Shown piece by piece: positions 1 through 64,000 of a stretch of DNA of 64,000 bases. The position numbers and the translations under genes are program-made. Source of the DNA: an uncultured Eubacteriales bacterium. Its GTDB lineage: Bacteria; Bacillota; Clostridia; Oscillospirales; Acutalibacteraceae. The stretch spans positions 1 to 64,000 of the forward strand of contig OMYO01000005.1 in NCBI GenBank assembly GCA_900315285.1, read 5' to 3'. The notes beneath the pieces are model-generated. The model did not search any database. It saw only the letters and a list, made by a program, of their open reading frames with translations, and was not told where the DNA came from. Every line of letters starts with the position of its first letter. Position 1 is the stretch's first letter.

Positions 1-11
1 CAACTGACAGA

Positions 12-90
12 CCGCGGTTACGCGATTCACGCGTCTGCGGGGGGTCATGGGCTTTGCCCGTCAAATGACAACCACGCGTTCGACGCGTGG
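12..90. repeat. Three consecutive hairpins, possible IS200/IS605-type end
   Basis: Three inverted repeats follow one another: CCGC..GCGG with inner ACGCG/CGCGT (12-40), GTCAT/ATGAC enclosing GGGC-TTT-GCCC (44-69), and CCACGCGT-TCG-ACGCGTGG (72-90) followed by GGTTTTT. The last could end plus-strand transcription. Strings of short hairpins like this are typical of IS200/IS605-family element ends, but no transposase is in the window, so that reading is a guess. Everything left of this point lies outside the window. Confidence 0.35.
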
Positions 91-98
91 ATGGTTTT

Positions 99-830
99 TC
101 ATATGGACTGATATTGGAACTCATATAGTGTTCCGCGGAAGTAGAACTGCTGCACAGTTCCATCCTCGTTGTAGCGGACGCCGTAGACCATGTCAGGGTC
201 ATCTGTCATATCCCGGCGGGCGATGTAGTTGAGTTTCCCTGCACTGTCATATAGATATCTATAGTGGAGTGACTCGGAGAGCTTCCCATTCTGATAAATG
301 AGCTTGTTGGATTCATACCCGGGGTTTATTTCAACGACTTTACCGTCTTTGTAGAAAACCTGGGTGGGAATAGAGGCGTCGAGCAGCTCGGTGACGTTTC
401 CCTCTTTATCGTAGGTGAGCTTGCAGAGAAAATAGGGGATGTCATCCTGGGCCTCGAGCTCCGTGCACCGCCCGTCTTCCCTGTGGAAAACATAGTCAGT
501 CCCGCCTGTGGAGATGGTGTCTATCTTGCCGGAGGCGACCAGATCACTCAGGGCTGCCATTAGGCCGTAGGAATTTCTGGCCAGGGCAATATTTCGCTGC
601 GGAGTGTCTTTGGAGTTTAGGCACAGAGCCAGGGCAAGGGCATCCAGATACTGATCCGGCTTTCCGCCATAGTACGTGACCTTTTTGGAACAGGGTGAAA
701 AATGCCCCCACACTGGGGTGTTTCCTATACGGATCTGCGTGACAAGGGGCTGTCGTGGCGCGGAAAAGGCAGGAAGGGCGCAGGCGGCCATGAGCAGGCA
801 GGACAGCAGGATTGGTAAGATTCGTTTCAT
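99..830 (-). CDS. Secreted or lipid-anchored protein with YD/MORN-like repeats
   Basis: 243 aa. The ATG at 830 is chosen because GAGGAG lies just upstream and a signal peptide begins there (MKRILPILLSCLLMAAC). Cleavage could follow AFSA, or Cys17 could be lipidated; its lipobox is weak. The C-terminal half contains short repeated turns such as YDKEGNV, FYKDGKV, IYQNGKL, YDSAGKL and YNEDGTV, spaced 15-30 residues apart, as in RHS/MORN-type beta-rich repeats. It faces away from the HAD gene at 921. No catalytic motif is visible and the function is unknown. It probably acts at the cell surface. Confidence 0.7.
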   Translation of the reverse strand: MKRILPILLSCLLMAACALPAFSAPRQPLVTQIRIGNTPVWGHFSPCSKKVTYYGGKPDQYLDALALALCLNSKDTPQRNIALARNSYGLMAALSDLVASGKIDTISTGGTDYVFHREDGRCTELEAQDDIPYFLCKLTYDKEGNVTELLDASIPTQVFYKDGKVVEINPGYESNKLIYQNGKLSESLHYRYLYDSAGKLNYIARRDMTDDPDMVYGVRYNEDGTVQQFYFRGTLYEFQYQSI

Positions 831-920
831 AGAACTCCTCCTGATTGCGGGATATCTAATTTGCATTATACCAGATTGCCCTTTTATAATATGTATAATA
901 TTGCGAACAGGGGGAGAGAC

Positions 921-1580
921 ATGGCAAAGTATCGAGCGGTTCTGTTTGACTTTGACGGAACTCTGGCGGACACGAGCCCAGGTATTAAAAACAGTATTCG
1001 CTACGCACTGGGGGAAAAAGGAATCCCGGTGGGGGACGAGAAGAGGCTGAATTACTTTATTGGGCCGCCGCTCTATGAGGGCTTTTCCCATGTCTATGGC
1101 ACAGACAAAGAACTGACTGATGAACTTGTTCGCCTCTACCGCGTCTATTATTCTGACCGGGGCGTCTATGAGTGTGCGTTATTTCCCGGCTCTTTGGAAA
1201 TGTTGAAGCAATTGCGAGGAGCGGGACTTCGTCTGGCGGTGGTCTCCTCTAAACCGGCCCACTTCCTGAAAATCGTATTGCCGCATCTGGGTATAGAGGA
1301 CTGTTTTGAAACAGTGGTTGGGCCGGAACTGAAAAATAAGAGTGCCGACAAGTCGTTCTTGATAAGAAAGGCGCTGGAGGAATTGGGAGAAAGTGCATCG
1401 CCCCAGGTTGTCATGGTTGGAGATCGGCACTACGATATTGCGGGAGCTCGGGATGCAGGGGTCACGGCAGCAGGTGTTACCTATGGGTTTGGTACTAAGG
1501 AGGAACTCCAAGCGGCCGGCGCCGACTTTCTGGCGGACTCGGCGGAGTCTCTGACAGCACGTCTGCTTTCCAACCCATGA
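921..1580 (+). CDS. HAD-superfamily phosphatase, phosphoglycolate phosphatase-like
   Basis: 219 aa. The ATG at 921 follows GGGGAGAG and opens directly into HAD motif I, DFDGTLADT (nucleophile Asp10, acid Asp12). Motif II is the Ser of VVSSKP, the motif III Lys lies in the LKNKSADKS stretch, and motif IV is GDRHYDIAGARDAG. An alpha-helical C1 cap sits between motifs I and II. Length and motifs fit the Gph/PGP subfamily that hydrolyses small phosphomonoesters. The substrate cannot be told. It is monocistronic, divergent from the gene at 99-830, and separated by 59 bp from the next gene. Confidence 0.85.
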   Translation: MAKYRAVLFDFDGTLADTSPGIKNSIRYALGEKGIPVGDEKRLNYFIGPPLYEGFSHVYGTDKELTDELVRLYRVYYSDRGVYECALFPGSLEMLKQLRGAGLRLAVVSSKPAHFLKIVLPHLGIEDCFETVVGPELKNKSADKSFLIRKALEELGESASPQVVMVGDRHYDIAGARDAGVTAAGVTYGFGTKEELQAAGADFLADSAESLTARLLSNP

Positions 1581-1639
1581 TGATTTTGATATAATCTGTC
1601 TAAAATAAGAAATTGCAATTTTGCAGGAGGGAGCGGCTT

Positions 1640-2050
1640 ATGAATACATTTGTTGAGGTGGAGCTCGACGACGATCTCCGCAAGAAATTTGATGAAATTC
1701 TGGAGGACGTGGGCCTCGATGAGAATACTGCCTTCAATATCTTTGTCAAGGCGGTGGTCCGCTATAAGCGCATCCCCTTCGAGCTGTCCTCGTTCCGGAG
1801 CGGGAAAAATACCGGCGCTTGGAAACGGCCTCTCAAAGCGGCACGGCAGTACGCCACGGACACGGTCGTCAATGCCCAGAACCGAATCAAGAAGAATCTG
1901 GAAAAGGCTGGACTGGACTTCTCCAAGGTGGATCTCTCCCAGCTGGATTTTTCCAATATCGACTTGAACCAGGTCATTGCTCTGACAAGCCGTATCCTGG
2001 ATTTTATGGACGGCAGCTTTAATTCCGGAAACGGAAAGAATCGCAGCTGA
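1640..2050 (+). CDS. RelB/DinJ-like ribbon-helix-helix protein with pentapeptide-like tail
   Basis: 136 aa. The ATG at 1640 follows AGGAGGG. Residues 1-48 (MNTFVEVELDDDLRKKF..) match the RelB/DinJ antitoxin fold: a short beta strand followed by two helices that bind DNA as a dimer. Usual antitoxins are about 90 aa. Here a basic linker is followed by four pentapeptide-like units (DFSKV, DLSQL, DFSNI, DLNQV). No RelE/YafQ-type toxin gene is adjacent. The next gene, a GntR regulator, starts 2 bp after the stop, so the two are translationally coupled. It may act as a stand-alone DNA-binding regulator rather than an antitoxin. Confidence 0.7.
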   Translation: MNTFVEVELDDDLRKKFDEILEDVGLDENTAFNIFVKAVVRYKRIPFELSSFRSGKNTGAWKRPLKAARQYATDTVVNAQNRIKKNLEKAGLDFSKVDLSQLDFSNIDLNQVIALTSRILDFMDGSFNSGNGKNRS

Positions 2051-2052
2051 CC

Positions 2053-2697
2053 ATGCCATTTCAGGAAATTGTCACGCCGTCCCTCACAGACCTCTTTGTG
2101 GAACAGATGGAGCACATGATCCTCTCCGGGGAACTGAAGCCCGGCGACCGTCTGCCCACGGAGCGGGAACTTGCTTCTCAAATGCGCGTTAGCCTCGCGG
2201 TTGTCCATGGCGGCATCAAGAAACTGGAGGATTATGGATTCCTCCGTGTTCTCCCCCGGAAGGGAGTCATTGTACGGGATTATATCCGGGAGGGAAATCT
2301 CCACACCTTTGAGGCCATTCTCAGTTTTTCCGGGAACCTGTTCTCCTCGGACTACTATGGCCCTCTGCTGGAACTCCACGGCAAACTGGAGGAAGTTCTT
2401 ATTCGGGAGGCGTCGAAGAACGCAACAGAGGAGCAGCTGGGAGAACTCAGTAAGGCTCTCCATGAGTTTGAGGAGAACCAAGAGGTGAATCGCGCAGGGG
2501 AATTGGCATATACGTTCTACCATGGGTTAGGCCTCTGTACCGGGAATAGTCTCTACCCTATGCTGCTGAACGAGTGCCGCCCACTCTATGAAAAGACCAT
2601 GACCGCACAGTACAAAATGGAGGGACGGGAGAAGGCGCTCTCCCACTTCCGGGAAATTGTCCGCGCCGTCTCAAAAAAGGAGAACCTGAATGGCTGA
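2053..2697 (+). CDS. GntR/FadR-family transcriptional regulator
   Basis: 214 aa. The N-terminal winged helix (about residues 8-75) has the GntR signature: LSGELKPGDRLPTERELA, then the recognition helix MRVSLAVVHGGIKKLEDYGF and the wing LRVLPRKGVIV. The C-terminal part is an all-helical effector-binding domain of FCD type, although it lacks an obvious His/Asp metal site. It sits between the RelB-like gene (2-bp gap) and a tyrosine-phosphatase gene that overlaps its 3' end by 8 bp, so the three are probably one operon. The ligand and target genes are not evident; control of its own operon is the simplest guess. Confidence 0.85.
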   Translation: MPFQEIVTPSLTDLFVEQMEHMILSGELKPGDRLPTERELASQMRVSLAVVHGGIKKLEDYGFLRVLPRKGVIVRDYIREGNLHTFEAILSFSGNLFSSDYYGPLLELHGKLEEVLIREASKNATEEQLGELSKALHEFEENQEVNRAGELAYTFYHGLGLCTGNSLYPMLLNECRPLYEKTMTAQYKMEGREKALSHFREIVRAVSKKENLNG

Positions 2698-3454
2698 TAA
2701 TGTGACATTCCAGAATTTCCGCGACATGGGCGGACTCCCCTGCCCGGACGGCCAGAAGATCCGCCGCTGGAAATTGTTCCGCACTCCCTGCATTGTCCCG
2801 AAGACGCCGGGTGACTGGGAGTTTCTTGAAAACTGCGGTCTGGACGTCATCATTGATCTCCGGGACCGGGAGGAAGTCCGTTACAAGCCGGATCGCCTCC
2901 CAAAGGGATGCGACTATATCAATGCCCCGGTCTTTGAAGAGGGAAAGTACAAATATATCCTAGTGAGCCGGAAAGCAAAGCTACGGGTCGCCACGCTGTT
3001 TGGAACAAAGCGGCAGCGCCTTGTGAAGCAGGAAAAGCTGGAGTCCTACCGGGACATGCCGTTTTCCAACGCCTACCAGCAGATCTTCCGCTGCATGGAT
3101 CAGGGCAAGACCATTGCTTTTCACTGCTCAGAGGGAAAAGACCGCACGGGTTTTGCTGCTGCGCTCATAGAACTTGCCTTTGGCAGGGAGCAGGACGACA
3201 TATTGAACCAATATCTGCTGTCCAACAAGTATCGTCCCCGGAAGGATAGAAGCTACATGCGGAAACTCGGGTACAGCGAGGACTTTGTGGACGACATTGC
3301 CTACTGCGAAGAGACGCATGAAGAGCTTTTCCTCATGGCGAAAAGTGCCATCCTTGCGCGCTATGGAAGCCTTGGGGAATATATGCGGGAAGAATTTGAT
3401 ATCACCCCGGAGCGGGTGGAGCGCTGGAAAACTTTTTATCTGGAAAAAGCTTGA
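2690..3454 (+). CDS. Tyrosine-protein phosphatase, PTP-like (Y_phosphatase3 family)
   Basis: 254 aa. The CX5R phosphate-binding loop HCSEGKDRTG is visible near residue 145, with Cys as nucleophile and Arg for phosphate binding. Upstream are FRDMGG near the N-terminus and the IDLRDREEV strand typical of the family. Such enzymes dephosphorylate phosphotyrosine or phosphoinositide-like substrates. The gene overlaps the GntR gene by 8 bp. Its stop codon lies inside the -35 box of the following tRNA promoter. The mature protein has no signal peptide, so it is probably cytoplasmic. Confidence 0.85.
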   Translation: MADNVTFQNFRDMGGLPCPDGQKIRRWKLFRTPCIVPKTPGDWEFLENCGLDVIIDLRDREEVRYKPDRLPKGCDYINAPVFEEGKYKYILVSRKAKLRVATLFGTKRQRLVKQEKLESYRDMPFSNAYQQIFRCMDQGKTIAFHCSEGKDRTGFAAALIELAFGREQDDILNQYLLSNKYRPRKDRSYMRKLGYSEDFVDDIAYCEETHEELFLMAKSAILARYGSLGEYMREEFDITPERVERWKTFYLEKA

Positions 3455-3479
3455 CAAGGGTATATCGCCTTAGTATAAT
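3451..3479 (+). promoter_or_regulatory. Consensus sigma-A promoter for tRNA-Met
   Basis: TTGACA at 3451-3456, a 17-bp spacer, and TATAAT at 3474-3479: a perfect match at both boxes. The -35 box overlaps the TGA stop of the phosphatase gene (3452-3454). The expected start, around 3486, is 9 nt before the tRNA. Confidence 0.9.
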
Positions 3480-3494
3480 AAGTCTCGCTGATAT

Positions 3495-3571
3495 GGCGGC
3501 GTAGCTCAGCTGGCTAGAGCAACCGGTTCATACCCGGTAGGTCATAAGTTCAAGTCTCATCGCCGCTACCA
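3495..3571 (+). tRNA. tRNA-Met (CAT), elongator type
   Basis: 77 nt with encoded CCA. The acceptor is GGCGGCG with CGCCGCT (first pair G-U), the D-stem is GCTC/GAGC, and the anticodon stem ACCGG/CCGGT encloses TTCATAC, giving anticodon CAT. The T-stem ATAAG/CTCAT around TTCAAGT has one A-C mismatch in the middle. The G1-U72 closing pair and the lack of three G-C pairs in the anticodon stem argue against an initiator tRNA. A lysidine-modified tRNA-Ile2 is less likely by overall resemblance. Confidence 0.9.
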
Positions 3572-3572
3572 T

Positions 3573-3600
3573 AAAGGGATACGTAACGTATCCCTTTCTT
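3573..3600 (+). terminator. Intrinsic terminator after tRNA-Met
   Basis: AAAGGGATACG-TAA-CGTATCCCTTT hairpin followed by TTTCTT, placed between the two tRNA genes. Readthrough may feed tRNA-Glu, which starts 1 bp later and has no obvious promoter of its own. Confidence 0.75.
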
Positions 3601-3601
3601 T

Positions 3602-3676
3602 GACTCGTTGGTCAAGCGGTTAAGACACCGCCCTTTCACGGCGGTAACACGGGTTCAAATCCCGTACGAGTCACCA
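3602..3676 (+). tRNA. tRNA-Glu (TTC)
   Basis: 75 nt with encoded CCA. The acceptor GACTCGT pairs with ACGAGTC, the anticodon stem CCGCC/GGCGG encloses CTTTCAC (anticodon TTC), and the T-arm CGGG-TTCAAAT-CCCG is intact. Confidence 0.95.
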
Positions 3677-3684
3677 GCATATGG

Positions 3685-3712
3685 CGTCCATCCAATAGGG
3701 TGGGCGTTTTTT
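3685..3712 (+). terminator. Intrinsic terminator after tRNA-Glu
   Basis: CGTCCATCC-AATA-GGGTGGGCG forms nine pairs, including two G-U, followed by TTTTTTG. Confidence 0.8.
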
Positions 3713-3741
3713 GTTATTTTTGAATTAAAGGAGAATTCATT

Positions 3742-4164
3742 ATGACTATGGAAATGACAAAGGAACAGCCAAAGGAAACCCGCCGTGTGGGACTCGCACT
3801 GGGTGCAATTATCATGAGCGCCCTGCTCCTGATTGCTTTCGCCTTTTCTGCTGCACCGGTACAGGCGGCCACCAGCAGCCAGAATAAGGCGGTAAAACAG
3901 GCAAAGGCATATTTGAAAAAAGGACCGTATTCGGAGTACAAGCTTGCCTGTACACTTCGTGTGAATGGCTTTTCCGCTAAAGACGCCAAATATGGTGCTG
4001 CACATTGCGGCGCTAACTATAACAAGCAGGCAGAGCGCATGGCCCGTGAGTACATGAAGTATGACAAATATACGAAGAGTGAAATGATGACCATGTTGAC
4101 AACCTATGAAGGTTTTACAGAAAGCCAGGCCAAGTATGCCTGCAAAGCTGTGGGATTAAAATAA
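3742..4164 (+). CDS. Secreted protein with two Ltp-family repeats
   Basis: 140 aa. The ATG at 3742 follows AAAGGAG. After a 16-residue charged start comes a hydrophobic segment (GLALGAIIMSALLLIAFAF) and an AxA-type signal-peptidase site near APVQA-ATSSQ. The mature part is two tandem copies of the Ltp domain (PF07553-like): AVKQAKAYLKKGPYSEYKL.. and MAREYMKYDKYTKSEMM.., each about 45 residues. Such domains occur in host-surface lipoproteins, including phage Ltp, which blocks superinfecting DNA injection, and in many Firmicute secreted proteins. No lipobox Cys is present. No phage genes flank it. The role is unknown. Confidence 0.8.
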   Translation: MTMEMTKEQPKETRRVGLALGAIIMSALLLIAFAFSAAPVQAATSSQNKAVKQAKAYLKKGPYSEYKLACTLRVNGFSAKDAKYGAAHCGANYNKQAERMAREYMKYDKYTKSEMMTMLTTYEGFTESQAKYACKAVGLK

Positions 4165-4269
4165 CAAATTCATGATATTGTAGTAAATTTCAAGCGCGGC
4201 CACAATATACAGTATACCGGGGGAGATATACCTACAATATGTTTGGAAATCGGATTGTTTTTGGATATT

Positions 4270-4298
4270 TTGACAAGCCTTAACATATTGTTTATAAT
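4270..4298 (+). promoter_or_regulatory. Consensus promoter for the lipase gene
   Basis: TTGACA (4270-4275), 17-bp spacer, TATAAT (4293-4298). The lipase start lies 52 bp beyond the -10 box. Confidence 0.85.
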
Positions 4299-4350
4299 TG
4301 GAACTAAGCTGATTGCAGTAAAAATTATCGCGAGAATGGGAGGATTTATT

Positions 4351-5388
4351 GTGAAAAAGAATTCCAAAAGAATTCTTGCCATTGTCTTCGCCCTTGCCCT
4401 CGCTGTTACCTCTCTCGTAGGTACCAGTGCTTTTGCAAGAGCAAAGGTAGACGGCAAGTACACCACACTTACTAATGCACCGCAGCTGTGCGCTTATCTG
4501 TTCAAGAACTATGACCAGGGTAAGATGGGCTCCCTTTCCATCACTCAGGGAACGCTCTTCTACAGCAACGACAACTATAACGAGGACTATCTCCTCGGCG
4601 GACAGCATATGCCTTATCGTCAGTACACCGACAGACTTTCCGGTTCCGAGGACCTCGACAGTCCGGAAGTTCCGGTATACCTTGTCTGCATCGCCGGTAC
4701 TGAGATCATCGGCGGCCGTGCAAACAACTTCGACGCTTGCCTCACCACTGGCTTCAACCTTCCGAACCAGTATGAGAGAGAAATCAAGAGAGTTATCGAG
4801 GAGAACATCCCGAAGGGATCCAACCTCATGCTCACCGGTCACTCCCTCGGCGGAATGGTTGCACAGCAGGTTTGCTCTGATAAGACCCTCAAGAAGGACT
4901 ACAACATCCTTTACACCGTAACCTTCGGTTCTCCCTGCGTTAAGGGCGAGAGCGGTTACGAGGGAACTCTCTACAGACTCTGCGACAAGAACGACTATGT
5001 CACCTATCTGTCTGGCAACTTTGTAGAGAACTTCACCAAGAACATGATGGAGGGCATGGGTATGGCCATGGCTTCCACCGGCACCGTAACCCGTGACGGC
5101 GGTTACTCGGGCACTGGCGTTCTCAACGCCCTTGCTCATCCGGAGCTCAACGGCCCGCACAGCGCTCATATGTCCTACATCAATGAGCAGACTTGGGGCG
5201 ACGTTGATGTCTGCGGTATCCCGAACGGTACCCATCAGCTGAAGCTCGACAAGTCCACTTGCCAGCGCTTCACCACTGACACCAACTCCAACGACACTCT
5301 CGGCGTCTTCTACAACAGCGGCAACAAAACTTCCGGTGTTGTTTGGGACATCGTTGACTTCGCTGAAAAAGTTGTTCAGCACGTCTAA
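4351..5388 (+). CDS. Secreted class-3 lipase
   Basis: 345 aa from a GTG at 4351, chosen because GGGAGGA sits 6 nt upstream and the protein then begins with a good signal peptide (MKKNSKRILAIVFALALAV.., cleavage near SAFA). The nucleophile elbow is GHSLGG in LMLTGHSLGGMVAQQ, around residue 164. A likely acid is the Asp of NDYVTYL and a likely base is a His in the HSAHMSY region, the order seen in Lipase_3 (fungal-type) enzymes. It probably hydrolyses acylglycerol or phospholipid esters outside the cell. It has its own consensus promoter and terminator, so it is a single-gene unit. Confidence 0.85.
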   Translation: MKKNSKRILAIVFALALAVTSLVGTSAFARAKVDGKYTTLTNAPQLCAYLFKNYDQGKMGSLSITQGTLFYSNDNYNEDYLLGGQHMPYRQYTDRLSGSEDLDSPEVPVYLVCIAGTEIIGGRANNFDACLTTGFNLPNQYEREIKRVIEENIPKGSNLMLTGHSLGGMVAQQVCSDKTLKKDYNILYTVTFGSPCVKGESGYEGTLYRLCDKNDYVTYLSGNFVENFTKNMMEGMGMAMASTGTVTRDGGYSGTGVLNALAHPELNGPHSAHMSYINEQTWGDVDVCGIPNGTHQLKLDKSTCQRFTTDTNSNDTLGVFYNSGNKTSGVVWDIVDFAEKVVQHV

Positions 5389-5480
5389 TCTGAAATAATT
5401 GTGACTGATTATTTCCAATAACTTTACTATCTACGTAAATTAGCTAGTTTCTTAGATAATTTTTCATCAGCTTAACGGCA

Positions 5481-5527
5481 GGGCGTCTCTTTATCCTTTA
5501 CGGAAAGAGACGCCCTTGTCGATTTTT
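5481..5527 (+). terminator. Intrinsic terminator after lipase
   Basis: GGGCGTCTCTTT pairs with AAAGAGACGCCC (12 bp, 11-nt loop), followed by a T-rich tail (TTGTCGATTTTT). Confidence 0.85.
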
Positions 5528-5565
5528 GCTATAATGAATAAGAAGTAAATCGCCGAGGTGGAAGA

Positions 5566-6228
5566 ATGACAGACGCTGTGCTCATGGACATGGACGGAAC
5601 CCTCTTTGACACGGAAAAGCTCTCCTTTGAGGGCTGGAAGCTGGCCGGGGAGCAGCTCGGCTACCCCATGACAGCACAGCAAATTCTGGACTTTCGCGGG
5701 CGCAGCCGCACGGAAAACGACCGCCTCTTTCGCAGCTGGTTCGGGGAAGACGCCCCCTATTGGGAACTGCGCAAGGTCCGCACGTCGTATATGGATGACT
5801 GGATGGCAAAGAATGGTATCCCGTTGAAACGCGGACTATTTGCCATGCTCCGCTCCTTTTACGCGGAAGGACGAAAGACCTGCCTTGCCACCGGCACGGC
5901 ACGGGAAAAGGCACAGTCCTACTGGGAGCGCTCTGGCATTTTACGTTACCTGGATGCTACCATCTGCGGAGATGAGGTGAACAACTCCAAACCGGACCCG
6001 GAAATCTTTCTGCGGGCTGCGGCGAAGCTGGAACTTCCCTCAGAGCATTGCTTTGTTCTAGAGGATAGTCCGAACGGTGTTGAGGCCGCTAGGCGAGCTG
6101 GATGCCGCATCGTCATCATTCCGGATCTCACCCCACCCACGGAGGCAATGACAGATGCGGCAGAGTATGTTGCATGCAATCTCATTGACGCTGCCAACTA
6201 TATTCAGAAGGGGGCTCGGAATGGATAG
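5566..6228 (+). CDS. HAD hydrolase, beta-phosphoglucomutase-like
   Basis: 220 aa. Motif I is DMDGTLFDTE (residues 8-17), motif II is the Thr/Ser of ATGTAREK, the Lys is in NSKPDPEIFL, and motif IV is LEDSPNGVEAARRAG. This is the pattern of the beta-PGM/YniC/sugar-phosphatase branch with a helical cap at about residues 18-80. GAGGTGG precedes the ATG and a TATAAT lies at 5530-5535. The next HAD gene overlaps its end by 8 bp, so both belong to one transcript. Sugar-phosphate phosphatase or mutase activity is likely; the substrate is not determined. Confidence 0.85.
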   Translation: MTDAVLMDMDGTLFDTEKLSFEGWKLAGEQLGYPMTAQQILDFRGRSRTENDRLFRSWFGEDAPYWELRKVRTSYMDDWMAKNGIPLKRGLFAMLRSFYAEGRKTCLATGTAREKAQSYWERSGILRYLDATICGDEVNNSKPDPEIFLRAAAKLELPSEHCFVLEDSPNGVEAARRAGCRIVIIPDLTPPTEAMTDAAEYVACNLIDAANYIQKGARNG

Positions 6229-6862
6229 TATCATTTTTGATGTGGACGGCACTCTATGGGACGCCACCGCTGCCATTGCTGCCTCCTGGGACCGTGTCGT
6301 GAAGAAGGAGGGGCTTTCCCTCACTATAGACCGTGCTCGACTGGAGCCGGAACTCGGCAAACTTGTTCCGGACATTTTTGCCTCTCTTTTCCCCGGAGAA
6401 AGTGCGGCGCGGCAGGAGGAGCTCTTGGAACTCTGTACCAAGAGTGAACTTCAGTATCTGGTGGAAAATTGCCCGCCCCTGTTTCCTGACCTGAAGGACA
6501 CAATACAGCTGCTCTCCGCCAAGTATAAGCTCTTCATTGTGAGCAACTGCCAGGCAGGGTACATTGAGGCATTCCTGCAGGCCACCGGACTCGGCCGAAA
6601 TTTCGTAGATCATCTCTGCCCCGGAGACACTGGGCGCCCCAAGGCGCAGAATATCCGCATGATTGTGGACCAGTACAATTTGGAAAGCCCCATCTATGTG
6701 GGCGACACGCAGGGCGATGCAGACTCTTGTTCCGCAGCGGGCATTCCCTTCGTGTATGCCTCCTACGGGCTGGGAACGGTTATGTCTCCGGATTATACCA
6801 TTGAAAAATTATCGGATCTCATTTCGCTGATGGAGGAGGATAGGCTCAGTATCCTCAATTGA
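6221..6862 (+). CDS. HAD hydrolase, phosphoglycolate phosphatase-like
   Basis: 213 aa. The ATG at 6221 is used because it opens directly into MDSIIFDVDGTLWDAT (motif I). Other marks are IVSNCQAGY (motif II Ser), GRPKAQNIRM (Lys) and YVGDTQGDADSCSAAG (motif IV). It overlaps the preceding HAD gene by 8 bp and is not closely similar to it, so this is not a recent tandem duplication. A bidirectional terminator follows. Substrate unknown. Confidence 0.85.
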   Translation: MDSIIFDVDGTLWDATAAIAASWDRVVKKEGLSLTIDRARLEPELGKLVPDIFASLFPGESAARQEELLELCTKSELQYLVENCPPLFPDLKDTIQLLSAKYKLFIVSNCQAGYIEAFLQATGLGRNFVDHLCPGDTGRPKAQNIRMIVDQYNLESPIYVGDTQGDADSCSAAGIPFVYASYGLGTVMSPDYTIEKLSDLISLMEEDRLSILN

Positions 6863-6882
6863 ATACAGGTAAAATAAAGCAG

Positions 6883-6923
6883 AGAGCCTGCTTCCGACCC
6901 GTTTATGGACCGGAGCAGGCTCT
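6883..6923. terminator. Bidirectional terminator between convergent genes
   Basis: AGAGCCTGCT (6883-6892) pairs with AGCAGGCTCT (6914-6923). The plus side is followed by AATATTATTCTTTT. It separates the HAD operon from the oppositely oriented oxidoreductase. Confidence 0.75.
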
Positions 6924-6944
6924 AATATTATTCTTTTGGGCGAT

Positions 6945-9716
6945 TTACTGGTCTAACGGCTTTCCCTCTTTCTTCAGACGGATGGCACGGTTTGCGACAT
7001 TCTTGAGGACTTCGATCTTCTGCTTTTCCCGTACTACCATTTTAGATGCATACGGATGCGTGCGATGGAGATGAATGGCATCAAATGCGCACTGAACCGT
7101 GCATACACCGCAGCCAATGCACTTGTTCTCGTCGACAACAGAGGCGCCGCAGCTCAGGCAGCGGGCAGTCTCTTTCTTGACCTGTTCCTCTGTGAAGGCA
7201 AGGCGTGGGTCACGGAAAGACTTGTGTGCGTCAATGGACGGGTCGAAGCCGTGGGACTGCCGTGGCGTTGTGTCGTAGTCGGGAACAGTAATGTTGTCCT
7301 TGTCCAGTTCTTTGAGCTCTCGCCAGTCGCGCCCGATGGTGAGCGTGGAGCCCCAGTCGACAAAGCGATGGAGCGATTCGGCAGCAATACGTCCCTCAGC
7401 AATAGCATCAATGACAAAGCTGGGTCCAGTGTAGGCGTCGCCGCCGGCAAAGATATCCGGCTCGCCGGTCTGGAACGTGTGGTGGTCTGCAACAATGCGG
7501 CCGCCGCGTCCGATCTCCACTTTGGAGCCCTTCAGCAGGTCGCCCCACTCAATGGACTGGCCAATGGAGAGGATGACGTGGTTTGCGTTGACGGTGACGG
7601 TATCGTCTTCATCATATTTCGGGTCAAAACGGCCTTCCGCGTTCTTGACCTGTGTGCATTTCTTCAGAATAACGCCCTTTACGGAACCATCTTTCTTGAC
7701 CAGAATTTCCTTCGGGCCCCAGCCGTTGTCGATGGTAACGCCGTCGCTCTCGGCACCGGCAATCTCCTCCTGCAGTGCCGGCATTTCATCCAGCTGCTCC
7801 AGAGAGAACATGCGAACCGAGTCAGCTCCGCAGCGGACGGCAGTTTGTGCCACGTCAATGGCAACATTTCCGCCGCCGATTACGACGACTCTGCCCTTCA
7901 GTTTGTAGGACTCGTCAGCAAGGGCAGTACGAAGGAAGTCGACCGCAGTGGTGACACCTTCTGCATCTTCTCCCGGAACGCCAGCTTTGCGGCCGCCCTG
8001 GGCACCGATGGCGAGATAGAAGGCCTGATATCCCTCTTTTCTGAGGTCGTCCAGCGTGACGTCTTTGCCCACGTCGACACCGCATTTGATTTCGACACCG
8101 AGTTCTTTGATGACGTCGATTTCTGCGTCAATGACATTTTTCTCAAGCTTAAAGGACGGGATGCCGTAGGTCATCATGCCGCCCGGCTTCTCATTCTTCT
8201 CAAATACGGTGGGATGGTGTCCTGCAAGGGCAAGATAATAGGCGCAGGATAGTCCGGCAGGACCGGCACCGATGATGGCAATTTTATCCTTAAAGTCGCC
8301 CCGCAGCGAGTGGACCTGTTTCTCCGGAATATAGCGGGTCTCTGCGTCAAGGTCCCGCTGGGCAAGGAAGTTCTTGACCTCGTCGATGGCAATAGGCTCG
8401 TCGACTGTGCCGCGGGTACACTCGTCCTCACAGCGGCGGTTGCAGATTCGACCGCACACAGCAGGGAACGGATTATCTTTCTTGATGAGCTTCAGAGCTT
8501 CATCGTACTTGCCCTGGGCAGCGAGCTTCAAGTAACCCTGAATGCCGATATGGGCAGGACATGCGACCTTACATGGTGCGGTGCCGGTGTCATAGCACTC
8601 AATGCGGTTCTTGTCACGCCAGTCCATAGTGAAGCGGTCTTCGCCCCATTTCATGTGGTCGTCCGGGAGCTCGACCTTGGGATACGTCTGCTCCTGTCCA
8701 TTCTTCAGACAGAGCTTCTGACCGAGGCGGACAGCACCCTGCGGACATACCTGAACGCACTGGCCGCAGGCCACGCAGTTCTCGGTCTGGACGCGGGCGG
8801 TGTAGGCGGAGCGGACGAGATTCGGGGTGTTGTACATTCCCGGGTTCTTCAGGGCAAGACATACCTTTGGGTTGCAGTTGCAGATGGCGAAGATCTTGTC
8901 CTCACCGTCCATGTTGGTAATTTCATGGACAAATCCAAGTTTCTCGGCCTTCTCGAAAATTTCCAGGGCCTCTTCCTTTGTGATATAGCGGCTGGCTTTA
9001 TTAGTCTCCAGAGCGAAGGTCGCCATGTCGCCCAGAAGAATGCACCAGTCGTGGAAGTCGTCTCCACAACCTTCGTCGACATACTTGCGGGAGAGCCGGC
9101 AGGAACAGGGCGATGCAGCAATTTTCGGGCTGTACTTGTCCAGCCAGTACGAAATTTTCTCAATGCTGATGGAGTGCTCCTCTTTCTCAATGGCCTTTTC
9201 CACGGGGATGACATGCATTCCGATGCCAGCTCCGCCCTCGGGAACAAAGTGCGCAATGTCGTGCAGCGGCCAGTTGGCCATGTCTGCAAAGAACTCAGCG
9301 AGTCTTGGGTGCGCTGCGAGCAGTTCCTCATTCATGTTGAAGAACTCACCAGAGCCCATGACATAGGGCGGCAGATCATACTGTTTGATGCCAAGGTCGT
9401 TTTCCCAGTTATACTCGATGATACCGATCCAGGCCATCTCCTCCAGGACCTTTTCGAGATGGTCTTTTTCGATGCCGGTCAGTTTGACCATCTCGTCCAG
9501 GGTGTAGGGCTTGCGCATCTTCATTTTGAGACCGATTTCGGCCATCTCATCGGTCAGCACCTCGTCCAGTGCCCAATACTCCGGTGAGTTCTCATCAAAG
9601 GGGACCAGCATGCGGTCACTGATCTTTTTACCGAGGGCCAGAATATTCGGCCGCGGCACCTTTGGTGATTTGACGATTTTTGCCAGTTCTTTGGCTTTGT
9701 CAATACGTTTTCCCAT
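6945..9716 (-). CDS. Large Fe-S / FAD / NAD(P) oxidoreductase (GltD-like core with ferredoxin domains)
   Basis: 923 aa from the ATG at 9716, preceded by GGAGGAAAAG. Order of parts: a winged-helix-like N-terminus; Cys-rich segments at about 204-225 (CSCRL..C..C) and 279-286; ferredoxin motif CVACGQCVQVC at 314-324; a GltD-type N-terminal Fe-S region with Cys at about 374-433; FAD-binding IIGAGPAGLSCAYYLALAG near 481; NAD(P)-binding VVIGGGNVAID near 611; GGDAYTGP near 758; and a C-terminal ferredoxin motif CIGCGVCTVQC at 866-876. It resembles the glutamate synthase small-subunit family, which passes electrons between NAD(P)H and Fe-S centres. The extra clusters suggest ferredoxin-linked electron transfer. 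No large GltB subunit is nearby, so glutamate synthesis is not implied. Confidence 0.8.
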   Translation of the reverse strand: MGKRIDKAKELAKIVKSPKVPRPNILALGKKISDRMLVPFDENSPEYWALDEVLTDEMAEIGLKMKMRKPYTLDEMVKLTGIEKDHLEKVLEEMAWIGIIEYNWENDLGIKQYDLPPYVMGSGEFFNMNEELLAAHPRLAEFFADMANWPLHDIAHFVPEGGAGIGMHVIPVEKAIEKEEHSISIEKISYWLDKYSPKIAASPCSCRLSRKYVDEGCGDDFHDWCILLGDMATFALETNKASRYITKEEALEIFEKAEKLGFVHEITNMDGEDKIFAICNCNPKVCLALKNPGMYNTPNLVRSAYTARVQTENCVACGQCVQVCPQGAVRLGQKLCLKNGQEQTYPKVELPDDHMKWGEDRFTMDWRDKNRIECYDTGTAPCKVACPAHIGIQGYLKLAAQGKYDEALKLIKKDNPFPAVCGRICNRRCEDECTRGTVDEPIAIDEVKNFLAQRDLDAETRYIPEKQVHSLRGDFKDKIAIIGAGPAGLSCAYYLALAGHHPTVFEKNEKPGGMMTYGIPSFKLEKNVIDAEIDVIKELGVEIKCGVDVGKDVTLDDLRKEGYQAFYLAIGAQGGRKAGVPGEDAEGVTTAVDFLRTALADESYKLKGRVVVIGGGNVAIDVAQTAVRCGADSVRMFSLEQLDEMPALQEEIAGAESDGVTIDNGWGPKEILVKKDGSVKGVILKKCTQVKNAEGRFDPKYDEDDTVTVNANHVILSIGQSIEWGDLLKGSKVEIGRGGRIVADHHTFQTGEPDIFAGGDAYTGPSFVIDAIAEGRIAAESLHRFVDWGSTLTIGRDWRELKELDKDNITVPDYDTTPRQSHGFDPSIDAHKSFRDPRLAFTEEQVKKETARCLSCGASVVDENKCIGCGVCTVQCAFDAIHLHRTHPYASKMVVREKQKIEVLKNVANRAIRLKKEGKPLDQ

Positions 9717-9738
9717 AACTTTTCCTCCAATAACATCT

Positions 9739-9757
9739 CTATTGGTTTGACCAATAG
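9739..9757 (-). promoter_or_regulatory. Hairpin in the 5' leader of the oxidoreductase
   Basis: CTATTGGT-CAA-ACCAATAG on the minus strand, just upstream of the ribosome binding site and immediately after the terminator-like hairpin at 9773-9795. It could be part of an antitermination or translational switch, or a protein-binding palindrome. Confidence 0.4.
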
Positions 9758-9763
9758 ATCCCA

Positions 9764-9795
9764 AATAAAAAACCCGATGGGTGGAACCCATCGGG
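9764..9795 (-). terminator. Terminator-like hairpin upstream of the oxidoreductase
   Basis: On the minus strand CCCGATGGG (9795-9787) pairs with CCCATCGGG (9781-9773), followed by TTTTTTATTT. It is either the terminator of the DNA glycosylase gene, whose stop is about 100 bp upstream, or an attenuator in the oxidoreductase leader. Only 47 bp remain between the T-run and the start codon, little room for a separate promoter. Confidence 0.75.
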
Positions 9796-9893
9796 TGTCA
9801 TCCAATTCCATATTAGTTTTTCGTTTCACAATGTTCAAGAGGAAAAGTATACAAATTTACCAAAATAATCTGAATTTTATATAAAACATATGT

Positions 9894-10694
9894 TCAAGTT
9901 ATCATGCGAATCCAGTGAAACAGATACTGTTGAGCAATTCCCTCCACGCCTTTTGCACATTCTGGAAGGCCGTTCGGATAGTGTTCCGCCATAACTTTTG
10001 TGACCCATGTGTCCACGGGAAATGCATTCATGTGTCCGCAGCTATAGAGGAGTACACACTGGGCAACTTTCTTGCCGACACCGCGAATGCTACGGAGTTC
10101 AGCCTCTGCTTCTTGAAGAGGGAGTTCCTTACAGCGTTTCCCTGATACTTTCCCGGATGCCACTTTTTCTGCGGCATCAAGGAGGTAACCGACACGATAA
10201 CCGGCTCTAAGAGGGACAAGATCCTCAGCACTGCAGCCGGCTAGTCTCTCCGGACTGGGAAAAGAGAATAATCCTTCCGCTAGTGGCTCTCCTAACGTCT
10301 GGCAGAGCCGATCCACTATGCCGCGAATACGAGGGATATTGTTGTTGGAAGAGATGATGAACGTGGCAAGTGTTTCCCAAAAGGGCTGGGTTAAAACTCG
10401 AATGCCATAATATTTGCGAACAGCTTTACACAGGGTCGGGTCATTGCAGAGGGATTCACAAATGGATGGATAGTCCAGCTGCAAATTCAAATAGGGCACC
10501 CAGAATTTCTGAAAATCCTCGTCCGAGCAGCCAGGAAATACAAATCGATTTTCGTCCACCTGTCGTACTTTTCGTATGGCGCCGGATACCGGTGCCGTCC
10601 AGGTCCCGTCCTCAGAACGGGTCCAGCGGAAGGCCTGTCCGCAGTCAAAGGTCAGGTCTGGAGAGAAGCAGGGGATGGTGCGGAGGATGTCCAT
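9894..10694 (-). CDS. 8-oxoguanine DNA glycosylase, OGG1-type
   Basis: 266 aa. The ATG at 10694 is preferred over an upstream TTG because GAGGTACTCC precedes it. The N-terminal OGG domain contains CGQAFRW. The HhH-GPD core runs through IISSNNNIPRI and LRSIRGVGKKVAQCVLLYS, followed by AFPVDTWV. The Lys of GVGKKVA and the Asp of FPVD match the Schiff-base Lys and the catalytic Asp of OGG1. It removes 8-oxoguanine opposite C and nicks the strand by beta-lyase activity. It is encoded on the same strand as rarA, both being genome-maintenance functions, but 273 bp separate them. Confidence 0.85.
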   Translation of the reverse strand: MDILRTIPCFSPDLTFDCGQAFRWTRSEDGTWTAPVSGAIRKVRQVDENRFVFPGCSDEDFQKFWVPYLNLQLDYPSICESLCNDPTLCKAVRKYYGIRVLTQPFWETLATFIISSNNNIPRIRGIVDRLCQTLGEPLAEGLFSFPSPERLAGCSAEDLVPLRAGYRVGYLLDAAEKVASGKVSGKRCKELPLQEAEAELRSIRGVGKKVAQCVLLYSCGHMNAFPVDTWVTKVMAEHYPNGLPECAKGVEGIAQQYLFHWIRMIT

Positions 10695-10967
10695 GGAGTA
10701 CCTCGGGAAATCGAACAAAAAAGAAAAATTTCACGAATAAGTAAAGACGATTTAACATTTCGTAATGGCAGCGGTGTCAAGGAAAAGTTTTTCCGCAATC
10801 CGGTGAAAAGAGCGGAAAATGGCAATAGATTGCGCTGAAAAAATTTTAGATTTCCACCTTTCCACAGACTTTTCAACATTTTAGCCCACGAAAAATATAC
10901 TTAGAGTAATAAATGTGGCATTTTGTTTCAAAAAAAGGCCTTGACAGCTACAATCCGCATAACTACG
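10695..10967. other. Non-coding spacer between rarA and the DNA glycosylase
   Basis: AT-rich and without an open frame that has a credible start. It contains one inverted repeat, TTTTCCGC (10789-10796) with GCGGAAAA (10812-10819), loop 15 nt. No clear terminator follows rarA. Nothing else is recognised. Confidence 0.6.
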
Positions 10968-12242
10968 TTATTTCTGATTTTTGATGCGGTCCCAGTAGTT
11001 TTTGGCGGCCTGTTCCATCTTGTTTTCGCCGGGTTCATAGTAGGTTCTATCTCGGATAACATCTGGGAGATACTGCTGGGCGACCCAGTGGCCAGGGTGG
11101 TCATGGGGATAATCGTAAAACTGACCTGGGTTGTTGTTGTCCTTGCCGTCGAAGTGCTTGTTTTGCAGCTGGCGGGGGACAGCTCCATAATTTCCGGAGC
11201 GGACATCCGCCATGGCGGCGTCAATAGCCTGCTCTCCGCTGTTTGATTTGGGGCTGGTTGCCACTAGAATGACAGCGTCCGCCAAAGGAATACGTGCTTC
11301 AGGCAGACCAACTTCCTGGGCAATGTCGCAGGCGTTCTTTACGATGGGGATGATCTGCGGGTAAGCAAGCCCAACATCCTCGCAAGCACACACGAGAAGG
11401 CGTCGGATGGCAGAGGGGAGATCCCCGGCTTCCAGCAGCCTCGCGAGGTAGTGCAGGGCAGCGTCCGGGTCAGAGCCCCGCATGGATTTCTGATATGCCG
11501 AGACAATGTCGTAGTGGTCGTCACCGGCGCGGTCGTAGCGCATGGAGGATTTCTGCGTGACCTGCTCCACGGTGGACTCGGTAATTGCGACGGAGGATGC
11601 GTCTGCCGGTACCAGAGTGGCAAGTGTACAGAGTTCTACGGCGTTGATAGCCTTGCGTACATCGCCCCCGGAAGATGCGGCAATGTGGCGGATGACTTCA
11701 GGCTCCACGTCATACGAAACGCCATTTTCCTGGGATAATATAGAGAATGCGCGATTCACGGCTCTCTCAATTTCCGATACTGGCACACTCTTGAACTCGA
11801 ACACCGTGCACCGGCTTATAACAGCGTTATACACGTAGAAGTACGGATTCTCTGTTGTGGAGGCGATCATAGTAATGTCGCCGCTCTCAAGATACTCCAG
11901 AAGGCTCTGCTGCTGTTTCTTGTTGAAATATTGGATTTCGTCGAGATAGAGCAGGATACCGTTAGGGGCGGCCAGCGTCCCTACGTCAGCGACGATGCTT
12001 TTTATGTCACTGATTGATGCTGTCGTTGCGTTGAGGCGATACAGGGTCTTATTCGTTCTGCTCGCAATAATGCGGGCCAGCGTCGTCTTACCGACACCGG
12101 AGGGCCCGTAAAAGATGAGATTTGGCACTTCCCCGGACTCGATAATGGTGCGCAGGGCCTTGCCCTCTCCGATGAGATGCTGCTGTCCGATCATCTCGTC
12201 CAGCGTGGCGGGACGGATTCGGTCGGCGAGAGGTGTGGACAT
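10968..12242 (-). CDS. rarA: Replication-associated recombination protein A (RarA/MgsA), AAA+ ATPase
   Basis: 424 aa from the ATG at 12242, with AAGGAGG upstream. N-terminus PLADRIRPATLDEMIGQQHL is diagnostic. Walker A is YGPSGVGKTTLA, Walker B is LYLDEI, the sensor-1 region is IASTTENPYF and the arginine finger region is ISRCTVFEF. The C-terminal MgsA tetramerisation part contains YDRAGDDHYDIVSAYQKSMRGSDPDAALHYLARL. It acts at stalled replication forks with SSB. Monocistronic; a TATAAT-like box lies upstream in the AT-rich stretch at 12250-12295. Confidence 0.95.
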   Translation of the reverse strand: MSTPLADRIRPATLDEMIGQQHLIGEGKALRTIIESGEVPNLIFYGPSGVGKTTLARIIASRTNKTLYRLNATTASISDIKSIVADVGTLAAPNGILLYLDEIQYFNKKQQQSLLEYLESGDITMIASTTENPYFYVYNAVISRCTVFEFKSVPVSEIERAVNRAFSILSQENGVSYDVEPEVIRHIAASSGGDVRKAINAVELCTLATLVPADASSVAITESTVEQVTQKSSMRYDRAGDDHYDIVSAYQKSMRGSDPDAALHYLARLLEAGDLPSAIRRLLVCACEDVGLAYPQIIPIVKNACDIAQEVGLPEARIPLADAVILVATSPKSNSGEQAIDAAMADVRSGNYGAVPRQLQNKHFDGKDNNNPGQFYDYPHDHPGHWVAQQYLPDVIRDRTYYEPGENKMEQAAKNYWDRIKNQK

Positions 12243-12778
12243 GGAGGTCCTCCTTCCATATAATCTATGTATTATATATATACTATTATAATAGGGGTAT
12301 TTCTGAGAGCAAAGAACAACCCGTGAATCGCCCGGAAAATAGAAAAACGTACAAGAACATGCTTGAAACAGTACAGTTTTTGTGCATTCATCTGAAATTT
12401 GCCTCGGGACAAATATTTCTTGATTTGCCAATCCATGTGTGTTACTATCTTTAAGCACGCGAAAAGGCATAACTATACCCTTTTCACGAGAGATATGCGA
12501 TGATGCGGGAGGTGGCCGTCCTCTGAGACGGGAAATTTCCGCGGAGTATGTCCGATTTTAAACCGGGCGAAACAAATATTTTGGTGCCAGACCCCGAAAA
12601 GGGGGAATCCTGCGCACTATGCTGTTTTTGCCACCCGGAGACGGGACCGCCTGCAACGGTTCGTTTCCAGGTTTTTCTAAAGGGCAGGTTTGAAACACCC
12701 GGCTCGGTGTAAAAATTTGCAGAGAGAAAAAGAAACAGCAGGCCCGCCATGAATCCCATTTCTTTAGGAGGAGTCCAA
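12243..12778. other. Divergent promoter region and long leader of the ribosomal operon
   Basis: 536 bp between rarA (minus) and rpsJ (plus). The left 70 bp is AT-rich with TATAAT-like boxes for rarA. The plus promoter is at 12420-12448. About 330 nt of leader follows with several possible hairpins: GAAAAGG/CCTTTTC (12461-12485), CGTC/GACG near 12520, GACCG/CGGTT before a TTTTT run near 12645-12676, and ACACC/GGTGT near 12695-12711. No open frame with a credible start is seen. Confidence 0.6.
12420..12448 (+). promoter_or_regulatory. Promoter of the S10-spc-alpha operon
   Basis: TTGATT (12420-12425), 17-bp spacer, TACTAT (12443-12448). It is the best-spaced promoter upstream of rpsJ. Confidence 0.6.
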
Positions 12779-13090
12779 ATGGCAGTAAAAGAAAAGATCA
12801 GAATCAGACTGAAAGGCTATGACGCCAACCTTGTTGACACCGCTGCGGAGAAAATCGTAGAGACCGCAAAGCGTACCGGTGCCAAGGTTTCCGGCCCTGT
12901 TCCGCTTCCGACGGAGAAAGAGGTTGTCACCATCCTCCGCGCCGTCCACAAGTACAAGGACAGCCGTGAACAGTTTGAGCAGAGAACACACAAGAGACTC
13001 ATCGACGTCCTCAGACCTTCCAACAAAACCGTGGAAGCTCTGACGGGTCTTGAGCTTCCTGCCGGTGTAGACATTGAGATCAAACTCTGA
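12779..13090 (+). CDS. rpsJ: 30S ribosomal protein S10
   Basis: 103 aa, full length, start ATG at 12779 after [22 protein letters not shown] at the N-terminus and [17 protein letters not shown] are S10 signatures. In E. coli it also joins NusB in antitermination. First gene of a 31-gene operon with all genes on the plus strand and short gaps. Confidence 0.98.
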
Positions 13091-13163
13091 TCTCGGGTAA
13101 AGTCCGCATCGAAAGGTCATGTTGGTGACGAGCCAACCAATAACCAAAGGAGGAAAGGTTAAT

Positions 13164-13799
13164 ATGCAGAAAGGTCTTATCGGTAAAAAAGTCGGTATGA
13201 CACAGCTCTTTGACGAGAACGGAACTGTAATCCCGGTCACCGTCATCGAGGCAGGTCCTTGCGCCGTTGTCACGAAGAAGACAATGGAGAACGACGGATA
13301 CGAGGCAGTTCAGCTCGGATTCGGCGACCTGAAGGCCAACAAGGTCACAAAACCCATGAAGGGTCAGTTCGACAAAGCAAATGTCGCTCCCAAGAAAGTA
13401 CTGAGAGAGTTCAGACTGGACGACTGCTCCACCGTCAACGTTGGCGACGTTCTCAAGGCAGACGTATTCGCTGCCGGAGACAAGGTTGACGTCATCGGAA
13501 CCAGCAGAGGTAAAGGTACCGCCGGTGCCATCAAGCGCTGGAACTTCCACCGTCTGAAGGAATCCCATGGTACTGGCCCCAACGCCAGACATGCCGGTTC
13601 CCTGGGTATGTGCTCCGATCCTTCCCGTGTATTCAAGGGAAAGAAACTCGCCGGACACTACGGTGACGACCGCGTCACCATCCAGAATCTCGACGTCGTA
13701 AAAGTAGACGCAGAGAACAATCTCATCGCCATCAAAGGCGCTGTCCCCGGTATCCGCGGCGGAATCGTCCTCATCAAAGATACCGTAAAAAAAGCGTAA
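13164..13799 (+). CDS. rplC: 50S ribosomal protein L3
   Basis: 211 aa; ATG at 13164 after [28 protein letters not shown] is the L3 start, and the central loop [16 protein letters not shown] contains the segment that reaches the peptidyl-transferase centre. It initiates 50S assembly with L24. 73 bp separates it from rpsJ. Confidence 0.98.
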
Positions 13800-13812
13800 G
13801 GAGGAGTAAGAC

Positions 13813-14436
13813 ATGCCTAGCGTAAAAGTATACAGTGCATCCGGTGCCGAAAACGGAACACTGGAGCTCAACGACAGCATCTTCGGCATCGAGCCGAACC
13901 AGGACGTTGTCCATCTTGTCGTTGTAAACTATCTGGCAAACCAGCGTCAGGGTACTCAGTCCACTCTCACACGCTCTGAGGTAGCCGGCGGCGGAAGAAA
14001 GCCCTGGAGACAGAAGGGTACCGGTCATGCAAGACAGGGTTCCATTCGCGCTCCCCAGTGGAGACACGGCGGAATCGCCCTTGGCCCGAAGCCCCGCACC
14101 TATGGCGGCGACATCAACAAGAAGGTCAAGAAGCTCGCCATGAAGTCGGTTCTCTCTGACAAGGTCGCCAATGACGCTTTCCAGGTTCTTGATGACTTCG
14201 CTCTCAGCGAAATCAAGACCAAAGAGGCCGTCAAGGTCCTTGAGGCCCTTGGCAGTGCCAAGAAAGTTCTTGTTATCACCCCCGAAAAGGATGAGGTCAT
14301 CTACAAGAGCGTAAGAAACATTGAGGGCGTTAAGGTCTCTCCGGCCAATGCCATCAGCGTATATGACGTAGTCAACGCCGACAAGGTCGTCATCCTGAAG
14401 GATGCCGTTGCCAAGATCGAGGAGGTATATGCATGA
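13813..14436 (+). CDS. rplD: 50S ribosomal protein L4
   Basis: 207 aa. The exit-tunnel loop is visible as GGGRKPWRQKGTGHARQGS with RHGGIALGPKPR. In proteobacteria L4 represses its own operon through the leader RNA; whether that happens here is not known. Starts 13 bp after rplC and overlaps rplW by 4 bp (ATGA). Confidence 0.98.
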   Translation: MPSVKVYSASGAENGTLELNDSIFGIEPNQDVVHLVVVNYLANQRQGTQSTLTRSEVAGGGRKPWRQKGTGHARQGSIRAPQWRHGGIALGPKPRTYGGDINKKVKKLAMKSVLSDKVANDAFQVLDDFALSEIKTKEAVKVLEALGSAKKVLVITPEKDEVIYKSVRNIEGVKVSPANAISVYDVVNADKVVILKDAVAKIEEVYA

Positions 14437-14729
14437 GTAAGACTGCACAGGACATCATCCTCCGTCCGATTATCACTGAGAACAGCATGGGTGCTACCGC
14501 TCTTAAGAAGTACACCTTCAAAGTTGCCAAGGACGCCACCAAGATCGACATCAAGCGCGCCGTTGAGGAGCTCTTTGATGTAGAGGTCGCCAAGGTCAAC
14601 ACCATGAATGTCCGCGGCCGTCAGCGCCGTCAGGGACGTTTCGTAGGAACGACCCCGTCCTGGAAGAAAGCAATCGTCACCCTCACCGAAGACTCCAAGT
14701 CCATCGAGTTCTTCGATGACATGATGTAA
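14433..14729 (+). CDS. rplW: 50S ribosomal protein L23
   Basis: 98 aa. ILRPIITENSM is the L23 start and RRQGRFVGTTPSWKKAIVTL the conserved loop. Sits at the tunnel exit, where SRP and trigger factor dock. Coupled to rplD by a 4-bp overlap. An 84-bp gap to rplB follows, the widest gap inside the operon, and it may form a small stem near 14767-14782. Confidence 0.97.
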   Translation: MSKTAQDIILRPIITENSMGATALKKYTFKVAKDATKIDIKRAVEELFDVEVAKVNTMNVRGRQRRQGRFVGTTPSWKKAIVTLTEDSKSIEFFDDMM

Positions 14730-14813
14730 GGAAAGCCACCCATTAAAGTTACTATGCGGTAATGTATGGAGACCCGACACCTCCGCGAAGCCGCTTAGAG
14801 GAGTGAATTTCGA

Positions 14814-15647
14814 ATGTCGATCCGAGTTATCAAGCCGACTACCAACGGCTCCAGAAATACTTCAGTCATCGATTATTCTGAGCTCTCCAAGGTCGCTCCT
14901 GAGAGAAGCCTTCTTGAGCCCAAGAATAAGCATGCCGGCCGCAACAGCTACGGCCGTATCACCGTCCGCCACCGCGGCGGCGGAAACCGTGTTAAATACC
15001 GTGTCATTGACTTCAAGAGAAACAAGTTTGACGTTCCCGCCAAGGTCATGACTCTGGAATATGATCCGAACCGGTCCGCAAACATTGCCCTCATCCAGTA
15101 TGAGGACGGCACAAAAGCCTACATCCTCGCACCCGTTGGCCTGAAGGTCGGCGACACCGTCGAGGCTGGCCCGAATGCGGATATCAAACCCGGCAACGCC
15201 CTTCCGCTTGCCAATATTCCGGTCGGTACTTTTGTCCACAACGTAGAGCTCTATCCGGGCCGCGGCGGACAGCTTGCAAGAGCTGCCGGAATTGCCGCTC
15301 AGCTCATGGCTAAGGAGAACGGCTTTGCTCTTCTCCGTATGCCGTCTGGAGAGCTTCGCAACGTATCTGCACAGTGCATCGCCACTGTCGGTACTGTCGG
15401 CAACGGCGACCACTCCAATGTCAAGATCGGTAAAGCCGGTCGTACCCGCCACATGGGCATTCGTCCTACCGTCCGCGGTTCTGTCATGAACCCGAACGAC
15501 CATCCGCACGGCGGTGGTGAAGGTAAGGCTCCCATCGGCCGTCCGGGCCCGGTTACCCCTTGGGGCAAACCTGCTCTTGGCTATAAGACCAGAAAGCACA
15601 ATAAGAAGTCCGATAAGATGATCGTAAGACGTCGTAACGGCAAATAA
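14814..15647 (+). CDS. rplB: 50S ribosomal protein L2
   Basis: 277 aa, standard length. The [18 protein letters not shown] segment and the C-terminal [21 protein letters not shown], including the conserved His of HPHGGGEG near the peptidyl-transferase centre, are intact. ATG follows GAGGAG. Confidence 0.98.
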
Positions 15648-15668
15648 TCGTGAAAGGAGTTATGCATC

Positions 15669-15941
15669 ATGAGTAGAAGTACTAAAAAGGGCCCTTACGT
15701 GCAGCCCAAACTGCTCGAGAGAGTTCAGCAGATGAATGAGCGCGGTGAAAAGACTGTCATCAAGACCTGGAGCCGCTCCTCCACAATCTTCCCTGACTTC
15801 GTTGGTCATACCTTCGCAGTTCACGATGGCCGCAAGCATGTTCCGGTCTATGTCACCGAGGACATGGTCGGACATAAACTGGGCGAGTTTGCACCGACCA
15901 GAACTTTCCGGGGCCATTCGGGCTCCAAGACCACAGCATAA
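15669..15941 (+). CDS. rpsS: 30S ribosomal protein S19
   Basis: 90 aa. [10 protein letters not shown] at the start, [18 protein letters not shown] in the centre and [12 protein letters not shown] at the end are the family signature. It binds the 30S head with S13. Confidence 0.98.
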
Positions 15942-15957
15942 GGAAGGAGTGTAAAAC

Positions 15958-16290
15958 ATGGAAGCTACCGCTAAGGCAACATTCGTAAGAATTGCACCGC
16001 GGAAGGTACAGATCGTTCTCGACCTGATCCGCAACCAGCCTGTCGACAAAGCCATGGGTATTCTCAAACACACTCCTAAGGCTGCGACCGAGGTTCTGGA
16101 GAAACTTCTTAAATCTGCAATTGCCAATGCTGAGCAGAAAGACATGGACACCAGCAATCTCTACGTTGCCGAGTGCAGCGTAAGCCAGGGTCCGACGCTC
16201 AAGCGCATCCGCCCGAGAGCACAGGGACGTGCCTATGGCATCAAAAAGAAAACGTCTCACATCAACATCGTGCTCAAGGAAGCAGAATAA
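15958..16290 (+). CDS. rplV: 50S ribosomal protein L22
   Basis: 110 aa. The [21 protein letters not shown] start and the tunnel-lining hairpin [25 protein letters not shown] are conserved. Changes in this hairpin are known to give macrolide resistance; nothing aberrant is seen here. Confidence 0.97.
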
Positions 16291-16305
16291 GGAGGGAACA
16301 ATAAA

Positions 16306-17103
16306 ATGGGACAGAAAGTTAACCCCACTGGACTCCGCATCGGTGTCATCAAAGATTGGGAATCCCGCTGGTATGCCAATGACAAGGACTTCAGCAAGAA
16401 CCTCCTTGAAGACTATCAGCTCAGAAAGTTCCTTCTCGACACCCTGAAGCCTGCAGGAGTTCCGAAGGTTGAAATTGAGCGTGACGCCAAGCGCATCCGC
16501 ATCAACATCTACTGCGCAAAGCCGGGCATCGTCATCGGCCGCGGCGGTTCTGAAATTGATAAACTCAAGGCCGTCCTCGAGCAGAAGACCGGCAAGCCGG
16601 TTTATCTCAACATCATTGAGATCAAACAGCCGGATCTCGACGCTCAGCTCGTCGCTGAGAACATCGCCGGCCAGCTGGAGAGACGTGTATCTTTCCGCCG
16701 TGCTCTTAAGAAGGCCATCAGCAACACCATGAGACTGGGTGCCAAGGGAATCAAGATCATGGTTTCCGGCCGTCTCGGCGGCGCTGAGATTGCCCGTAAA
16801 GAGACCTATCACGAGGGCACCATCCCGCTTCAGACCATCCGTGCCGACATCGACTACGGTTTCACCGAGGCTGCCACCACTTATGGCCGTATCGGCGTAA
16901 AGGTCTGGATCTACAAAGGCGAAGTCCTTCAGGGCAAGAACACCTCTGATGAGGACAACAACAGAAGAGACCGCAGAAATGGCGGCAGAGACCGCAGAAA
17001 CGGCGGCCGTGACCGTAGAAACGACCGCAGAAACGGCGGAAACCGCAGCCAGAGAAACAGCCGCGGCAACCGTAACTCCAGACGGGAAGGGGGAGCTGAA
17101 TAA
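16306..17103 (+). CDS. rpsC: 30S ribosomal protein S3 with Arg/Asn/Gly-rich tail
   Basis: 265 aa, some 45 residues longer than usual. The core is canonical: [20 protein letters not shown], the KH domain with [15 protein letters not shown], and the C-terminal domain with [10 protein letters not shown] and [13 protein letters not shown]. After [10 protein letters not shown] a low-complexity basic tail follows (about residues 213-265) made of RRDRRNGG-type repeats. S3 lines the mRNA entry tunnel, so the tail may contact mRNA. It overlaps rplP by 1 bp (TAATG). Confidence 0.97.
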
Positions 17104-17531
17104 TGCTGATGCCCAAGAGAGTAAAACACAGAAAAGTGCAGAAGGGCCGCATGAAAGGTAAAGCTACCCGTGGCAACAAGGTCACCTATGGTGAGTATGG
17201 TCTTCAGACCCTTGAGCCCGGCAGAATTACTGCAAACCAGATTGAGGCTGCCCGTATAGCCATGACCCGTTACATCAAACGTGGCGGTCAGGTTTGGATC
17301 AAAATTTTCCCGGATAAGCCCGTAACCAGAAAGCCCCTTGAAACCCGAATGGGTAAAGGTAAAGGTGCTCCGGAGTACTGGGTATCCGTTGTAAAGCCGG
17401 GCCGTATTCTCTTTGAGATAGGCGGCGTATCCGAGGAGCTTGCCCGTGAGGCAATGCGTCTCGCCGGCAACAAACTCCCTGTTAAGACAAAGTTTGTTAC
17501 GAAGAAAGAACAGGAGGCTGAAACAGAATGA
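17103..17531 (+). CDS. rplP: 50S ribosomal protein L16
   Basis: 142 aa from the ATG at 17103; a second ATG at 17109 is equally possible and gives [15 protein letters not shown] precedes both. [41 protein letters not shown] is the L16 signature near the A-site tRNA. It overlaps rpmC by 4 bp. Confidence 0.97.
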
Positions 17532-17731
17532 AAGCGACTGAACTGAGAGAAATGTCTGCCGCAGAACTCGATGCAAAGCTTCTTGAACTCAAGGATGAGC
17601 TTTTCAAACTTCGTTTTCAGCAGGCAGTCAACCAGCTTGAAAACCCGACTCGCATCAAAGCCGTAAAGAAGGACATCGCCCGGATCAAAACCATCCAGCG
17701 TGATGTTGAGCTGAACGGCCAGGACGCCTAA
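17528..17731 (+). CDS. rpmC: 50S ribosomal protein L29
   Basis: 67 aa of two helices: [18 protein letters not shown] and [20 protein letters not shown]. Located at the tunnel exit beside L23. Coupled to rplP. Confidence 0.97.
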
Positions 17732-17749
17732 GGAAGGAAGGTTTAGAGC

Positions 17750-18007
17750 ATGAGTGAAAGAAATCTTAGAAAGACTCAGGTCGGCATCGTGTCCAGTGAC
17801 AAGATGGACAAGACCGTAGTCGTAGAGGTACGTGACAGAGTCAAGCATCCTCTCTATAAGAAGATCGTAAACCGCACAGTTAAATATAAAGCTCACGACG
17901 AAAACAATGAGTGCCATGTCGGCGATAAGGTTCTTCTGATGGAAACCCGTCCCCTCTCCAAAGATAAGAGATGGCGCGTAGTTAAGATTATCGAGAAGGC
18001 TCAGTAA
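17750..18007 (+). CDS. rpsQ: 30S ribosomal protein S17
   Basis: 85 aa. [21 protein letters not shown] and [19 protein letters not shown] are diagnostic of this OB-fold protein. GAAGGAAGG precedes it. Confidence 0.97.
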
Positions 18008-18025
18008 GAGAAGGAGGGAATCACT

Positions 18026-18394
18026 GTGATTCAGCAGCAGACACTCCTCAAGGTTGCCGACAACTCCGGTGCAAAAGAAATTATGTGCATCCGTGTTCTG
18101 GGCGGTACCGGTAGGAGATACGCCAACATCGGCGACGTCATCGTTGCTTCTGTCAAAAAAGCAACACCCGGCGGAGCTGTTAAAAAAGGCGATGTAGTGA
18201 AAGCAGTTGTAGTTAGAACGGTAAGCGGTGTTCGCCGTGAGGACGGAACCTATATCCGTTTCGACGAGAATGCAGCTGTCCTGATTAAAGACGACAAGAC
18301 CCCGAAGGGAACCCGTATCTTTGGGCCCTGCGCGAGAGAGCTCAGAGGAGCCGGTTTCACGAAGATCCTCTCCCTCGCTCCGGAAGTACTTTAA
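18026..18394 (+). CDS. rplN: 50S ribosomal protein L14
   Basis: 122 aa from a GTG start after [27 protein letters not shown] and the C-terminal [11 protein letters not shown] are family signatures. L14 contacts 16S rRNA at an intersubunit bridge and is the docking site of the silencing factor RsfS. Confidence 0.97.
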
Positions 18395-18412
18395 TGGGAG
18401 GTGCGTTTAAGA

Positions 18413-18730
18413 ATGAATAAGGTTCACGTAAAGACTGGCGACGAGGTTATCGTCATCAACGGTAAATATCGCGGACAGAAGGGAAAAGTTCTTGACGTTT
18501 CTCCTTCCGAGGGCAAAGTCATCGTTGAGGGTATCAACATCATCACGAAACACGTAAAGCCCCGTACCATGGGTGAGGTCGGCGGCCTGGTAAAGGCTGA
18601 GTCCGCTCTCTATGCTGACAAAGTTCAGCTTGTCTGCCCGAAGTGCGGCGAGGCTACCCGAGTCGGCCACACGGTCGTCGACGGCAAGAAGTTCCGCGTT
18701 TGCAAGAAATGCGGCGCTCAGTTTGAATAA
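18413..18730 (+). CDS. rplX: 50S ribosomal protein L24 with zinc ribbon
   Basis: 105 aa from the ATG at 18413, preceded by GGGAGGTG; an upstream GTG lies inside that site and is rejected. The KOW motif is [16 protein letters not shown]. The C-terminus carries [12 protein letters not shown] and CKKCGAQ, a four-Cys zinc ribbon that is absent from E. coli L24 but seen in many Firmicutes. Confidence 0.96.
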
Positions 18731-18747
18731 AGGAGGGACCGTTAGTT

Positions 18748-19290
18748 ATGCCAGCTAGATTAAAGACATTTTACAATGACGAGGTCGCTCCCGCTCTTAT
18801 GAAGAAGTATGGTTATAAGAGCACCATGCAGATCCCGAAGCTTGACAAGATCGTTGTCAACTGTGCTTGCGGCGAGGCCAAAGATAACTCCAAGGTCATT
18901 GACTCTGTCATGAGCGACCTTGCCACCATCACTGGTCAGAAGCCGGTTCAGTGCAAAGCCAAGAAGTCCGTTGCAAACTTCAAGGTCCGTGAGGGCCAGG
19001 TCATCGGCGCAAAGGTCACCCTTCGCGGCGACAGAATGTATGAGTTCCTTGACCGGTTCTTCAACCTCGCACTTCCGAGAGTCCGCGACTTCCGCGGAAT
19101 CAACCCCAACTCCTTCGACGGCAGAGGAAACTATTCCATGGGCGTCAAAGAGCAGCTGATCTTCCCGGAGATCGAGTTCGACAAAGTCGACGCTGTCCGC
19201 GGAATGGACATCACCTTCATCACCACCGCAAATACCGATGAAGAGGCAAAAGAGCTGCTTACTCTCATGGGCGCTCCGTTTACCAAGTAA
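18748..19290 (+). CDS. rplE: 50S ribosomal protein L5
   Basis: 180 aa. [30 protein letters not shown] and [25 protein letters not shown] are conserved. Binds 5S rRNA with L18. Confidence 0.98.
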
Positions 19291-19303
19291 GGAGGAATGA
19301 ACT

Positions 19304-19489
19304 GTGGCTAAAACATCGATGAAAGTCAAGGCTGCAAAGCCTGCGAAATATTCAACCAGACAGCATAACAGATGCCAGATCTGCGGCAGACCACATGCAT
19401 ATCTCCGGAAATATGGAGTTTGCCGTGTTTGCTTCAGAGAGCTTGCTCACAAGGGTCAGATCCCGGGCGTGAAAAAAGCAAGCTGGTAA
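19304..19489 (+). CDS. rpsN: 30S ribosomal protein S14, type Z (zinc-binding)
   Basis: 61 aa from GTG after AAGGAGG. The short form with [20 protein letters not shown], i.e. Cys-x2-Cys and Cys-x2-Cys, binds one Zn(II). Cys-free replacement copies exist in many bacteria for zinc starvation; none is in this window. Confidence 0.97.
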
Positions 19490-19518
19490 TTTGAGCAATA
19501 GCAAGGGAGGGTAAGAAA

Positions 19519-19917
19519 ATGCAGATCACTGATTCCGTAGCAGATATGCTCACCAGAATTCGTAATGCAAATTCCGCAAAGCATGATACAGTAGATGTCC
19601 CCGCATCCAACATGAAGAAAGCCATTGCTCAGATTCTTGTAGACGAGGGATACATCAAAGATTACACCGTCAAAGAGGACGGAAAGCAGGGCGTCATCAC
19701 CATCACCCTGAAGTATGGCCCGAACAAATCTCAGGTCATCACCGGCCTCCGCAGAGTTTCCAAACCCGGTCTCCGCATCTACACGAGCTGTGAGGATATG
19801 CCCCAGGTCATGAAGGGCCTCGGCATTGCCATCCTCTCCACTCCGAAGGGCGTCATGACTGATAAGGACGCACGCAAAGCCCATGTTGGCGGCGAAGTTC
19901 TCGCATTCGTTTGGTAA
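19519..19917 (+). CDS. rpsH: 30S ribosomal protein S8
   Basis: 132 aa. [13 protein letters not shown] at the start and [28 protein letters not shown] at the end fit S8. It binds helix 21 of 16S rRNA and in E. coli represses the spc operon. Confidence 0.98.
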
Positions 19918-19930
19918 GGAGGAACAGTAA

Positions 19931-20476
19931 ATGTCACGAATCGGCAAAAAGCCCGTCGAGATTCCGGCAGGCGTTGAAGTCAAGATCGACGGAAACACTG
20001 TTACCGTAATAGGCCCCAAGGGCACCCTTACTCAGGCAGTGCATCCGAACATGAGTGTCGAAGTCGAGGGTAATGAGATCAAAGTTACCCGTCCGAACGA
20101 CAACAAAGAAAACAGATCGCTCCACGGTCTTACCCGTTCGCTCATCGCCAACATGGTAGAGGGCGTCTCCAACGGGTTCAGCAAGGCCCTTGAGATCAAC
20201 GGCGTCGGTTACCGTGCCGTCAAGAAGGGCAACGACCTCGAGCTCACCATTGGTTATTCCCATCTCGTCAACATGAAGACCCCGGAGGGCCTGACTGTTG
20301 AAGTTCCGGACAACAACAAGATCATCGTTTCCGGCCCTGACAAGCAGGCCGTCGGCCAGTTCGCAGCGGAAATCCGCAGCAAACGTCCCCCGGAGCCTTA
20401 CAAGGGCAAAGGCATCAAGTATGCCGATGAACACATCCGCCGCAAGGAAGGTAAAGCCGGTAAGGGCGGTAAATAA
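19931..20476 (+). CDS. rplF: 50S ribosomal protein L6
   Basis: 181 aa. [17 protein letters not shown] and the C-terminal [23 protein letters not shown] are diagnostic. Gap to rpsH is 13 bp. Confidence 0.98.
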
Positions 20477-20494
20477 GAGAAGGAGTGAATTCGA

Positions 20495-20854
20495 ATGGTT
20501 AGTAAGCCGGACAGCAACAAAGCTCGTCTCAAGAGACACAAGAGAGTTCGCGGAAAGATCACTGGCACTGCAAGCCGTCCGCGTCTCAGCGTTTACCGCT
20601 CACTCAACAACATCTATGCTCAGATCATCGACGATGAGGCAGGCAAAACTCTTTGCGCTGCTTCCACCAATGAGAAGAGCTTCACCGAGTACGGCGGAAA
20701 TAAAGACGCAGCCCGCGAGGTAGGCAAACTCATTGCCCAGCGCGCTGCAGAGAAGAATATCAAAGAAGTCGTTTTCGACCGCGGCGGTTATGTTTACCAG
20801 GGCCGTGTCGCCGAACTCGCAGAGGGTGCCCGTGAAGGCGGCCTCGAATTCTAA
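20495..20854 (+). CDS. rplR: 50S ribosomal protein L18
   Basis: 119 aa. [37 protein letters not shown] and [28 protein letters not shown] match L18, the 5S rRNA partner. Confidence 0.98.
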
Positions 20855-20871
20855 GCAGAGGAGGAGTACTT

Positions 20872-21372
20872 TTGGCTAAGATTGATGTATCGAACTTAGA
20901 GCTGGAAGAGCGCGTTATCGCAATCAACCGTGTATCTAAGACTGTAAAAGGCGGCCGTATCTACAAATTCGCTGCTCTCGTCGTAGTTGGTGACAAAAAC
21001 GGTCTCGTAGGCTTCGGCCTCGGCAAATCCGGCGAGGTTCCGGATGCCATCCGCAAGGGTATCGAGGACGCCAAGAAAAATGTTATCCGTGTTTCCCTCA
21101 AGGGTTCCACCATTCCGCACGAGGTTATCGGCAAGTACGGCGCCGGAGAAGTTCTCCTGAAGCCGGCTGCTCCCGGTACCGGCGTTATCGCCGGCGGCCC
21201 GGTCCGTGCCGTTGTTGAGACCGTGGGCATTAAGGACATCCGTTCCAAGGCTCTTCGTTCCAACAACCCCTGCAACGTTGTTCGTGCTACCATTGACGGT
21301 CTGTCCCAGCTCCGCAATGTCGACGAAGTTGCAGAGATCCGCGGCAAGACTGCCAAGGAAATCTTAGGTTAA
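20872..21372 (+). CDS. rpsE: 30S ribosomal protein S5
   Basis: 166 aa from a TTG start after [38 protein letters not shown] is the double-stranded-RNA-binding part. Lies at the mRNA channel with S3 and S4 and affects decoding accuracy. Confidence 0.97.
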
Positions 21373-21388
21373 GGAGGAGCGGTGAATT

Positions 21389-21574
21389 ATGGCAAACAGT
21401 AACGTACAGGTCAAGCTCGTCAAGAGCCTGATCGGCTGCAAGAAAGACCAGATCGCAACCGCTCATGCACTTGGTCTCTATAAGATCGGCGACGTTTCCA
21501 CTCAGCCGGTCAACCCCGCGACCCAGGGCAAGATCAACAAGATCAGCTTCCTTCTTGAGGTCGCTGAGGCGTAA
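21389..21574 (+). CDS. rpmD: 50S ribosomal protein L30
   Basis: 61 aa. [28 protein letters not shown] is the short bacterial L30 form. RBS AAGGAGGAG. Confidence 0.96.
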
Positions 21575-21593
21575 CGGTAGGAGGTGCGAACAG

Positions 21594-22037
21594 ATGAAAC
21601 TCAATGAGCTTAAACCGAGCGAAGGTTCCAAGCGCGAAGTAAAGCGGATCGGCCGTGGACCGGCCTCCGGTCAGGGTAAAACCGCCGGCAAGGGCCAGAA
21701 AGGTCAGAAGGCAAGATCTGGTTACAGCAGACGCTTCGGTTTTGAGGGCGGTCAGATGCCCCTTCAGAGAAGACTTCCGAAGAGAGGCTTCAACAACATT
21801 TTCGCCAAGGAGATCGTTACCGTAAACGTTTCCGACCTCGAGGCAAAGTTTGAGGACGGCGCCGATGTAGATGCTCAGGCTCTCATCAATGCCGGTCTCA
21901 TCAAAAAGGTGAAAGACGGTGTCAAGGTCCTTGGCAACGGCGACATCACCAAGAAATTAAATGTAAAGGTCAATGCTTATTCCAAGGCAGCAAAGGAGAA
22001 GATCGAAGCCGCCGGAGGAAAGGCAGAGGTGATCTAA
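21594..22037 (+). CDS. rplO: 50S ribosomal protein L15
   Basis: 147 aa from the ATG at 21594, with GTAGGAGGTG upstream. [41 protein letters not shown] is a standard L15 N-terminus. Its stop is immediately followed by the secY ATG. Confidence 0.98.
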
Positions 22038-23354
22038 ATGCTCCAGACGCTTGCCAATGCGTTCAAGACACCGGAAATCCGGAAGAAGATATTCTTCACA
22101 GCGTTTATCATTCTTCTGTTCCGTATCGGAGCTGCCATCAGTGTCCCGTTTACTGACGCCTCCATGGGTATCATCTCCGATACCGCATCCGCCAGTAACT
22201 TCATGAACTATCTGAACATGATGACCGGTGACGCTTTTGAGTACGGCACCATCTTCGCTATGTCGATCACGCCGTACATCAACTCCTCCATCATCATCCA
22301 GCTTCTCACTGTCGCCATTCCGGCACTCGAGAGGCTCACGAAGGAGGGCGATGCAGGCCGTAAGAAAATCCAGGTAATTACTCGAATCGTGGCAATTGTT
22401 CTGGCACTTCTTCAGTCTTCTGCGTATTATGTATACTTAAGAAGCTATGGCTATATCACCCTGGATGCCAACGGAGCCATGTTCCATGGTTTCTCCGCGG
22501 TCCTTCAGGCTCTGGTCATTATTCTCACCCTTACCGCCGGCTCCACACTTCTCATGTGGCTGGGTGAGGAGATCAACGAAAAAGGTATCGGCAACGGTAT
22601 CTCGATTCTCCTTTTCGCCGGTATCGTCTCCCGTTTCCCCAAGGACGTCATGGTTTACCATGAGCAGTTCAAGAGAGGCGGACTCTACTATGCATTCGTT
22701 CCGATCGCCTACGTTCTCATGGCAGCCATGATCGTGTTCATCGTCTGGCTCGACAACTCCGAGAGACGTATTCCGGTCGTTTATGCAAAGCGCGTCGTAG
22801 GCAGAAAGATGTACGGCGGCCAGAATACGAACCTTCCCATCAAGGTCAATATCTCCGGCGTCATGGCCATCATCTTCGCCAGCTCCATTCTCTCCCTTCC
22901 GCCCACAATCGAGATGTTCATCAAGAATCCGGGCAAGGGTGCGAGAACGTTCTTCAATCTGTTTGATTCCCAGAGCTGGTTCTACGGCATCCTGTACTTC
23001 ATCCTGATCATGTTCTTCGGCTATTTCTACAGTACGATCCAGTACAACCCCATCGAGATGGCCAATACACTCCGCCGGAACAACGGTTCCATCCCCGGCA
23101 TCCGTCCGGGCAAACCCACGTCGGACTATATTCAGAAAGAACTCTCCAGGATCACCTTTATCGGCTCGCTGTTCATCAGTGTCGTCGCCATTCTCCCGAT
23201 CATCTTCACTCAGATCACGAAGGCAACTTCCAGCCAGATGAACATTGCACTCGCCGGTACATCCGTAATCATCGTAGTCGGTGTAGCCCTTGAGACCGTG
23301 AGACAGCTGGAATCCCAGCTCATGGTCCGCCATTATAAGGGTTTCCTTGATTAA
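22038..23354 (+). CDS. secY: Protein translocase subunit SecY
   Basis: 438 aa, ten predicted membrane helices, standard length. Recognisable parts are the N-terminal IRKKIFFTAFIILLFRIGAAISVP, TPYINSSIIIQLLT, GNGISILLFAGIVSR and the ribosome-binding loop NLPIKVNISGVMAIIFASSIL. It is the channel of the Sec translocon in the cytoplasmic membrane. It starts directly after the rplO stop with no spacer; the ribosome binding site lies inside the rplO end (GGAGGAAAGG). Confidence 0.98.
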   Translation: MLQTLANAFKTPEIRKKIFFTAFIILLFRIGAAISVPFTDASMGIISDTASASNFMNYLNMMTGDAFEYGTIFAMSITPYINSSIIIQLLTVAIPALERLTKEGDAGRKKIQVITRIVAIVLALLQSSAYYVYLRSYGYITLDANGAMFHGFSAVLQALVIILTLTAGSTLLMWLGEEINEKGIGNGISILLFAGIVSRFPKDVMVYHEQFKRGGLYYAFVPIAYVLMAAMIVFIVWLDNSERRIPVVYAKRVVGRKMYGGQNTNLPIKVNISGVMAIIFASSILSLPPTIEMFIKNPGKGARTFFNLFDSQSWFYGILYFILIMFFGYFYSTIQYNPIEMANTLRRNNGSIPGIRPGKPTSDYIQKELSRITFIGSLFISVVAILPIIFTQITKATSSQMNIALAGTSVIIVVGVALETVRQLESQLMVRHYKGFLD

Positions 23355-23376
23355 TCTGAGAAAGGAACGCATTGCT

Positions 23377-24009
23377 ATGAAGATCATATTCCTTGGAGCG
23401 CCGGGCGCCGGCAAGGGCACCCAGGCAGAGCGGGTGGCAGATGCGCTGAGCATCCCCACCGTCTCCACCGGTAATATCATTCGCGAGGCACTTTCCAACG
23501 GTACCGAGATGGGCATCAAGGCCAAGACCTACATTGAGGCCGGCAAACTTGTTCCGGACGACGTCGTTATCGGCATCATCCAGGAGCGTCTTGCCAAGGA
23601 TGACTGCCAGAACGGTTTCATTCTTGACGGCTTCCCCCGTACCATTCCCCAGGCCGAGGCCCTCGAGGATATGGGAATCGATATTGACAAAGTTGTCGAT
23701 ATTGAGGTCCCGGACGAGGCAATCAAGGAGCGCATGGGCGGCCGTCGTGTCTGCCCGAAGTGCGGATCCACTTATCATCTGGTTACGAAGAAGCCGCAGA
23801 AGGACGGCATTTGTGATCGCTGCGGAGCAGAGCTCGTACAGCGCAAAGATGACGCTCCTGAGACGGTGGCGGATCGCCTGAAGGTCTATCATGACCAGAC
23901 GGAGCCGCTGAAGGACTTCTATGACAAACGCGGAAAACTCTCCACTGTGGATGGAGTTGGAAGCGTTGAAGAAATTGCAGAGCGGGTAAAGGCCGCTCTG
24001 GAGGCATAA
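23377..24009 (+). CDS. adk: Adenylate kinase
   Basis: 210 aa from ATG 23377 after AAAGGAA. P-loop GAPGAGKGTQ (residues 7-16), NMP-binding DGFPRTIPQAEAL, and a zinc-type lid CPKCGSTYH..CDRCG. The four lid Cys are those of Gram-positive, metal-binding adenylate kinases. Converts ATP and AMP to two ADP. Confidence 0.98.
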   Translation: MKIIFLGAPGAGKGTQAERVADALSIPTVSTGNIIREALSNGTEMGIKAKTYIEAGKLVPDDVVIGIIQERLAKDDCQNGFILDGFPRTIPQAEALEDMGIDIDKVVDIEVPDEAIKERMGGRRVCPKCGSTYHLVTKKPQKDGICDRCGAELVQRKDDAPETVADRLKVYHDQTEPLKDFYDKRGKLSTVDGVGSVEEIAERVKAALEA

Positions 24010-24011
24010 GC

Positions 24012-24770
24012 ATGATCGTGCTGAAGACCAGCGATGAGCTGGAAAAAATGAAACTTGCCAACAAGATTTCAGCTGATGCACTGAGAAAAGTCGGTGAGGC
24101 TGTAAGACCCGGCATCTCCACCTGGGAGCTGGACCAGATAGCCTATGATTTCATAAAGTCGCAGGGGGCCGAACCCAACTTCCTGGGACTCTATGATTTC
24201 CCCGCCACTGCATGCATATCCATAAACGACGAGATCATCCACGGGATCCCGAGCAAGAAGCGCATCCTGAAAGACGGCGACATCGTCTCTGTCGACCTCG
24301 GTGCTAAAATTGACGGGTACAATGGAGACAATGCCTACACGTTTTTCGTTGGCGATGTAGACCCTGAGGTCCGCAAAATGTGTGACACCACCAGGGAATC
24401 CCTTATGGCCGGCATTGACGCCGCAGTTCCGGGCAACCGGATCGGCGACATCGGACATGCGGTCCAGGAGTACTGCGAGAGCCGCGGATACGGAGTCGTT
24501 CGTGAATACGAGGGACACGGTGTTGGCACAAAGCTCCATGAAGATCCTGGTGTTCCCAACTACGGCAGAGCTGGCCGGGGCGTCCGGCTGCTCCCGGGCA
24601 TGACGATTGCCATTGAGCCCATGATTACTCTCGGCTCGCCGAAGATCAAGCAAATGCCCGACGGCTGGACCGTAAAGACCGCAGACGGCAAGGCCGCTGC
24701 ACACTATGAAAATACCATAGCAATTACTGACAACGGCCCCGAAATTCTTACCTGGGGCAGGACCCTTTAA
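24012..24770 (+). CDS. map: Methionine aminopeptidase, type I
   Basis: 252 aa. Starts 2 bp after adk. Metal ligands can be followed: [20 protein letters not shown] (two Asp), [13 protein letters not shown] (His), IAIEPMI (Glu) and ENTIAIT (Glu). Removes the initiator Met from nascent proteins. Confidence 0.97.
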
Positions 24771-24784
24771 GGAGTTGGAAAAAC

Positions 24785-25003
24785 ATGTCCAAACAGGATA
24801 TGATCGAAGTCGAAGGAACTGTCGTCGAAGCTCTCCCCAACACAATGTTCAAGGTTGAGCTGGAGAACGGACATCAGATTTTAGCCCATATCTCCGGAAA
24901 ACTCCGGATGAACTTCATCCGCATTCTCCCCGGAGACAAGGTAACGGTCGAAATGTCGCCATATGACCTTACCCGTGGACGTATCACATGGCGGTCCAAA
25001 TAA
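24785..25003 (+). CDS. infA: Translation initiation factor IF-1
   Basis: 72 aa OB-fold protein: [47 protein letters not shown]. The KOW-domain gene that many Bacilli carry between map and infA is absent. Confidence 0.98.
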
Positions 25004-25046
25004 AGAGCACAACACAGGTTTTAATTACACTGGGAGGTAACACAGA

Positions 25047-25160
25047 ATGAAAGTCAGACCTTCTGTCAAAAAGATGTGCGAGAAATGCAAAATCATTAAG
25101 CGCAAGGGAAAAGTAATGGTTATCTGTGAAAATCCCAAGCACAAACAGCGCCAGGGCTAA
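25047..25160 (+). CDS. rpmJ: 50S ribosomal protein L36
   Basis: 37 aa starting at ATG 25047 after [27 protein letters not shown] then [15 protein letters not shown]. The zinc ligands are Cys-x2-Cys, Cys and His, the zinc-binding form. It is easily overlooked because of its length. Confidence 0.97.
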
Positions 25161-25199
25161 TCGTCCTGTATACCTAAAATTTTCGGAGGTGCAATAGAC

Positions 25200-25568
25200 A
25201 TGGCCCGTATTTCAGGCGTCGATCTGCCGAGAGATAAGAGAATTGAGATTGCTCTCACTTATATCTACGGTATCGGCAAGAAAACTGCAGACGACATCAT
25301 CGCCGCTACTGGAGTTAACCCGGACACCCGCGTCAAAGATCTGACCGAGGAAGATGTGTCCAAGCTCCGTGACTATATTGACAAGAATGTTACAGTCGAA
25401 GGTGATCTCCGCCGCGACACTGCATTTGACATCAAGAGACTCATCGAGATCGGTTCTTACCGCGGTACCCGTCACAGAAAAGGACTTCCGGTCAGAGGCC
25501 AGAATTCCAAGAACAACGCCCGTACCCGCAAGGGACCGAAGAAAACCATCGCAAACAAGAAGAAGTAA
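25200..25568 (+). CDS. rpsM: 30S ribosomal protein S13
   Basis: 122 aa. [33 protein letters not shown] and the tail [22 protein letters not shown] are diagnostic. The basic tail contacts P-site tRNA. Confidence 0.98.
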
Positions 25569-25583
25569 TCAGGGGGGATAATT

Positions 25584-25991
25584 TTGGCTAACAAAGGTTC
25601 TAAGAAGACCGCTGCTACCCGCGGCAGACGCCGTGACCGCAAGGTCGTAGAGCGCGGCTCCGCTCATATCCAGTCCACCTTCAACAACACCATCGTTACC
25701 ATCACCGATACGCAGGGCAACGCTGTTTCCTGGGCATCCGCCGGTGAGCTCGGCTTCCGCGGTTCCAAGAAATCGACTCCGTTCGCTGCACAGACCGCCG
25801 CAGAGACTGCTGCCAAGGTCGCTCTCGAGCATGGTATGAAGACCATCGAAGTTTACGTCAAGGGCCCGGGCGCCGGACGTGAATCCGCCATCCGCGCACT
25901 GCAGACTGCAGGTCTGGAAGTAACTTCCATCAAGGATGTCACTCCTATCCCGCACAATGGCTGCCGTCCGCCGAAGAGAAGACGTGTCTGA
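25584..25991 (+). CDS. rpsK: 30S ribosomal protein S11
   Basis: 135 aa from a TTG start after [52 protein letters not shown] and [18 protein letters not shown] are the S11 signature. Confidence 0.97.
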
Positions 25992-26013
25992 CACCTAAGG
26001 AGGATTTTCAATT

Positions 26014-26616
26014 ATGGCAAAAAATAATGCGCCTGTCGCCAAGCGCGCCAAGGCTCTCAATGTTTCTCCTGCTGTCCTCGGTTACAACAAGAAAGAGACC
26101 CATCGCAACCCGAAGGGCAATATGAGAAGAAAACAGTCTGAGTACGCCCTTCAGCTCAACGAGAAGCAGAAGGTCAAGTTCGTATATGGTATCCAGGAAA
26201 AGCAGTTCTCCAACTACTATGCGAAGGCTGAGAAAATGGCCGGTAAGTCCGGCGAGAATCTCCTGGTTCTCTGCGAGCGCCGTCTCGACAATGTCGTATA
26301 TCATCTGGGCTTCGCTTCCACCCGTCGCCAGGCCCGTCAGCTTGTCAATCACGGTCACTTCACCGTTGACGGCAAGAAGGTCAACATTCCGTCTTTCCAG
26401 GTAAAACCTGGCATGGAGATCGCTGTTAAAGAGAAGAGCCTTTCCTCTCCGATCTTTACCCGTCTCACCGGCGAGGATGCCCCCATCGTCAACATTCCCG
26501 AGTGGCTTGAGAGAGACAAGAATGCTCTTAAGGGCAAGGTCCTTAGAATGCCGACCCGCGACGACGTTGACTTTGACGTCGAGGAACACCTCATCGTCGA
26601 GTACTACTCGAAATAA
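26014..26616 (+). CDS. rpsD: 30S ribosomal protein S4, Cys-free N-terminal variant
   Basis: 200 aa. The S4 RNA-binding domain is normal (LCERRLDNVVYHLGFASTRRQARQLVNHGHFTVDGKKVNIPS). The N-terminus (MAKNNAPVAKRAKALNVSPAVLGYNKK) lacks the four Cys of the zinc-binding form, so this is the zinc-independent version known from several Clostridia. Sits in the alpha operon next to rpoA. Confidence 0.95.
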   Translation: MAKNNAPVAKRAKALNVSPAVLGYNKKETHRNPKGNMRRKQSEYALQLNEKQKVKFVYGIQEKQFSNYYAKAEKMAGKSGENLLVLCERRLDNVVYHLGFASTRRQARQLVNHGHFTVDGKKVNIPSFQVKPGMEIAVKEKSLSSPIFTRLTGEDAPIVNIPEWLERDKNALKGKVLRMPTRDDVDFDVEEHLIVEYYSK

Positions 26617-26660
26617 TGCCACGTAAACCCCGACATATCTAACTTTAAGGAGGGTTTTGA

Positions 26661-27611
26661 ATGATCGGTATTGAGAAGCCCAATATTGAAGTATTCACCC
26701 AGGATGATGACAGCACCTATGGCAAGTTTACCCTGGAGCCCCTTGAGAGAGGCTTTGGTACTACCCTCGGCAACAGCATGCGCCGTGTACTCCTCTCCTC
26801 TCTGCCGGGTTATGCCATCAAATCCGTCAAGATCGACGGTGTCCTCCATGAGTTCTCCACGATTCCGGGCGTCAAGGAAGACGTCACCGAGATCGTCCTA
26901 AACCTCAAGAGCGTTATCATCAAGATCAATGGCGATGGACCGAAGACGGTCTACATTGATGCATCCGGGGAAGGCGAAGTTACTGCCGGTGACATTAAAG
27001 GTGACTCCGAGATTGAAATTTTCAACCCTGAGCTGCACATTGCCACTCTTGACAAGGATGCCAAGCTCACCATGGAAATGACGGTTGATAATGGCCGCGG
27101 CTATGTCTCCTCTGAGAGAAACAAGCAGGAGCTCGAGCCCCCCATCGGCGTTATTGCAATCGATTCCATTTATTCACCTGTAAACAAGGTAAACTTTACT
27201 GTAGAGAACACGCGTGTCGGCCAGCGCATTGACTACGACAAGCTGACACTGGAAGTGTGGACAAACGGTACGATCTCTGCCAAAGAGGCTGTTTCGCTTG
27301 CCGCCAAGATCCTCAACGATCACCTCAAGTTATTTATTGACTTGTCTGAAAATGAGTATATGACAGACGTTCTTGTTGAGAAAGATGACGATTCTCGTGA
27401 GAAGGCTTTAGAGATGACCATTGAAGAACTTGATCTGTCTGTTCGTTCCTTTAACTGCTTAAAGAGAGCAGGCATCAATACAGTAGAGGATTTGACCACA
27501 AAATCGGAAGACGACATGATGAAGGTCCGCAACCTCGGAAAGAAATCCCTCGACGAGGTCGTTGCGAAGCTGGATTCTCTCGGCTTCTCTCTCCGTAAAG
27601 ATGACGAATAA
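26661..27611 (+). CDS. rpoA: DNA-directed RNA polymerase subunit alpha
   Basis: 316 aa. N-terminal assembly domain includes [30 protein letters not shown]; the C-terminal domain ([38 protein letters not shown]) binds UP elements and activators. Length and motifs are standard. Confidence 0.98.
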
Positions 27612-27628
27612 GTAAGGAGTGAATATCC

Positions 27629-27970
27629 ATGCCAGGTACCAGAAAACTCGGCAGAGCCAGTGACCACCGCAAGGCCATGCTTCGTGCCATGGTCACCTAT
27701 CTGTTCGAAAACGGTAGAATTGAGACCACCGTTACCCGTGCCAAGGAAGTTCGCGCAATGGCTGAGAAAATGATCACCATCGCCAAGAAAGACGACCTTG
27801 CAGCCAGAAGACAGGTCCTCGCCTATGTGACGAAAGAGGACGTTGTCAAGAAGCTCTTCGACGAGATCGCACCGAAATATGCTGACGTCAATGGCGGCTA
27901 CACCCGGATCATCAAGACCGGCCCGCGCCGTGGCGATGCAGCTGAGATGTGCATCATCGAGCTTGTATAA
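27629..27970 (+). CDS. rplQ: 50S ribosomal protein L17
   Basis: 113 aa. [37 protein letters not shown] is diagnostic. Last gene of the operon; the terminator starts 15 bp downstream. The ecf transporter genes and truA that often follow in Firmicutes are not here. Confidence 0.98.
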
Positions 27971-27985
27971 CCGATAACTAAAGAA

Positions 27986-28026
27986 ATACCCTCCATGTCG
28001 GGTCTCCGACAGGAGGGTATTTTTTG
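27986..28026 (+). terminator. Terminator of the ribosomal operon
   Basis: ATACCCTCC pairs with GGAGGGTAT, with an inner TCGG/CCGA stem, followed by TTTTTG and soon another TTTTTTG. Confidence 0.9.
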
Positions 28027-28040
28027 CTATTTTTTGAGAA

Positions 28041-28240
28041 CTCATACCATAACCCCGAAAAGTCAGAAAAAGGTATGAATTCGAGGGGGGTATTCTGCGG
28101 AAAAAATCATACCAAATGACAGAAAATCGTAAGGTTGGTATTAGTTTGAGCGAAAGATTTCGCCTCGATCCATAGCGATTCACCGGTTAATTCGTAAAAA
28201 ACTCATACCTTTTCTTTTGATAGCAGACGAAAGGTATGAG
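28041..28240. repeat. Array A: alternating inverted words CTCATACC / GGTATGAG
   Basis: Three units lie between the convergent genes rplQ and the amino-acid dehydrogenase. Each is an 8-nt word, exactly 23 nt, then the reverse-complement word: 28041-28048 with 28072-28079; 28106-28113 with 28137-28144; 28202-28209 with 28233-28240. Unit starts are 65 and 96 nt apart. The third unit pairs perfectly; the first has an outer mismatch and the second pairs at six positions. The 23-nt interiors differ from each other. The rest of the 260-bp intergenic region holds only the rplQ terminator and a CCCCTAGGGG palindrome near 28257-28266. Function unknown. Confidence 0.85.
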
Positions 28241-28286
28241 ATTGCACGTTTAGATACCCCTAGGGGGTATCCGCAACAATAATGTT

Positions 28287-29420
28287 CTAAGTAAGAGAGT
28301 GGAACCGATCATACCGGAGCGCATCCAAGCTCACCGAAAGCGGCTCGTCCAGAATCAGCTCAGAGAGCAGCTTGCCGACAGCGGGGCCAATTCCGAATCC
28401 GTGACCGGTAAAGGCACAGGCGAGGGTGAGACCGGGTACCTCATCGACTTTGCTGAGGACGGGAACGCCGTCTTTGCACATGTCGATCCAGCCAGCCCAG
28501 TTTCGCACCACTTTGGCGTTTGCGAGGGCAGGGAAGTACTGGAGAATGGCGCGGCTGCTGACGGAGAGGGCCTGACTCGTGTTGATTGGAGTACCGTCGT
28601 CTTTGTCATAGTCTTCAAAACCGGAGTATCCGCCGAAGACGAAGGAACCGTGGTTTGTCTGGTGACCGTAGAAATCGGCGCCGGCGGTGCCGAGCATCTG
28701 CCAGAACATGGGCGGTTCTGCCTCGGTGACAATGACCTCGCATTTCTGGGAGACCATGGGGACATCGAGACCGACGGAGGCCATAATGTCACGGCTCTGG
28801 AGACCGGCGGCAAGAAGAATCTCATCGGCCTCGTAGACGTTACCGTCCTCGGTGAAGACCTTGCGGGCGCGGCCGTGGTTTTTCTGGATTTTCGTGACCT
28901 TCTGGTTCGTATAGAAGTGGACGCCGAGCTGGCGGGCTCTGCGGTAGAAGGCAAGCGTTGTGGTCATGGGGTTTGCATGGCCATCGGTAGGACACCAGCT
29001 GGCGCAGGTGACTTCGTCCGAGAGGTAGGGACAGATTTCGCGGGCTTCATCGCCCGTGATCATGGTGACATCGAGGCCGCAGGCGACAGCACGGTCGGTG
29101 AGACCCTGGAGGATTTTCTGGTGTTCCTCGGTCTTGCCAAGACGCAGGTTGCCGCCCTGATGATACTCGCAGTCATAGTCGAGTTCCTCAGAGAGCGTCG
29201 GCCAGAGGGTCTGGATGCCCCACATGGCAATGGGGAGTTCCCGTGGGTCACGGCCGGACTGGCGGACACCGCCGCCGTTGCGGGAGGAGCCGCCGTTGCC
29301 GATGAAGGGGCTTCCCTCGAGGACAGTGACATTGCGCTGACCGGCTTTGGCCAAATAATAGGCGGTTGCACAGCCGATGATGCCGCCGCCGATAATGATG
29401 ACATCGGATGTCTTATTCAT
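28287..29420 (-). CDS. FAD-dependent amino-acid/amine dehydrogenase (DadA/sarcosine-oxidase-beta-like) catalytic subunit
   Basis: 377 aa. The ATG at 29420 is preferred since GGAGG lies just upstream; an ATG at 29444 overlaps the previous gene further. N-terminal dinucleotide fold VIIIGGGIIGCATAYYLAKAG (residues 6-26), then GGVRQSGRD, and a C-terminal FAD motif CAFTGHGFGIGPAVGKLLSELI. This matches the DAO family: glycine, sarcosine, D-amino acid, opine and L-proline/hydroxyproline dehydrogenases and HcnC. It is the last gene of a four-gene operon and overlaps the BFD-like gene by 8 bp. The substrate, probably a secondary amine, is not determined by sequence. Confidence 0.8.
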   Translation of the reverse strand: MNKTSDVIIIGGGIIGCATAYYLAKAGQRNVTVLEGSPFIGNGGSSRNGGGVRQSGRDPRELPIAMWGIQTLWPTLSEELDYDCEYHQGGNLRLGKTEEHQKILQGLTDRAVACGLDVTMITGDEAREICPYLSDEVTCASWCPTDGHANPMTTTLAFYRRARQLGVHFYTNQKVTKIQKNHGRARKVFTEDGNVYEADEILLAAGLQSRDIMASVGLDVPMVSQKCEVIVTEAEPPMFWQMLGTAGADFYGHQTNHGSFVFGGYSGFEDYDKDDGTPINTSQALSVSSRAILQYFPALANAKVVRNWAGWIDMCKDGVPVLSKVDEVPGLTLACAFTGHGFGIGPAVGKLLSELILDEPLSVSLDALRYDRFHSLT

Positions 29421-29751
29421 TGCAGCTGCCTCCGTTCTTTTCATGGGATAGCGTCTCCATCTCTATGGGGCGCATGGGGCCACGGGCTGTGGCGGTCTCA
29501 ATGTCATCGGGGGAGACGCCGAGTTCTCGTGCAAGGATGCCCTTGATAAGTTTCGTGCAGGTCTGTCCCTGACAGAGGCCCATGCCACAGCGGGTGAATC
29601 GCCGAAGCTCGGTAATGGTAAACATGCCATCGTGGATGGCATGGCGGATCTGTCCTTTGGTGATCTCCTCGCACCGGCACACGAGAAGGTCGTCGTCCGG
29701 CTGGGGGACGAATTCGCCGATGTCGGCGAAGCGGTCGTCAAACTTGTTCAT
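29413..29751 (-). CDS. BFD-like [2Fe-2S] subunit of the dehydrogenase complex
   Basis: 112 aa. The pattern LVCRCEEITKGQI..TRCGMGLCQGQTC gives Cys-x-Cys, then Cys-x4-Cys-x3-Cys, as in the bacterioferritin-associated ferredoxin-like domain. In related opine, hydroxyproline and sarcosine dehydrogenases this domain is fused to or encoded next to the alpha subunit and relays electrons. It overlaps the alpha subunit by 4 bp and the catalytic subunit by 8 bp. Confidence 0.8.
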   Translation of the reverse strand: MNKFDDRFADIGEFVPQPDDDLLVCRCEEITKGQIRHAIHDGMFTITELRRFTRCGMGLCQGQTCTKLIKGILARELGVSPDDIETATARGPMRPIEMETLSHEKNGGSCNE

Positions 29752-31340
29752 CCTACATTCTCCTCTCCGGCTTTGAAAAATCTGGCGGTGCCGGCGAAAT
29801 CCTTCGGCACCTTAATGGTGACAAGTGCCGTCTGGTCAAAAGCAGGCACTTTTCGTACTGCAACGACTTCGGCGTCACAGACGGGGGAGCCTCCGCGGGA
29901 GAGGGCAACCCCTGCATCGCCCTTCTTCGGGAGTGGGAGGAATTCATAGGGCAGGGTGACGGTGGCGGAATCTTCCGAATAGTGCTCATCTACAAGGAAG
30001 ATGGCCTGGCCGGGGCAGTTGGCAACGCACATGCCACAGTTGATGCATCCTGCGTCCGGGTCGACCTGAGGTAGAGCAGTCATGTCGGTGCCAATTTTGA
30101 TGCAGCCTTTCTTGCAAGCATCCTGACAGGGGTTGCACGGAATGTTCTGGGTGCACTCAATGACGGGGTGGATGGAGGCGGCGTGGGTAATGCCGGGATA
30201 GTTCCAGACCTCCTCGTCGTTCAGGTAGCCGTTCCTAAGGAGATGGGTGGAGATGGGGCAGCCCTCATCTGTGGTCTCAATTTTCTTTCCACGGTTTTTC
30301 GGGGCAAACATGCCCTGGCGGAGACTGTCGAGGGAGGCCTCCTGGACCTTGATGTCCCGCTCTGTCTCCTCTTCTCCGGTGTAGCCAAGATATTCGGCCG
30401 CGGAAATACCGGCGATTCGGCCTTCGATCATGGCAGAACTTGCCTCCTCAATACCGGAGACATCACCGGCGGCAAAGATTCCAGGGATGGAAGTCTCGCC
30501 GGTCTCACTGATGACTGGAACTGTACCGCCCTTTCTTCCGTTCTCCTCCATGGCGCATCCGGACATCTTTGCAAGCTTAGACATGGGGGAGAGGCCGACG
30601 GCAATGCAGATGGTGTCACAGTCAAAATGTTTCTCCGTGCCGGGAATAAACTGGAAATTTCCGTCCAACTCAGCGATGGTGACGCCATTTACACAATTCG
30701 TGCCCTCCGCTTTGAGAATAGTATGGGAGAGATAGAACGGGATACCGGTCCGAGCGAGCTTCGATGCATGGACGCCATATCCGCCGACCCGCGGGGCCGC
30801 GTCCACAATGGCGACGACCTCACATCCGGCCTGCAAAAGCTGGTAGCTTACCACGAGGCCAACATTTCCGGAGCCGAGCATGAGAACCTTGCTGCCGGGA
30901 CGGACCCCGTGGAGGTTCATCATCGTCTGGGCTGCGCCGGCGCCGATGACGCCGGGAAGAGTCCATCCATCAAACATGACCATGTTCTCGGAGGCGCCGG
31001 TGGCGAGGATGATGGAGTCACCTTTATAGTGGTACACGGCGTCGCCCTGTTTTACGACGACCTCCTTATCAAGATAGAGACCGGCGACAATGGAGTTCAG
31101 ACAGACCTCTACGCCGGCGGCTTCAGCCTCCTTTAGAAGGTCTTCACCGATATGGAAGCCACGTTCCTTGGCCATGTGCTCTTTGGATCCGAAAAATTTG
31201 TGGATCTGCTTGATGAGCTGGCCACCGGGGCGGGCGTTTTCATCAAACACGATGGTTTTCAGACCGCGGCGTGCGGTCTCAATGGCGGCGGAGAGACCGG
31301 CAGGACCAGCGCCGACGACGATGACATCATAGCGTTTCAT
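29748..31340 (-). CDS. FAD/NAD(P)-binding alpha subunit with ferredoxin domain (HcnB/OoxA-like)
   Basis: 530 aa. N-terminal FAD fold DVIVVGAGPAGLSAAIETARRG (residues 4-25), second nucleotide fold SKVLMLGSGNVGLVVSYQLLQAG near 165, and the FAD end motif IPGIFAAGDVSGIEEASSAMIEGRIAG near 288. The C-terminal part carries CTQNIPCNPCQDACKKGC and CINCGMCVANCPG, two [4Fe-4S]-type sites, so electrons may go to ferredoxin rather than to quinone. It is the pyridine-nucleotide-disulfide-oxidoreductase-type subunit of amine dehydrogenases such as opine oxidase A and HcnB. It overlaps the genes on either side. Confidence 0.82.
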   Translation of the reverse strand: MKRYDVIVVGAGPAGLSAAIETARRGLKTIVFDENARPGGQLIKQIHKFFGSKEHMAKERGFHIGEDLLKEAEAAGVEVCLNSIVAGLYLDKEVVVKQGDAVYHYKGDSIILATGASENMVMFDGWTLPGVIGAGAAQTMMNLHGVRPGSKVLMLGSGNVGLVVSYQLLQAGCEVVAIVDAAPRVGGYGVHASKLARTGIPFYLSHTILKAEGTNCVNGVTIAELDGNFQFIPGTEKHFDCDTICIAVGLSPMSKLAKMSGCAMEENGRKGGTVPVISETGETSIPGIFAAGDVSGIEEASSAMIEGRIAGISAAEYLGYTGEEETERDIKVQEASLDSLRQGMFAPKNRGKKIETTDEGCPISTHLLRNGYLNDEEVWNYPGITHAASIHPVIECTQNIPCNPCQDACKKGCIKIGTDMTALPQVDPDAGCINCGMCVANCPGQAIFLVDEHYSEDSATVTLPYEFLPLPKKGDAGVALSRGGSPVCDAEVVAVRKVPAFDQTALVTIKVPKDFAGTARFFKAGEENVG

Positions 31341-31681
31341 TATTTTCCCTCCCCTTCTTCCATAGCGCGTACACCGTACTGGGTACGGACGTCCATATCC
31401 GCTTCAAGCGGTGTGATACATGTGCGTACATTCGGCTGGCCGTTCACGACCATGACACAGTCCGTGCATCGCCCAATGGCGCAGAACATACCGCGGGGCT
31501 CATGGCGTTTCTGGGTGTAACGGTGGATCATGACCCCCTGGGCCTTCAGAGCCATGGCGATTGGCTCGCCCTCATTACCCTCGCACTCCTTGCCGTCATA
31601 GTAGAAGCGGACGACTTTCGGCTCCTTTTCTGGACTGCCGAGGATGGGGTGCTCAGAAATACGACGTTCGGAATCCATCAT
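31340..31681 (-). CDS. (2Fe-2S)-binding subunit (HcnA-like)
   Basis: 113 aa. The RFYYDGKECEGNEGEPIAMALKAQGV start and MFCAIGRCTDCVMVVNGQPNVRTCITP give a plant-type [2Fe-2S] ferredoxin motif Cys-x4-Cys-x2-Cys-x11-Cys, as in HcnA and the small subunit of sarcosine or hydroxyproline dehydrogenases. First gene of the operon. Start at 31681 (an ATG follows at 31678) with CAGGAGG upstream. Shares a 1-bp overlap with the next gene. Confidence 0.82.
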   Translation of the reverse strand: MMDSERRISEHPILGSPEKEPKVVRFYYDGKECEGNEGEPIAMALKAQGVMIHRYTQKRHEPRGMFCAIGRCTDCVMVVNGQPNVRTCITPLEADMDVRTQYGVRAMEEGEGK

Positions 31682-31852
31682 AGAAAACCTCCTGTAATAA
31701 AAAGGCCCGGCTACAGCCTATGCTGCAGTCAGGCATCATCGTCTTGACGTGCCACTATTCTAACACGTTGATCTTCAATAGTAATGCACATATTTACTTT
31801 ATATCTTCAATGAAATCCTTTATAATTGGGGAGAAAAGAGGTCGATTCACCC
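31682..31852. promoter_or_regulatory. Divergent promoter region with direct repeats, probable LysR operator
   Basis: 171 bp between the dehydrogenase operon (minus) and the LysR gene (plus). ATCTTCAAT occurs twice in the same orientation, 31771-31779 and 31803-31811, 32 bp apart. TATAAT at 31821-31826 may be the -10 of the LysR gene. Phased repeats in a LysR-divergent region suggest the recognition and activation sites of the regulator. Confidence 0.45.
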
Positions 31853-32764
31853 ATGAATCAGCATCAGCTCATGTATTTTCTCGAGGTCTACTACCTCGGC
31901 AACATCAGCCAGGCGGCAAAAAAACTTTATGTGTCCCCTCAGAGTGTCAGCCAGACTATCATCGGTCTGGAGAAGGAACTGGATCAGAAACTGTTTGACC
32001 GGAGCGGGAAAAAAATGGTGCCCACAAAGACCGCTGTCCGGCTGTCCACCCATGCGGAGCGTATCCTTGAGGAATACCAATATATCCTGTCTAATAATTT
32101 CCCCAATAGTGAAGAGCGCCGGACCGTCGTCATGGCGTGCTGCTATGACGCGCCGCAATCCCTGGGCATAGAGTTTTATCACCGACTGCAGGTGGAGCAC
32201 CCGGATATTGTGTTCCGACTCGAGGAGATGCCGGACCCGGACGCCATAGCAAAGTTAGAGAACAACCAGGTGGAAATGGCCATTGTGCCCGGGCCAATCA
32301 ATACCTCCCAGTACCAAATCCAATATCTTTCCTCCCAACGGCTCTGCATGCTGTTTAACCGGGAGCATCCCATGGCCGGCCATGAGGTCTTCACCATAGA
32401 GGACTTTCAGAAAATCAAAAACACGCCCATTGCGGTGAAGAGCCAGAAATTATTTGGAAGCATGGAGCAGAATAATCTTCTGACCAGTCTCGGTCTCACA
32501 CCAAACTATATTTTGGAGGTCTCGGACTATCACATTATCCATGAGATGGTGGAGAACAACTACTCCGCAGGAATGACGCTGGACATCCTGGCAGACCAGT
32601 TGGACCCTGCGAAGGCGACATCGGCTCCCATCCAGGACTCGGCTTTTGAGAAAAATTTGTATCTGGTCAAGAAGAGGGGTTATCGCCTCTCTGAGGAGAG
32701 TGAGATCATTGAGCAGGAGATCCTCCGCAGCTTTGGAAAACTAGACAGTAAAGGAACTTCTTGA
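31853..32764 (+). CDS. LysR-family transcriptional regulator
   Basis: 303 aa from ATG 31853, with AAGAGGT 10 nt upstream. N-terminal winged helix-turn-helix: MNQHQLMYFLEVYYLGNISQAAKKLYVSPQSVSQTIIGLEKELDQKLFDR. The C-terminal LysR substrate domain contains VMACCYDAPQ, VEMAIVPGPI and RLCMLFNREHPMAG. It is divergent from the four-subunit dehydrogenase operon and upstream of the cyclodeaminase-family gene, so it probably activates one or both in response to the substrate. Confidence 0.9.
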   Translation: MNQHQLMYFLEVYYLGNISQAAKKLYVSPQSVSQTIIGLEKELDQKLFDRSGKKMVPTKTAVRLSTHAERILEEYQYILSNNFPNSEERRTVVMACCYDAPQSLGIEFYHRLQVEHPDIVFRLEEMPDPDAIAKLENNQVEMAIVPGPINTSQYQIQYLSSQRLCMLFNREHPMAGHEVFTIEDFQKIKNTPIAVKSQKLFGSMEQNNLLTSLGLTPNYILEVSDYHIIHEMVENNYSAGMTLDILADQLDPAKATSAPIQDSAFEKNLYLVKKRGYRLSEESEIIEQEILRSFGKLDSKGTS

Positions 32765-32830
32765 AAATATCAAAGAAACTTATGATTTTCTATTGATTGA
32801 GCGACTTTGTGATATTATGAGTTCGTTGAC

Positions 32831-32875
32831 AAGGATGTCGACCCGGAAATCCCGGGAAGGCATCCTTATTTTTTT
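32831..32875 (+). terminator. Nested terminator hairpin before the cyclodeaminase-family gene
   Basis: AAGGATG pairs with CATCCTT, with inner CCCGG/CCGGG, followed by ATTTTTTT. It ends the LysR transcript, or it is an attenuator at the very start of the downstream leader. A second GC-rich stem, GGG..CCC followed by TTTTT, lies at about 32885-32925. Confidence 0.85.
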
Positions 32876-32949
32876 CAGGCATTGGGGTCTGTAGGCAGTT
32901 TGTTTCTGTCTGTGGGCCCTTTTTATCTTTTGAATGGAGGATTTTTCAA

Positions 32950-34098
32950 ATGGCTTATCCGAAAGTTGATTTTCTTTATCTGAATGAGGAGGACATGGTC
33001 AAGGCCGGTGTTCTCGACGGTGTCCGCTGTACCGAGTGCATGGAGGAACTCCTGAAGCTCCTCGATGAGGGCCGTTACCGCATGGGCGGTGACAACGGAA
33101 ACTCCCATGGAACCATGATCTCCTTCCCGGAGGCAGAGGATTCCAAGTTCCCGGAGATGCCGGTGAACGGACCGGATCGCCGCTTTATGGCAATGCCCGC
33201 CTATGTCGGCGGCAAGTTTGACCTTGCCGGTGTCAAATGGTACGGCTCCAACGTTGAAAACCGTGATGAGGGTCTTCCGCGTTCCATCCTTATGGTAATG
33301 CTCAACGACAAGAAGACCGGCGCCCCCATTGCTCTCATGTCTGCCAACCTTCTCAGCGCCGAGCGGACCGCATCTATCCCCGGTGCAGGCGTAAAGAACC
33401 TGTCTCTTCCGGACTCCAAGGTCCTCGGTATCGTAGGTCCTGGCGTCATCAATACCATTGCTATTAAGACGTTTGGCGAACTTCGTCCTTCGCTTGATAC
33501 TCTGAAGATCAAGGGACGTGGTCGTGCTTCCATCGACCGCTGCATCGCCTTTGTCAAGGAGAATTGCCCGCAGTTTACAAATATCGAAGTCGTGGATACC
33601 CTCGAGGAGTGTGTCCGTGGAAGTGACATTGTAAACTTTGCCACCTCCACCACTATGGGCGGTAACGGTTCTGCCGACTACCCGTTCGTCGAAGAGGACT
33701 GGATCAAGCCCGGTGCTCTCATCTGTGTCCCCGGCTCCGCCAACTTTGATGACGAGTTCCTCGCCAAGCGCGCCAAACTGGTCGTCGACAACATCAAGCT
33801 CTATGACGCCTGGGAGGAGGAGTATGGTCCGGAGGCCTTTGAGACCATCTATATCCCCGGCTGCAAGTTCCTCGACATGGTTGACCGCGGTGAGATGACC
33901 CGTGATCATATTGATGACCTCGGCGCCATCCTGAACGGCAAAAAGCCGGGACGAGAGAGCCCGGAGCAGAAGATCATCTACTCCATCGGCGGTATGCCGG
34001 TAGAGGATGTCGCATGGGGCAAAGACATCTATGAGTATGCTGTAGAACACGGCATTGGCCAGAAGCTGAACCTCTGGGATAAACCGATGCTGTTCTAA
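32950..34098 (+). CDS. Ornithine cyclodeaminase / mu-crystallin family protein
   Basis: 382 aa. NAD-binding segment SKVLGIVGPGVINTIAIKTFGEL (about residues 157-178), then NLLSAERTASIPGAG before it and FVEEDWIKPGALICVPGSANFDDEF after it, as in the OCD/mu-crystallin family. It is about 40-60 residues longer than ornithine cyclodeaminase; close relatives are sometimes labelled tyramine oxidase subunit B, a name with little support from the sequence. Family reactions include ornithine to proline plus ammonia and reduction of cyclic imino acids. Beside an opine-oxidase-like operon and LysR gene, a role in imino-acid or opine breakdown is reasonable. GGAGG precedes the ATG. Confidence 0.8.
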   Translation: MAYPKVDFLYLNEEDMVKAGVLDGVRCTECMEELLKLLDEGRYRMGGDNGNSHGTMISFPEAEDSKFPEMPVNGPDRRFMAMPAYVGGKFDLAGVKWYGSNVENRDEGLPRSILMVMLNDKKTGAPIALMSANLLSAERTASIPGAGVKNLSLPDSKVLGIVGPGVINTIAIKTFGELRPSLDTLKIKGRGRASIDRCIAFVKENCPQFTNIEVVDTLEECVRGSDIVNFATSTTMGGNGSADYPFVEEDWIKPGALICVPGSANFDDEFLAKRAKLVVDNIKLYDAWEEEYGPEAFETIYIPGCKFLDMVDRGEMTRDHIDDLGAILNGKKPGRESPEQKIIYSIGGMPVEDVAWGKDIYEYAVEHGIGQKLNLWDKPMLF

Positions 34099-34433
34099 TC
34101 CATTTAAAAGATAGGGCGTGCCGCAGAACATTATGTTCTGCGGTGCGTTCTTTTCTTGATAATTTATTTTCTGACATGACCAGAGTGAAAAAATGGAACA
34201 GATTGTGAATCGCTGACGGGAAAAGATTTAACAGATATTTTGCATGACAATTATGTCACAATCAAGCCCACATTCTTATCCTGATTTTGAAAAACATTGT
34301 GTTGATTTTTCATTAGTTCACAGAATATGTAGAAATAGGAACGGAAAAAATATGTAATACGCACAAAAGTTGGTGTATACTAAAGCTGTAACTGTGGAAA
34401 TATCAAATCCGTGAAGGATTGGAGGTTTTATCT
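34099..34433. other. Intergenic region before the hydrogenase operon
   Basis: 335 bp. It opens with the cyclodeaminase-family terminator (34116-34154). At 34245-34258 there is an inverted repeat TGACA-N4-TGTCA, reminiscent of Crp/Fnr-family half-sites. TATACT at 34376-34381 is the best -10 for the hydrogenase operon, with no good -35, which fits an activator-dependent promoter. No open frame is supported. Confidence 0.5.
34116..34154 (+). terminator. Terminator after the cyclodeaminase-family gene
   Basis: A long stem CCGCAGAACAT / ATGTTCTGCGG with flanking G-C and G-U pairs, followed by TTCTTTTC. Confidence 0.85.
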
Positions 34434-34919
34434 ATGGCAAAGAAAACAGTTGCCTTTACCGGAACAATGGAGCAGGAGAAGGAACTCCGGGACTACATTG
34501 CCGAGAACCGGGACACCCCGGGTGCTCTCATGCCCATTCTGCAGAAGGCACAGGAAATCTACGGGTATCTCCCCATCGAGGTCCAGACCATGATTTCCGA
34601 CGAGACCGGAGAGCCGCTGGAAAAAATCTACGGAATCTCCACATTCTATGCCCAGTTTGCCCTTTACCCGAAGGGCCAGAACCAGATCTCGGTATGTCTT
34701 GGAACCGCATGTTATGTAAAGGGTTCGCAGGCTGTCTATGACAAGGTCTCGGAACTGCTTGGCATTGATGAGGGCGAGTGCACCGAGGACCTGAAGTTCT
34801 CTCTGGACTCCTGCCGCTGCGTCGGCGCATGCGGACTTGCACCAGTCATGATCATTAACGACGATGTCTACGGAAGAATGACTCCCGACCAGGTCGAATC
34901 CATTCTCAAGAAGTATTGA
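34434..34919 (+). CDS. NADH-linked hydrogenase [2Fe-2S] subunit (NuoE/HydC/HymA-like)
   Basis: 161 aa from ATG 34434 after TTGGAGG. NuoE-type thioredoxin-fold ferredoxin: CLGTACYVKG and CRCVGACGLAPV give the Cys-x4-Cys and Cys-x3-Cys ligands. The N-terminal helical part PGALMPILQKAQEIYGYLPIEV is standard. It is the gamma subunit that shuttles electrons in trimeric NAD-dependent or electron-bifurcating [FeFe] hydrogenases. First gene of a ten-gene operon ending with the catalytic subunit at 42613. Confidence 0.9.
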   Translation: MAKKTVAFTGTMEQEKELRDYIAENRDTPGALMPILQKAQEIYGYLPIEVQTMISDETGEPLEKIYGISTFYAQFALYPKGQNQISVCLGTACYVKGSQAVYDKVSELLGIDEGECTEDLKFSLDSCRCVGACGLAPVMIINDDVYGRMTPDQVESILKKY

Positions 34920-34947
34920 GCGTTCGTTTGGGAAAGGGTGAAAAATC

Positions 34948-35304
34948 GTGACACTGCAGGAAGTGCAAACTCTTCTGCAAGCAAAGGTGGCAAGCTGTGA
35001 GGATCTCCTGGACGAGGAGGTTCAGAACGCCTTTGGAAGCGACATGATGAGCGAGGTCCTGGCCTATGTCCAGGATCAGGGCATTCTCATGACAGGCCTC
35101 GTGAATGAACAGATCATTCGCACCGCCGCCATGAAGGATATGTTCTGTGTTGTCATGGTCCGCGGGAAACAGCCCACGGCAGAAATGATCTCCATCGCCG
35201 AGGAAAATGAGATCGTACTCATGCTTACCGACTTCACCATGTATCAGTGCAGCGGTATCCTTTATGTCAATGGGTTGAACCCGACGGGACACCACTATGT
35301 CTGA
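34948..35304 (+). CDS. DRTGG-like domain protein of the hydrogenase cluster
   Basis: 118 aa from a GTG start. LTDFTMYQCSGILYVNGL and VNEQIIRTAAMKDMFCVVMVRGKQP follow the pattern of the small DRTGG domain (as in HPr kinase and Pta N-terminal halves). Stand-alone copies occur in sensory-hydrogenase clusters of Clostridia. No catalytic residues are visible. It may bind a nucleotide or serve as a regulatory partner. It overlaps the ATPase gene by 8 bp. Confidence 0.65.
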   Translation: MTLQEVQTLLQAKVASCEDLLDEEVQNAFGSDMMSEVLAYVQDQGILMTGLVNEQIIRTAAMKDMFCVVMVRGKQPTAEMISIAEENEIVLMLTDFTMYQCSGILYVNGLNPTGHHYV

Positions 35305-35722
35305 GCCCATTCGGCTGGTCTTTGACGTGGATGGTACGGACTTCTCGGCGGCCGGGAACGCATCCATGGAACTGAAAAAGGAGCTCCGCTCTCTTGGCTT
35401 TCCGAGAGATGTGGTTCGCAGGACCTCCATCGCAATGTATGAGGGAGAAATCAATATGGTCATCCACGCCGGCGGCGGGCAGGCCATCATTGAGATCTCT
35501 CCGGAGGAAATTTCAGTGACACTGGCAGACCACGGCCCTGGCATCCCCGATGTCTCGCTCGCCATGCAGGAGGGGTATTCCACAGCTCCGGAGGAAATTC
35601 GGGAAATTGGCTTTGGTGCCGGCATGGGGCTGCCAAACATGAAGAAAAATTCGGATGAAATGCGGATCGAGTCCGTCGTGGGAACCGGGACAACGGTCTA
35701 CATGAAATTTCGAGTAGCGTGA
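35297..35722 (+). CDS. RsbT/RsbW-like GHKL ATPase
   Basis: 141 aa. The N box is seen as IAMYEGEINMVIHAGGG, the G1 box as LADHGPGIPDVSLAMQEG and the G2 box as GFGAGMGLPNMKKNSDEM. It resembles anti-sigma-factor Ser/Thr kinases (RsbT/SpoIIAB type). With the sensory hydrogenase next to it, it may transmit a redox or H2 signal by phosphorylating a protein, though no STAS-domain partner is encoded here. Confidence 0.8.
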   Translation: MSEPIRLVFDVDGTDFSAAGNASMELKKELRSLGFPRDVVRRTSIAMYEGEINMVIHAGGGQAIIEISPEEISVTLADHGPGIPDVSLAMQEGYSTAPEEIREIGFGAGMGLPNMKKNSDEMRIESVVGTGTTVYMKFRVA

Positions 35723-35735
35723 GAAGATAAAAACC

Positions 35736-37007
35736 ATGGGCAACTATAAACACTCTGTCACACTGGCAAAGGATAAATGCAAGGGGTGCACAAACTGTCT
35801 AAAACGGTGTCCCACCGAGGCCATCCGCATCCGGAATGGCCATGCGGAAATCAACTCCGACACCTGCGTGGACTGCGGTGAGTGCATTCGGCGCTGTCCC
35901 TATCGGGCAAAGCGTGCGGTCAGCGACCCGCTCTCCATCATGGAGGGCTTCCGCTACAAAGTGGCACTGCCTGCGCCGGCATTCTATGGCCAGTTTGACC
36001 ATCTGAACAATATCAATTACATATTGAAGGCGCTGCTGGATATCGGTTTTGATGATGTCTTCGAGGTGGCCAGAGCGGCGGAGATCGTGTCCGGGTATTC
36101 CAAACGCTACATTATGAGACCAGACGTGAAAAAACCGGTCATCAGTTCTGCATGTCCCGTTATTGCACGGCTCGTCAGTATTCGGTTCCCAGATCTTATT
36201 GACAATATCATGCCTATGCTGCCTCCGGTGGATATTGCTGCAAAAATGGCCCGGGCGGAAGCAAAAGAAAAGCACCCGGAGCTGAAGGATGAGGACATTG
36301 GGATTTTCTTCATCTCACCGTGTCCCGCCAAGGTCAGCTACCTCCAAAATGAGGCAGAAAACGGCCGGAAGACGGTGGACGGTGTGTTCAGCATGAATGA
36401 GCTCTACCTAAAAATCGTCACGAAAATGGACGATAAAGAGGTGCCGCCGCTCCTGTCAAGGACGGGACGAGTTGGTATCCGTTGGGCCGGAGCAGGCGGA
36501 GAGGCAAGAGCACTCTCCAAACACCGTTTCCTCGCAGCAGACGGCATCGAGAACGTCATTGACGTTCTCGAAAAAATGGACAACTACACACTGCCAGACC
36601 TCGACTTCGTAGAACTTGACGCCTGCAACGGCGGCTGCGTCGGCGGCGTTATGACTATGGAAAATGCGTACATCGCCAAGGCAAGGCTTCTCCACCTGGA
36701 AAAGGGCCTTCCCCTTGCGGTGAACTGGGACTTTGAAGAGGATTACGGTTCCCGGGAAATTCCGGACGACTTTTTCACGGACGAGGAACTGACCTACTCA
36801 CCGCCAAAGCCTTTGGACGAGGATATCAAGCTTGCATTTGAGAAACGGGTTCGCATCCAACAGATTTTGGAAACGCTGCCAGCTCTTGATTGCGGCTCCT
36901 GCGGAGCCCCCACATGTCGGGCTTTTGCTGAGGATATTGTCCGTGGGTACGTCACCGAGGATGACTGTATTGTCCGTATGAAGAAAAAACAGGAGGCGAC
37001 AGAATGA
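35736..37007 (+). CDS. Sensory-type [FeFe]-hydrogenase homolog (group C/D, HydS/HfsB-like)
   Basis: 423 aa. Two [4Fe-4S] motifs at the N-terminus (CKGCTNCLKRC and CVDCGECIRRC), then an H-cluster domain with altered signatures: SSACPVI in place of TSCSPGW near 136, SPCPAKVSY in place of the MPC motif near 194, and ELDACNGGCVGGV in place of the third motif near 295. The Cys ligands of the H-cluster are kept. A C-terminal CGSCGAPTCRAF domain binds one more cluster. There is no PAS domain, so it is closer to the D type than to classical HydS. It probably senses H2 or redox state rather than turning over rapidly. Confidence 0.8.
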   Translation: MGNYKHSVTLAKDKCKGCTNCLKRCPTEAIRIRNGHAEINSDTCVDCGECIRRCPYRAKRAVSDPLSIMEGFRYKVALPAPAFYGQFDHLNNINYILKALLDIGFDDVFEVARAAEIVSGYSKRYIMRPDVKKPVISSACPVIARLVSIRFPDLIDNIMPMLPPVDIAAKMARAEAKEKHPELKDEDIGIFFISPCPAKVSYLQNEAENGRKTVDGVFSMNELYLKIVTKMDDKEVPPLLSRTGRVGIRWAGAGGEARALSKHRFLAADGIENVIDVLEKMDNYTLPDLDFVELDACNGGCVGGVMTMENAYIAKARLLHLEKGLPLAVNWDFEEDYGSREIPDDFFTDEELTYSPPKPLDEDIKLAFEKRVRIQQILETLPALDCGSCGAPTCRAFAEDIVRGYVTEDDCIVRMKKKQEATE

Positions 37008-37330
37008 CGGTATCGGAAATGGCAGAGAAACTCTCCCTCACGACACTGTCCCTGCCGGACCCGGACCGGGAAGTGGAAGGCGGATACGCCGGAGACATGC
37101 CGAGCTGGGTCATGGGCAATGCAGAGCAGGGTGACACCTGGATTACCATTCTGAACAATCGGAATGTCATTGCGGTGGCTGTGCTTCTGGATATGTCTGC
37201 AGTCATTGTCGCCGAGGACAGCAAGTTGCCGGATGAGGTCGTGGAACTGGCAAAATCCAAGGAGGTAAACCTGTTTACTTCTGCGGAATCCGTTTTCACA
37301 CTGTCTGCCAAGGTAGCGGAACTGTTATGA
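37004..37330 (+). CDS. Second DRTGG-like small protein
   Basis: 108 aa. Its layout resembles the gene at 34948: an N-terminal strand-turn segment, then DTWITILNNRNVIAVAVLLDMSAVIVAED and ELAKSKEVNLFTSAESVFTLSAKVAELL. It overlaps the hydrogenase homolog by 4 bp and the PHP gene by 4 bp. Function unknown; the tight coupling points to a partner of the sensory module. Confidence 0.6.
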   Translation: MTVSEMAEKLSLTTLSLPDPDREVEGGYAGDMPSWVMGNAEQGDTWITILNNRNVIAVAVLLDMSAVIVAEDSKLPDEVVELAKSKEVNLFTSAESVFTLSAKVAELL

Positions 37331-38064
37331 GAAAAGTTGCCTGTGACCTGCATATGCACTCCTGTCTTTCCCCCTGCGGGGACGACACCATGACCCCGGC
37401 AACAGCTGCCGGGTTGTCCCGTCTGGCAGGTGTTGAGGTCGCAGCTCTGACCGACCATAACACGGTTCGAAATTGTCCCGCTTTTGTGGAGGCGTGTGAG
37501 GCCTACGGCGTGGATCCGCTCTGCGGCATGGAGCTCACGACCTCAGAGGACATTCATCTGATTTGTCTTTTCCGCACATTGGATGAGGCCGCTTCCTTCG
37601 AAGAAGCGGTATGGCAGAAGAGGGTACATATTCCCAATGATCCCCGTTTCTTTGGAAACCAGTATATCGTCTCCGCAGATGACGAAATCATTGGATCGGA
37701 ACCCGACCTGCTTCCCAATGCCACCCAGCTGAGCCTGGGAGAGGCATACCGCCTCGCAGTGGAATATGGTGGTGTCTGTTATCCGGCCCATGTGGATCGG
37801 GACGCCAACGGCATCATTGCCGTGCTCGGAACATTTCCGGCGGAACCACCATTTCGGATTGCAGAGTACCGGGAGCCGAAGAATCGGGAGACCTATCCGG
37901 AACAGTACCCCAATTTGAAAGGCCTGCTTGCGGTATATGGTTCCGACTCTCACCGACCGGAGGCCATCCCTGAACAGGCAGAGTTTTCTCTAGAGGTTGG
38001 GGACGAGGGTAGCCCGGCGGATGCCGTATTCCAGCTTCTTCGCCAACAAATGGAAATCACATGA
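37327..38064 (+). CDS. PHP-domain phosphoesterase
   Basis: 245 aa. The first PHP motif is CDLHMHSCLSPCGDD, then ALTDHNTVRNC, CGMELTTSEDIHLICLF and YPAHVDRDANG, with GSDSHRPE near the end. These supply the His/Asp/Glu metal ligands of the polymerase-and-histidinol-phosphatase fold. PHP proteins are regular neighbours of sensory [FeFe] hydrogenases. The substrate is unknown; a phosphoprotein or nucleotide is possible. Confidence 0.85.
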   Translation: MRKVACDLHMHSCLSPCGDDTMTPATAAGLSRLAGVEVAALTDHNTVRNCPAFVEACEAYGVDPLCGMELTTSEDIHLICLFRTLDEAASFEEAVWQKRVHIPNDPRFFGNQYIVSADDEIIGSEPDLLPNATQLSLGEAYRLAVEYGGVCYPAHVDRDANGIIAVLGTFPAEPPFRIAEYREPKNRETYPEQYPNLKGLLAVYGSDSHRPEAIPEQAEFSLEVGDEGSPADAVFQLLRQQMEIT

Positions 38065-38076
38065 CCCAGGAGGCGT

Positions 38077-38637
38077 TTGAATTTGCAGGAACTTTCGCTG
38101 AATATCCTGGACATTGCGGAGAACAGTGTGAAGGCCGGAGCGGACCGAATCGTCATTGACATTGAGGAGAACGGTTCTTCCATGAAAATCTGCATCGCAG
38201 ACAACGGAAAGGGTATGGATGAACCGACCGTTCAGAGGCTTACGGATCCGTTCTATACGACCCGCACCACAAGAAAAGTGGGCATGGGCGTGCCGCTGTT
38301 TCAGATGGCCGCCGAACAGACTGGTGGGTCACTCCGTGTGGAGTCCATACAGGCTCCCGCACCGGAACATGGAACCCGCGTTACGGCAGAGTTTCATACC
38401 GACCACATCGACTGCATGCCGCTGGGGGACATTGTCTCCACTATCCTGACTCTGATCCAGGGGAGTCCGGAAATCAATTTTATCTTTCACCACGGTAAGG
38501 ATGGAAAGAGCGTCGACCTCGACATGGGGGAGGTCCGGCAGCAGCTGGGCCCGGACGTGCCGGTCAATGAACCGGATATCCTTGTGTGGATTCGTGAATA
38601 TCTCGAAGAACAATACCATGATCTGAAGGAGGATTAA
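38077..38637 (+). CDS. GHKL-type ATP-binding protein
   Basis: 186 aa. The start is a TTG, either 38077 (3 nt after AGGAGG) or 38083 (9 nt after it, better spaced); there is no ATG. N box LNILDIAENSVKAGADRIVIDI, G1 box IADNGKGMDEPTVQR, then FYTTRTTRKVGMGVPLFQMAAEQTGG. It resembles the ATPase domain of sensor kinases and MutL-like proteins without a phosphorylatable His domain. It is the second ATPase in the operon, and probably belongs to the same signalling set. Confidence 0.75.
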   Translation: MNLQELSLNILDIAENSVKAGADRIVIDIEENGSSMKICIADNGKGMDEPTVQRLTDPFYTTRTTRKVGMGVPLFQMAAEQTGGSLRVESIQAPAPEHGTRVTAEFHTDHIDCMPLGDIVSTILTLIQGSPEINFIFHHGKDGKSVDLDMGEVRQQLGPDVPVNEPDILVWIREYLEEQYHDLKED

Positions 38638-38641
38638 TGTT

Positions 38642-39010
38642 ATGAAAAGTTTGCAGGAGCTCGCCGCCATCCGGGAACAGACCAAGGCGAAAATGGCTCT
38701 CCGCGAAAAAGAGGGGGCTGTCCGCGTCGTAGTCGGAATGGCCACCTGCGGAATTGCTGCCGGCGCCCGTCCCGTCCTCAACACCTTCGTTGAGGAGGTC
38801 AACAAAGAGGGCCTGGGCGGCAAGGTCAGCGTGGAGCAGACCGGCTGCATTGGTATCTGCCAGTATGAGCCCGTCGTGGAAGTGTTCGATGGTGACCAGA
38901 AGACGACCTATGTAAAAATGACCGCCGACAAGGCGAAACGCGTCGTCGCAGAGCATCTGGAAAAAGGGAATATCGTAAAAGAGTACACCATCGGCTACTC
39001 GAACGTATAA
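38642..39010 (+). CDS. [2Fe-2S] thioredoxin-like ferredoxin
   Basis: 122 aa. VVVGMATCGIAAGARPVLNTF and VEQTGCIGICQYEPVVEVF give the NuoE-type cluster pattern, although the first pair appears reduced: one Cys in ATCGIAAGA, where two are usual. It sits between the signalling set and the NuoF-like subunit and is normally an accessory electron carrier of bifurcating hydrogenases. Confidence 0.75.
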   Translation: MKSLQELAAIREQTKAKMALREKEGAVRVVVGMATCGIAAGARPVLNTFVEEVNKEGLGGKVSVEQTGCIGICQYEPVVEVFDGDQKTTYVKMTADKAKRVVAEHLEKGNIVKEYTIGYSNV

Positions 39011-39022
39011 CGGAGGCAGAGT

Positions 39023-40831
39023 ATGTACAGAACACATGTTATGGTCTGCGGCGGCACCGGATGTACCGCCAGCGGTTCCGGCAAAATTCAGGAGGCTCTA
39101 GTTTCTGAGATCAAGAAAAAGGGCCTCGAGGATGAGGTCAAAGTAGTCCAGACCGGATGTTTCGGTCTCTGCGAACTGGGCCCCATCATGATCATCTATC
39201 CTGGAGATGTCTTCTATAGCCGTGTCACGGTGGACGACATCCCGGAAATCGTGGAAGAGCACCTTCTGAAAGGACGTGTCGTTGAGCGTCTTGTCCATGA
39301 GGACGAGGTTACAAGAGAGAAGACCACATCTCTTGACGACACCAGTTTCTATAAGATTCAGAAACGTGTTGCCCTTCGCAACTGCGGTGTCATTGACCCA
39401 GAGAACATTGATGAGTATCTCGCCATGGACGGCTACACCGCTCTGGAGAAGGTTCTCACCACCATGACTCCGGACGACGTAATCCAGTGCCTATTAGATG
39501 CCGGTCTTCGCGGCCGCGGCGGCGCCGGATTCCCCACGGGTCTCAAATGGAAATTCGCCAAGAACGCTGTGGGCGACGTGAAATATGTCTGCTGCAATGC
39601 CGATGAGGGTGACCCTGGCGCATTCATGGACCGTTCTGTCCTTGAAGGTGACCCGCACTCCGTTCTGGAGGCAATGGCCATTGCCGGTTACACTATCGGA
39701 TCCAATCAGGGCTATATCTATGTCCGTGCGGAGTATCCCATCGCCGTTAAACGTCTTCAGATTGCCCTGAAACAGGCAAAAGACTACGGCCTCATCGGAA
39801 AGAACATCCTTGGAACCGGATTTGATTTTGACATTGATATCCGTCTTGGCGCCGGAGCTTTCGTCTGCGGCGAGGAGACCGCACTCATGACCTCCATTGA
39901 GGGTAAACGCGGTGAGCCCCGTCCCCGTCCTCCGTTCCCGGCTAACAAGGGTCTTTTCCAGAAGCCCTCTATCCTGAACAACGTAGAGACCTGGGCCAAC
40001 ATTCCCCAGATCATCAATAACGGACCCGAGTGGTTTGCTGCCATGGGTACCGAGAAGTCCAAGGGAACGAAAGTATTCGCCCTTGGCGGAAAAATCAAGC
40101 ACACCGGCCTCGTTGAGGTTCCCATGGGCACCACTCTTCGCCAGGTCGTCGAGGAAGTCGGCGGCGGCATTCCCAACGGGAAGAAGTTTAAAGCGGCCCA
40201 GACCGGCGGCCCCTCCGGCGGATGTATTCCGGCCCAGTTCTTCGACGTGCCCATGGATTATGAGCACCTCGCCGAAATCGGCTCCATCATGGGATCCGGC
40301 GGACTCATCGTCATGGACGAGGACAACTGCATGGTCGACATTGCAAAATTCTTCCTGCAGTTCACCGTTGACGAGTCCTGCGGTAAATGTACTCCGTGCC
40401 GTCTCGGAACAAAGCGTATGCTCGAAATCCTTGAGAAGATCACTAGCGGCAACGGCACTATGGATGATCTCGACAAGCTGGAAAATCTTGCCTACTTTGT
40501 CAAGACCAACTCTCTGTGCGGACTCGGACAGACCGCTCCGAACCCCGTACTCTCAACCCTGAAATATTTCCGTGACGAGTATATTGCTCACATTGTGGAC
40601 AAGCATTGCCCGGCGGGCGTCTGCTCCGACCTTCTTGTCTACACCATCGACCGTGAGAAGTGCATGGGCTGTACCATGTGTATGCGTAACTGCCCTGCCA
40701 ATGCAATCTCCGTCACGAAGTACACACCGGAAGGCCACAAGCGCCCGAGCCTTGTCATTGACCCGGCTGCCTGCGTCAAGTGTGGAACCTGCCAGACCGT
40801 ATGTAAGTTTGATGCGGTCTCCAAGGCGTAA
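39023..40831 (+). CDS. NADH-dependent hydrogenase, NuoF-like subunit (HydB/HymB)
   Basis: 602 aa. Order: N-terminal thioredoxin-fold [2Fe-2S] domain (CGGTGCTASGSG, QTGCFGLCELGP); FMN/NADH domain with GRGGAGFPTGLKWKF near 165 and CNADEGDPGAFMDR; SLBB; then ESCGKCTPCRLGTKRM near 451 binding [4Fe-4S]; and a C-terminal 2x[4Fe-4S] ferredoxin (CMGCTMCMRNCP, CVKCGTCQTVC). It oxidises or reduces NAD(H) and is the flavin subunit where bifurcation is thought to occur. GGAGG precedes the ATG, and hydA follows after 15 bp. Confidence 0.93.
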   Translation: MYRTHVMVCGGTGCTASGSGKIQEALVSEIKKKGLEDEVKVVQTGCFGLCELGPIMIIYPGDVFYSRVTVDDIPEIVEEHLLKGRVVERLVHEDEVTREKTTSLDDTSFYKIQKRVALRNCGVIDPENIDEYLAMDGYTALEKVLTTMTPDDVIQCLLDAGLRGRGGAGFPTGLKWKFAKNAVGDVKYVCCNADEGDPGAFMDRSVLEGDPHSVLEAMAIAGYTIGSNQGYIYVRAEYPIAVKRLQIALKQAKDYGLIGKNILGTGFDFDIDIRLGAGAFVCGEETALMTSIEGKRGEPRPRPPFPANKGLFQKPSILNNVETWANIPQIINNGPEWFAAMGTEKSKGTKVFALGGKIKHTGLVEVPMGTTLRQVVEEVGGGIPNGKKFKAAQTGGPSGGCIPAQFFDVPMDYEHLAEIGSIMGSGGLIVMDEDNCMVDIAKFFLQFTVDESCGKCTPCRLGTKRMLEILEKITSGNGTMDDLDKLENLAYFVKTNSLCGLGQTAPNPVLSTLKYFRDEYIAHIVDKHCPAGVCSDLLVYTIDREKCMGCTMCMRNCPANAISVTKYTPEGHKRPSLVIDPAACVKCGTCQTVCKFDAVSKA

Positions 40832-40846
40832 TAAGGAGGAATTGTT

Positions 40847-42613
40847 TTGGCTGACAATAAAGAAACCATCACCTTGACCATTGATGGCGTCGAGGTCACC
40901 GCACCGAAGGGCTCCACTATTCTCGAGGCAGCCCATATCGCCGGAATCCGTATTCCGACACTCTGCTATCTGAAAGATGTCGATAACGGCATCGGCGCAT
41001 GTCGTATGTGCCTTGTCCAGGTCAACGGCTCTCCGAAACTCGCAGCTGCTTGTGTATTCCCGGCAGCCGACGGCATGGACGTCGTGACCAACAGTGAGCT
41101 CATTGCCCACAATAGAAAGATCAATCTTCAGCTTCTCCTCTCGAATCACAACCGGTCCTGCCTCTCCTGCGTACGTTCCGGCAAATGTGAACTGGAGTCC
41201 CTCTGCTGGGAGTACGGCATTGACGATGCCGACTTCTATGACGGCGAGAGAAGATGGGGCGGTATTGACGACTCCGCACCCCACATGATCCGTGATAACT
41301 CCAAGTGCATTCTCTGCCGCCGCTGCGTTGCAGCCTGCGGAAATGTACAGAGCATTGGCGTTATCGGCGCGTCGAACCGCGGCTTCAAGAGCGAAATCAC
41401 CTGTGCATTCGACCTGCCTCTGAATGATACCGCCTGCGTCTACTGTGGCCAGTGCATTACCGCTTGCCCGGTCGGTGCACTCTATGAGAAGAGCAACATT
41501 GATGATGTATTCCATGCCATCAATGATCCGGAGAAATATGTCATTGTCCAGGCAGCTCCTGCTGTCCGTGCAGCCCTTGCAGAGTGCTTCGGCAAGCCCA
41601 TTGGCACCGACGCTCAGGGCAAACTTGCAGCCGGCCTTCGCAGACTGAAGTTTGATAAGGTATTTGATACCGTATTCTCCGCCGACCTCACCATTATGGA
41701 AGAGGCCAACGAATTTATTGACCGCGTCAAGAATGGCGGCAAACTTCCGCTTATTACTTCTTGCTCCCCCGGATGGATTAACTTCTGTGAGCACTATTAT
41801 CCGGAGCTCACCGACAATCTGTCCTCCTGCAAGAGTCCGCAGCAGATGTTCGGTGCCGTAGCAAAGAGCTACTATGCCGAGAAGATGGGAATTGACCCAG
41901 CAAACATCGTCTCCGTCTCCGTCATGCCCTGCACTGCAAAGAAGGGCGAAATTGGCCGTGACGATCAGGCCGGCGCCGGTTATCCGGATGTCGACTATGT
42001 CCTCACCACCCGTGAGCTCGGCAGAATGATGCAGCGCGCCGGTATTGACTACGACGCTCTTCCGGAGGAGGATTTTGATCTTCCGCTTGGCCTCGGTTCT
42101 GGAGCCGGTGTCATCTTCGGCGCAACCGGTGGCGTTATGGAGGCAGCTCTTCGTACTGCTGTTGAAACCCTCACTGGCGAAGACCTTCCGAATGTTGACT
42201 TTGTTGATGTCCGCGGTGTTAAGGGCATCAAAGAGGCAACCTATGAAGTTGCCGGTCTCACAGTCCGTGTTGCGGTTGCTTCCGGTCTTGCCAACGCCAG
42301 AGCACTTCTCGACATGGTCGAGAGCGGTGAGAAAGAGTATGATTTCATTGAGATCATGGCTTGCCCAGGCGGCTGCGTCAACGGCGGCGGTCAGCCTCAG
42401 GTTCACGCCGATGTCCGCAACTTCACGGATATCCGTGCCGAGCGTGCCAAGGTTCTCTATGACCTTGATAAGAACAATCCGGTCCGCAAGTCCCACGAGA
42501 ACCCGGCCATCAAGGAAATCTACGCCACTTATCTCGGCGCTCCTGGCTCTGAACTTGCTCACAAGCTTCTCCATACCACATATGTGAAGAAGACTATCAA
42601 CAAACCCGTATAA
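40847..42613 (+). CDS. hydA: [FeFe] hydrogenase catalytic subunit, group A3-like
   Basis: 588 aa from a TTG start after AAGGAGGA. N-terminal [2Fe-2S] domain (CYLKDVDNGIGACRMC), His-ligated cluster region (HNRSCLSC..CELESLC), 2x[4Fe-4S] (CILCRRCVAAC and CVYCGQCITAC), and an H-cluster domain with all three signatures: TSCSPGWINFCEHYYPE, MPCTAKKGEIGRD and EIMACPGGCVNGGGQP. The C-terminal small-subunit-like part ends KEIYATYLGAPGSELAHKLLHTTY. With the NuoE and NuoF partners it forms an NAD/ferredoxin-linked, probably bifurcating, hydrogenase producing H2. Confidence 0.95.
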   Translation: MADNKETITLTIDGVEVTAPKGSTILEAAHIAGIRIPTLCYLKDVDNGIGACRMCLVQVNGSPKLAAACVFPAADGMDVVTNSELIAHNRKINLQLLLSNHNRSCLSCVRSGKCELESLCWEYGIDDADFYDGERRWGGIDDSAPHMIRDNSKCILCRRCVAACGNVQSIGVIGASNRGFKSEITCAFDLPLNDTACVYCGQCITACPVGALYEKSNIDDVFHAINDPEKYVIVQAAPAVRAALAECFGKPIGTDAQGKLAAGLRRLKFDKVFDTVFSADLTIMEEANEFIDRVKNGGKLPLITSCSPGWINFCEHYYPELTDNLSSCKSPQQMFGAVAKSYYAEKMGIDPANIVSVSVMPCTAKKGEIGRDDQAGAGYPDVDYVLTTRELGRMMQRAGIDYDALPEEDFDLPLGLGSGAGVIFGATGGVMEAALRTAVETLTGEDLPNVDFVDVRGVKGIKEATYEVAGLTVRVAVASGLANARALLDMVESGEKEYDFIEIMACPGGCVNGGGQPQVHADVRNFTDIRAERAKVLYDLDKNNPVRKSHENPAIKEIYATYLGAPGSELAHKLLHTTYVKKTINKPV

Positions 42614-42661
42614 CAATTAATCTCCTAAAATCATTAGGACTCCTTCAAAGAATGCGAAAGA

Positions 42662-42697
42662 CGTGCTGCCACAGTTGACAGCACGCCTTTTGCGTTT
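42662..42697 (+). terminator. Terminator of the hydrogenase operon
   Basis: CGTGCTG (42662-42668) pairs with CAGCACG (42679-42685), followed by CCTTTTGCGTTT. Confidence 0.75.
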
Positions 42698-42726
42698 CTC
42701 TGGATTCTATTGTCACAAAGAATTTC

Positions 42727-44466
42727 TTATTTTTCCTCTTCCAAAATGAAGGCCGAGAGAACCGCACCGGCCGGGTCTGCAAAGATATCCTTAGCTCCCT
42801 TGTTGGAAACGAGGCTGCTGCTCTCCTGACGGATGGGAATTATGTAGCCCTTTTGAATAAGATACCGCTCAGCCTCTTTGCAGCAGGCGGCAATACTGCC
42901 ATCCATGGAAGCGGTTCTGGCCTTGGCAACAAGAGCATTGTATGCGGGGTCGTTCAGGCCAATAAAGTTGGCAGAACTGGTTCCGGTGAAGGTGTCAAGG
43001 AAATTGACGGCATAGGCGTCATCTGTACGGTACGAGGTATAGGCAATATCATATTTTCCCTTTTCCAGAGCGCTGTTCAGTTTCAGCTGGTTGGGATAGG
43101 TCTTTACAGTGACAGATAGGGTGGTACCAAATATTTTCTGCCAGTTTTGGACAAGGGACTGGGCGGCCCCTCGATCGTTGGCAAGGCAGATAAGCGTGAT
43201 ATTCAAGGTGTCCGGCGTGTCTCCGTAGACAGTGCCTTTGTTTTCCTCCTCGCTGTCCTGAAGGGCCTTGATTCCGGCAAAATACTTTTTCGCCTTGTTG
43301 AGATCCGGCTTCCCGAGAACGACATAGCCTGCGCTACGGCGATAATTCTTCCCAGCAGTGGTCATAGAGCCGGCCGGAATGATTCCGGAGGGGGCACGGC
43401 TGTCAATTTCCCGAATAGCTGTGACGTCGGTGGCACAGGCGAGGGCCATGCGGAGACTTCCATTTTTGGCCAGTTTACTCTTCTGATTAAAGCAGAGCAG
43501 CTTGACCTGGTTCTCGTACGAAGTGGTTTTGTATTTGCGGGGAAGATTGGTGACCTCGTCCGCATCCACCACTCCGGCGGAGAGACCGCTCTCAGACTGG
43601 ATAGAGGTTAGAATGTCCACCGGTACCGGATCACCGTTTGTGCTCTCCTGCTGTTCCGGTTCCGTAGAACTTCCGGATCCGACACCACCGAGGTCATCCG
43701 CATAGACAAAACTTAAGGAATCAGCCAGCGCGGGATACTCTCCCTGATAGTCCGGATTCTTTTTCAGAAGAACTCCACCTGTTGTGGAGTTGATGCTGGA
43801 GACATAATAAGGGCCATTACAGAGTGCGAGGTCTCCGTCCAAACAGTAGCGCCCAGCCGTCGCATGGAAGAAGCTCCGGTTGCAGGGCATGGCAGGTGCA
43901 GATGCCAGAGCGGCCAGGAAGTTGGCATTTGGCCACTCGAGTTGAATTTGAACCGTGTAAGGGCCAAGGGAGCGGACGCCTAGGGCAGAGGGGGTTGCCC
44001 CGGCATGGATGGCCTCTGCATTTAGAATGCAGAACAGTGAGGCGGCCATGGGACTGTCTGTAGAGGACGCCACCGCCCTCTGGAGACCGAATACAAAGTC
44101 ATCCGCGGTCACAGCCGTTGAAAAAGTCTTTTTATAGCTTTTTCCAAGAATGTCCTCCATGCCGTCGGTCAGATGCCATTTCTGTCCCTGGCGAAGGTGG
44201 AAAGTGTAGATGGTTCCGCCGCCGGAGATGGTCCAGCTGGAGGCGGCGCCGGGAATGGGGCGGCCGTCCCGGTCAAGGCGGACCAGGCCCTCAAATGTGT
44301 TATTGGCGATGGAGCGGAGGCCGTTTCCGTCAGCGATCTGTGGGTCACAGCTTGTCGCTGGCTTTTCCAGAGGAAGCGCAAAGCTTTTGGAAGATTTCCC
44401 GCAGGATGACAGAAGTAAGGCGGCAAAAATGAGACAGAGAACCACAGCCGTCACTTTTTTCCACAT
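42727..44466 (-). CDS. Peptide/oligopeptide ABC transporter substrate-binding lipoprotein
   Basis: 579 aa. Signal peptide MWKKVTAVVLCLIFAALLL with lipobox LSSC, so Cys22 is lipidated. SBP_bac_5 family marks: CDPQIADGNGLRSIANNTFEGLVRLD, a TFHLRQGQKWHLTDG strand and VTADDFVFGLQRAV. The C-terminal lobe includes KYDIAYTSYRTDDAYAVNFLDTF. Permease and ATPase genes are not beside it, so it is either an orphan receptor or serves a transporter elsewhere. A Ser/Gly/Glu-rich insert (GGVGSGSSTEPEQQES) lies mid-protein. Divergent from the GH3 gene. Confidence 0.9.
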   Translation of the reverse strand: MWKKVTAVVLCLIFAALLLSSCGKSSKSFALPLEKPATSCDPQIADGNGLRSIANNTFEGLVRLDRDGRPIPGAASSWTISGGGTIYTFHLRQGQKWHLTDGMEDILGKSYKKTFSTAVTADDFVFGLQRAVASSTDSPMAASLFCILNAEAIHAGATPSALGVRSLGPYTVQIQLEWPNANFLAALASAPAMPCNRSFFHATAGRYCLDGDLALCNGPYYVSSINSTTGGVLLKKNPDYQGEYPALADSLSFVYADDLGGVGSGSSTEPEQQESTNGDPVPVDILTSIQSESGLSAGVVDADEVTNLPRKYKTTSYENQVKLLCFNQKSKLAKNGSLRMALACATDVTAIREIDSRAPSGIIPAGSMTTAGKNYRRSAGYVVLGKPDLNKAKKYFAGIKALQDSEEENKGTVYGDTPDTLNITLICLANDRGAAQSLVQNWQKIFGTTLSVTVKTYPNQLKLNSALEKGKYDIAYTSYRTDDAYAVNFLDTFTGTSSANFIGLNDPAYNALVAKARTASMDGSIAACCKEAERYLIQKGYIIPIRQESSSLVSNKGAKDIFADPAGAVLSAFILEEEK

Positions 44467-44513
44467 ATAGACTCACTCCCCGGTTAAATTTATCCTATTT
44501 TAACATAATCCAA

Positions 44514-44522
44514 TGGTATAAT
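44514..44522 (+). promoter_or_regulatory. Extended -10 promoter for the GH3 gene
   Basis: TGGTATAAT: an extended -10 with TG one base before the TATAAT hexamer, 33 bp upstream of the ATG. No good -35, as usual for this class. Confidence 0.65.
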
Positions 44523-44554
44523 GAAATTGAAATGTATAATCAGGAGGTCTCTGC

Positions 44555-47059
44555 ATGAAATATACGATCTGGTTCGACGAGCTGTCACTCCGTGAACAGT
44601 GCGGCTTCCTCACCGGCACCGGGAAATGGCGCACCACCGGTTCCACGCGGCTTGGCATCCCCTCCGTCCGAATGGGAAATGGCACGGCAGGCCTCAGCAA
44701 AGAATATCAGACGGTCTGCTTCCCGTCCCCGTCGGCCATGGCCGGCTCTTGGGACGTGGGCAGCATGCACCTGCTCGGAGAGACCCTTGGTACGGAGTGC
44801 CGTGCAAAGGGTACCGCTCTTCTTCTGGCCCCTGCGGCCAATCTGAAACGTTCCCCGCTGGGCGGTAGAAATTTTGAATATCTCTCAGAGGATCCGGTAC
44901 TCACAGGAGAACTCGCCGCAGCGGAGATTGAGGGAATTCAGTCCCAGGGCGTCGGTGCTGCAGTGAAGCATTTTGGCATCAGCAGTACAGAAAAGGGGCG
45001 CCTTCGGGCCGACTCGGTCATTGACGACCGCGCCCTTATGGAACTCTATCTCCGACCGTTCGAAATTGCCGTGGAGAAATCGTCCCCGTGGGCAGTTATG
45101 GCCTCTTATGGCAAGCTCAACGGAAAATATGTCACCGAGAGCAGCTGGCTGCTGCAGGATGTCCTTCGGGACCAGTGGCACTACAAAGGAATTGTTCTTA
45201 GTGACTGGGGCGCAGTAAATGACCGTGCTGCAGCATTAAAGGCCGGTATAGACCTCGACATGCCTGGCACCGGGAACGTCACGCCACAGAAAATCATGGC
45301 GGCATATCGGAAAGATCACGTCACGAAAGAGGAAATACAGCGCTCCGCTGCCCGTGTTCTGGAACTTGCGGAAAAGGCGGATCCGCTGACCGAAGAAGCA
45401 CCTCCTGCTCTCGACCTTGAGACAGACCATGAGGTGGCAGTGGAGCTCGCCGAGGGCTGCCCTGTTTTACTTCGGAATGAGCGCGGCATGCTGCCGCTGA
45501 ATCGCCAGGACAGCGTGGCGGTCATTGGTGCCCGCGCCAAGACGCCGCTCATCCAGGGCCATGGAAGCGCCCGGGTCGAGCCCTATCGGGTCATGTCCCC
45601 CTATGATGCCCTGTTCCGCGAATGCCGCCACCTGACCTATGCGGACGGCTACCATCTGGACAACATGGACTATGCCGACGGCACCCTTATCCGGGAGGCG
45701 GTGGCCACTGCGCAGGAGGCACAAAAGGTACTCGTCTTTGTCAGCTGCGAAGAATCAGCCGTGGCAGAGGGCATGGACAACAGGTCTATGAAACTCCCAG
45801 CCGGCGCTGACAAACTCATTGAAGCGGTGACAGACGCCTGCTCCAATGTCGCCGTTATTCTCATGACTGCCAGTGCTGTGGAAATGCCCTGGGCGGAGCG
45901 GACAGCGGCCATCTTATATGCCGGTCTGCTCGGCGAGGGCGCAGGGGAGGCGCTGACCAATATCCTGCTCGGCAAAGTCTCGCCCAGCGGCAAACTGGCA
46001 GAGTCCTGGCCGCTCTCGGAGAATGATATCCCCGGACGTTCCTATCTCGAGCCGGACGAGCAGAATCGGGTTCAGTATCGGGAGAGCATCTACGCGGGGT
46101 ATCGCTACTATGAGAAAGCGGGTATCCGTGTCCAGTATCCCTTTGGTCATGGCCTCAGCTATGTGGACTTTGACTACCACGACTTGCAGCTTGACCGGAC
46201 GGAAATGGACGAGTCGGATACTCTCACCGTCACCTTTACTGTGACGAATAGCGGCGGAATGGATGCCGCGGAGGTTCCCCAGCTCTACGTCGGGTTCCAT
46301 GACGCAGGGGAGAGTTATCTGTACCGCGCCTCCAAGGAACTTCAGGCTTTCACAAAAATCTTCCTCCGTGCCGGAGAGACAAAGACTGTCACATTTACTC
46401 TGGACCATACGGCTTTTGAATACTACAGTACAGAACATGACGGGTGGCAAATCGAGCCCGGCGAGTATGGTATCTATATTGGTGGCTCCAGCAAGGATAT
46501 TCGCCTTATGGGCCATGTTGTCCTAAATATCCGCGGCTTTGGTGACCTGGACTACCGCGCCCGCGCTCCGGAGTATTTTGACTGTGACCTGGAGTCTGTG
46601 GACATGACGGCCTTTGAGTTTGTTCTCCGTTATCATCTGGATGGAGACGAGGAGCCGCTCTTTACGACAGAATCGTGCATCGCCGACATAAAGGATGAGA
46701 AAAAGCGCGGTCGTCTGGAAAAACTCTGCCGCAAGACGGCGGAAAAGCTGTCCAAGGATCCAATCCGGCAGGAGGGCATTTATCAGACCCTGCTGGACTG
46801 CCCCTTCAACCGCCTGACGGCATATACCCACGGAATTCTCTCCGAGGATATGGTGGCGGCCATCGTGCTGCGGCTTGATGGGGCACGTATCTCGGATTCG
46901 GCTCAGCTTGTGGCCACGGGTATGCCCGCATCGCTTGCCAATCTGCTGCTTCCTGCAGCGCACAAGGTAGCCCAGTTCATTCCGGATGATATGCTGCCGG
47001 CAAAGGTGAAAAAACTGGCCAGCAAGGGCGACAAGAAAAAGGCAAAGAAGAATAAATGA
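44555..47059 (+). CDS. Glycoside hydrolase family 3, beta-glucosidase-like
   Basis: 834 aa. Family marks in order: RLGIPSVRMGNGTAGL, GRNFEYLSEDPVLTGELAAAEIEG, AAVKHFGISSTEKGRL, and the nucleophile Asp in KGIVLSDWGAV near residue 217. A second alpha/beta domain (AVIGARAKTPLIQGHGSARV) and a fibronectin-III-like domain (VTNSGGMDAAEVPQLYVG) follow. A C-terminal extension of about 170 residues ends in a Lys-rich tail. No signal peptide, so cytoplasmic cleavage of imported beta-glucosides is likely. It overlaps the thiamine pyrophosphokinase gene by 4 bp. Confidence 0.9.
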   Translation: MKYTIWFDELSLREQCGFLTGTGKWRTTGSTRLGIPSVRMGNGTAGLSKEYQTVCFPSPSAMAGSWDVGSMHLLGETLGTECRAKGTALLLAPAANLKRSPLGGRNFEYLSEDPVLTGELAAAEIEGIQSQGVGAAVKHFGISSTEKGRLRADSVIDDRALMELYLRPFEIAVEKSSPWAVMASYGKLNGKYVTESSWLLQDVLRDQWHYKGIVLSDWGAVNDRAAALKAGIDLDMPGTGNVTPQKIMAAYRKDHVTKEEIQRSAARVLELAEKADPLTEEAPPALDLETDHEVAVELAEGCPVLLRNERGMLPLNRQDSVAVIGARAKTPLIQGHGSARVEPYRVMSPYDALFRECRHLTYADGYHLDNMDYADGTLIREAVATAQEAQKVLVFVSCEESAVAEGMDNRSMKLPAGADKLIEAVTDACSNVAVILMTASAVEMPWAERTAAILYAGLLGEGAGEALTNILLGKVSPSGKLAESWPLSENDIPGRSYLEPDEQNRVQYRESIYAGYRYYEKAGIRVQYPFGHGLSYVDFDYHDLQLDRTEMDESDTLTVTFTVTNSGGMDAAEVPQLYVGFHDAGESYLYRASKELQAFTKIFLRAGETKTVTFTLDHTAFEYYSTEHDGWQIEPGEYGIYIGGSSKDIRLMGHVVLNIRGFGDLDYRARAPEYFDCDLESVDMTAFEFVLRYHLDGDEEPLFTTESCIADIKDEKKRGRLEKLCRKTAEKLSKDPIRQEGIYQTLLDCPFNRLTAYTHGILSEDMVAAIVLRLDGARISDSAQLVATGMPASLANLLLPAAHKVAQFIPDDMLPAKVKKLASKGDKKKAKKNK

Positions 47060-47685
47060 GCCGCTGCCTAATCATTACTTCCCATATTGATGGATTTAGG
47101 AGTATACCAGAGCTGCGGCAGGAGGACTGGTCAGAGGTAATAGCCGCAGATGGCGGCCTCAAACTAGCTGAGAACCTAGGACTGGAACCCACAGCTCTCA
47201 TCGGGGACTACGACTCCATGGAAAAGCCGGACCGGGACGACCTCATCCTTCTCCCCAGGGAAAAGGACATGACCGACACCGAAGCGGCGCTGGACTTGGC
47301 GGTGTCCCGAGGCCATAAGGATATCGTCATTCTGGGCGGCCTTGGCGGGCGTTTTGACCATACCATGGGAAACATAGGGCTGCTCCTAAAATGTGCGGAC
47401 AGCGGCTGTAGGGTTTCACTGGAGGACGGTTTCAATCGGGTCTCCGTGCTGAATCCCGGGCAGTATACGGTGAAGCGAGACCGCTTTTACTATCTTGGCC
47501 TTATTGCCTATGGAAACCCGGTAATAGGGCTGACGGTGGAGGGGGCAAAATATCCGCTGAACGACTACACGCTTCCGGCAAACACGACACTGGGCGTGAG
47601 CAATGAGATCCTTGGGAGTTCTGCGAAACTCAGCTTCTTAAGCGGAAGGCTCATGGTCATACAATCCAATGACGCAAAAGAATAA
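47056..47685 (+). CDS. thiN: Thiamine pyrophosphokinase
   Basis: 209 aa. Family marks: VIAADGGLKLAENLGLEPTALIGDYDSM, PREKDMTDTEAALDLAVSRG, ILGGLGGRFDHTMGNIGLL and a C-terminal SNEILGSSAKLSFLSGRLMVIQS. The GDYDS and D-x-TD Asp residues bind Mg-ATP. It converts thiamine plus ATP to thiamine diphosphate, the cofactor used by PFOR elsewhere in the window. The ATGA overlap with the GH3 gene is coupling without an obvious functional link. Confidence 0.92.
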   Translation: MSRCLIITSHIDGFRSIPELRQEDWSEVIAADGGLKLAENLGLEPTALIGDYDSMEKPDRDDLILLPREKDMTDTEAALDLAVSRGHKDIVILGGLGGRFDHTMGNIGLLLKCADSGCRVSLEDGFNRVSVLNPGQYTVKRDRFYYLGLIAYGNPVIGLTVEGAKYPLNDYTLPANTTLGVSNEILGSSAKLSFLSGRLMVIQSNDAKE

Positions 47686-47725
47686 AAGTGTGCGGAGACC
47701 CTGAAGTGGGGTTTCCGCACACTTT
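47685..47725. terminator. Bidirectional terminator
   Basis: AAAAGTGTGCGGA pairs with TCCGCACACTTTT, with an inner ACCC/GGGT stem. T-runs occur on both strands, serving the convergent genes on each side. Confidence 0.9.
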
Positions 47726-47746
47726 TTCTGTAATATTGCTTGTTGA

Positions 47747-48964
47747 TTAAAAATCCGATTCAGGGTCGTCCTTCAGGAAGGCGATCTCGAGGGCAATCTT
47801 GATGGCTGCCTCCGTGGAACGGACATCGAGCCGGGAAGTGTCATCCTCCTCGGAACGGTAGAATTCCGGGGCCTCATCCGGCAGGGAGGTGAGCAGAACA
47901 GCAGGGACTCCGGATTTCCGGAAGAGATCGGCCTCGGTCGTGTGGTACTTGGGGGTGTGGTCGGCGAGCATTACGCCGGCATTTTCCACGGCCTCCGCCA
48001 GTGCGCGATTCAGTTTACGACCCGTGGCGGTGGTGTTCAGAGAATCCAGGTCATAGAGGGAGTCGAGGCAGAGGACAGTGGTGTCCACTTCCTTCAGAGA
48101 CGACTCATACTTTTTGAGGAAAGTACGAGTTCCCTCCTGCTGGTTGGATTTTCCAGTAGTCAGGAGGATATCGATTTCCGTATTGTTGAGACGGACGCCT
48201 TCCTCTGAGAGGTAGCGTGCGGCCCCTGCGGCGGCGTAGCAGCCGCTCAGGTTGTCCGAGACGCCTGGGAAAGAGCTTTTCGTCGAGACGGAGCGGGACA
48301 GTACCAGCGGGGCGATGAGGAACAGGAGCAGCGGAAAGGCGAGGAAATGGAACCAGACTGGAAGGGCCAGAGAGATGGCGTCTGCCAGCATGCAGAGAAC
48401 GGAGAAGACCAGATACAGAACAGATCCACAGACGGCGAAGAATTTCTGAAGGGCGATGGCACCGGTGGAGCGTTTGGTCTGGAACGGTGCATCCAGATTG
48501 GCCTGAAGAATGATACGGTGCTCCGTTGCCTTCAGAGGCTTTCTTACGGCATAGAGATCAGCCGAAGAGACATTTCCCGCATTCTTTCCAAAAATGCCAA
48601 AGGAGGCAAATAGGGTGAGAAGGGCAAACAGGGTGGCACTGCTGAAGAGGATGACGCCGGCTGCACCGTGCAGGAAGCTTCCGAGAATGGCAAGCACTGC
48701 TGTGATAAGCATAAGATACAGAGTCCAGCGGTGTACAGCGGTTGGCGCTTTCTGGCGAACGCGGACTGGAACTTCTTCGACTTCATCCGTGAAAGAAGCA
48801 AGATCCTTTTTCAGATTTTCGCGGAGCGCTGCTTCGCCGCTGCCACCAGGCTGCCGGCTGCTGTTGGCGTCGGAGCCGGAGAAGTTTTTGGCAGAGCGTA
48901 CTGCGTAGTTGCAGCACTCGCGTACCTTCCCGACGTAGCGCTCGCTGGATTCAGAAGCTTTCAT
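47747..48964 (-). CDS. Membrane protein with degenerate M28-peptidase-like domain
   Basis: 405 aa. The first 80 residues are charged; then come two membrane helices (about 83-125), a short soluble strand, two more helices (about 168-220), and a soluble C-terminal domain. M28 features are visible: SFPGVSDNLSGCYAAAGAARYL (metal Asp in the xDNxSG motif), CLDSLYD and YHTTEADLFRKSGVPAVLLTS (metal His). The usual HxD becomes ANLDAP and the usual EE pair becomes QQE in SNQQEGTR. Two metal ligands therefore look lost and the domain is probably inactive. Start at 48964 with AAGGAG. Confidence 0.7.
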   Translation of the reverse strand: MKASESSERYVGKVRECCNYAVRSAKNFSGSDANSSRQPGGSGEAALRENLKKDLASFTDEVEEVPVRVRQKAPTAVHRWTLYLMLITAVLAILGSFLHGAAGVILFSSATLFALLTLFASFGIFGKNAGNVSSADLYAVRKPLKATEHRIILQANLDAPFQTKRSTGAIALQKFFAVCGSVLYLVFSVLCMLADAISLALPVWFHFLAFPLLLFLIAPLVLSRSVSTKSSFPGVSDNLSGCYAAAGAARYLSEEGVRLNNTEIDILLTTGKSNQQEGTRTFLKKYESSLKEVDTTVLCLDSLYDLDSLNTTATGRKLNRALAEAVENAGVMLADHTPKYHTTEADLFRKSGVPAVLLTSLPDEAPEFYRSEEDDTSRLDVRSTEAAIKIALEIAFLKDDPESDF

Positions 48965-49111
48965 AGAGTTAAACTCCTTCTATACAGAATATTGATTATA
49001 AAAAGTTTAATCGGTCATATGGGAAAAGTCAATCGCGCCCACGTTGACAAAACAACGGAAAAAGAAGTAAAGTACTATATGTAGTATTATACTTTGCGAA
49101 AGGAATACGTT

Positions 49112-49648
49112 ATGAGAAGATCGGCCGGAAAATGGGGTCGGATACTGGCTCTTATCCTGGTTGTTTTTTTGATGGCTGCCCCGGTCACGGCATCGGCGGA
49201 AAGTCTCTATCAGATAACGGGCACGCGGCCGGAGGGTCAGGTGCAGCAGAAACACGGCTTTGACCTCGGCAAGCCCTCGGAGGTGCAGACTGTTCACCCC
49301 AGGTCCACGGCGAGGTACGTCTACTCCCAAGACAATAGAGGAAAGCGCTACCGCAAGACACCGCGGCGCAGAACGGTGAAAAGGGCGGCAGGGAAAAAAG
49401 CCTCTGCGGCTGTCACACCGAAAGGCCGTGTCCCGGAGGGCGGAAAGGACATGCTCGCAACGCTCCATACCTCTCAGCCGCCGAAACGGGTGTTGGTCTC
49501 GAAAATCAATGAGACAACTGTTGCGTCGAAGGACCCCCTCCAGTCCAATAAGGGCCGTAAAATTGCCAGCGGCGTCATGATGGGCATTGCCGGGTTCTCT
49601 CTGGTATGCGCCCTGTTGTATGTCCTGACAGCACACAGAAAATCATAA
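49112..49648 (+). CDS. Exported, C-terminally anchored basic protein of unknown function
   Basis: 178 aa from ATG 49112 after AAAGGA. A signal peptide (WGRILALILVVFLMAAPVTASA) is followed by a soluble stretch of about 110 residues rich in Lys/Arg (KRYRKTPRRRTVKRAAGKK) and a C-terminal membrane helix (GVMMGIAGFSLVCALLYVL) with a short basic end. The basic region could bind anionic wall polymers. No family is recognised. Confidence 0.6.
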   Translation: MRRSAGKWGRILALILVVFLMAAPVTASAESLYQITGTRPEGQVQQKHGFDLGKPSEVQTVHPRSTARYVYSQDNRGKRYRKTPRRRTVKRAAGKKASAAVTPKGRVPEGGKDMLATLHTSQPPKRVLVSKINETTVASKDPLQSNKGRKIASGVMMGIAGFSLVCALLYVLTAHRKS

Positions 49649-49660
49649 TAAAGAAAAAAT

Positions 49661-49700
49661 AAGCATGCTGCAAAATTTTCTGCAGCATGCTTGATTTTTT
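49661..49700. terminator. Bidirectional terminator
   Basis: AAGCATGCTGCA (49661-49672) pairs perfectly with TGCAGCATGCTT (49681-49692), followed by GATTTTTT on the plus strand and TTATTTTTTC on the minus strand. Confidence 0.92.
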
Positions 49701-50442
49701 AGATGTCGTCGTCCTCGCTGTGACCGGAGCCGCAAACGGGACAGTCCGCTTTGATATCTACTGGGACGGTCTCCATGGTCATGTCTTTCGCATTGTAGTA
49801 GATAAGCTTGCCCGCCTCTGGGATATCCATTCCGAGGATATACTCCAGAATGAGGGTGGCCTGCATGGCGGAGATGGTGGCAATGACAGAGCCAAGTGCT
49901 CCGTTGTTCTCCTCCGGCGGGGTCTTGGTGCCGTAGAGACAGCCGAGACAGGGGGTCTCGTGGGGCTTCACAAAGAAGAGGGAACCGCTGAAGCCGTTCA
50001 TGCCGCTGATGACAAAGGGCTTGTCCAGTTCCACACAAGCCTCATTCACGATCATGGCGGCCTGGGTGTCCTCCACGGCCATGGCGACGACGTCATACTG
50101 GCTGATGACCTCTATGGCGTTGTCCTTGTTGATGGCGGTGGCATGGGGGATGATATTGATCATACTGTTATAGGCCCGAAGCTTGCGGGTGGCAGAGATG
50201 ACCTTTAGGCTTCCGATATCATCCTCAAAATGGATGTACTGGTTGTTGAGGTTCGGGACACGGACAATTTCGTGGTCTGCAATGCCTATGGTGCCGACAC
50301 CGGCAGAGGCGAGATTGTAGAGGAGCGTTGTGCCGAGTCCACCGGCTCCTATGACAAGGACACTGGCATCATTCAGGATATCCTGCCCGTCGTCTCCGAT
50401 TTCCGGGATGAGGGCCTGCTTGGAATAACGTTCTGAATTCAT
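49699..50442 (-). CDS. ThiF/MoeB/HesA-family E1-like protein
   Basis: 247 aa. The nucleotide-binding fold VLVIGAGGLGTTLLYNLASAGVGTIGIADHE is clear, with Lys in GSLKVISA and Asp in AVEDTQ. Zinc ligands are CLGC and CPVC. The usual NLxRQ motif is NLNNQ, so the Arg that contacts ATP phosphates in MoeB is replaced. Family members adenylate a ubiquitin-like sulfur carrier (ThiS/MoaD) or tRNA t6A (TcdA). No carrier gene is nearby. AGGAGGAAAAAGG precedes the ATG. Confidence 0.82.
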   Translation of the reverse strand: MNSERYSKQALIPEIGDDGQDILNDASVLVIGAGGLGTTLLYNLASAGVGTIGIADHEIVRVPNLNNQYIHFEDDIGSLKVISATRKLRAYNSMINIIPHATAINKDNAIEVISQYDVVAMAVEDTQAAMIVNEACVELDKPFVISGMNGFSGSLFFVKPHETPCLGCLYGTKTPPEENNGALGSVIATISAMQATLILEYILGMDIPEAGKLIYYNAKDMTMETVPVDIKADCPVCGSGHSEDDDI

Positions 50443-50485
50443 ACCTTTTTCCTCCTGAAAAGTTACTGAATTAACTATCTAGAGT

Positions 50486-50514
50486 ATTATAGCAAGCAAG
50501 GTTTTCCCTGTAAA
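50486..50514 (-). promoter_or_regulatory. Promoter of the ThiF-like gene
   Basis: On the minus strand TTTACA (50514-50509), a 17-bp spacer, TATAAT (50491-50486). Confidence 0.75.
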
Positions 50515-50600
50515 CAAGTATTTGGCAGAGTTGCCTCGTTTTTTTGATGATAATGACGAAGATTTGTAATAATCGGCCCCTCAAACCTGATATGTTGCAT

Positions 50601-50636
50601 AAAAGAAAGGAACCGTTCCGGAGAGCGGTTCCTTTT
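50601..50636. terminator. Terminator after glpK
   Basis: GGAACCG (50609-50615) pairs with CGGTTCC (50626-50632). On the minus strand it is followed by TTTCTTTT; the plus side also has TTTT. Confidence 0.85.
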
Positions 50637-50653
50637 GGTTGTTATGGGTGGAT

Positions 50654-52183
50654 TTATTCGTGGTCGATCCAGTCCATGGCGCGGGTGACAGCTTTCTTCC
50701 AGCCCTTGTAGAGCTTCTGTCTCTCGTCGTCATCCATGTCCGGATAGTAGACCTTGGCGACCTCGCGGTTCTGGGAGACCTCGTCGAGATCCTTCCAGAA
50801 GCCGACGGCAAGTCCGGCGCAGTATGCGCAGCCAAGTGCGGTGGTCTCTACGACCTTCGGGCGATTGACTTCGCAGTTGATGAAGTTGGACTGAATTTGC
50901 ATCATGATATTGGAGACGGAGGCACCGCCGTCGACACGGACGGAGTCGATCTCAATACCGGAGTCGTTCTGCATGGCGAGCAGGAGGTCAACGACCTGAT
51001 AGCAGATGGCCTCGAGAACGGCACGGGCAAAGTGTGCTCTGTTTACGCCACGGGTAAGACCTACGATGCAGCCGCGGGCATACATGTCCCAATACGGGGC
51101 ACCAAGACCGGTGAAGGCCGGTACGAGATAGATGCCATTGGCGTCGTCAACGGACTCAGCGAGCTCGTCGCAGCGCGGAGCCTTGTCGATCATTTTGAGC
51201 TCGTCACGGAGCCACTGGATGACGCAGCCGGCGTTGAAGGCGGAACCCTCAAGGTCATAGGTCACTTCGTCACCGAGTGCCCAAGCGACGTTGGTTACAA
51301 GGTTGTTCTTGGAATGTACGAGCTTGGAACCGGTGTTCATAAGAAGGAAGCAGCCTGTACCATAGGTGCTCTTGACCATGCCGGGCTTGTAGCAGTTCTG
51401 GCCGAACAGGGCGGCGGGCTGGTCACCGATGGCACCGGAAATGGGGGTGCCCTCGAGGCCCTCAAGGCCCTGGATTCCAGGTGCTACGAGACCATAGACC
51501 TCACTGTTCGTGACAGGCTTCGGAAGAATTTCCATGGGAACGCCGATTTCCTCGCAGAGGTGCTCGTCCCACTGAAGCGTGTCGATGTCGAACAGCATGG
51601 TGCGGCAGGCGTTGGAGTAGTCGGTAACATGGACTGCGGACTCCGGATGAACGGCGCCGCCGGTCAAGTTCCAGATGAGCCAGGTCTCAACAGTACCGAA
51701 GAGAAGGTTGCCGGCTTCGAGGACCTGCTGGGCCTCCGGGACATTGTCGAGGATCCATTTGATCTTCGATGCGGAGAAGTAGGCGTCGACGACGAGTCCG
51801 GTGTGCTCATAGACATAGTCGGTAAAACCGGGTTTCTTTTTCAGCTCTTCGCAGAAGTCAGCGGTGCGGCGGCACTGCCAGACGATGGCGTTGTAGACGG
51901 GACGACCGGTGGTCTTGTCCCAGAGAATGGTGGTCTCACGCTGGTTGGTGACACCGAGGCAGGCGATGTCTCTCGGGCTTACCTCACCCTCACCGAGGAT
52001 GGTGGCCACGGACTGATACTCACTGTAGAGAATGTCCATGGGGTTGTGCTCGACCCAGCCGGCCTGCGGATAGATCTGCTCATACTCTCTCTGGGATTTC
52101 GTTACGATCTTTCCATCCTTGTCAAATACGATTGCTCTCGAACTAGTGGTTCCCTGGTCAAGAGCCATAACATATTTAGCCAT
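50654..52183 (-). CDS. glpK: Glycerol kinase
   Basis: 509 aa from ATG 52183 after AAAGGAGG. FGGY marks: MALDQGTTSSRAIVFDKDG, the QREYEQIYPQAGWVEHNP segment, TGLVVDAYFSASKIKWILDNV, and YLVPAFTGLGAPYWDMYARG. It phosphorylates glycerol to glycerol-3-phosphate. No glpF or glpD gene is adjacent. A weak promoter TTGCTT-16-TATATC lies on the minus strand upstream. Confidence 0.96.
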   Translation of the reverse strand: MAKYVMALDQGTTSSRAIVFDKDGKIVTKSQREYEQIYPQAGWVEHNPMDILYSEYQSVATILGEGEVSPRDIACLGVTNQRETTILWDKTTGRPVYNAIVWQCRRTADFCEELKKKPGFTDYVYEHTGLVVDAYFSASKIKWILDNVPEAQQVLEAGNLLFGTVETWLIWNLTGGAVHPESAVHVTDYSNACRTMLFDIDTLQWDEHLCEEIGVPMEILPKPVTNSEVYGLVAPGIQGLEGLEGTPISGAIGDQPAALFGQNCYKPGMVKSTYGTGCFLLMNTGSKLVHSKNNLVTNVAWALGDEVTYDLEGSAFNAGCVIQWLRDELKMIDKAPRCDELAESVDDANGIYLVPAFTGLGAPYWDMYARGCIVGLTRGVNRAHFARAVLEAICYQVVDLLLAMQNDSGIEIDSVRVDGGASVSNIMMQIQSNFINCEVNRPKVVETTALGCAYCAGLAVGFWKDLDEVSQNREVAKVYYPDMDDDERQKLYKGWKKAVTRAMDWIDHE

Positions 52184-52267
52184 TGGAAGATTCCTCCTTT
52201 TCGAACTCTGATATAATTTCCCACAAAGTTGAAGCAAATTTTGGATAATTTGCTTTTTGCATTGCAA

Positions 52268-52297
52268 AGAAAAGGCGCCGAGCGTGAACTCAGCGCC
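52268..52297 (-). terminator. Terminator after nifJ
   Basis: On the minus strand GGCGC..GAG / CTC..GCGCC hairpin followed by TTTTCTTT, 68 bp beyond the nifJ stop. Confidence 0.75.
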
Positions 52298-52364
52298 ACT
52301 TCTATTGTCAGTTTATACCAAATAACTTGGTTTGGCAAGGACTTTAAATAGGAGATTCCTACAG

Positions 52365-55300
52365 TTAATCCTCATCCGGAGCATAGAGAGCTTTGAGTCT
52401 CTCAAGATGTGTCAGCTTGGCCTTTGCGTCGGCCTCAGACTTGGCATACAGGGCGTCAGCCTTGTCCGGGAAGGCACGTTTCAGCGAGCTGTAACGGACC
52501 TCGTTGAGGATGAAGTCTCTGTAGCTGGAGGTCGGCTCCTTGCTGTCGAGGGAGAACGGGTTCTTGCCCTCGGCGATGAGTGCCGGGTTGTAGCGATAGA
52601 GGTTCCAGTAACCGGACTCTACTGCTCTCTTCTCCTCGGTCTGGGAGATACCCATACCGCCGCGGATACCGTGGTTGATGCACGGAGCGTAAGCGATGAT
52701 GAGGGACGGGCCCTTGTAGCTTTCGGCCTCATGGATGGCCTTGAGGGTCTGGTTGACGTTGGCGCCCATGGCGACCTGTGCAACGTAGACGTAGCCGTAG
52801 CTCATAGCGATCTGTCCGAGATCTTTCTTCTTGACAGTCTTACCGGAGGCAGCGAACTGAGCGATGGCGCCGGTAGGAGTGGACTTGGAAGCCTGTCCGC
52901 CGGTGTTGGAGTAAACCTCGGTGTCGAAGACGAGAACGTTGACATCCTCGTTCTGGGCGAGTACGTGGTCGAGTCCGCCGAAGCCGATATCATAGGCCCA
53001 GCCGTCGCCGCCGAAGATCCACTGGGATTTCTTGGCGAGGTAGTCGGAGTCATTCAGAGCGTCCTTGGCAGCAGCCTGTACGTCGGCGTCTGCGAAGGTG
53101 GCGCTGGAGAGAACAGCGGCGAGCTTCTCAGCAGGACCAGCGTTTGCAGTGGCGTCGTCATAGGTGTCAACCCAGTCTTTGGCAGCGGCCTTTACCTCGT
53201 CAGAGGCGTCGGCAGCGTCAGCGACCTTGTTGACATCCTCAAGGAGACGGGCGCGGATCTGACGGTTGGCGATGAACATACCGAAACCGAACTCAGCGTT
53301 GTCCTCGAAGAGGGAGTTGGACCAAGCCGGGCCCTTGCCTCTTGCGTCCTTGCAGTAAGGAGTGGACGGTGCGGAGTTGCCCCAGATGGAGGAGCAGCCG
53401 GTGGCGTTGGCGATGTACATCTTGTCACCGTAGAGCTGGGATACCAGTCTTGCGTACGGGGTCTCGCCGCAGCCTGCGCAGGCGCCGGAGAACTCGAAGT
53501 AAGGATGGTGGAACTGAGAGCCCTTGACGGTGGTGATCTTAAACTTGTCGAAGACTTCCTGCTTGTCCGGAAGGCTCATGCCATAGAGATAAGAAGCCTC
53601 TTCCTCTTTGTGGTCCTCGAAGGGCTGCATGGTGAGGGCAGTCTTGGCCTTGTCCTTGGCACCTGCCGGGCAGATGTTGGCGCAGGAACCGCAGCCGGTG
53701 CAGTCGTAAGCGGAGACAACGATGGCAAACTTCATGCCCGGGAGGCCACGGAGGTCAGTCATCTTCATGTTCTCGGGAGCATTGGCGGCCTCTTCCTCAG
53801 TGAGGGCTACCGGACGGATGACACTGTGCGGGCAGACATATGCGCACTGGTTGCACTGGATGCACTTTGTCGGGTCCCAAACCGGGTTGAACGGAGCAAC
53901 GCCGCGCTTCTCAAGAGCAGAGGAGCCGAGCGGGAATGTGCCGTCCTCTACGCCGGAGAATGCGGAGACCGGAATGTCGTCGCCCTTCTGGAGGTTTGCC
54001 GGAGTGAGAATGTCCTGCTCAAACTTCTTGAGTGCCGGGTCGGTGATTTCGACCTGGAAGGCAGAGGAGGCGTCGGTGTCCGGAAGGTCAGCCCAAGCGG
54101 CCGGAACTTCGATTTCATGGACAGCGTTGAAGCCCTGCTCAATGCCCTCATGGTTCATGCGGACAATGTCCTCGCCCTTTCTGGAGAAGGAGCGGGTGGC
54201 GGCGTCCTTCATGAGCTGAAGAGCCTTGTCTCCGGGGATGATCTGGGTGAGTTTAAAGAATGCGGACTGGAGGATGGTGGAAACGCGGTTTCCAAGGCCA
54301 ACTCCGCGGGCAATCTTCGAGGCGTCGATGACATAGAACTTGATGCCATGCTGTGCCATATATTTCTTGACGGAATTCGGGAGATTCTTGTCGAGCTCCT
54401 CAAGAGTTTCCCACTCACAGTTGAGAAGGAATGTACCGCCGTCCTTCAGGTCCTGAACCATGGCATATTTGTCAATGTAGGACTGGTTGTGGCAGGCGAC
54501 GAAGTCTGCGCTGTTGATGAGGTAAGCGGACTTGATGGGCTGGTCGCCGAAACGGAGGTGGGATACGGTGATACCGCCGGACTTCTTCGAGTCATAGGAG
54601 AAGTAGCCCTGTACCTTCATGTCGGTGTTGTCGCCGATGATCTTGATGGAGTTCTTGTTGGCACCGACAGTACCGTCAGAGCCGAGACCCCAGAACTTGC
54701 AGGAATAGGTTCCGGCAGGAGCGGTGTCCTTGACGTCGGAGACGGGAAGGCTGTGGTGGGTGACGTCGTCGTTGATGGCGAGCGTGAAGTGATCCTGCGG
54801 CTCCTCTTTGTCCATATTCTCGTAGACCGGGATGATATGGCTCGGAGTGGTGTCCTTGGAACCGAGACCGAAGCGGCCGGCATAGACCGGAACGTCGGTG
54901 AACTTCGAACCCTTGAGGGCAGCGACTACGTCGAGATAGAGCGGCTCGCCGAGAGAACCGGGCTCCTTGGTACGGTCAAGGACGGTGATCTTCTTGACGG
55001 TGTCCGGAATGGCGGCGATAAGATGCTCAGCGGAGAACGGTCTGTAGAGGTGAACTTTGACAAGGCCGACCTTTGCACCCTTGGCGTTGAGATAGTCGAT
55101 GGTCTCCTCGATGGTTCCGCAGATGGAACCCATGGCGACGATGACGGACTCTGCGTCCTCAGCGCCATAGTAGTTGAAGAGCTTGTAGTCAGTGCCGATG
55201 CGCTTGTTGACCTCGTTCATGTAGTCTTCGGTAATGCCTACGATGTTGTCATAGTAGGGGTTGCATGCCTCACGAGCCTGGAAGAACATGTCGGGGTTCT

Positions 55301-55958
55301 GGGCGGAACCGCGCTGTACCGGATGCTCCGGGTTGAGGGAACGTCTGCGATAAGCGTTGACAGCGTCCCAGTCGAGCATGTCAGCGAGGTCTTTGTAGTC
55401 CCATACTTCGACCTTGGAGACCTCGTGGGAGGTACGGAAACCGTCGAAGAAGTGGAGGAACGGTACACGGCCCTTGATGGTGGCGAGATGGGCTACCGCA
55501 CCAAGGTCCATGACCTCCTGAACGGAGTTGGAGCAGAGCATGGCGTAGCCAGTCTGGCGACATGCCATGACGTCGGAGTGGTCACCGAAAATGTTCAGGG
55601 CGTGGCTCGCGACGCAGCGGGCGGATACATGCATGACGGACGGAAGGAGCTCACCGGCGATCTTGTACATGTTCGGGATCATAAGAAGAAGACCCTGCGA
55701 TGCAGTGTAAGTCGTGGTGAGAGCACCGGCGGAGAGGGAACCGTGTACAGCACCGGCGGCGCCGCCCTCGGACTCCATTTCCTGTACTTTTACCGTCTGG
55801 CCAAACAGGTTCTTGACGCCCTTAGCGGCCATCTGGTCTGTGACCTCGGCCATAGGCGAGGACGGGGTGATGGGATAGATGGCAGCGACTTCCGTAAACG
55901 CATAGGATACGGTTGCGGCAGCGGTGTTGCCGTCCATCGTTTTCAGTTTTCTACTCAT
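52365..55958 (-). CDS. nifJ: Pyruvate:ferredoxin (flavodoxin) oxidoreductase
   Basis: 1197 aa, usual single-chain length; ATG 55958 follows TTGGAGG. Domains in order: pyruvate-binding (YAFTEVAAIYPITPSSPMAE, near residue 20), the second domain, the gamma domain with the ferredoxin part CIQCNQCAYVCPHS and CTGCGSCANICP near 680-740, and the TPP domain (FSGACAGCGETPYARLVSQLYGD, GDGWAYDIGFGGLDHVLA). It splits pyruvate with CoA into acetyl-CoA, CO2 and reduced ferredoxin, a route that feeds the hydrogenase encoded 10 kb away. Monocistronic with its own terminator. Confidence 0.97.
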   Translation of the reverse strand: MSRKLKTMDGNTAAATVSYAFTEVAAIYPITPSSPMAEVTDQMAAKGVKNLFGQTVKVQEMESEGGAAGAVHGSLSAGALTTTYTASQGLLLMIPNMYKIAGELLPSVMHVSARCVASHALNIFGDHSDVMACRQTGYAMLCSNSVQEVMDLGAVAHLATIKGRVPFLHFFDGFRTSHEVSKVEVWDYKDLADMLDWDAVNAYRRRSLNPEHPVQRGSAQNPDMFFQAREACNPYYDNIVGITEDYMNEVNKRIGTDYKLFNYYGAEDAESVIVAMGSICGTIEETIDYLNAKGAKVGLVKVHLYRPFSAEHLIAAIPDTVKKITVLDRTKEPGSLGEPLYLDVVAALKGSKFTDVPVYAGRFGLGSKDTTPSHIIPVYENMDKEEPQDHFTLAINDDVTHHSLPVSDVKDTAPAGTYSCKFWGLGSDGTVGANKNSIKIIGDNTDMKVQGYFSYDSKKSGGITVSHLRFGDQPIKSAYLINSADFVACHNQSYIDKYAMVQDLKDGGTFLLNCEWETLEELDKNLPNSVKKYMAQHGIKFYVIDASKIARGVGLGNRVSTILQSAFFKLTQIIPGDKALQLMKDAATRSFSRKGEDIVRMNHEGIEQGFNAVHEIEVPAAWADLPDTDASSAFQVEITDPALKKFEQDILTPANLQKGDDIPVSAFSGVEDGTFPLGSSALEKRGVAPFNPVWDPTKCIQCNQCAYVCPHSVIRPVALTEEEAANAPENMKMTDLRGLPGMKFAIVVSAYDCTGCGSCANICPAGAKDKAKTALTMQPFEDHKEEEASYLYGMSLPDKQEVFDKFKITTVKGSQFHHPYFEFSGACAGCGETPYARLVSQLYGDKMYIANATGCSSIWGNSAPSTPYCKDARGKGPAWSNSLFEDNAEFGFGMFIANRQIRARLLEDVNKVADAADASDEVKAAAKDWVDTYDDATANAGPAEKLAAVLSSATFADADVQAAAKDALNDSDYLAKKSQWIFGGDGWAYDIGFGGLDHVLAQNEDVNVLVFDTEVYSNTGGQASKSTPTGAIAQFAASGKTVKKKDLGQIAMSYGYVYVAQVAMGANVNQTLKAIHEAESYKGPSLIIAYAPCINHGIRGGMGISQTEEKRAVESGYWNLYRYNPALIAEGKNPFSLDSKEPTSSYRDFILNEVRYSSLKRAFPDKADALYAKSEADAKAKLTHLERLKALYAPDED

Positions 55959-56237
55959 TAAATCTGCCTCCAAAGAATGAATTGGAATCTTGATAGGCTC
56001 ACAGGGCCTTTGTGCAAAAAAGCGCACAAAGACCCCATTGACATTTATGCCAATAGCATTCTAGCACAGCGTTTTTGGTAAATCAATTCATATTGTCTAT
56101 TACAATATATATATTATTGGCGATGGACCACTGCATCGCCCAAAACGTACGGGACAGCGATTGCAGGCCGAATATTCATGGATTATAATGAAATACAACT
56201 ATATTGATTACTATGTTTCCGAAAGGGGAATCTATCT

Positions 56238-57533
56238 ATGGCCGACCCTGGCCCTGTGAATCTTACCGCCTGTATCGTGTGTCTCGTTATCATCGTCATC
56301 CTGGAGGACTTTATCTACCTGTGCCGCGCCGCCCTTATGGCGCTGCCGGAGACCCGGGCCCAGGAACTTCTGGAGAGCGAGAAGAAATCGGTCCAGAGAC
56401 TCATCCGGCACAAGGACGATGTCTTTCTCTCTATGTCGTTCGGAAGCATATTCCTGACGCTGCTCTTTGCGGCCATTGCCATGGTGGCGTTCGGGCTTAA
56501 GCTGGCTGACGCCATAGGCACACTGATTGGCAGCATCCTCATCGTCTGTCTGGCGGAGGCGCTTATCATGATGTCCGTGGCGGGAATTGTGCCGCGGAAG
56601 ATCGGGCGCAAGCGTCCGGTGGGCGTGCTGAAGCGCTTTGCGGCACCGGCCCTCGTCTTCTACTGGATCAATCGCCCGGCCGTCGTGGTCTCCAATGCCA
56701 TCAGCCTGCTCATCACCCGCATGACCGGCATTGACCACATGAAGGAGGAGGACAACATCACGGAGGCTGAAATCCTCTCCATGGTCGACAGTGGCGAGGA
56801 GAGCGGCACCATTGAGAACGGCCAGAGTGAATACATAAAGAACATCTTCGCCTTTGACGACGTCTTCGTCTCGGATCTTATGACGCATAGGACCGACGTC
56901 ACGGCAGTCGAGACAGGGTGTCCGGTACAGGAACTGAATCGCGTAGCACAGGAGGAAGGGTATTCCCGCATTCCGGTCTACGAGGAAGATATTGACAACA
57001 TTGTCGGAATTGCCTACATCAAGGATCTTCTCCCCTATGTCGGGAAGGAGATGACGACCCACATCAAGGCCTCGGAAATCATGCGCAAGGCTTTCTATGT
57101 GCCGGAGACCATGCGCTGTGACAAGCTGTTCCGCAGCATGAATGAGAAGCACGTCCAAATGGCGGTTGCCGTGGACGAGTACGGCGGCACGGCGGGCATC
57201 ATCACCATGGAGGACCTCATCGAGTCCATCTTCGGCAGCATCCAGGACGAGTATGACGACGAAGAGGAGGAGGAAATCCGCAAGACCGGTGACGGCACCT
57301 ACGAGATGGATGGCACCTTAGACGTCGAGGACGTGGCGGAGAAACTCGGCATCGAGATCCCCGAGGACGACGATTATGACACAATCGGCGGCTTTTTGAT
57401 CTCTATTCTGGGCTTTATCCCCGAGGACGGAACAGAGGCCTCCGCGGAGTTCGGAGGGTACAGCTGGACGGCCAAGGAAGTGGAGGATCGGCGCATAGGG
57501 AAAGTCTGCGCGGAATCCTTGAAAAATTCTTGA
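56238..57533 (+). CDS. CNNM/CorC-type membrane protein (DUF21, CBS pair, CorC_HlyC)
   Basis: 431 aa. Three or four N-terminal membrane helices (about residues 5-150), then two CBS domains (VFVSDLMTHRTDVTAVETGC, IKASEIMRKAFYVPETMRCD), the acidic linker DEYDDEEEEEIRK and a C-terminal CorC_HlyC domain (GTYEMDGTLDVEDVAEKLG). Labelled hemolysin in older databases; relatives export Mg2+ or Co2+. CBS pairs bind adenine nucleotides. AAAGGGG precedes the ATG. It has its own transcription unit. Confidence 0.9.
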   Translation: MADPGPVNLTACIVCLVIIVILEDFIYLCRAALMALPETRAQELLESEKKSVQRLIRHKDDVFLSMSFGSIFLTLLFAAIAMVAFGLKLADAIGTLIGSILIVCLAEALIMMSVAGIVPRKIGRKRPVGVLKRFAAPALVFYWINRPAVVVSNAISLLITRMTGIDHMKEEDNITEAEILSMVDSGEESGTIENGQSEYIKNIFAFDDVFVSDLMTHRTDVTAVETGCPVQELNRVAQEEGYSRIPVYEEDIDNIVGIAYIKDLLPYVGKEMTTHIKASEIMRKAFYVPETMRCDKLFRSMNEKHVQMAVAVDEYGGTAGIITMEDLIESIFGSIQDEYDDEEEEEIRKTGDGTYEMDGTLDVEDVAEKLGIEIPEDDDYDTIGGFLISILGFIPEDGTEASAEFGGYSWTAKEVEDRRIGKVCAESLKNS

Positions 57534-57646
57534 AATTAATAATATTAGTTGTATAATAGAACCGCGAATTGATATTTTTTTGTCAGCAATTTGACAGAAA
57601 GTATTTCAATTATGACAAGTGAATCAAATTAATGGAGGTTTTCACT

Positions 57647-58660
57647 GTGGTTAAAGTTGCTATCAATGGTTTCGGCCGCATCGGACGTCTCGCATTCAGA
57701 CAGATGTTCAAAGCTGAGGGCTATGACATCGTTGCCATCAACGATCTCACCGACCCGAAAATGCTTGCTCAGCTTCTGAAGTATGATTCCACTCAGGGCA
57801 GATATGCTCTCTGGGACAAGGTCGAGGCAAAAGAGGATTCCATCGTTGTTGACGGCGAGGAAATCAAGATCTACAGCGAGAAGGACGCAAAGGACCTTCC
57901 CTGGGGCGAGCTTGGCGTAGACGTTGTACTTGAGTGCACCGGTTTCTACACCTCTAAGGCTAAGGCTCAGGCTCACATCGACGCTGGTGCCAAGAAGGTC
58001 GTTATCTCCGCTCCTGCCGGCTCTGACCTCAAGACCATCGTCTTCAACACCAACAACGACACCCTTACCCCGGATGACAAGATCATCTCTGCTGCATCCT
58101 GCACCACCAACTGCCTCGCTCCTATGGCTAAGGCTCTCAACGAGTATGCTCCCATCGAGGCTGGCATCATGACCACAGTTCATGCTTATACCGGTGACCA
58201 GATGCTTCTTGACGGCCCGCATCGCAAAGGCAACCTTCGTCGTGCCCGCGCTGCTGCCATCAACATCATCCCGGCTGCTACCGGCGCTGCAAAGGCCATC
58301 GGCCTTGTAGTTCCTGAACTCGCTGGCAAGCTCATCGGCTCCGCTCAGCGTGTTCCGGTTCCGAGTGGTTCCACCACCATCCTTGTCGCCACTGTCAAGG
58401 GCAAAGACGTCACCGTCGAGGGTATCAACGCTGCCATGAAGGCTGCTGCCACTGAGTCCTTCGGCTACAACGAGGACCAGATCGTCTCCTCCGACATCGT
58501 CGGCATGACCTACGGCTCCCTCTTCGACGCCACCCAGACCATGGTCACCAAGATCGACGACGACACCTATCAGGTACAGGTCGTTTCCTGGTACGACAAC
58601 GAGAACTCCTTCACCAGCAACATGGTTAGAACCATCAAATACTTCGCAGAGCTTGGCTAA
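57647..58660 (+). CDS. gap: Glyceraldehyde-3-phosphate dehydrogenase
   Basis: 337 aa from a GTG at 57647; the in-frame ATG at 57632 lies within the GGAGG site and is rejected. [20 protein letters not shown], catalytic Cys in [34 protein letters not shown] and WYDNENSF are all present. NAD-dependent glycolytic enzyme. The codon use is strongly biased, as in highly expressed genes. pgk, tpi and other glycolytic genes are not beside it. Confidence 0.97.
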
Positions 58661-58685
58661 GCGAAATATTGCTTGAAGAGAATAA

Positions 58686-58724
58686 CGCGCTGCAGGCCCG
58701 TAAGGGTTTGCAGCGTGTTTTTTT
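58686..58724 (+). terminator. Terminator of gap
   Basis: CGCGCTGCA pairs with TGCAGCGTG, with an inner GCCC/GGGT stem, followed by TTTTTTT. Confidence 0.9.
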
Positions 58725-58843
58725 ATGTGTTGGGGCGATTGAGCTTTCAAGTGCGGCGGAAAATAAGCGGGGAGAGAGGGAATATCACTGTAACTTGCTG
58801 GGAGCAAGAGAAGGGTGGTAGGAAGCGTTGTTCGGCTGGAAGC

Positions 58844-59200
58844 ATAACTGCAAACCTTCTGAAAATGCCCAAGTGCAGTTAATCATCCTATCTGTCTGGG
58901 CCAAAGTTAACTGCAAACCTTAAAAAATTATCATAGAGCAGTTAGGTGGGCCCGCCCTCGCAATTTCATTTTAACTGCAAACTCCCCGCAGAGAACAAAG
59001 TGCAGTTAACTGGCCCCAATTTTCATCCTCTCGGTTAACTGCAGACTCTCACAATAGAGGAAAGTGCAGTTAATCATCCCTTCGGGTCGGGCCAAAATTA
59101 ACTGCAAATCTTTTGAAATTACCTAAGAGCAGTTAAATTGCCTCGCCCTCACGGTTCCTCCTTAACTGCAAACTTCTCGCAGGAAACGAAATGCAGTTAA
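58844..59200. repeat. Array B: six units of alternating inverted words TTAACTGC / GCAGTTAA
   Basis: Six units, each an 8-nt word, exactly 23 nt, then its reverse complement. Forward words start at 58844, 58907, 58971, 59035, 59098 and 59162; reverse words at 58875, 58938, 59002, 59066, 59129 and 59193. Unit starts are 63, 64, 64, 63 and 64 nt apart, and the gaps between units are 24 or 25 nt. The words are nearly invariant (outer-base changes in units 1 and 2 only). Interiors begin with AAAC or similar and tend to be A-rich; gaps are pyrimidine/GC-rich. Units 1-3 resemble units 4-6, shifted by 191 nt. No cas gene, transposase or reverse transcriptase is nearby. Confidence 0.92.
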
Positions 59201-59250
59201 TCCCCACCTTTTCCCTTCCGAAAACACTACACAACCTCCTACACAAAACA

Positions 59251-59287
59251 AGCACCCTGCCGGCCCTCTCAGGCCACACAGGGTGCT
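59251..59287 (-). terminator. Terminator of the D,D-carboxypeptidase genes
   Basis: AGCACCCTG (59251-59259) pairs with CAGGGTGCT (59279-59287), inner GGCC stem. On the minus strand TTGTTTTGTG follows. Confidence 0.8.
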
Positions 59288-59302
59288 TTCATTCAGATGG
59301 CG

Positions 59303-60859
59303 TTATCTTCGACGGAACGATCCGCCCTTATATTTCCGACTCGAGTTGTTATAGCGCTTGCTAGAGAACTTGGACCAGATTCGGCGGGGCCGGCGCTCAC
59401 TCTCGTCGGCAAGGGGCACAAGGGGCTTTTTTGGCTTGGGCTGCTTGGTCTTCTGACCATAGTCGGTGCTGACAAGGCGGACGGATTTGTGGTCATCCGT
59501 AATGCCGTGCTTAATGCGGACAATGTTGGTGACATCCGCTTTCTTCTTTTCGCCACGTAGATACTTCAGGAGGAAGTAGATGCCGACGCCGAGGACGGCA
59601 AGAATCAGCAGGACCTGAACCACGGTGAAGGAGAAGAACCGCTTAATGCCGTACCCGATGCTGCCGAAGAAGCTCTGATGGATGTCGTCTGCGGCGGCGA
59701 GGTCGACGGTGGATAGGACATCACCGGCATACATGACATAGGCTTTTCCTATGATGTCCCCCTTCTTGATGGGGGCATGGATGTTGTCTGGAAGAGACCC
59801 TTTTATGACCTTGAGCGCAATTCCCGAGGAGTCGATGTTGGCGGGGATGAGCGCCGTGACCTCTCTGGCGGGAACCAGACGTACATGGTCGACGTCCCGG
59901 GAAAGATTGACGGGGACGACAGCGACAACATCCGACGGGTCTGCAACGACTCGGAGTTTGATATTGCTGAAGACCCACTCGTATGCCGCTTTGGTCTCCT
60001 TGAATGCAATGTTTGTGCTCTTGTTGGCGGCATAGGCCTTCGGGCCGGAGAGGATGATGCAGAGATAGGTGTATCCATTCTTGGTGGCGTAGGATGCGAG
60101 GCAGTGGCCAGCGGAGTCCGTGGTGCCGGTCTTAATGCCTCGACAGGGCTTGTAATAGTAAGTGCTGCCGGGCTTCAGCAGGTCGTTGGTGTTCGGAAAC
60201 TTTGTGGCGGGCCGCTGGTTCGTCTTCGGCATTTGGTAGTAGGGCTGTGCGACGATTTGGCGGAACGTGCTGTTCTTGAGACCGTAGCGGATGATCTTGG
60301 AGAGGTCGACGGCGGTGGTGTAGTGGCCGGCGGCGTCGAGTCCGTGGGGGTTGACATAGTGGGTGTTCTTGCAGCCCCGGTCCTTGGCAAACTGGTTCAT
60401 CATGGCGACAAACTTGTCGGTGGTGCCGGCCTCAGCGTGGGCGAGAACGACAGCCGCGTCGTTAGCGCTCTTGACCAGCATGAGGTTCAGGAGTTGGCGA
60501 ATGGTGAAGACCTCGCCGACGACCAGACCTGCCGTGGAACTGTTTGTGCCCTTGAGCTCGTCCAGCATGTCCTGGGTCACCGTGACCTTGCGATTTAGAT
60601 CCTTTTCATGTCCCAGCGTGACAAGTGCTGTGGTAATTTTAGTCAAGGACGCCATGGGAGTCTTCTTATTGGCGTTCTTGCTGAAGATGACCGTGTTCTG
60701 GTCCAGACTGATCATATAGACGATGTCGGACGTGAACTTCATTTCCCGGTTGTACGCGGCATGGCTCGTGAGCGGCAGCATGCTGGTGAGAAGAATGGCT
60801 AGAATGACGGGGATGACCAGGAGAACACGGAGTACCGTATTTCTGTTGCGTGTATGCAT
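59303..60859 (-). CDS. D-alanyl-D-alanine carboxypeptidase with C-terminal membrane anchor and basic tail
   Basis: 518 aa. Signal peptide at about 1-34. S11-family active-site motifs: SLTK (Ser71, Lys74), SAN (Ser131) and KTGT near 246. After the catalytic domain there is a beta-rich region (about 310-400), one membrane helix (VVQVLLILAVLGVGIYFLLKYL) and a cytoplasmic tail of about 75 residues with many Lys/Arg/Ser ending in SSRKYKGGSFRRR. It trims the last D-Ala from peptidoglycan stem peptides. The long basic tail is unusual for PBP5-type enzymes, which carry an amphipathic anchor. Lies 14 bp after the second carboxypeptidase gene, so both form an operon. Confidence 0.88.
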   Translation of the reverse strand: MHTRNRNTVLRVLLVIPVILAILLTSMLPLTSHAAYNREMKFTSDIVYMISLDQNTVIFSKNANKKTPMASLTKITTALVTLGHEKDLNRKVTVTQDMLDELKGTNSSTAGLVVGEVFTIRQLLNLMLVKSANDAAVVLAHAEAGTTDKFVAMMNQFAKDRGCKNTHYVNPHGLDAAGHYTTAVDLSKIIRYGLKNSTFRQIVAQPYYQMPKTNQRPATKFPNTNDLLKPGSTYYYKPCRGIKTGTTDSAGHCLASYATKNGYTYLCIILSGPKAYAANKSTNIAFKETKAAYEWVFSNIKLRVVADPSDVVAVVPVNLSRDVDHVRLVPAREVTALIPANIDSSGIALKVIKGSLPDNIHAPIKKGDIIGKAYVMYAGDVLSTVDLAAADDIHQSFFGSIGYGIKRFFSFTVVQVLLILAVLGVGIYFLLKYLRGEKKKADVTNIVRIKHGITDDHKSVRLVSTDYGQKTKQPKPKKPLVPLADESERRPRRIWSKFSSKRYNNSSRKYKGGSFRRR

Positions 60860-60873
60860 GACAGTGTTCTCCT

Positions 60874-61779
60874 TTACAGGTTATAGTTGAAGGCTGCGTC
60901 GTATGCGAGCTTGGCGTCTTCAAACGGAATGGAGTACTTGTTTGGTTTCTGGGAGGAAGCGCTTCCTCCGAGGGTGATGAGCATGTAGGTGTGGCCGTTG
61001 CGGGTGGCAAAGCTGATGAGGCAGCGACCGGCGGTGCCGGTGTAGCCGGTCTTGCCGCAGGTGACACCCGGATAGTAATACTTGCTGTCGGTGCGGAGCA
61101 GCATATTCGGGTTCATGTACACCGTGGAATCCGTGCGAAGATTCGTGGGCGGCAGCGTATAGGACTGCTGGGATGTGATTTGTCGGAACATACTGTTGTT
61201 GTAGGCCCGCTTTCCAATAATGGCCAAATCTTTTGCCGTAGTGTAGTGGCCGCTGGCCGTGAGGCCGTGGGGATTCATATAATGGGTGTTCGTGCAGCCG
61301 ATGCTGGTCACATATTCATTCATGCGGTCGACAAAGGCCTGAGTGCTGCCGCAGGCGTAGTGGGCCAGAATGATGGCGCACTCGTTGGCGCTCTTGATGA
61401 GCATGATATTCAGGAGCTGGCGGACCGTCAGCTGCTCACCGGCCTTAATTCCAGCAGAGGAGCTCTGCGGGTCTTTGATTTCGTTCAGCTCGTCCTGGGT
61501 GACGGTGACAACGTCATCATAGTTACGGATGTATTGTGTAAGGACCAGGAAGGTGGTCACTTTGGTGACAGAGGCTTGGGCAGCCCGCTTTTCGGCGTTT
61601 TTACTGAATACGATCCTCCCTGTATTGAGGTTCTCCATGTAGACTACATCGGACTGGAATTCCGGGCACCGATCGTCCGCCAGGGCGGGGACCGTCAGGC
61701 AACTGGTCAGGATAACAATGAGTGCCAGAGGGAGGATAAGAAGATTTTGAATGCGTGTTAAATTTCGCCGATTTGGCAT
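60874..61779 (-). CDS. D-alanyl-D-alanine carboxypeptidase, compact secreted form
   Basis: 301 aa from ATG 61779, with AAAGGTGG upstream. Signal peptide LLILPLALIVILTSCLTVPALA; a Cys in it could be a lipobox (LTSC), so secreted or lipid-anchored. Motifs SVTK (Ser70, Lys73), SANE (Ser130) and CGKTGYTG near 241. It lacks the C-terminal domain and anchor of its neighbour. The two catalytic domains are clearly related, pointing to an old tandem duplication. It is expressed first in the operon. Confidence 0.88.
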   Translation of the reverse strand: MPNRRNLTRIQNLLILPLALIVILTSCLTVPALADDRCPEFQSDVVYMENLNTGRIVFSKNAEKRAAQASVTKVTTFLVLTQYIRNYDDVVTVTQDELNEIKDPQSSSAGIKAGEQLTVRQLLNIMLIKSANECAIILAHYACGSTQAFVDRMNEYVTSIGCTNTHYMNPHGLTASGHYTTAKDLAIIGKRAYNNSMFRQITSQQSYTLPPTNLRTDSTVYMNPNMLLRTDSKYYYPGVTCGKTGYTGTAGRCLISFATRNGHTYMLITLGGSASSQKPNKYSIPFEDAKLAYDAAFNYNL

Positions 61780-61901
61780 GGACAACCACCTTTATATTAT
61801 TGTATGATTAACTACATGATTGCAGTAACTTTTATTTTTCTGTTAATTATATAAGTATATCAGAATCTATCCCGGAATCAACAATTGGAGTGTGAAGATA
61901 C

Positions 61902-62603
61902 GTGGTTTTTGTTACTGGAGACGTCCATGGTGACCTGGAGCGGTTCAAGACGCCGAACGCCAAAAAGCTTCGGAAAGGGGACACGCTGCTCGTCTGCGGA
62001 GACTTCGGTTTTCTCTGGAATGGCGGGAAAGAGGAACAGAAGGCGCTGAAAAAGCTCGAGAGCAAAAAGTATGATATCTGTTTTGTGGACGGCACCCACG
62101 AAAACTTTCACATGCTAAACCACTATGAGGTCAGTGAGTGGAATGGGGGCAAAGTGCATCGCATAGCGGGAAACATCTACCATCTCATGCGCGGCCAGGT
62201 CTACAACATTGAGGGCCTCCGTGTCTTCACCATGGGTGGCGGCGAGAGCCCGGACATAGACATCCGGATGAACGACGACACCTGGTTCCCGGAGGAAAAC
62301 CCGAACCAGCAGGAGCTGCTGGCTGGCGCCGACAATCTTGGCAAGCTCGGCAATGAGGTGGACATTATCATTACCCATGAGCCCTCGGCCAAGGTCAAGG
62401 AATTTCTCCAGATGAAGCTCCCGGACAAGGTGCGTACCACACTCCTGAACACCTACTTTGAGGAGCTCAGCAACGCCGTCGACTATCAGAAATGGTATTT
62501 CGGCAGCCTCCACATGGACAAGCATGTTTCCGGCACCCAGGTGGCGGTGTTCCAGGATATTCTGGAGGTCCAGAGTGGAAAGCCGATTGCTGCGGTTCGG
62601 TAA
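61902..62603 (+). CDS. Calcineurin-like metallophosphoesterase
   Basis: 233 aa from a GTG start; the upstream site is weak. Motifs: GDVHGDLERF, LLVCGDFGFLW, FVDGTHENF, IITHEPS and FGSLHMDKH. The third motif has Thr where most family members have the metal-binding Asn (GNHE). It hydrolyses a phosphoester; nucleotides or phosphoproteins are possible. It is divergent from the carboxypeptidase genes and followed by a terminator. Confidence 0.82.
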   Translation: MVFVTGDVHGDLERFKTPNAKKLRKGDTLLVCGDFGFLWNGGKEEQKALKKLESKKYDICFVDGTHENFHMLNHYEVSEWNGGKVHRIAGNIYHLMRGQVYNIEGLRVFTMGGGESPDIDIRMNDDTWFPEENPNQQELLAGADNLGKLGNEVDIIITHEPSAKVKEFLQMKLPDKVRTTLLNTYFEELSNAVDYQKWYFGSLHMDKHVSGTQVAVFQDILEVQSGKPIAAVR

Positions 62604-62624
62604 ATTTGAATATTATTGATTTGG

Positions 62625-62662
62625 GGTCAGGACGAAAGTTTTCGTAGTCCTGACCTTATTTT
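62625..62662 (+). terminator. Terminator of the metallophosphoesterase gene
   Basis: GGTCAGGAC (62625-62633) pairs with GTCCTGACC (62647-62655), with inner GAAA/TTTC pairing, followed by TTATTTTT. Confidence 0.92.
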
Positions 62663-62664
62663 TC

Positions 62665-62934
62665 TGACTACAATTCCATTATTTGAAAATGTAGTCTAAA
62701 TGAAAAAATCCGGTCATCCGAAATTCCCATATTCCCAAATGTAGTCTAAATTTTGGGGCGATTTATCGGCTTTCACAGTCCATCAACTCTAATGAAGGCA
62801 TAATATCCCTTCAAAAGAGGTTAATTTTTATCAAATTTGTATATTTGATTATGACTGCAATTTGGATATTTCAAAATGTGGTCACAAAGAATTTTTGATT
62901 TAGACTACATTTTCAATAATTAAAAATGTAGTCA
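62665..62934. repeat. Array C: alternating inverted words TGACTACA / TGTAGTCA, 25-nt spacing
   Basis: Three clear units of 8 nt, 17 nt, 8 nt: 62665-62672 with 62690-62697; 62852-62859 with 62877-62884; 62902-62909 with 62927-62934. A reverse word at 62740-62747 has lost its partner, although the preceding sequence still resembles unit 1. Neighbouring units start 50 nt apart, so words recur every 25 nt. A 15-nt direct repeat containing the reverse word occurs at 62687 and 62737. In the unit at 62852 the words have changed (TGACTGCA, TGTGGTCA) but can still pair fully through two G-U pairs. Confidence 0.82.
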
Positions 62935-62960
62935 TAATGAGCGCGCCGCCCAAGCATCCA

Positions 62961-63232
62961 CTTATACAATCTCCCCTTTATTTGCATTCTCTGTATTACA
63001 AAAAATTTGATCGAACAAGTGAAATATAATACAGAACCGTCAATACACGAAAAGATGTATGAGGACAATCATACAGGCATCGCTCATCTCAAGAACAATG
63101 TATAAAAAACTCGGCTGTGAGCGATCATTCTCTCATACAATAATCAAGATATTCGCCTCGATGTATTATGATTTCCAATTTGATGACGTTTTTTCTCATA
63201 CAAGATTTTGATTTATAAAAATTTTGTGTGAG
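62961..63232. repeat. Array D: alternating inverted words CTCATACA / TGTATGAG
   Basis: Five units, each 8 nt, 22 or 23 nt, 8 nt: starts 62961, 63026, 63068, 63132 and 63195, with reverse words at 62992, 63056, 63099, 63162 and 63225. Start spacing is 65, 42, 64 and 63 nt. The core ATACA/TGTAT is constant apart from one G-U-compatible change; the outer positions vary. The last unit pairs at all eight positions with one G-U. The word differs by one base from that of array A, more than 34 kb away. Confidence 0.8.
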
Positions 63233-63342
63233 ATTCCCGCCAGTACCTGCTGGTACGATTGCCCCAAGCTAACCCTCCACAACTGAATCGCCCCCACAAC
63301 AAAAACAGGACTGCACCGCTCTGGTACAGTCCTTTCTTTCTG

Positions 63343-64000
63343 TCAATTTTTCTTTTTCCTCCGGAAGAGCCGGGAGATGGCGTGCCCAATGGCCGCAAAC
63401 GTTATGGCAAAGATACGGCCCCACAACTGGTGGATGGTGGGTGCGCTGATGGTGACCAACTCCTCCTTCTGGGCCCTCTTGTCCCCGCCGGCCTTAGCAC
63501 GTCGCTGTGCAAGGGTCTGCCGTCTTCCGGCACCGTAGGTGGGGGTGACAGGGCAGGCATTCTTCAGAGAGAGTTCCATCTGCTCCTGCTGGGCGTCATG
63601 GGGGTCGCCCGAAAGCTTACTGTATTTCCCGTCCGGTCCGAGGCGGCGGGCTTTCAGGGTGTCGCTCCAGAAAATGTCGATGACATTGTGGATTTTCTTA
63701 CGGACATCCGGGTCCCAGATGGGACAGCCCACCTCGACGCGGCGGGTGGTGTTCCGGGTCATCATGTCGGCGGAGGAAATGTAGAGGAGCTCGTCGTCTC
63801 CCTCGCCGAACATGTAGATTCGGGAGTGCTCCAGATTTCGGCCGACAATACTGCGGACCTCAATATTGTCCGTATGGTCGGGAATGCCGGGCACAATGCA
63901 GCAGATGCCGCGGATGAGCATGCGGACTTTTACGCCGCTCTCGGAGGCCTTGATGAGTTTCTTGATGACATCCTTGTCCGTCAGGGAGTTCATTTTGAAG
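63343..64000 (-). CDS. ppk1: Polyphosphate kinase, C-terminal part (5' end outside the window)
   Basis: Partial: the reading frame continues through position 64000 (residues FK precede the internal Met at 63993). The PPK C-terminal domain is clear: NSLTDKDVIKKLIKASESGVKVRMLIRGICCIVPGIP, SIVGRNLEHSRIYMFG (His near the active site), YISSADMMTRNTTRRVEVGCPI and KARRLGPDGKYSKL. The enzyme makes polyphosphate from ATP. After the domain comes an extension of about 85 residues with a Lys/Arg-rich linker and a terminal hydrophobic-basic segment (LWGRIFAITFAAIGHAISRLFRRKKKN) that could anchor it to the membrane. Confidence 0.85.
   Translation of the reverse strand, partial: FKMNSLTDKDVIKKLIKASESGVKVRMLIRGICCIVPGIPDHTDNIEVRSIVGRNLEHSRIYMFGEGDDELLYISSADMMTRNTTRRVEVGCPIWDPDVRKKIHNVIDIFWSDTLKARRLGPDGKYSKLSGDPHDAQQEQMELSLKNACPVTPTYGAGRRQTLAQRRAKAGGDKRAQKEELVTISAPTIHQLWGRIFAITFAAIGHAISRLFRRKKKN

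Follow-up and report, generated by a model that had tools for sequence, protein, structure and literature searches.

The array described here lies in a 64,000-nt stretch of DNA (hereafter, the window), where it separates gap from a gene that was named as a D,D-carboxypeptidase in the original prediction. The features of the locus, with strand where one applies, are the following.

57632–58660, plus strand: gap (glyceraldehyde-3-phosphate dehydrogenase), left neighbour, 3′ end facing the array
58684–58726, plus strand: intrinsic terminator of gap, directed at the array (16-pair stem, then a T run)
58845–59199, no strand: phased inverted-word array of six units and twelve words, TAACTGC/GCAGTTA
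58845–58881, no strand: unit 1 (word, 23 nt, reverse word)
58908–58944, no strand: unit 2
58972–59008, no strand: unit 3
59036–59072, no strand: unit 4
59099–59135, no strand: unit 5
59163–59199, no strand: unit 6
59246–59288, minus strand: intrinsic terminator of the carboxypeptidase gene, directed at the array (AAGCACCCTG/CAGGGTGCTT stem)
59303–60859, minus strand: D,D-carboxypeptidase-like gene, right neighbour, 3′ end facing the array
63027–63231, no strand: second, degenerate array of the same class, TCATACA/TGTATNA, spacing 29/34–35; a cleaner copy lies at L147:13437–13536

All twelve words that had been predicted between the two genes are present as exact 7-mers, and they alternate strictly. 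The word itself had been described as an 8-mer, a description that fits ten of the twelve (TTAACTGC/GCAGTTAA) and fails for the other two (ATAACTGC at 58844 and GCAGTTAG at 58938). The predicted intervals of 31 and 32–33 nt between 8-mers hold, and correspond to 30 and 33–34 nt for the 7-mer (start to start: 30, 33, 30, 34, 30, 34, 30, 33, 30, 34, 30). In the window as a whole, TAACTGC words number 15, where 4.6 would be expected. Three units together form a higher-order repeat of 191 bp: the two halves of the array, offset by 191, are 74% identical over 165 nt, and the array therefore probably grew by duplicating three units. Rfam covariance models gave no match over the array, and the phage, plasmid, and viral collections contained nothing similar to it. 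To the right, positions 59303–61785 hold a tandem pair of similar-looking neighbouring D,D-carboxypeptidase-like genes. The degenerate array at 63027–63231 is possibly the one that the original prediction listed as array A.

The array is one of many in its genome. Searched as word, 23 nt, reverse word, 25–28 nt, and word, the TAACTGC pattern returned 107 forward and 112 reverse matches in the 2.08-Mb source genome and none in 39 relatives, including seven congeners. When the pattern was loosened slightly, about 85,000 prokaryote genomes, a set from which records of the source genome and its near relatives may be left out, yielded one match, and viral contigs yielded none. That sole database match outside the source genome (L023, in a MAG labelled Ruminococcus) is probably due to chance and lies in coding-like sequence. 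Within the sequence that was read, which amounts to about 0.92 of the 2.08 Mb of the source genome and ~0.6 Mb of sister genomes, the source genome contains 23 TAACTGC arrays, fragments included; in some cases two of these seem to be halves of one array split by a contig end. Seven contigs (C4, C15, C17, C38, C40, C43, and C63, with loci L025, L027, L030, L036, L038, L041, and L069) start or end within such arrays, which therefore probably break assembly.

Across these copies, the inner gap is exactly 23 nt in 128 of 130 units and the outer gap 26–27 nt in 112 of 114 cases, while the interiors are nearly random, with a mean identity of 37%. This bears out, genome-wide, the earlier claim that the words and their spacing, rather than the whole sequence, are under constraint. 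None of the 117 exact inner units lies outside an array, and dinucleotide-Markov shuffled sequence yielded no alternating-word chain in 678 kb. Tandem growth by two to three units shows as repeats within arrays, about 127 and 191 bp long. In one subfamily, a common end unit (AAAATGGAGTAAATGGATGGAAA) and partly common flanks with terminator-like hairpins recur at several loci, a pattern that suggests that whole elements were copied. The same recurrence would be expected if the arrays were the internal recognition repeats of a MITE-like, non-autonomous transposon moved by a putative transposase. We consider this improbable, however: the common flanks are partial and confined to that one subfamily, no target-site duplication was seen by eye, and no transposase recurs as a neighbour, with the Y1 type, the one transposase family searched for, absent from the source genome.

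A word-independent scan for alternating arrays, applied to the source genome and the sister species, recovered the same design with other words. In the source genome these are TACCTAC (inner/outer intervals 30/33–34), TAGGACC (30–31/44), TACCACC (31/33), TCATACC (30/24), CTCATAC (32/32), and TCATACA (29–30/34). Four of the seven sister species, in a comparison that covers few sister arrays, have array words of their own: TACCGCC (31/43), GTCGATG (31/32), and GGACTAC (28/55) in G005, TGCGATT with a period of 73.5 in G007, and CAAAGGC with a period of 74 in both G002 and G004, the one word common to two species. Pattern searches found TAGGACC in 87 + 94 matches in the source genome and in none of 249 other genomes of its family, which comprises at least 150 genera, and TACCTAC in 20 + 21 matches in the source genome and none in the seven sisters; TACCGCC was found only in G005, TGCGATT only in G007, and CAAAGGC in G002 and G004. 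The search of the genome and its relatives proposed with the original prediction thus recovers the geometry elsewhere in the genus, built from different words and at different loci; the geometry is common to the genus and the words are species-specific, with one word in two species.

The expectation that the region downstream of gap would be conserved did not hold: in the sister species examined, a terminator but no array is present at the orthologous site. Seven sites with an array-flanking gene are represented in sister-species sequence, and the array is absent at all of them, several showing a terminator. The arrays, therefore, come and go while the design persists. Beyond the genus, about 0.5 Mb of sequence from other genera and families contained no comparable array; the L106 and L191 arrays from other genera were excluded as CRISPR-like, and L087:12516–12807 was excluded because it looks like a coding repeat. 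The source genome has a Clostridia-type S10 leader.

Gene prediction with a dicodon model made for this analysis places the arrays wholly between genes, with none overlapping a predicted gene. Both neighbours are known for 25 arrays: the flanking genes are convergent in 13 cases, tandem in 12, and divergent in none, against 46 convergent, 164 tandem, and 54 divergent pairs around 264 background intergenic regions. An intrinsic terminator directed at the array stands between it and 43 of the 52 gene 3′ ends that face one. Intrinsic terminators are common downstream of genes generally, and this result therefore suggests that the arrays lie outside their neighbours' transcripts, not that they require terminators. 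The flanks have some recurrent sequence of their own. The word GGGCGAT, present at 58700–58745 of the window and in many array flanks, often follows a terminator and precedes an array, oriented from gene to array; it occurs in 18 flanks against about 5 expected, with three in the opposite orientation, and is shared by more than one family. Similar terminator-like hairpins (GGYTGTAYC...GRTACARCC) stand beside unrelated genes in the array flanks at L029, L034, L035, and L054, as if they were dispersed repeats.

The excess of convergent placement could be read as a sign of service to the host. The arrays would then be BIMEs in a broad sense, sites for gyrase or a bending protein that absorb supercoils between convergent genes, and not selfish. 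Their alternating orientation and their position behind terminators do resemble those of BIMEs, to which IHF and gyrase bind (PMC2817692). But none of the orthologous 3′ ends inspected in sister species has an array, and words that turn over between species are not what a conserved host enzyme of fixed specificity would lead one to expect; we regard such a topological role in the service of the host as unlikely.

The period of the longer arrays follows the helical repeat. Arrays reach five or more words in ten families, whose periods are 53.7, 63.6, 63.8, 64, 64, 73.5, 74, 74, 74.5, and 83 bp, equivalent to 5.1, 6.05–6.1, 7.0–7.1, and 7.9 turns at 10.5 bp per turn. Clustering as tight as this was seen in none of 20000 random sets, with the reservation that the ten periods may not all be independent of one another. 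Periods of about five, six, seven, or eight turns in other word families lend support to the proposal, first made for the present locus, that all words share the same helical face. The two-unit families TACCGCA, ATGCAGC, and GTAGTCA, at 50 bp or 4.76 turns, break this integer-turn rule and are regarded as a type separate from the long arrays. Elements with TACCGCA or ATGCAGC, each with four words in two units and exactly 50 bp, occur at L028:2974, L040:15957 and 16145, and L054:2990, and further ones at L138:371 and 558 and L039:16670. The TGACTAC/GTAGTCA family (tgactacattt...aaatgtagtca), likewise with a period of 50 bp, occupies 62664–62935 of the window and is also found at L062:15553 and L038:19444.

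This regularity bears on whether the repeats could be neutral and satellite-like, with tandem duplication and gene conversion as their means of spread and no protein or other factor bound to them. Tandem duplication of two to three units is evident. Nevertheless, nearly random interiors of almost constant length, words that are about 95% exact, and one period logic shared by unrelated words are hard to obtain without selection, and we think neutrality very improbable indeed. The composition of the intervals is also ordered. In the TAACTGC family, inner intervals have an A+T fraction of 0.78 over their central 7 bp and outer intervals one of 0.35, and both kinds run from pyrimidine-rich to purine-rich (composition tests: p about 1e-10 or lower). 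This dyad-symmetric anatomy would, we infer, be expected if protein contacts were lined up symmetrically along bent DNA.

The word and reverse word of each unit could instead pair as the stem of an RNA or single-stranded DNA hairpin, acting as a fail-safe terminator, an RNA stabiliser, or a substrate for transposition. Native units do fold better than units with shuffled interiors (z −12.6 for TAACTGC, −11.0 for TAGGACC), the whole array folds as plus-strand RNA with z −5.1, a hairpin followed by a T run is frequent within arrays, and there is weak extra pairing beside TACCTAC and TAGGACC words. Folding is not weakened, however, when 3′ halves are swapped between units of the same array (z −0.5, −0.8, +1.0), and TAACTGC interiors, when shuffled over all arrays, prove to pair less than expected (z −2 to −3). 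Since the swaps leave the energy unchanged and symmetric pairing in TAACTGC interiors is at or below expectation, the pyrimidine–purine layout explains the folding, and no compensatory change is seen. Hairpins, moreover, need neither an invariant 23-nt loop nor integer-turn periods, and most arrays stand behind terminators. The six small RNA hairpins that had been offered as an alternative at the present locus fare no better: TAACTGC units lack pair-specific covariation, and the array lies behind the terminators of both neighbours. We rate hairpins as an improbable basis for the arrays as a class.

The explanation that we prefer, with a confidence approaching but not reaching even, is that the array at 58845–59199 is one copy of a genome-wide extragenic class that would present phased half-sites to a DNA-binding protein along one face of the DNA. 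In each element, half-sites of 7–9 bp, every second one inverted, would be lined up for recognition by a sequence-specific protein that is probably dimeric or tetrameric; half-sites about three helical turns apart would place the contacts on one face and allow cooperative binding along the row. Such occupancy is what we infer from the words, their spacing, the integer-turn periods, the interval composition, the location, and the species-specific vocabulary. Each word family would have its own protein. The elements may spread as fast-turnover, partly selfish, BIME-like repeats that settle where transcription is undisturbed, and they would grow by tandem duplication of two to three units; any effect on the host, such as anchoring supercoils or loops between convergent genes, would be secondary. 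Among the genes next to arrays no protein family turns up repeatedly, and no candidate for the binding protein emerged; profile searches of the source genome matched three tyrosine recombinases and one HU, with no evidence linking either to the arrays.

A broader and more tentative proposal is that the arrays represent a bacterial repeat class defined by geometry, in which rows of inverted half-sites at integer turns carry species-specific words, with several word families per species, that may be read by their own fast-evolving proteins, polymerising along one DNA face. A brief search of the open-access literature found no such repeat, and the kind is apparently undescribed. If a protein does bind the rows, the genus would offer a natural series of words on one architecture, in which the joint change of specificity and site could be asked about directly, as could the effect of phased protein rows on a bacterial chromosome.

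Several known systems share parts of this anatomy. The arrays resemble CRISPR in their regular period of about 64–75 bp and their intergenic position, but CRISPR is rejected: its repeats are direct and nearly identical, with unique spacers in between, whereas array words alternate in orientation, the 23-nt interiors vary, the 23–37 nt are not conserved as repeats, and the intervals on both sides of a word are variable. The geometry likewise does not fit integron attC sites, iterons, or coding repeats. Iterons and phased operator arrays do consist of short protein-binding words at helical-turn spacing; the present arrays differ in occurring at dozens of loci per genome, in strict alternation, and without a single replication origin or promoter. 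VANDAL elements are eukaryotic, and their motif arrays lie inside autonomous transposons. In Arabidopsis, these transposons are reported to have short, fast-changing motif arrays read by co-evolving VANC proteins (PMC5735166). The likeness is one of functional analogy only (short, changing motif arrays in non-coding repeats, each with a recognising protein).

Closest are the REP and BIME elements, to which the original prediction could not match the array. BIMEs are regularly spaced REPs in alternating orientation, extragenic, and bound by IHF and gyrase (PMC2817692); REPs are defined by a 20–40-nt palindrome kept by complementary change, a GTAG/CGTC tag, and an associated RAYT (PMC2817692, PMC3733652). 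The arrays, too, are extragenic, with regularly spaced units in alternating orientation, and the likeness extends to high copy number, several families per genome, and sequences that differ between species (PMC2817692, PMC3733652). In place of a palindrome, however, only a 7–9-nt word is conserved, around free interiors (37% identical) that lack pair-specific covariation. The GTAG/CGTC tag is missing from TAACTGC, TAGGACC, TCATACC, and others (GTAGGTA contains GTAG; the class does not), the spacing, unlike that of BIMEs, is locked to helical turns, and the RAYT profile (Y1_Tnp, PF01797) has no match in the source genome or G005 and one in G007. If the arrays are selfish, they would constitute a BIME-like repeat without a RAYT transposase, which bears on how such repeats spread. 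The earlier failure to match REP/BIME thus stands as regards membership, and BIMEs are still the nearest analogue; because the defining features of REPs are lacking, we do not call the arrays BIMEs, though they may work like them.
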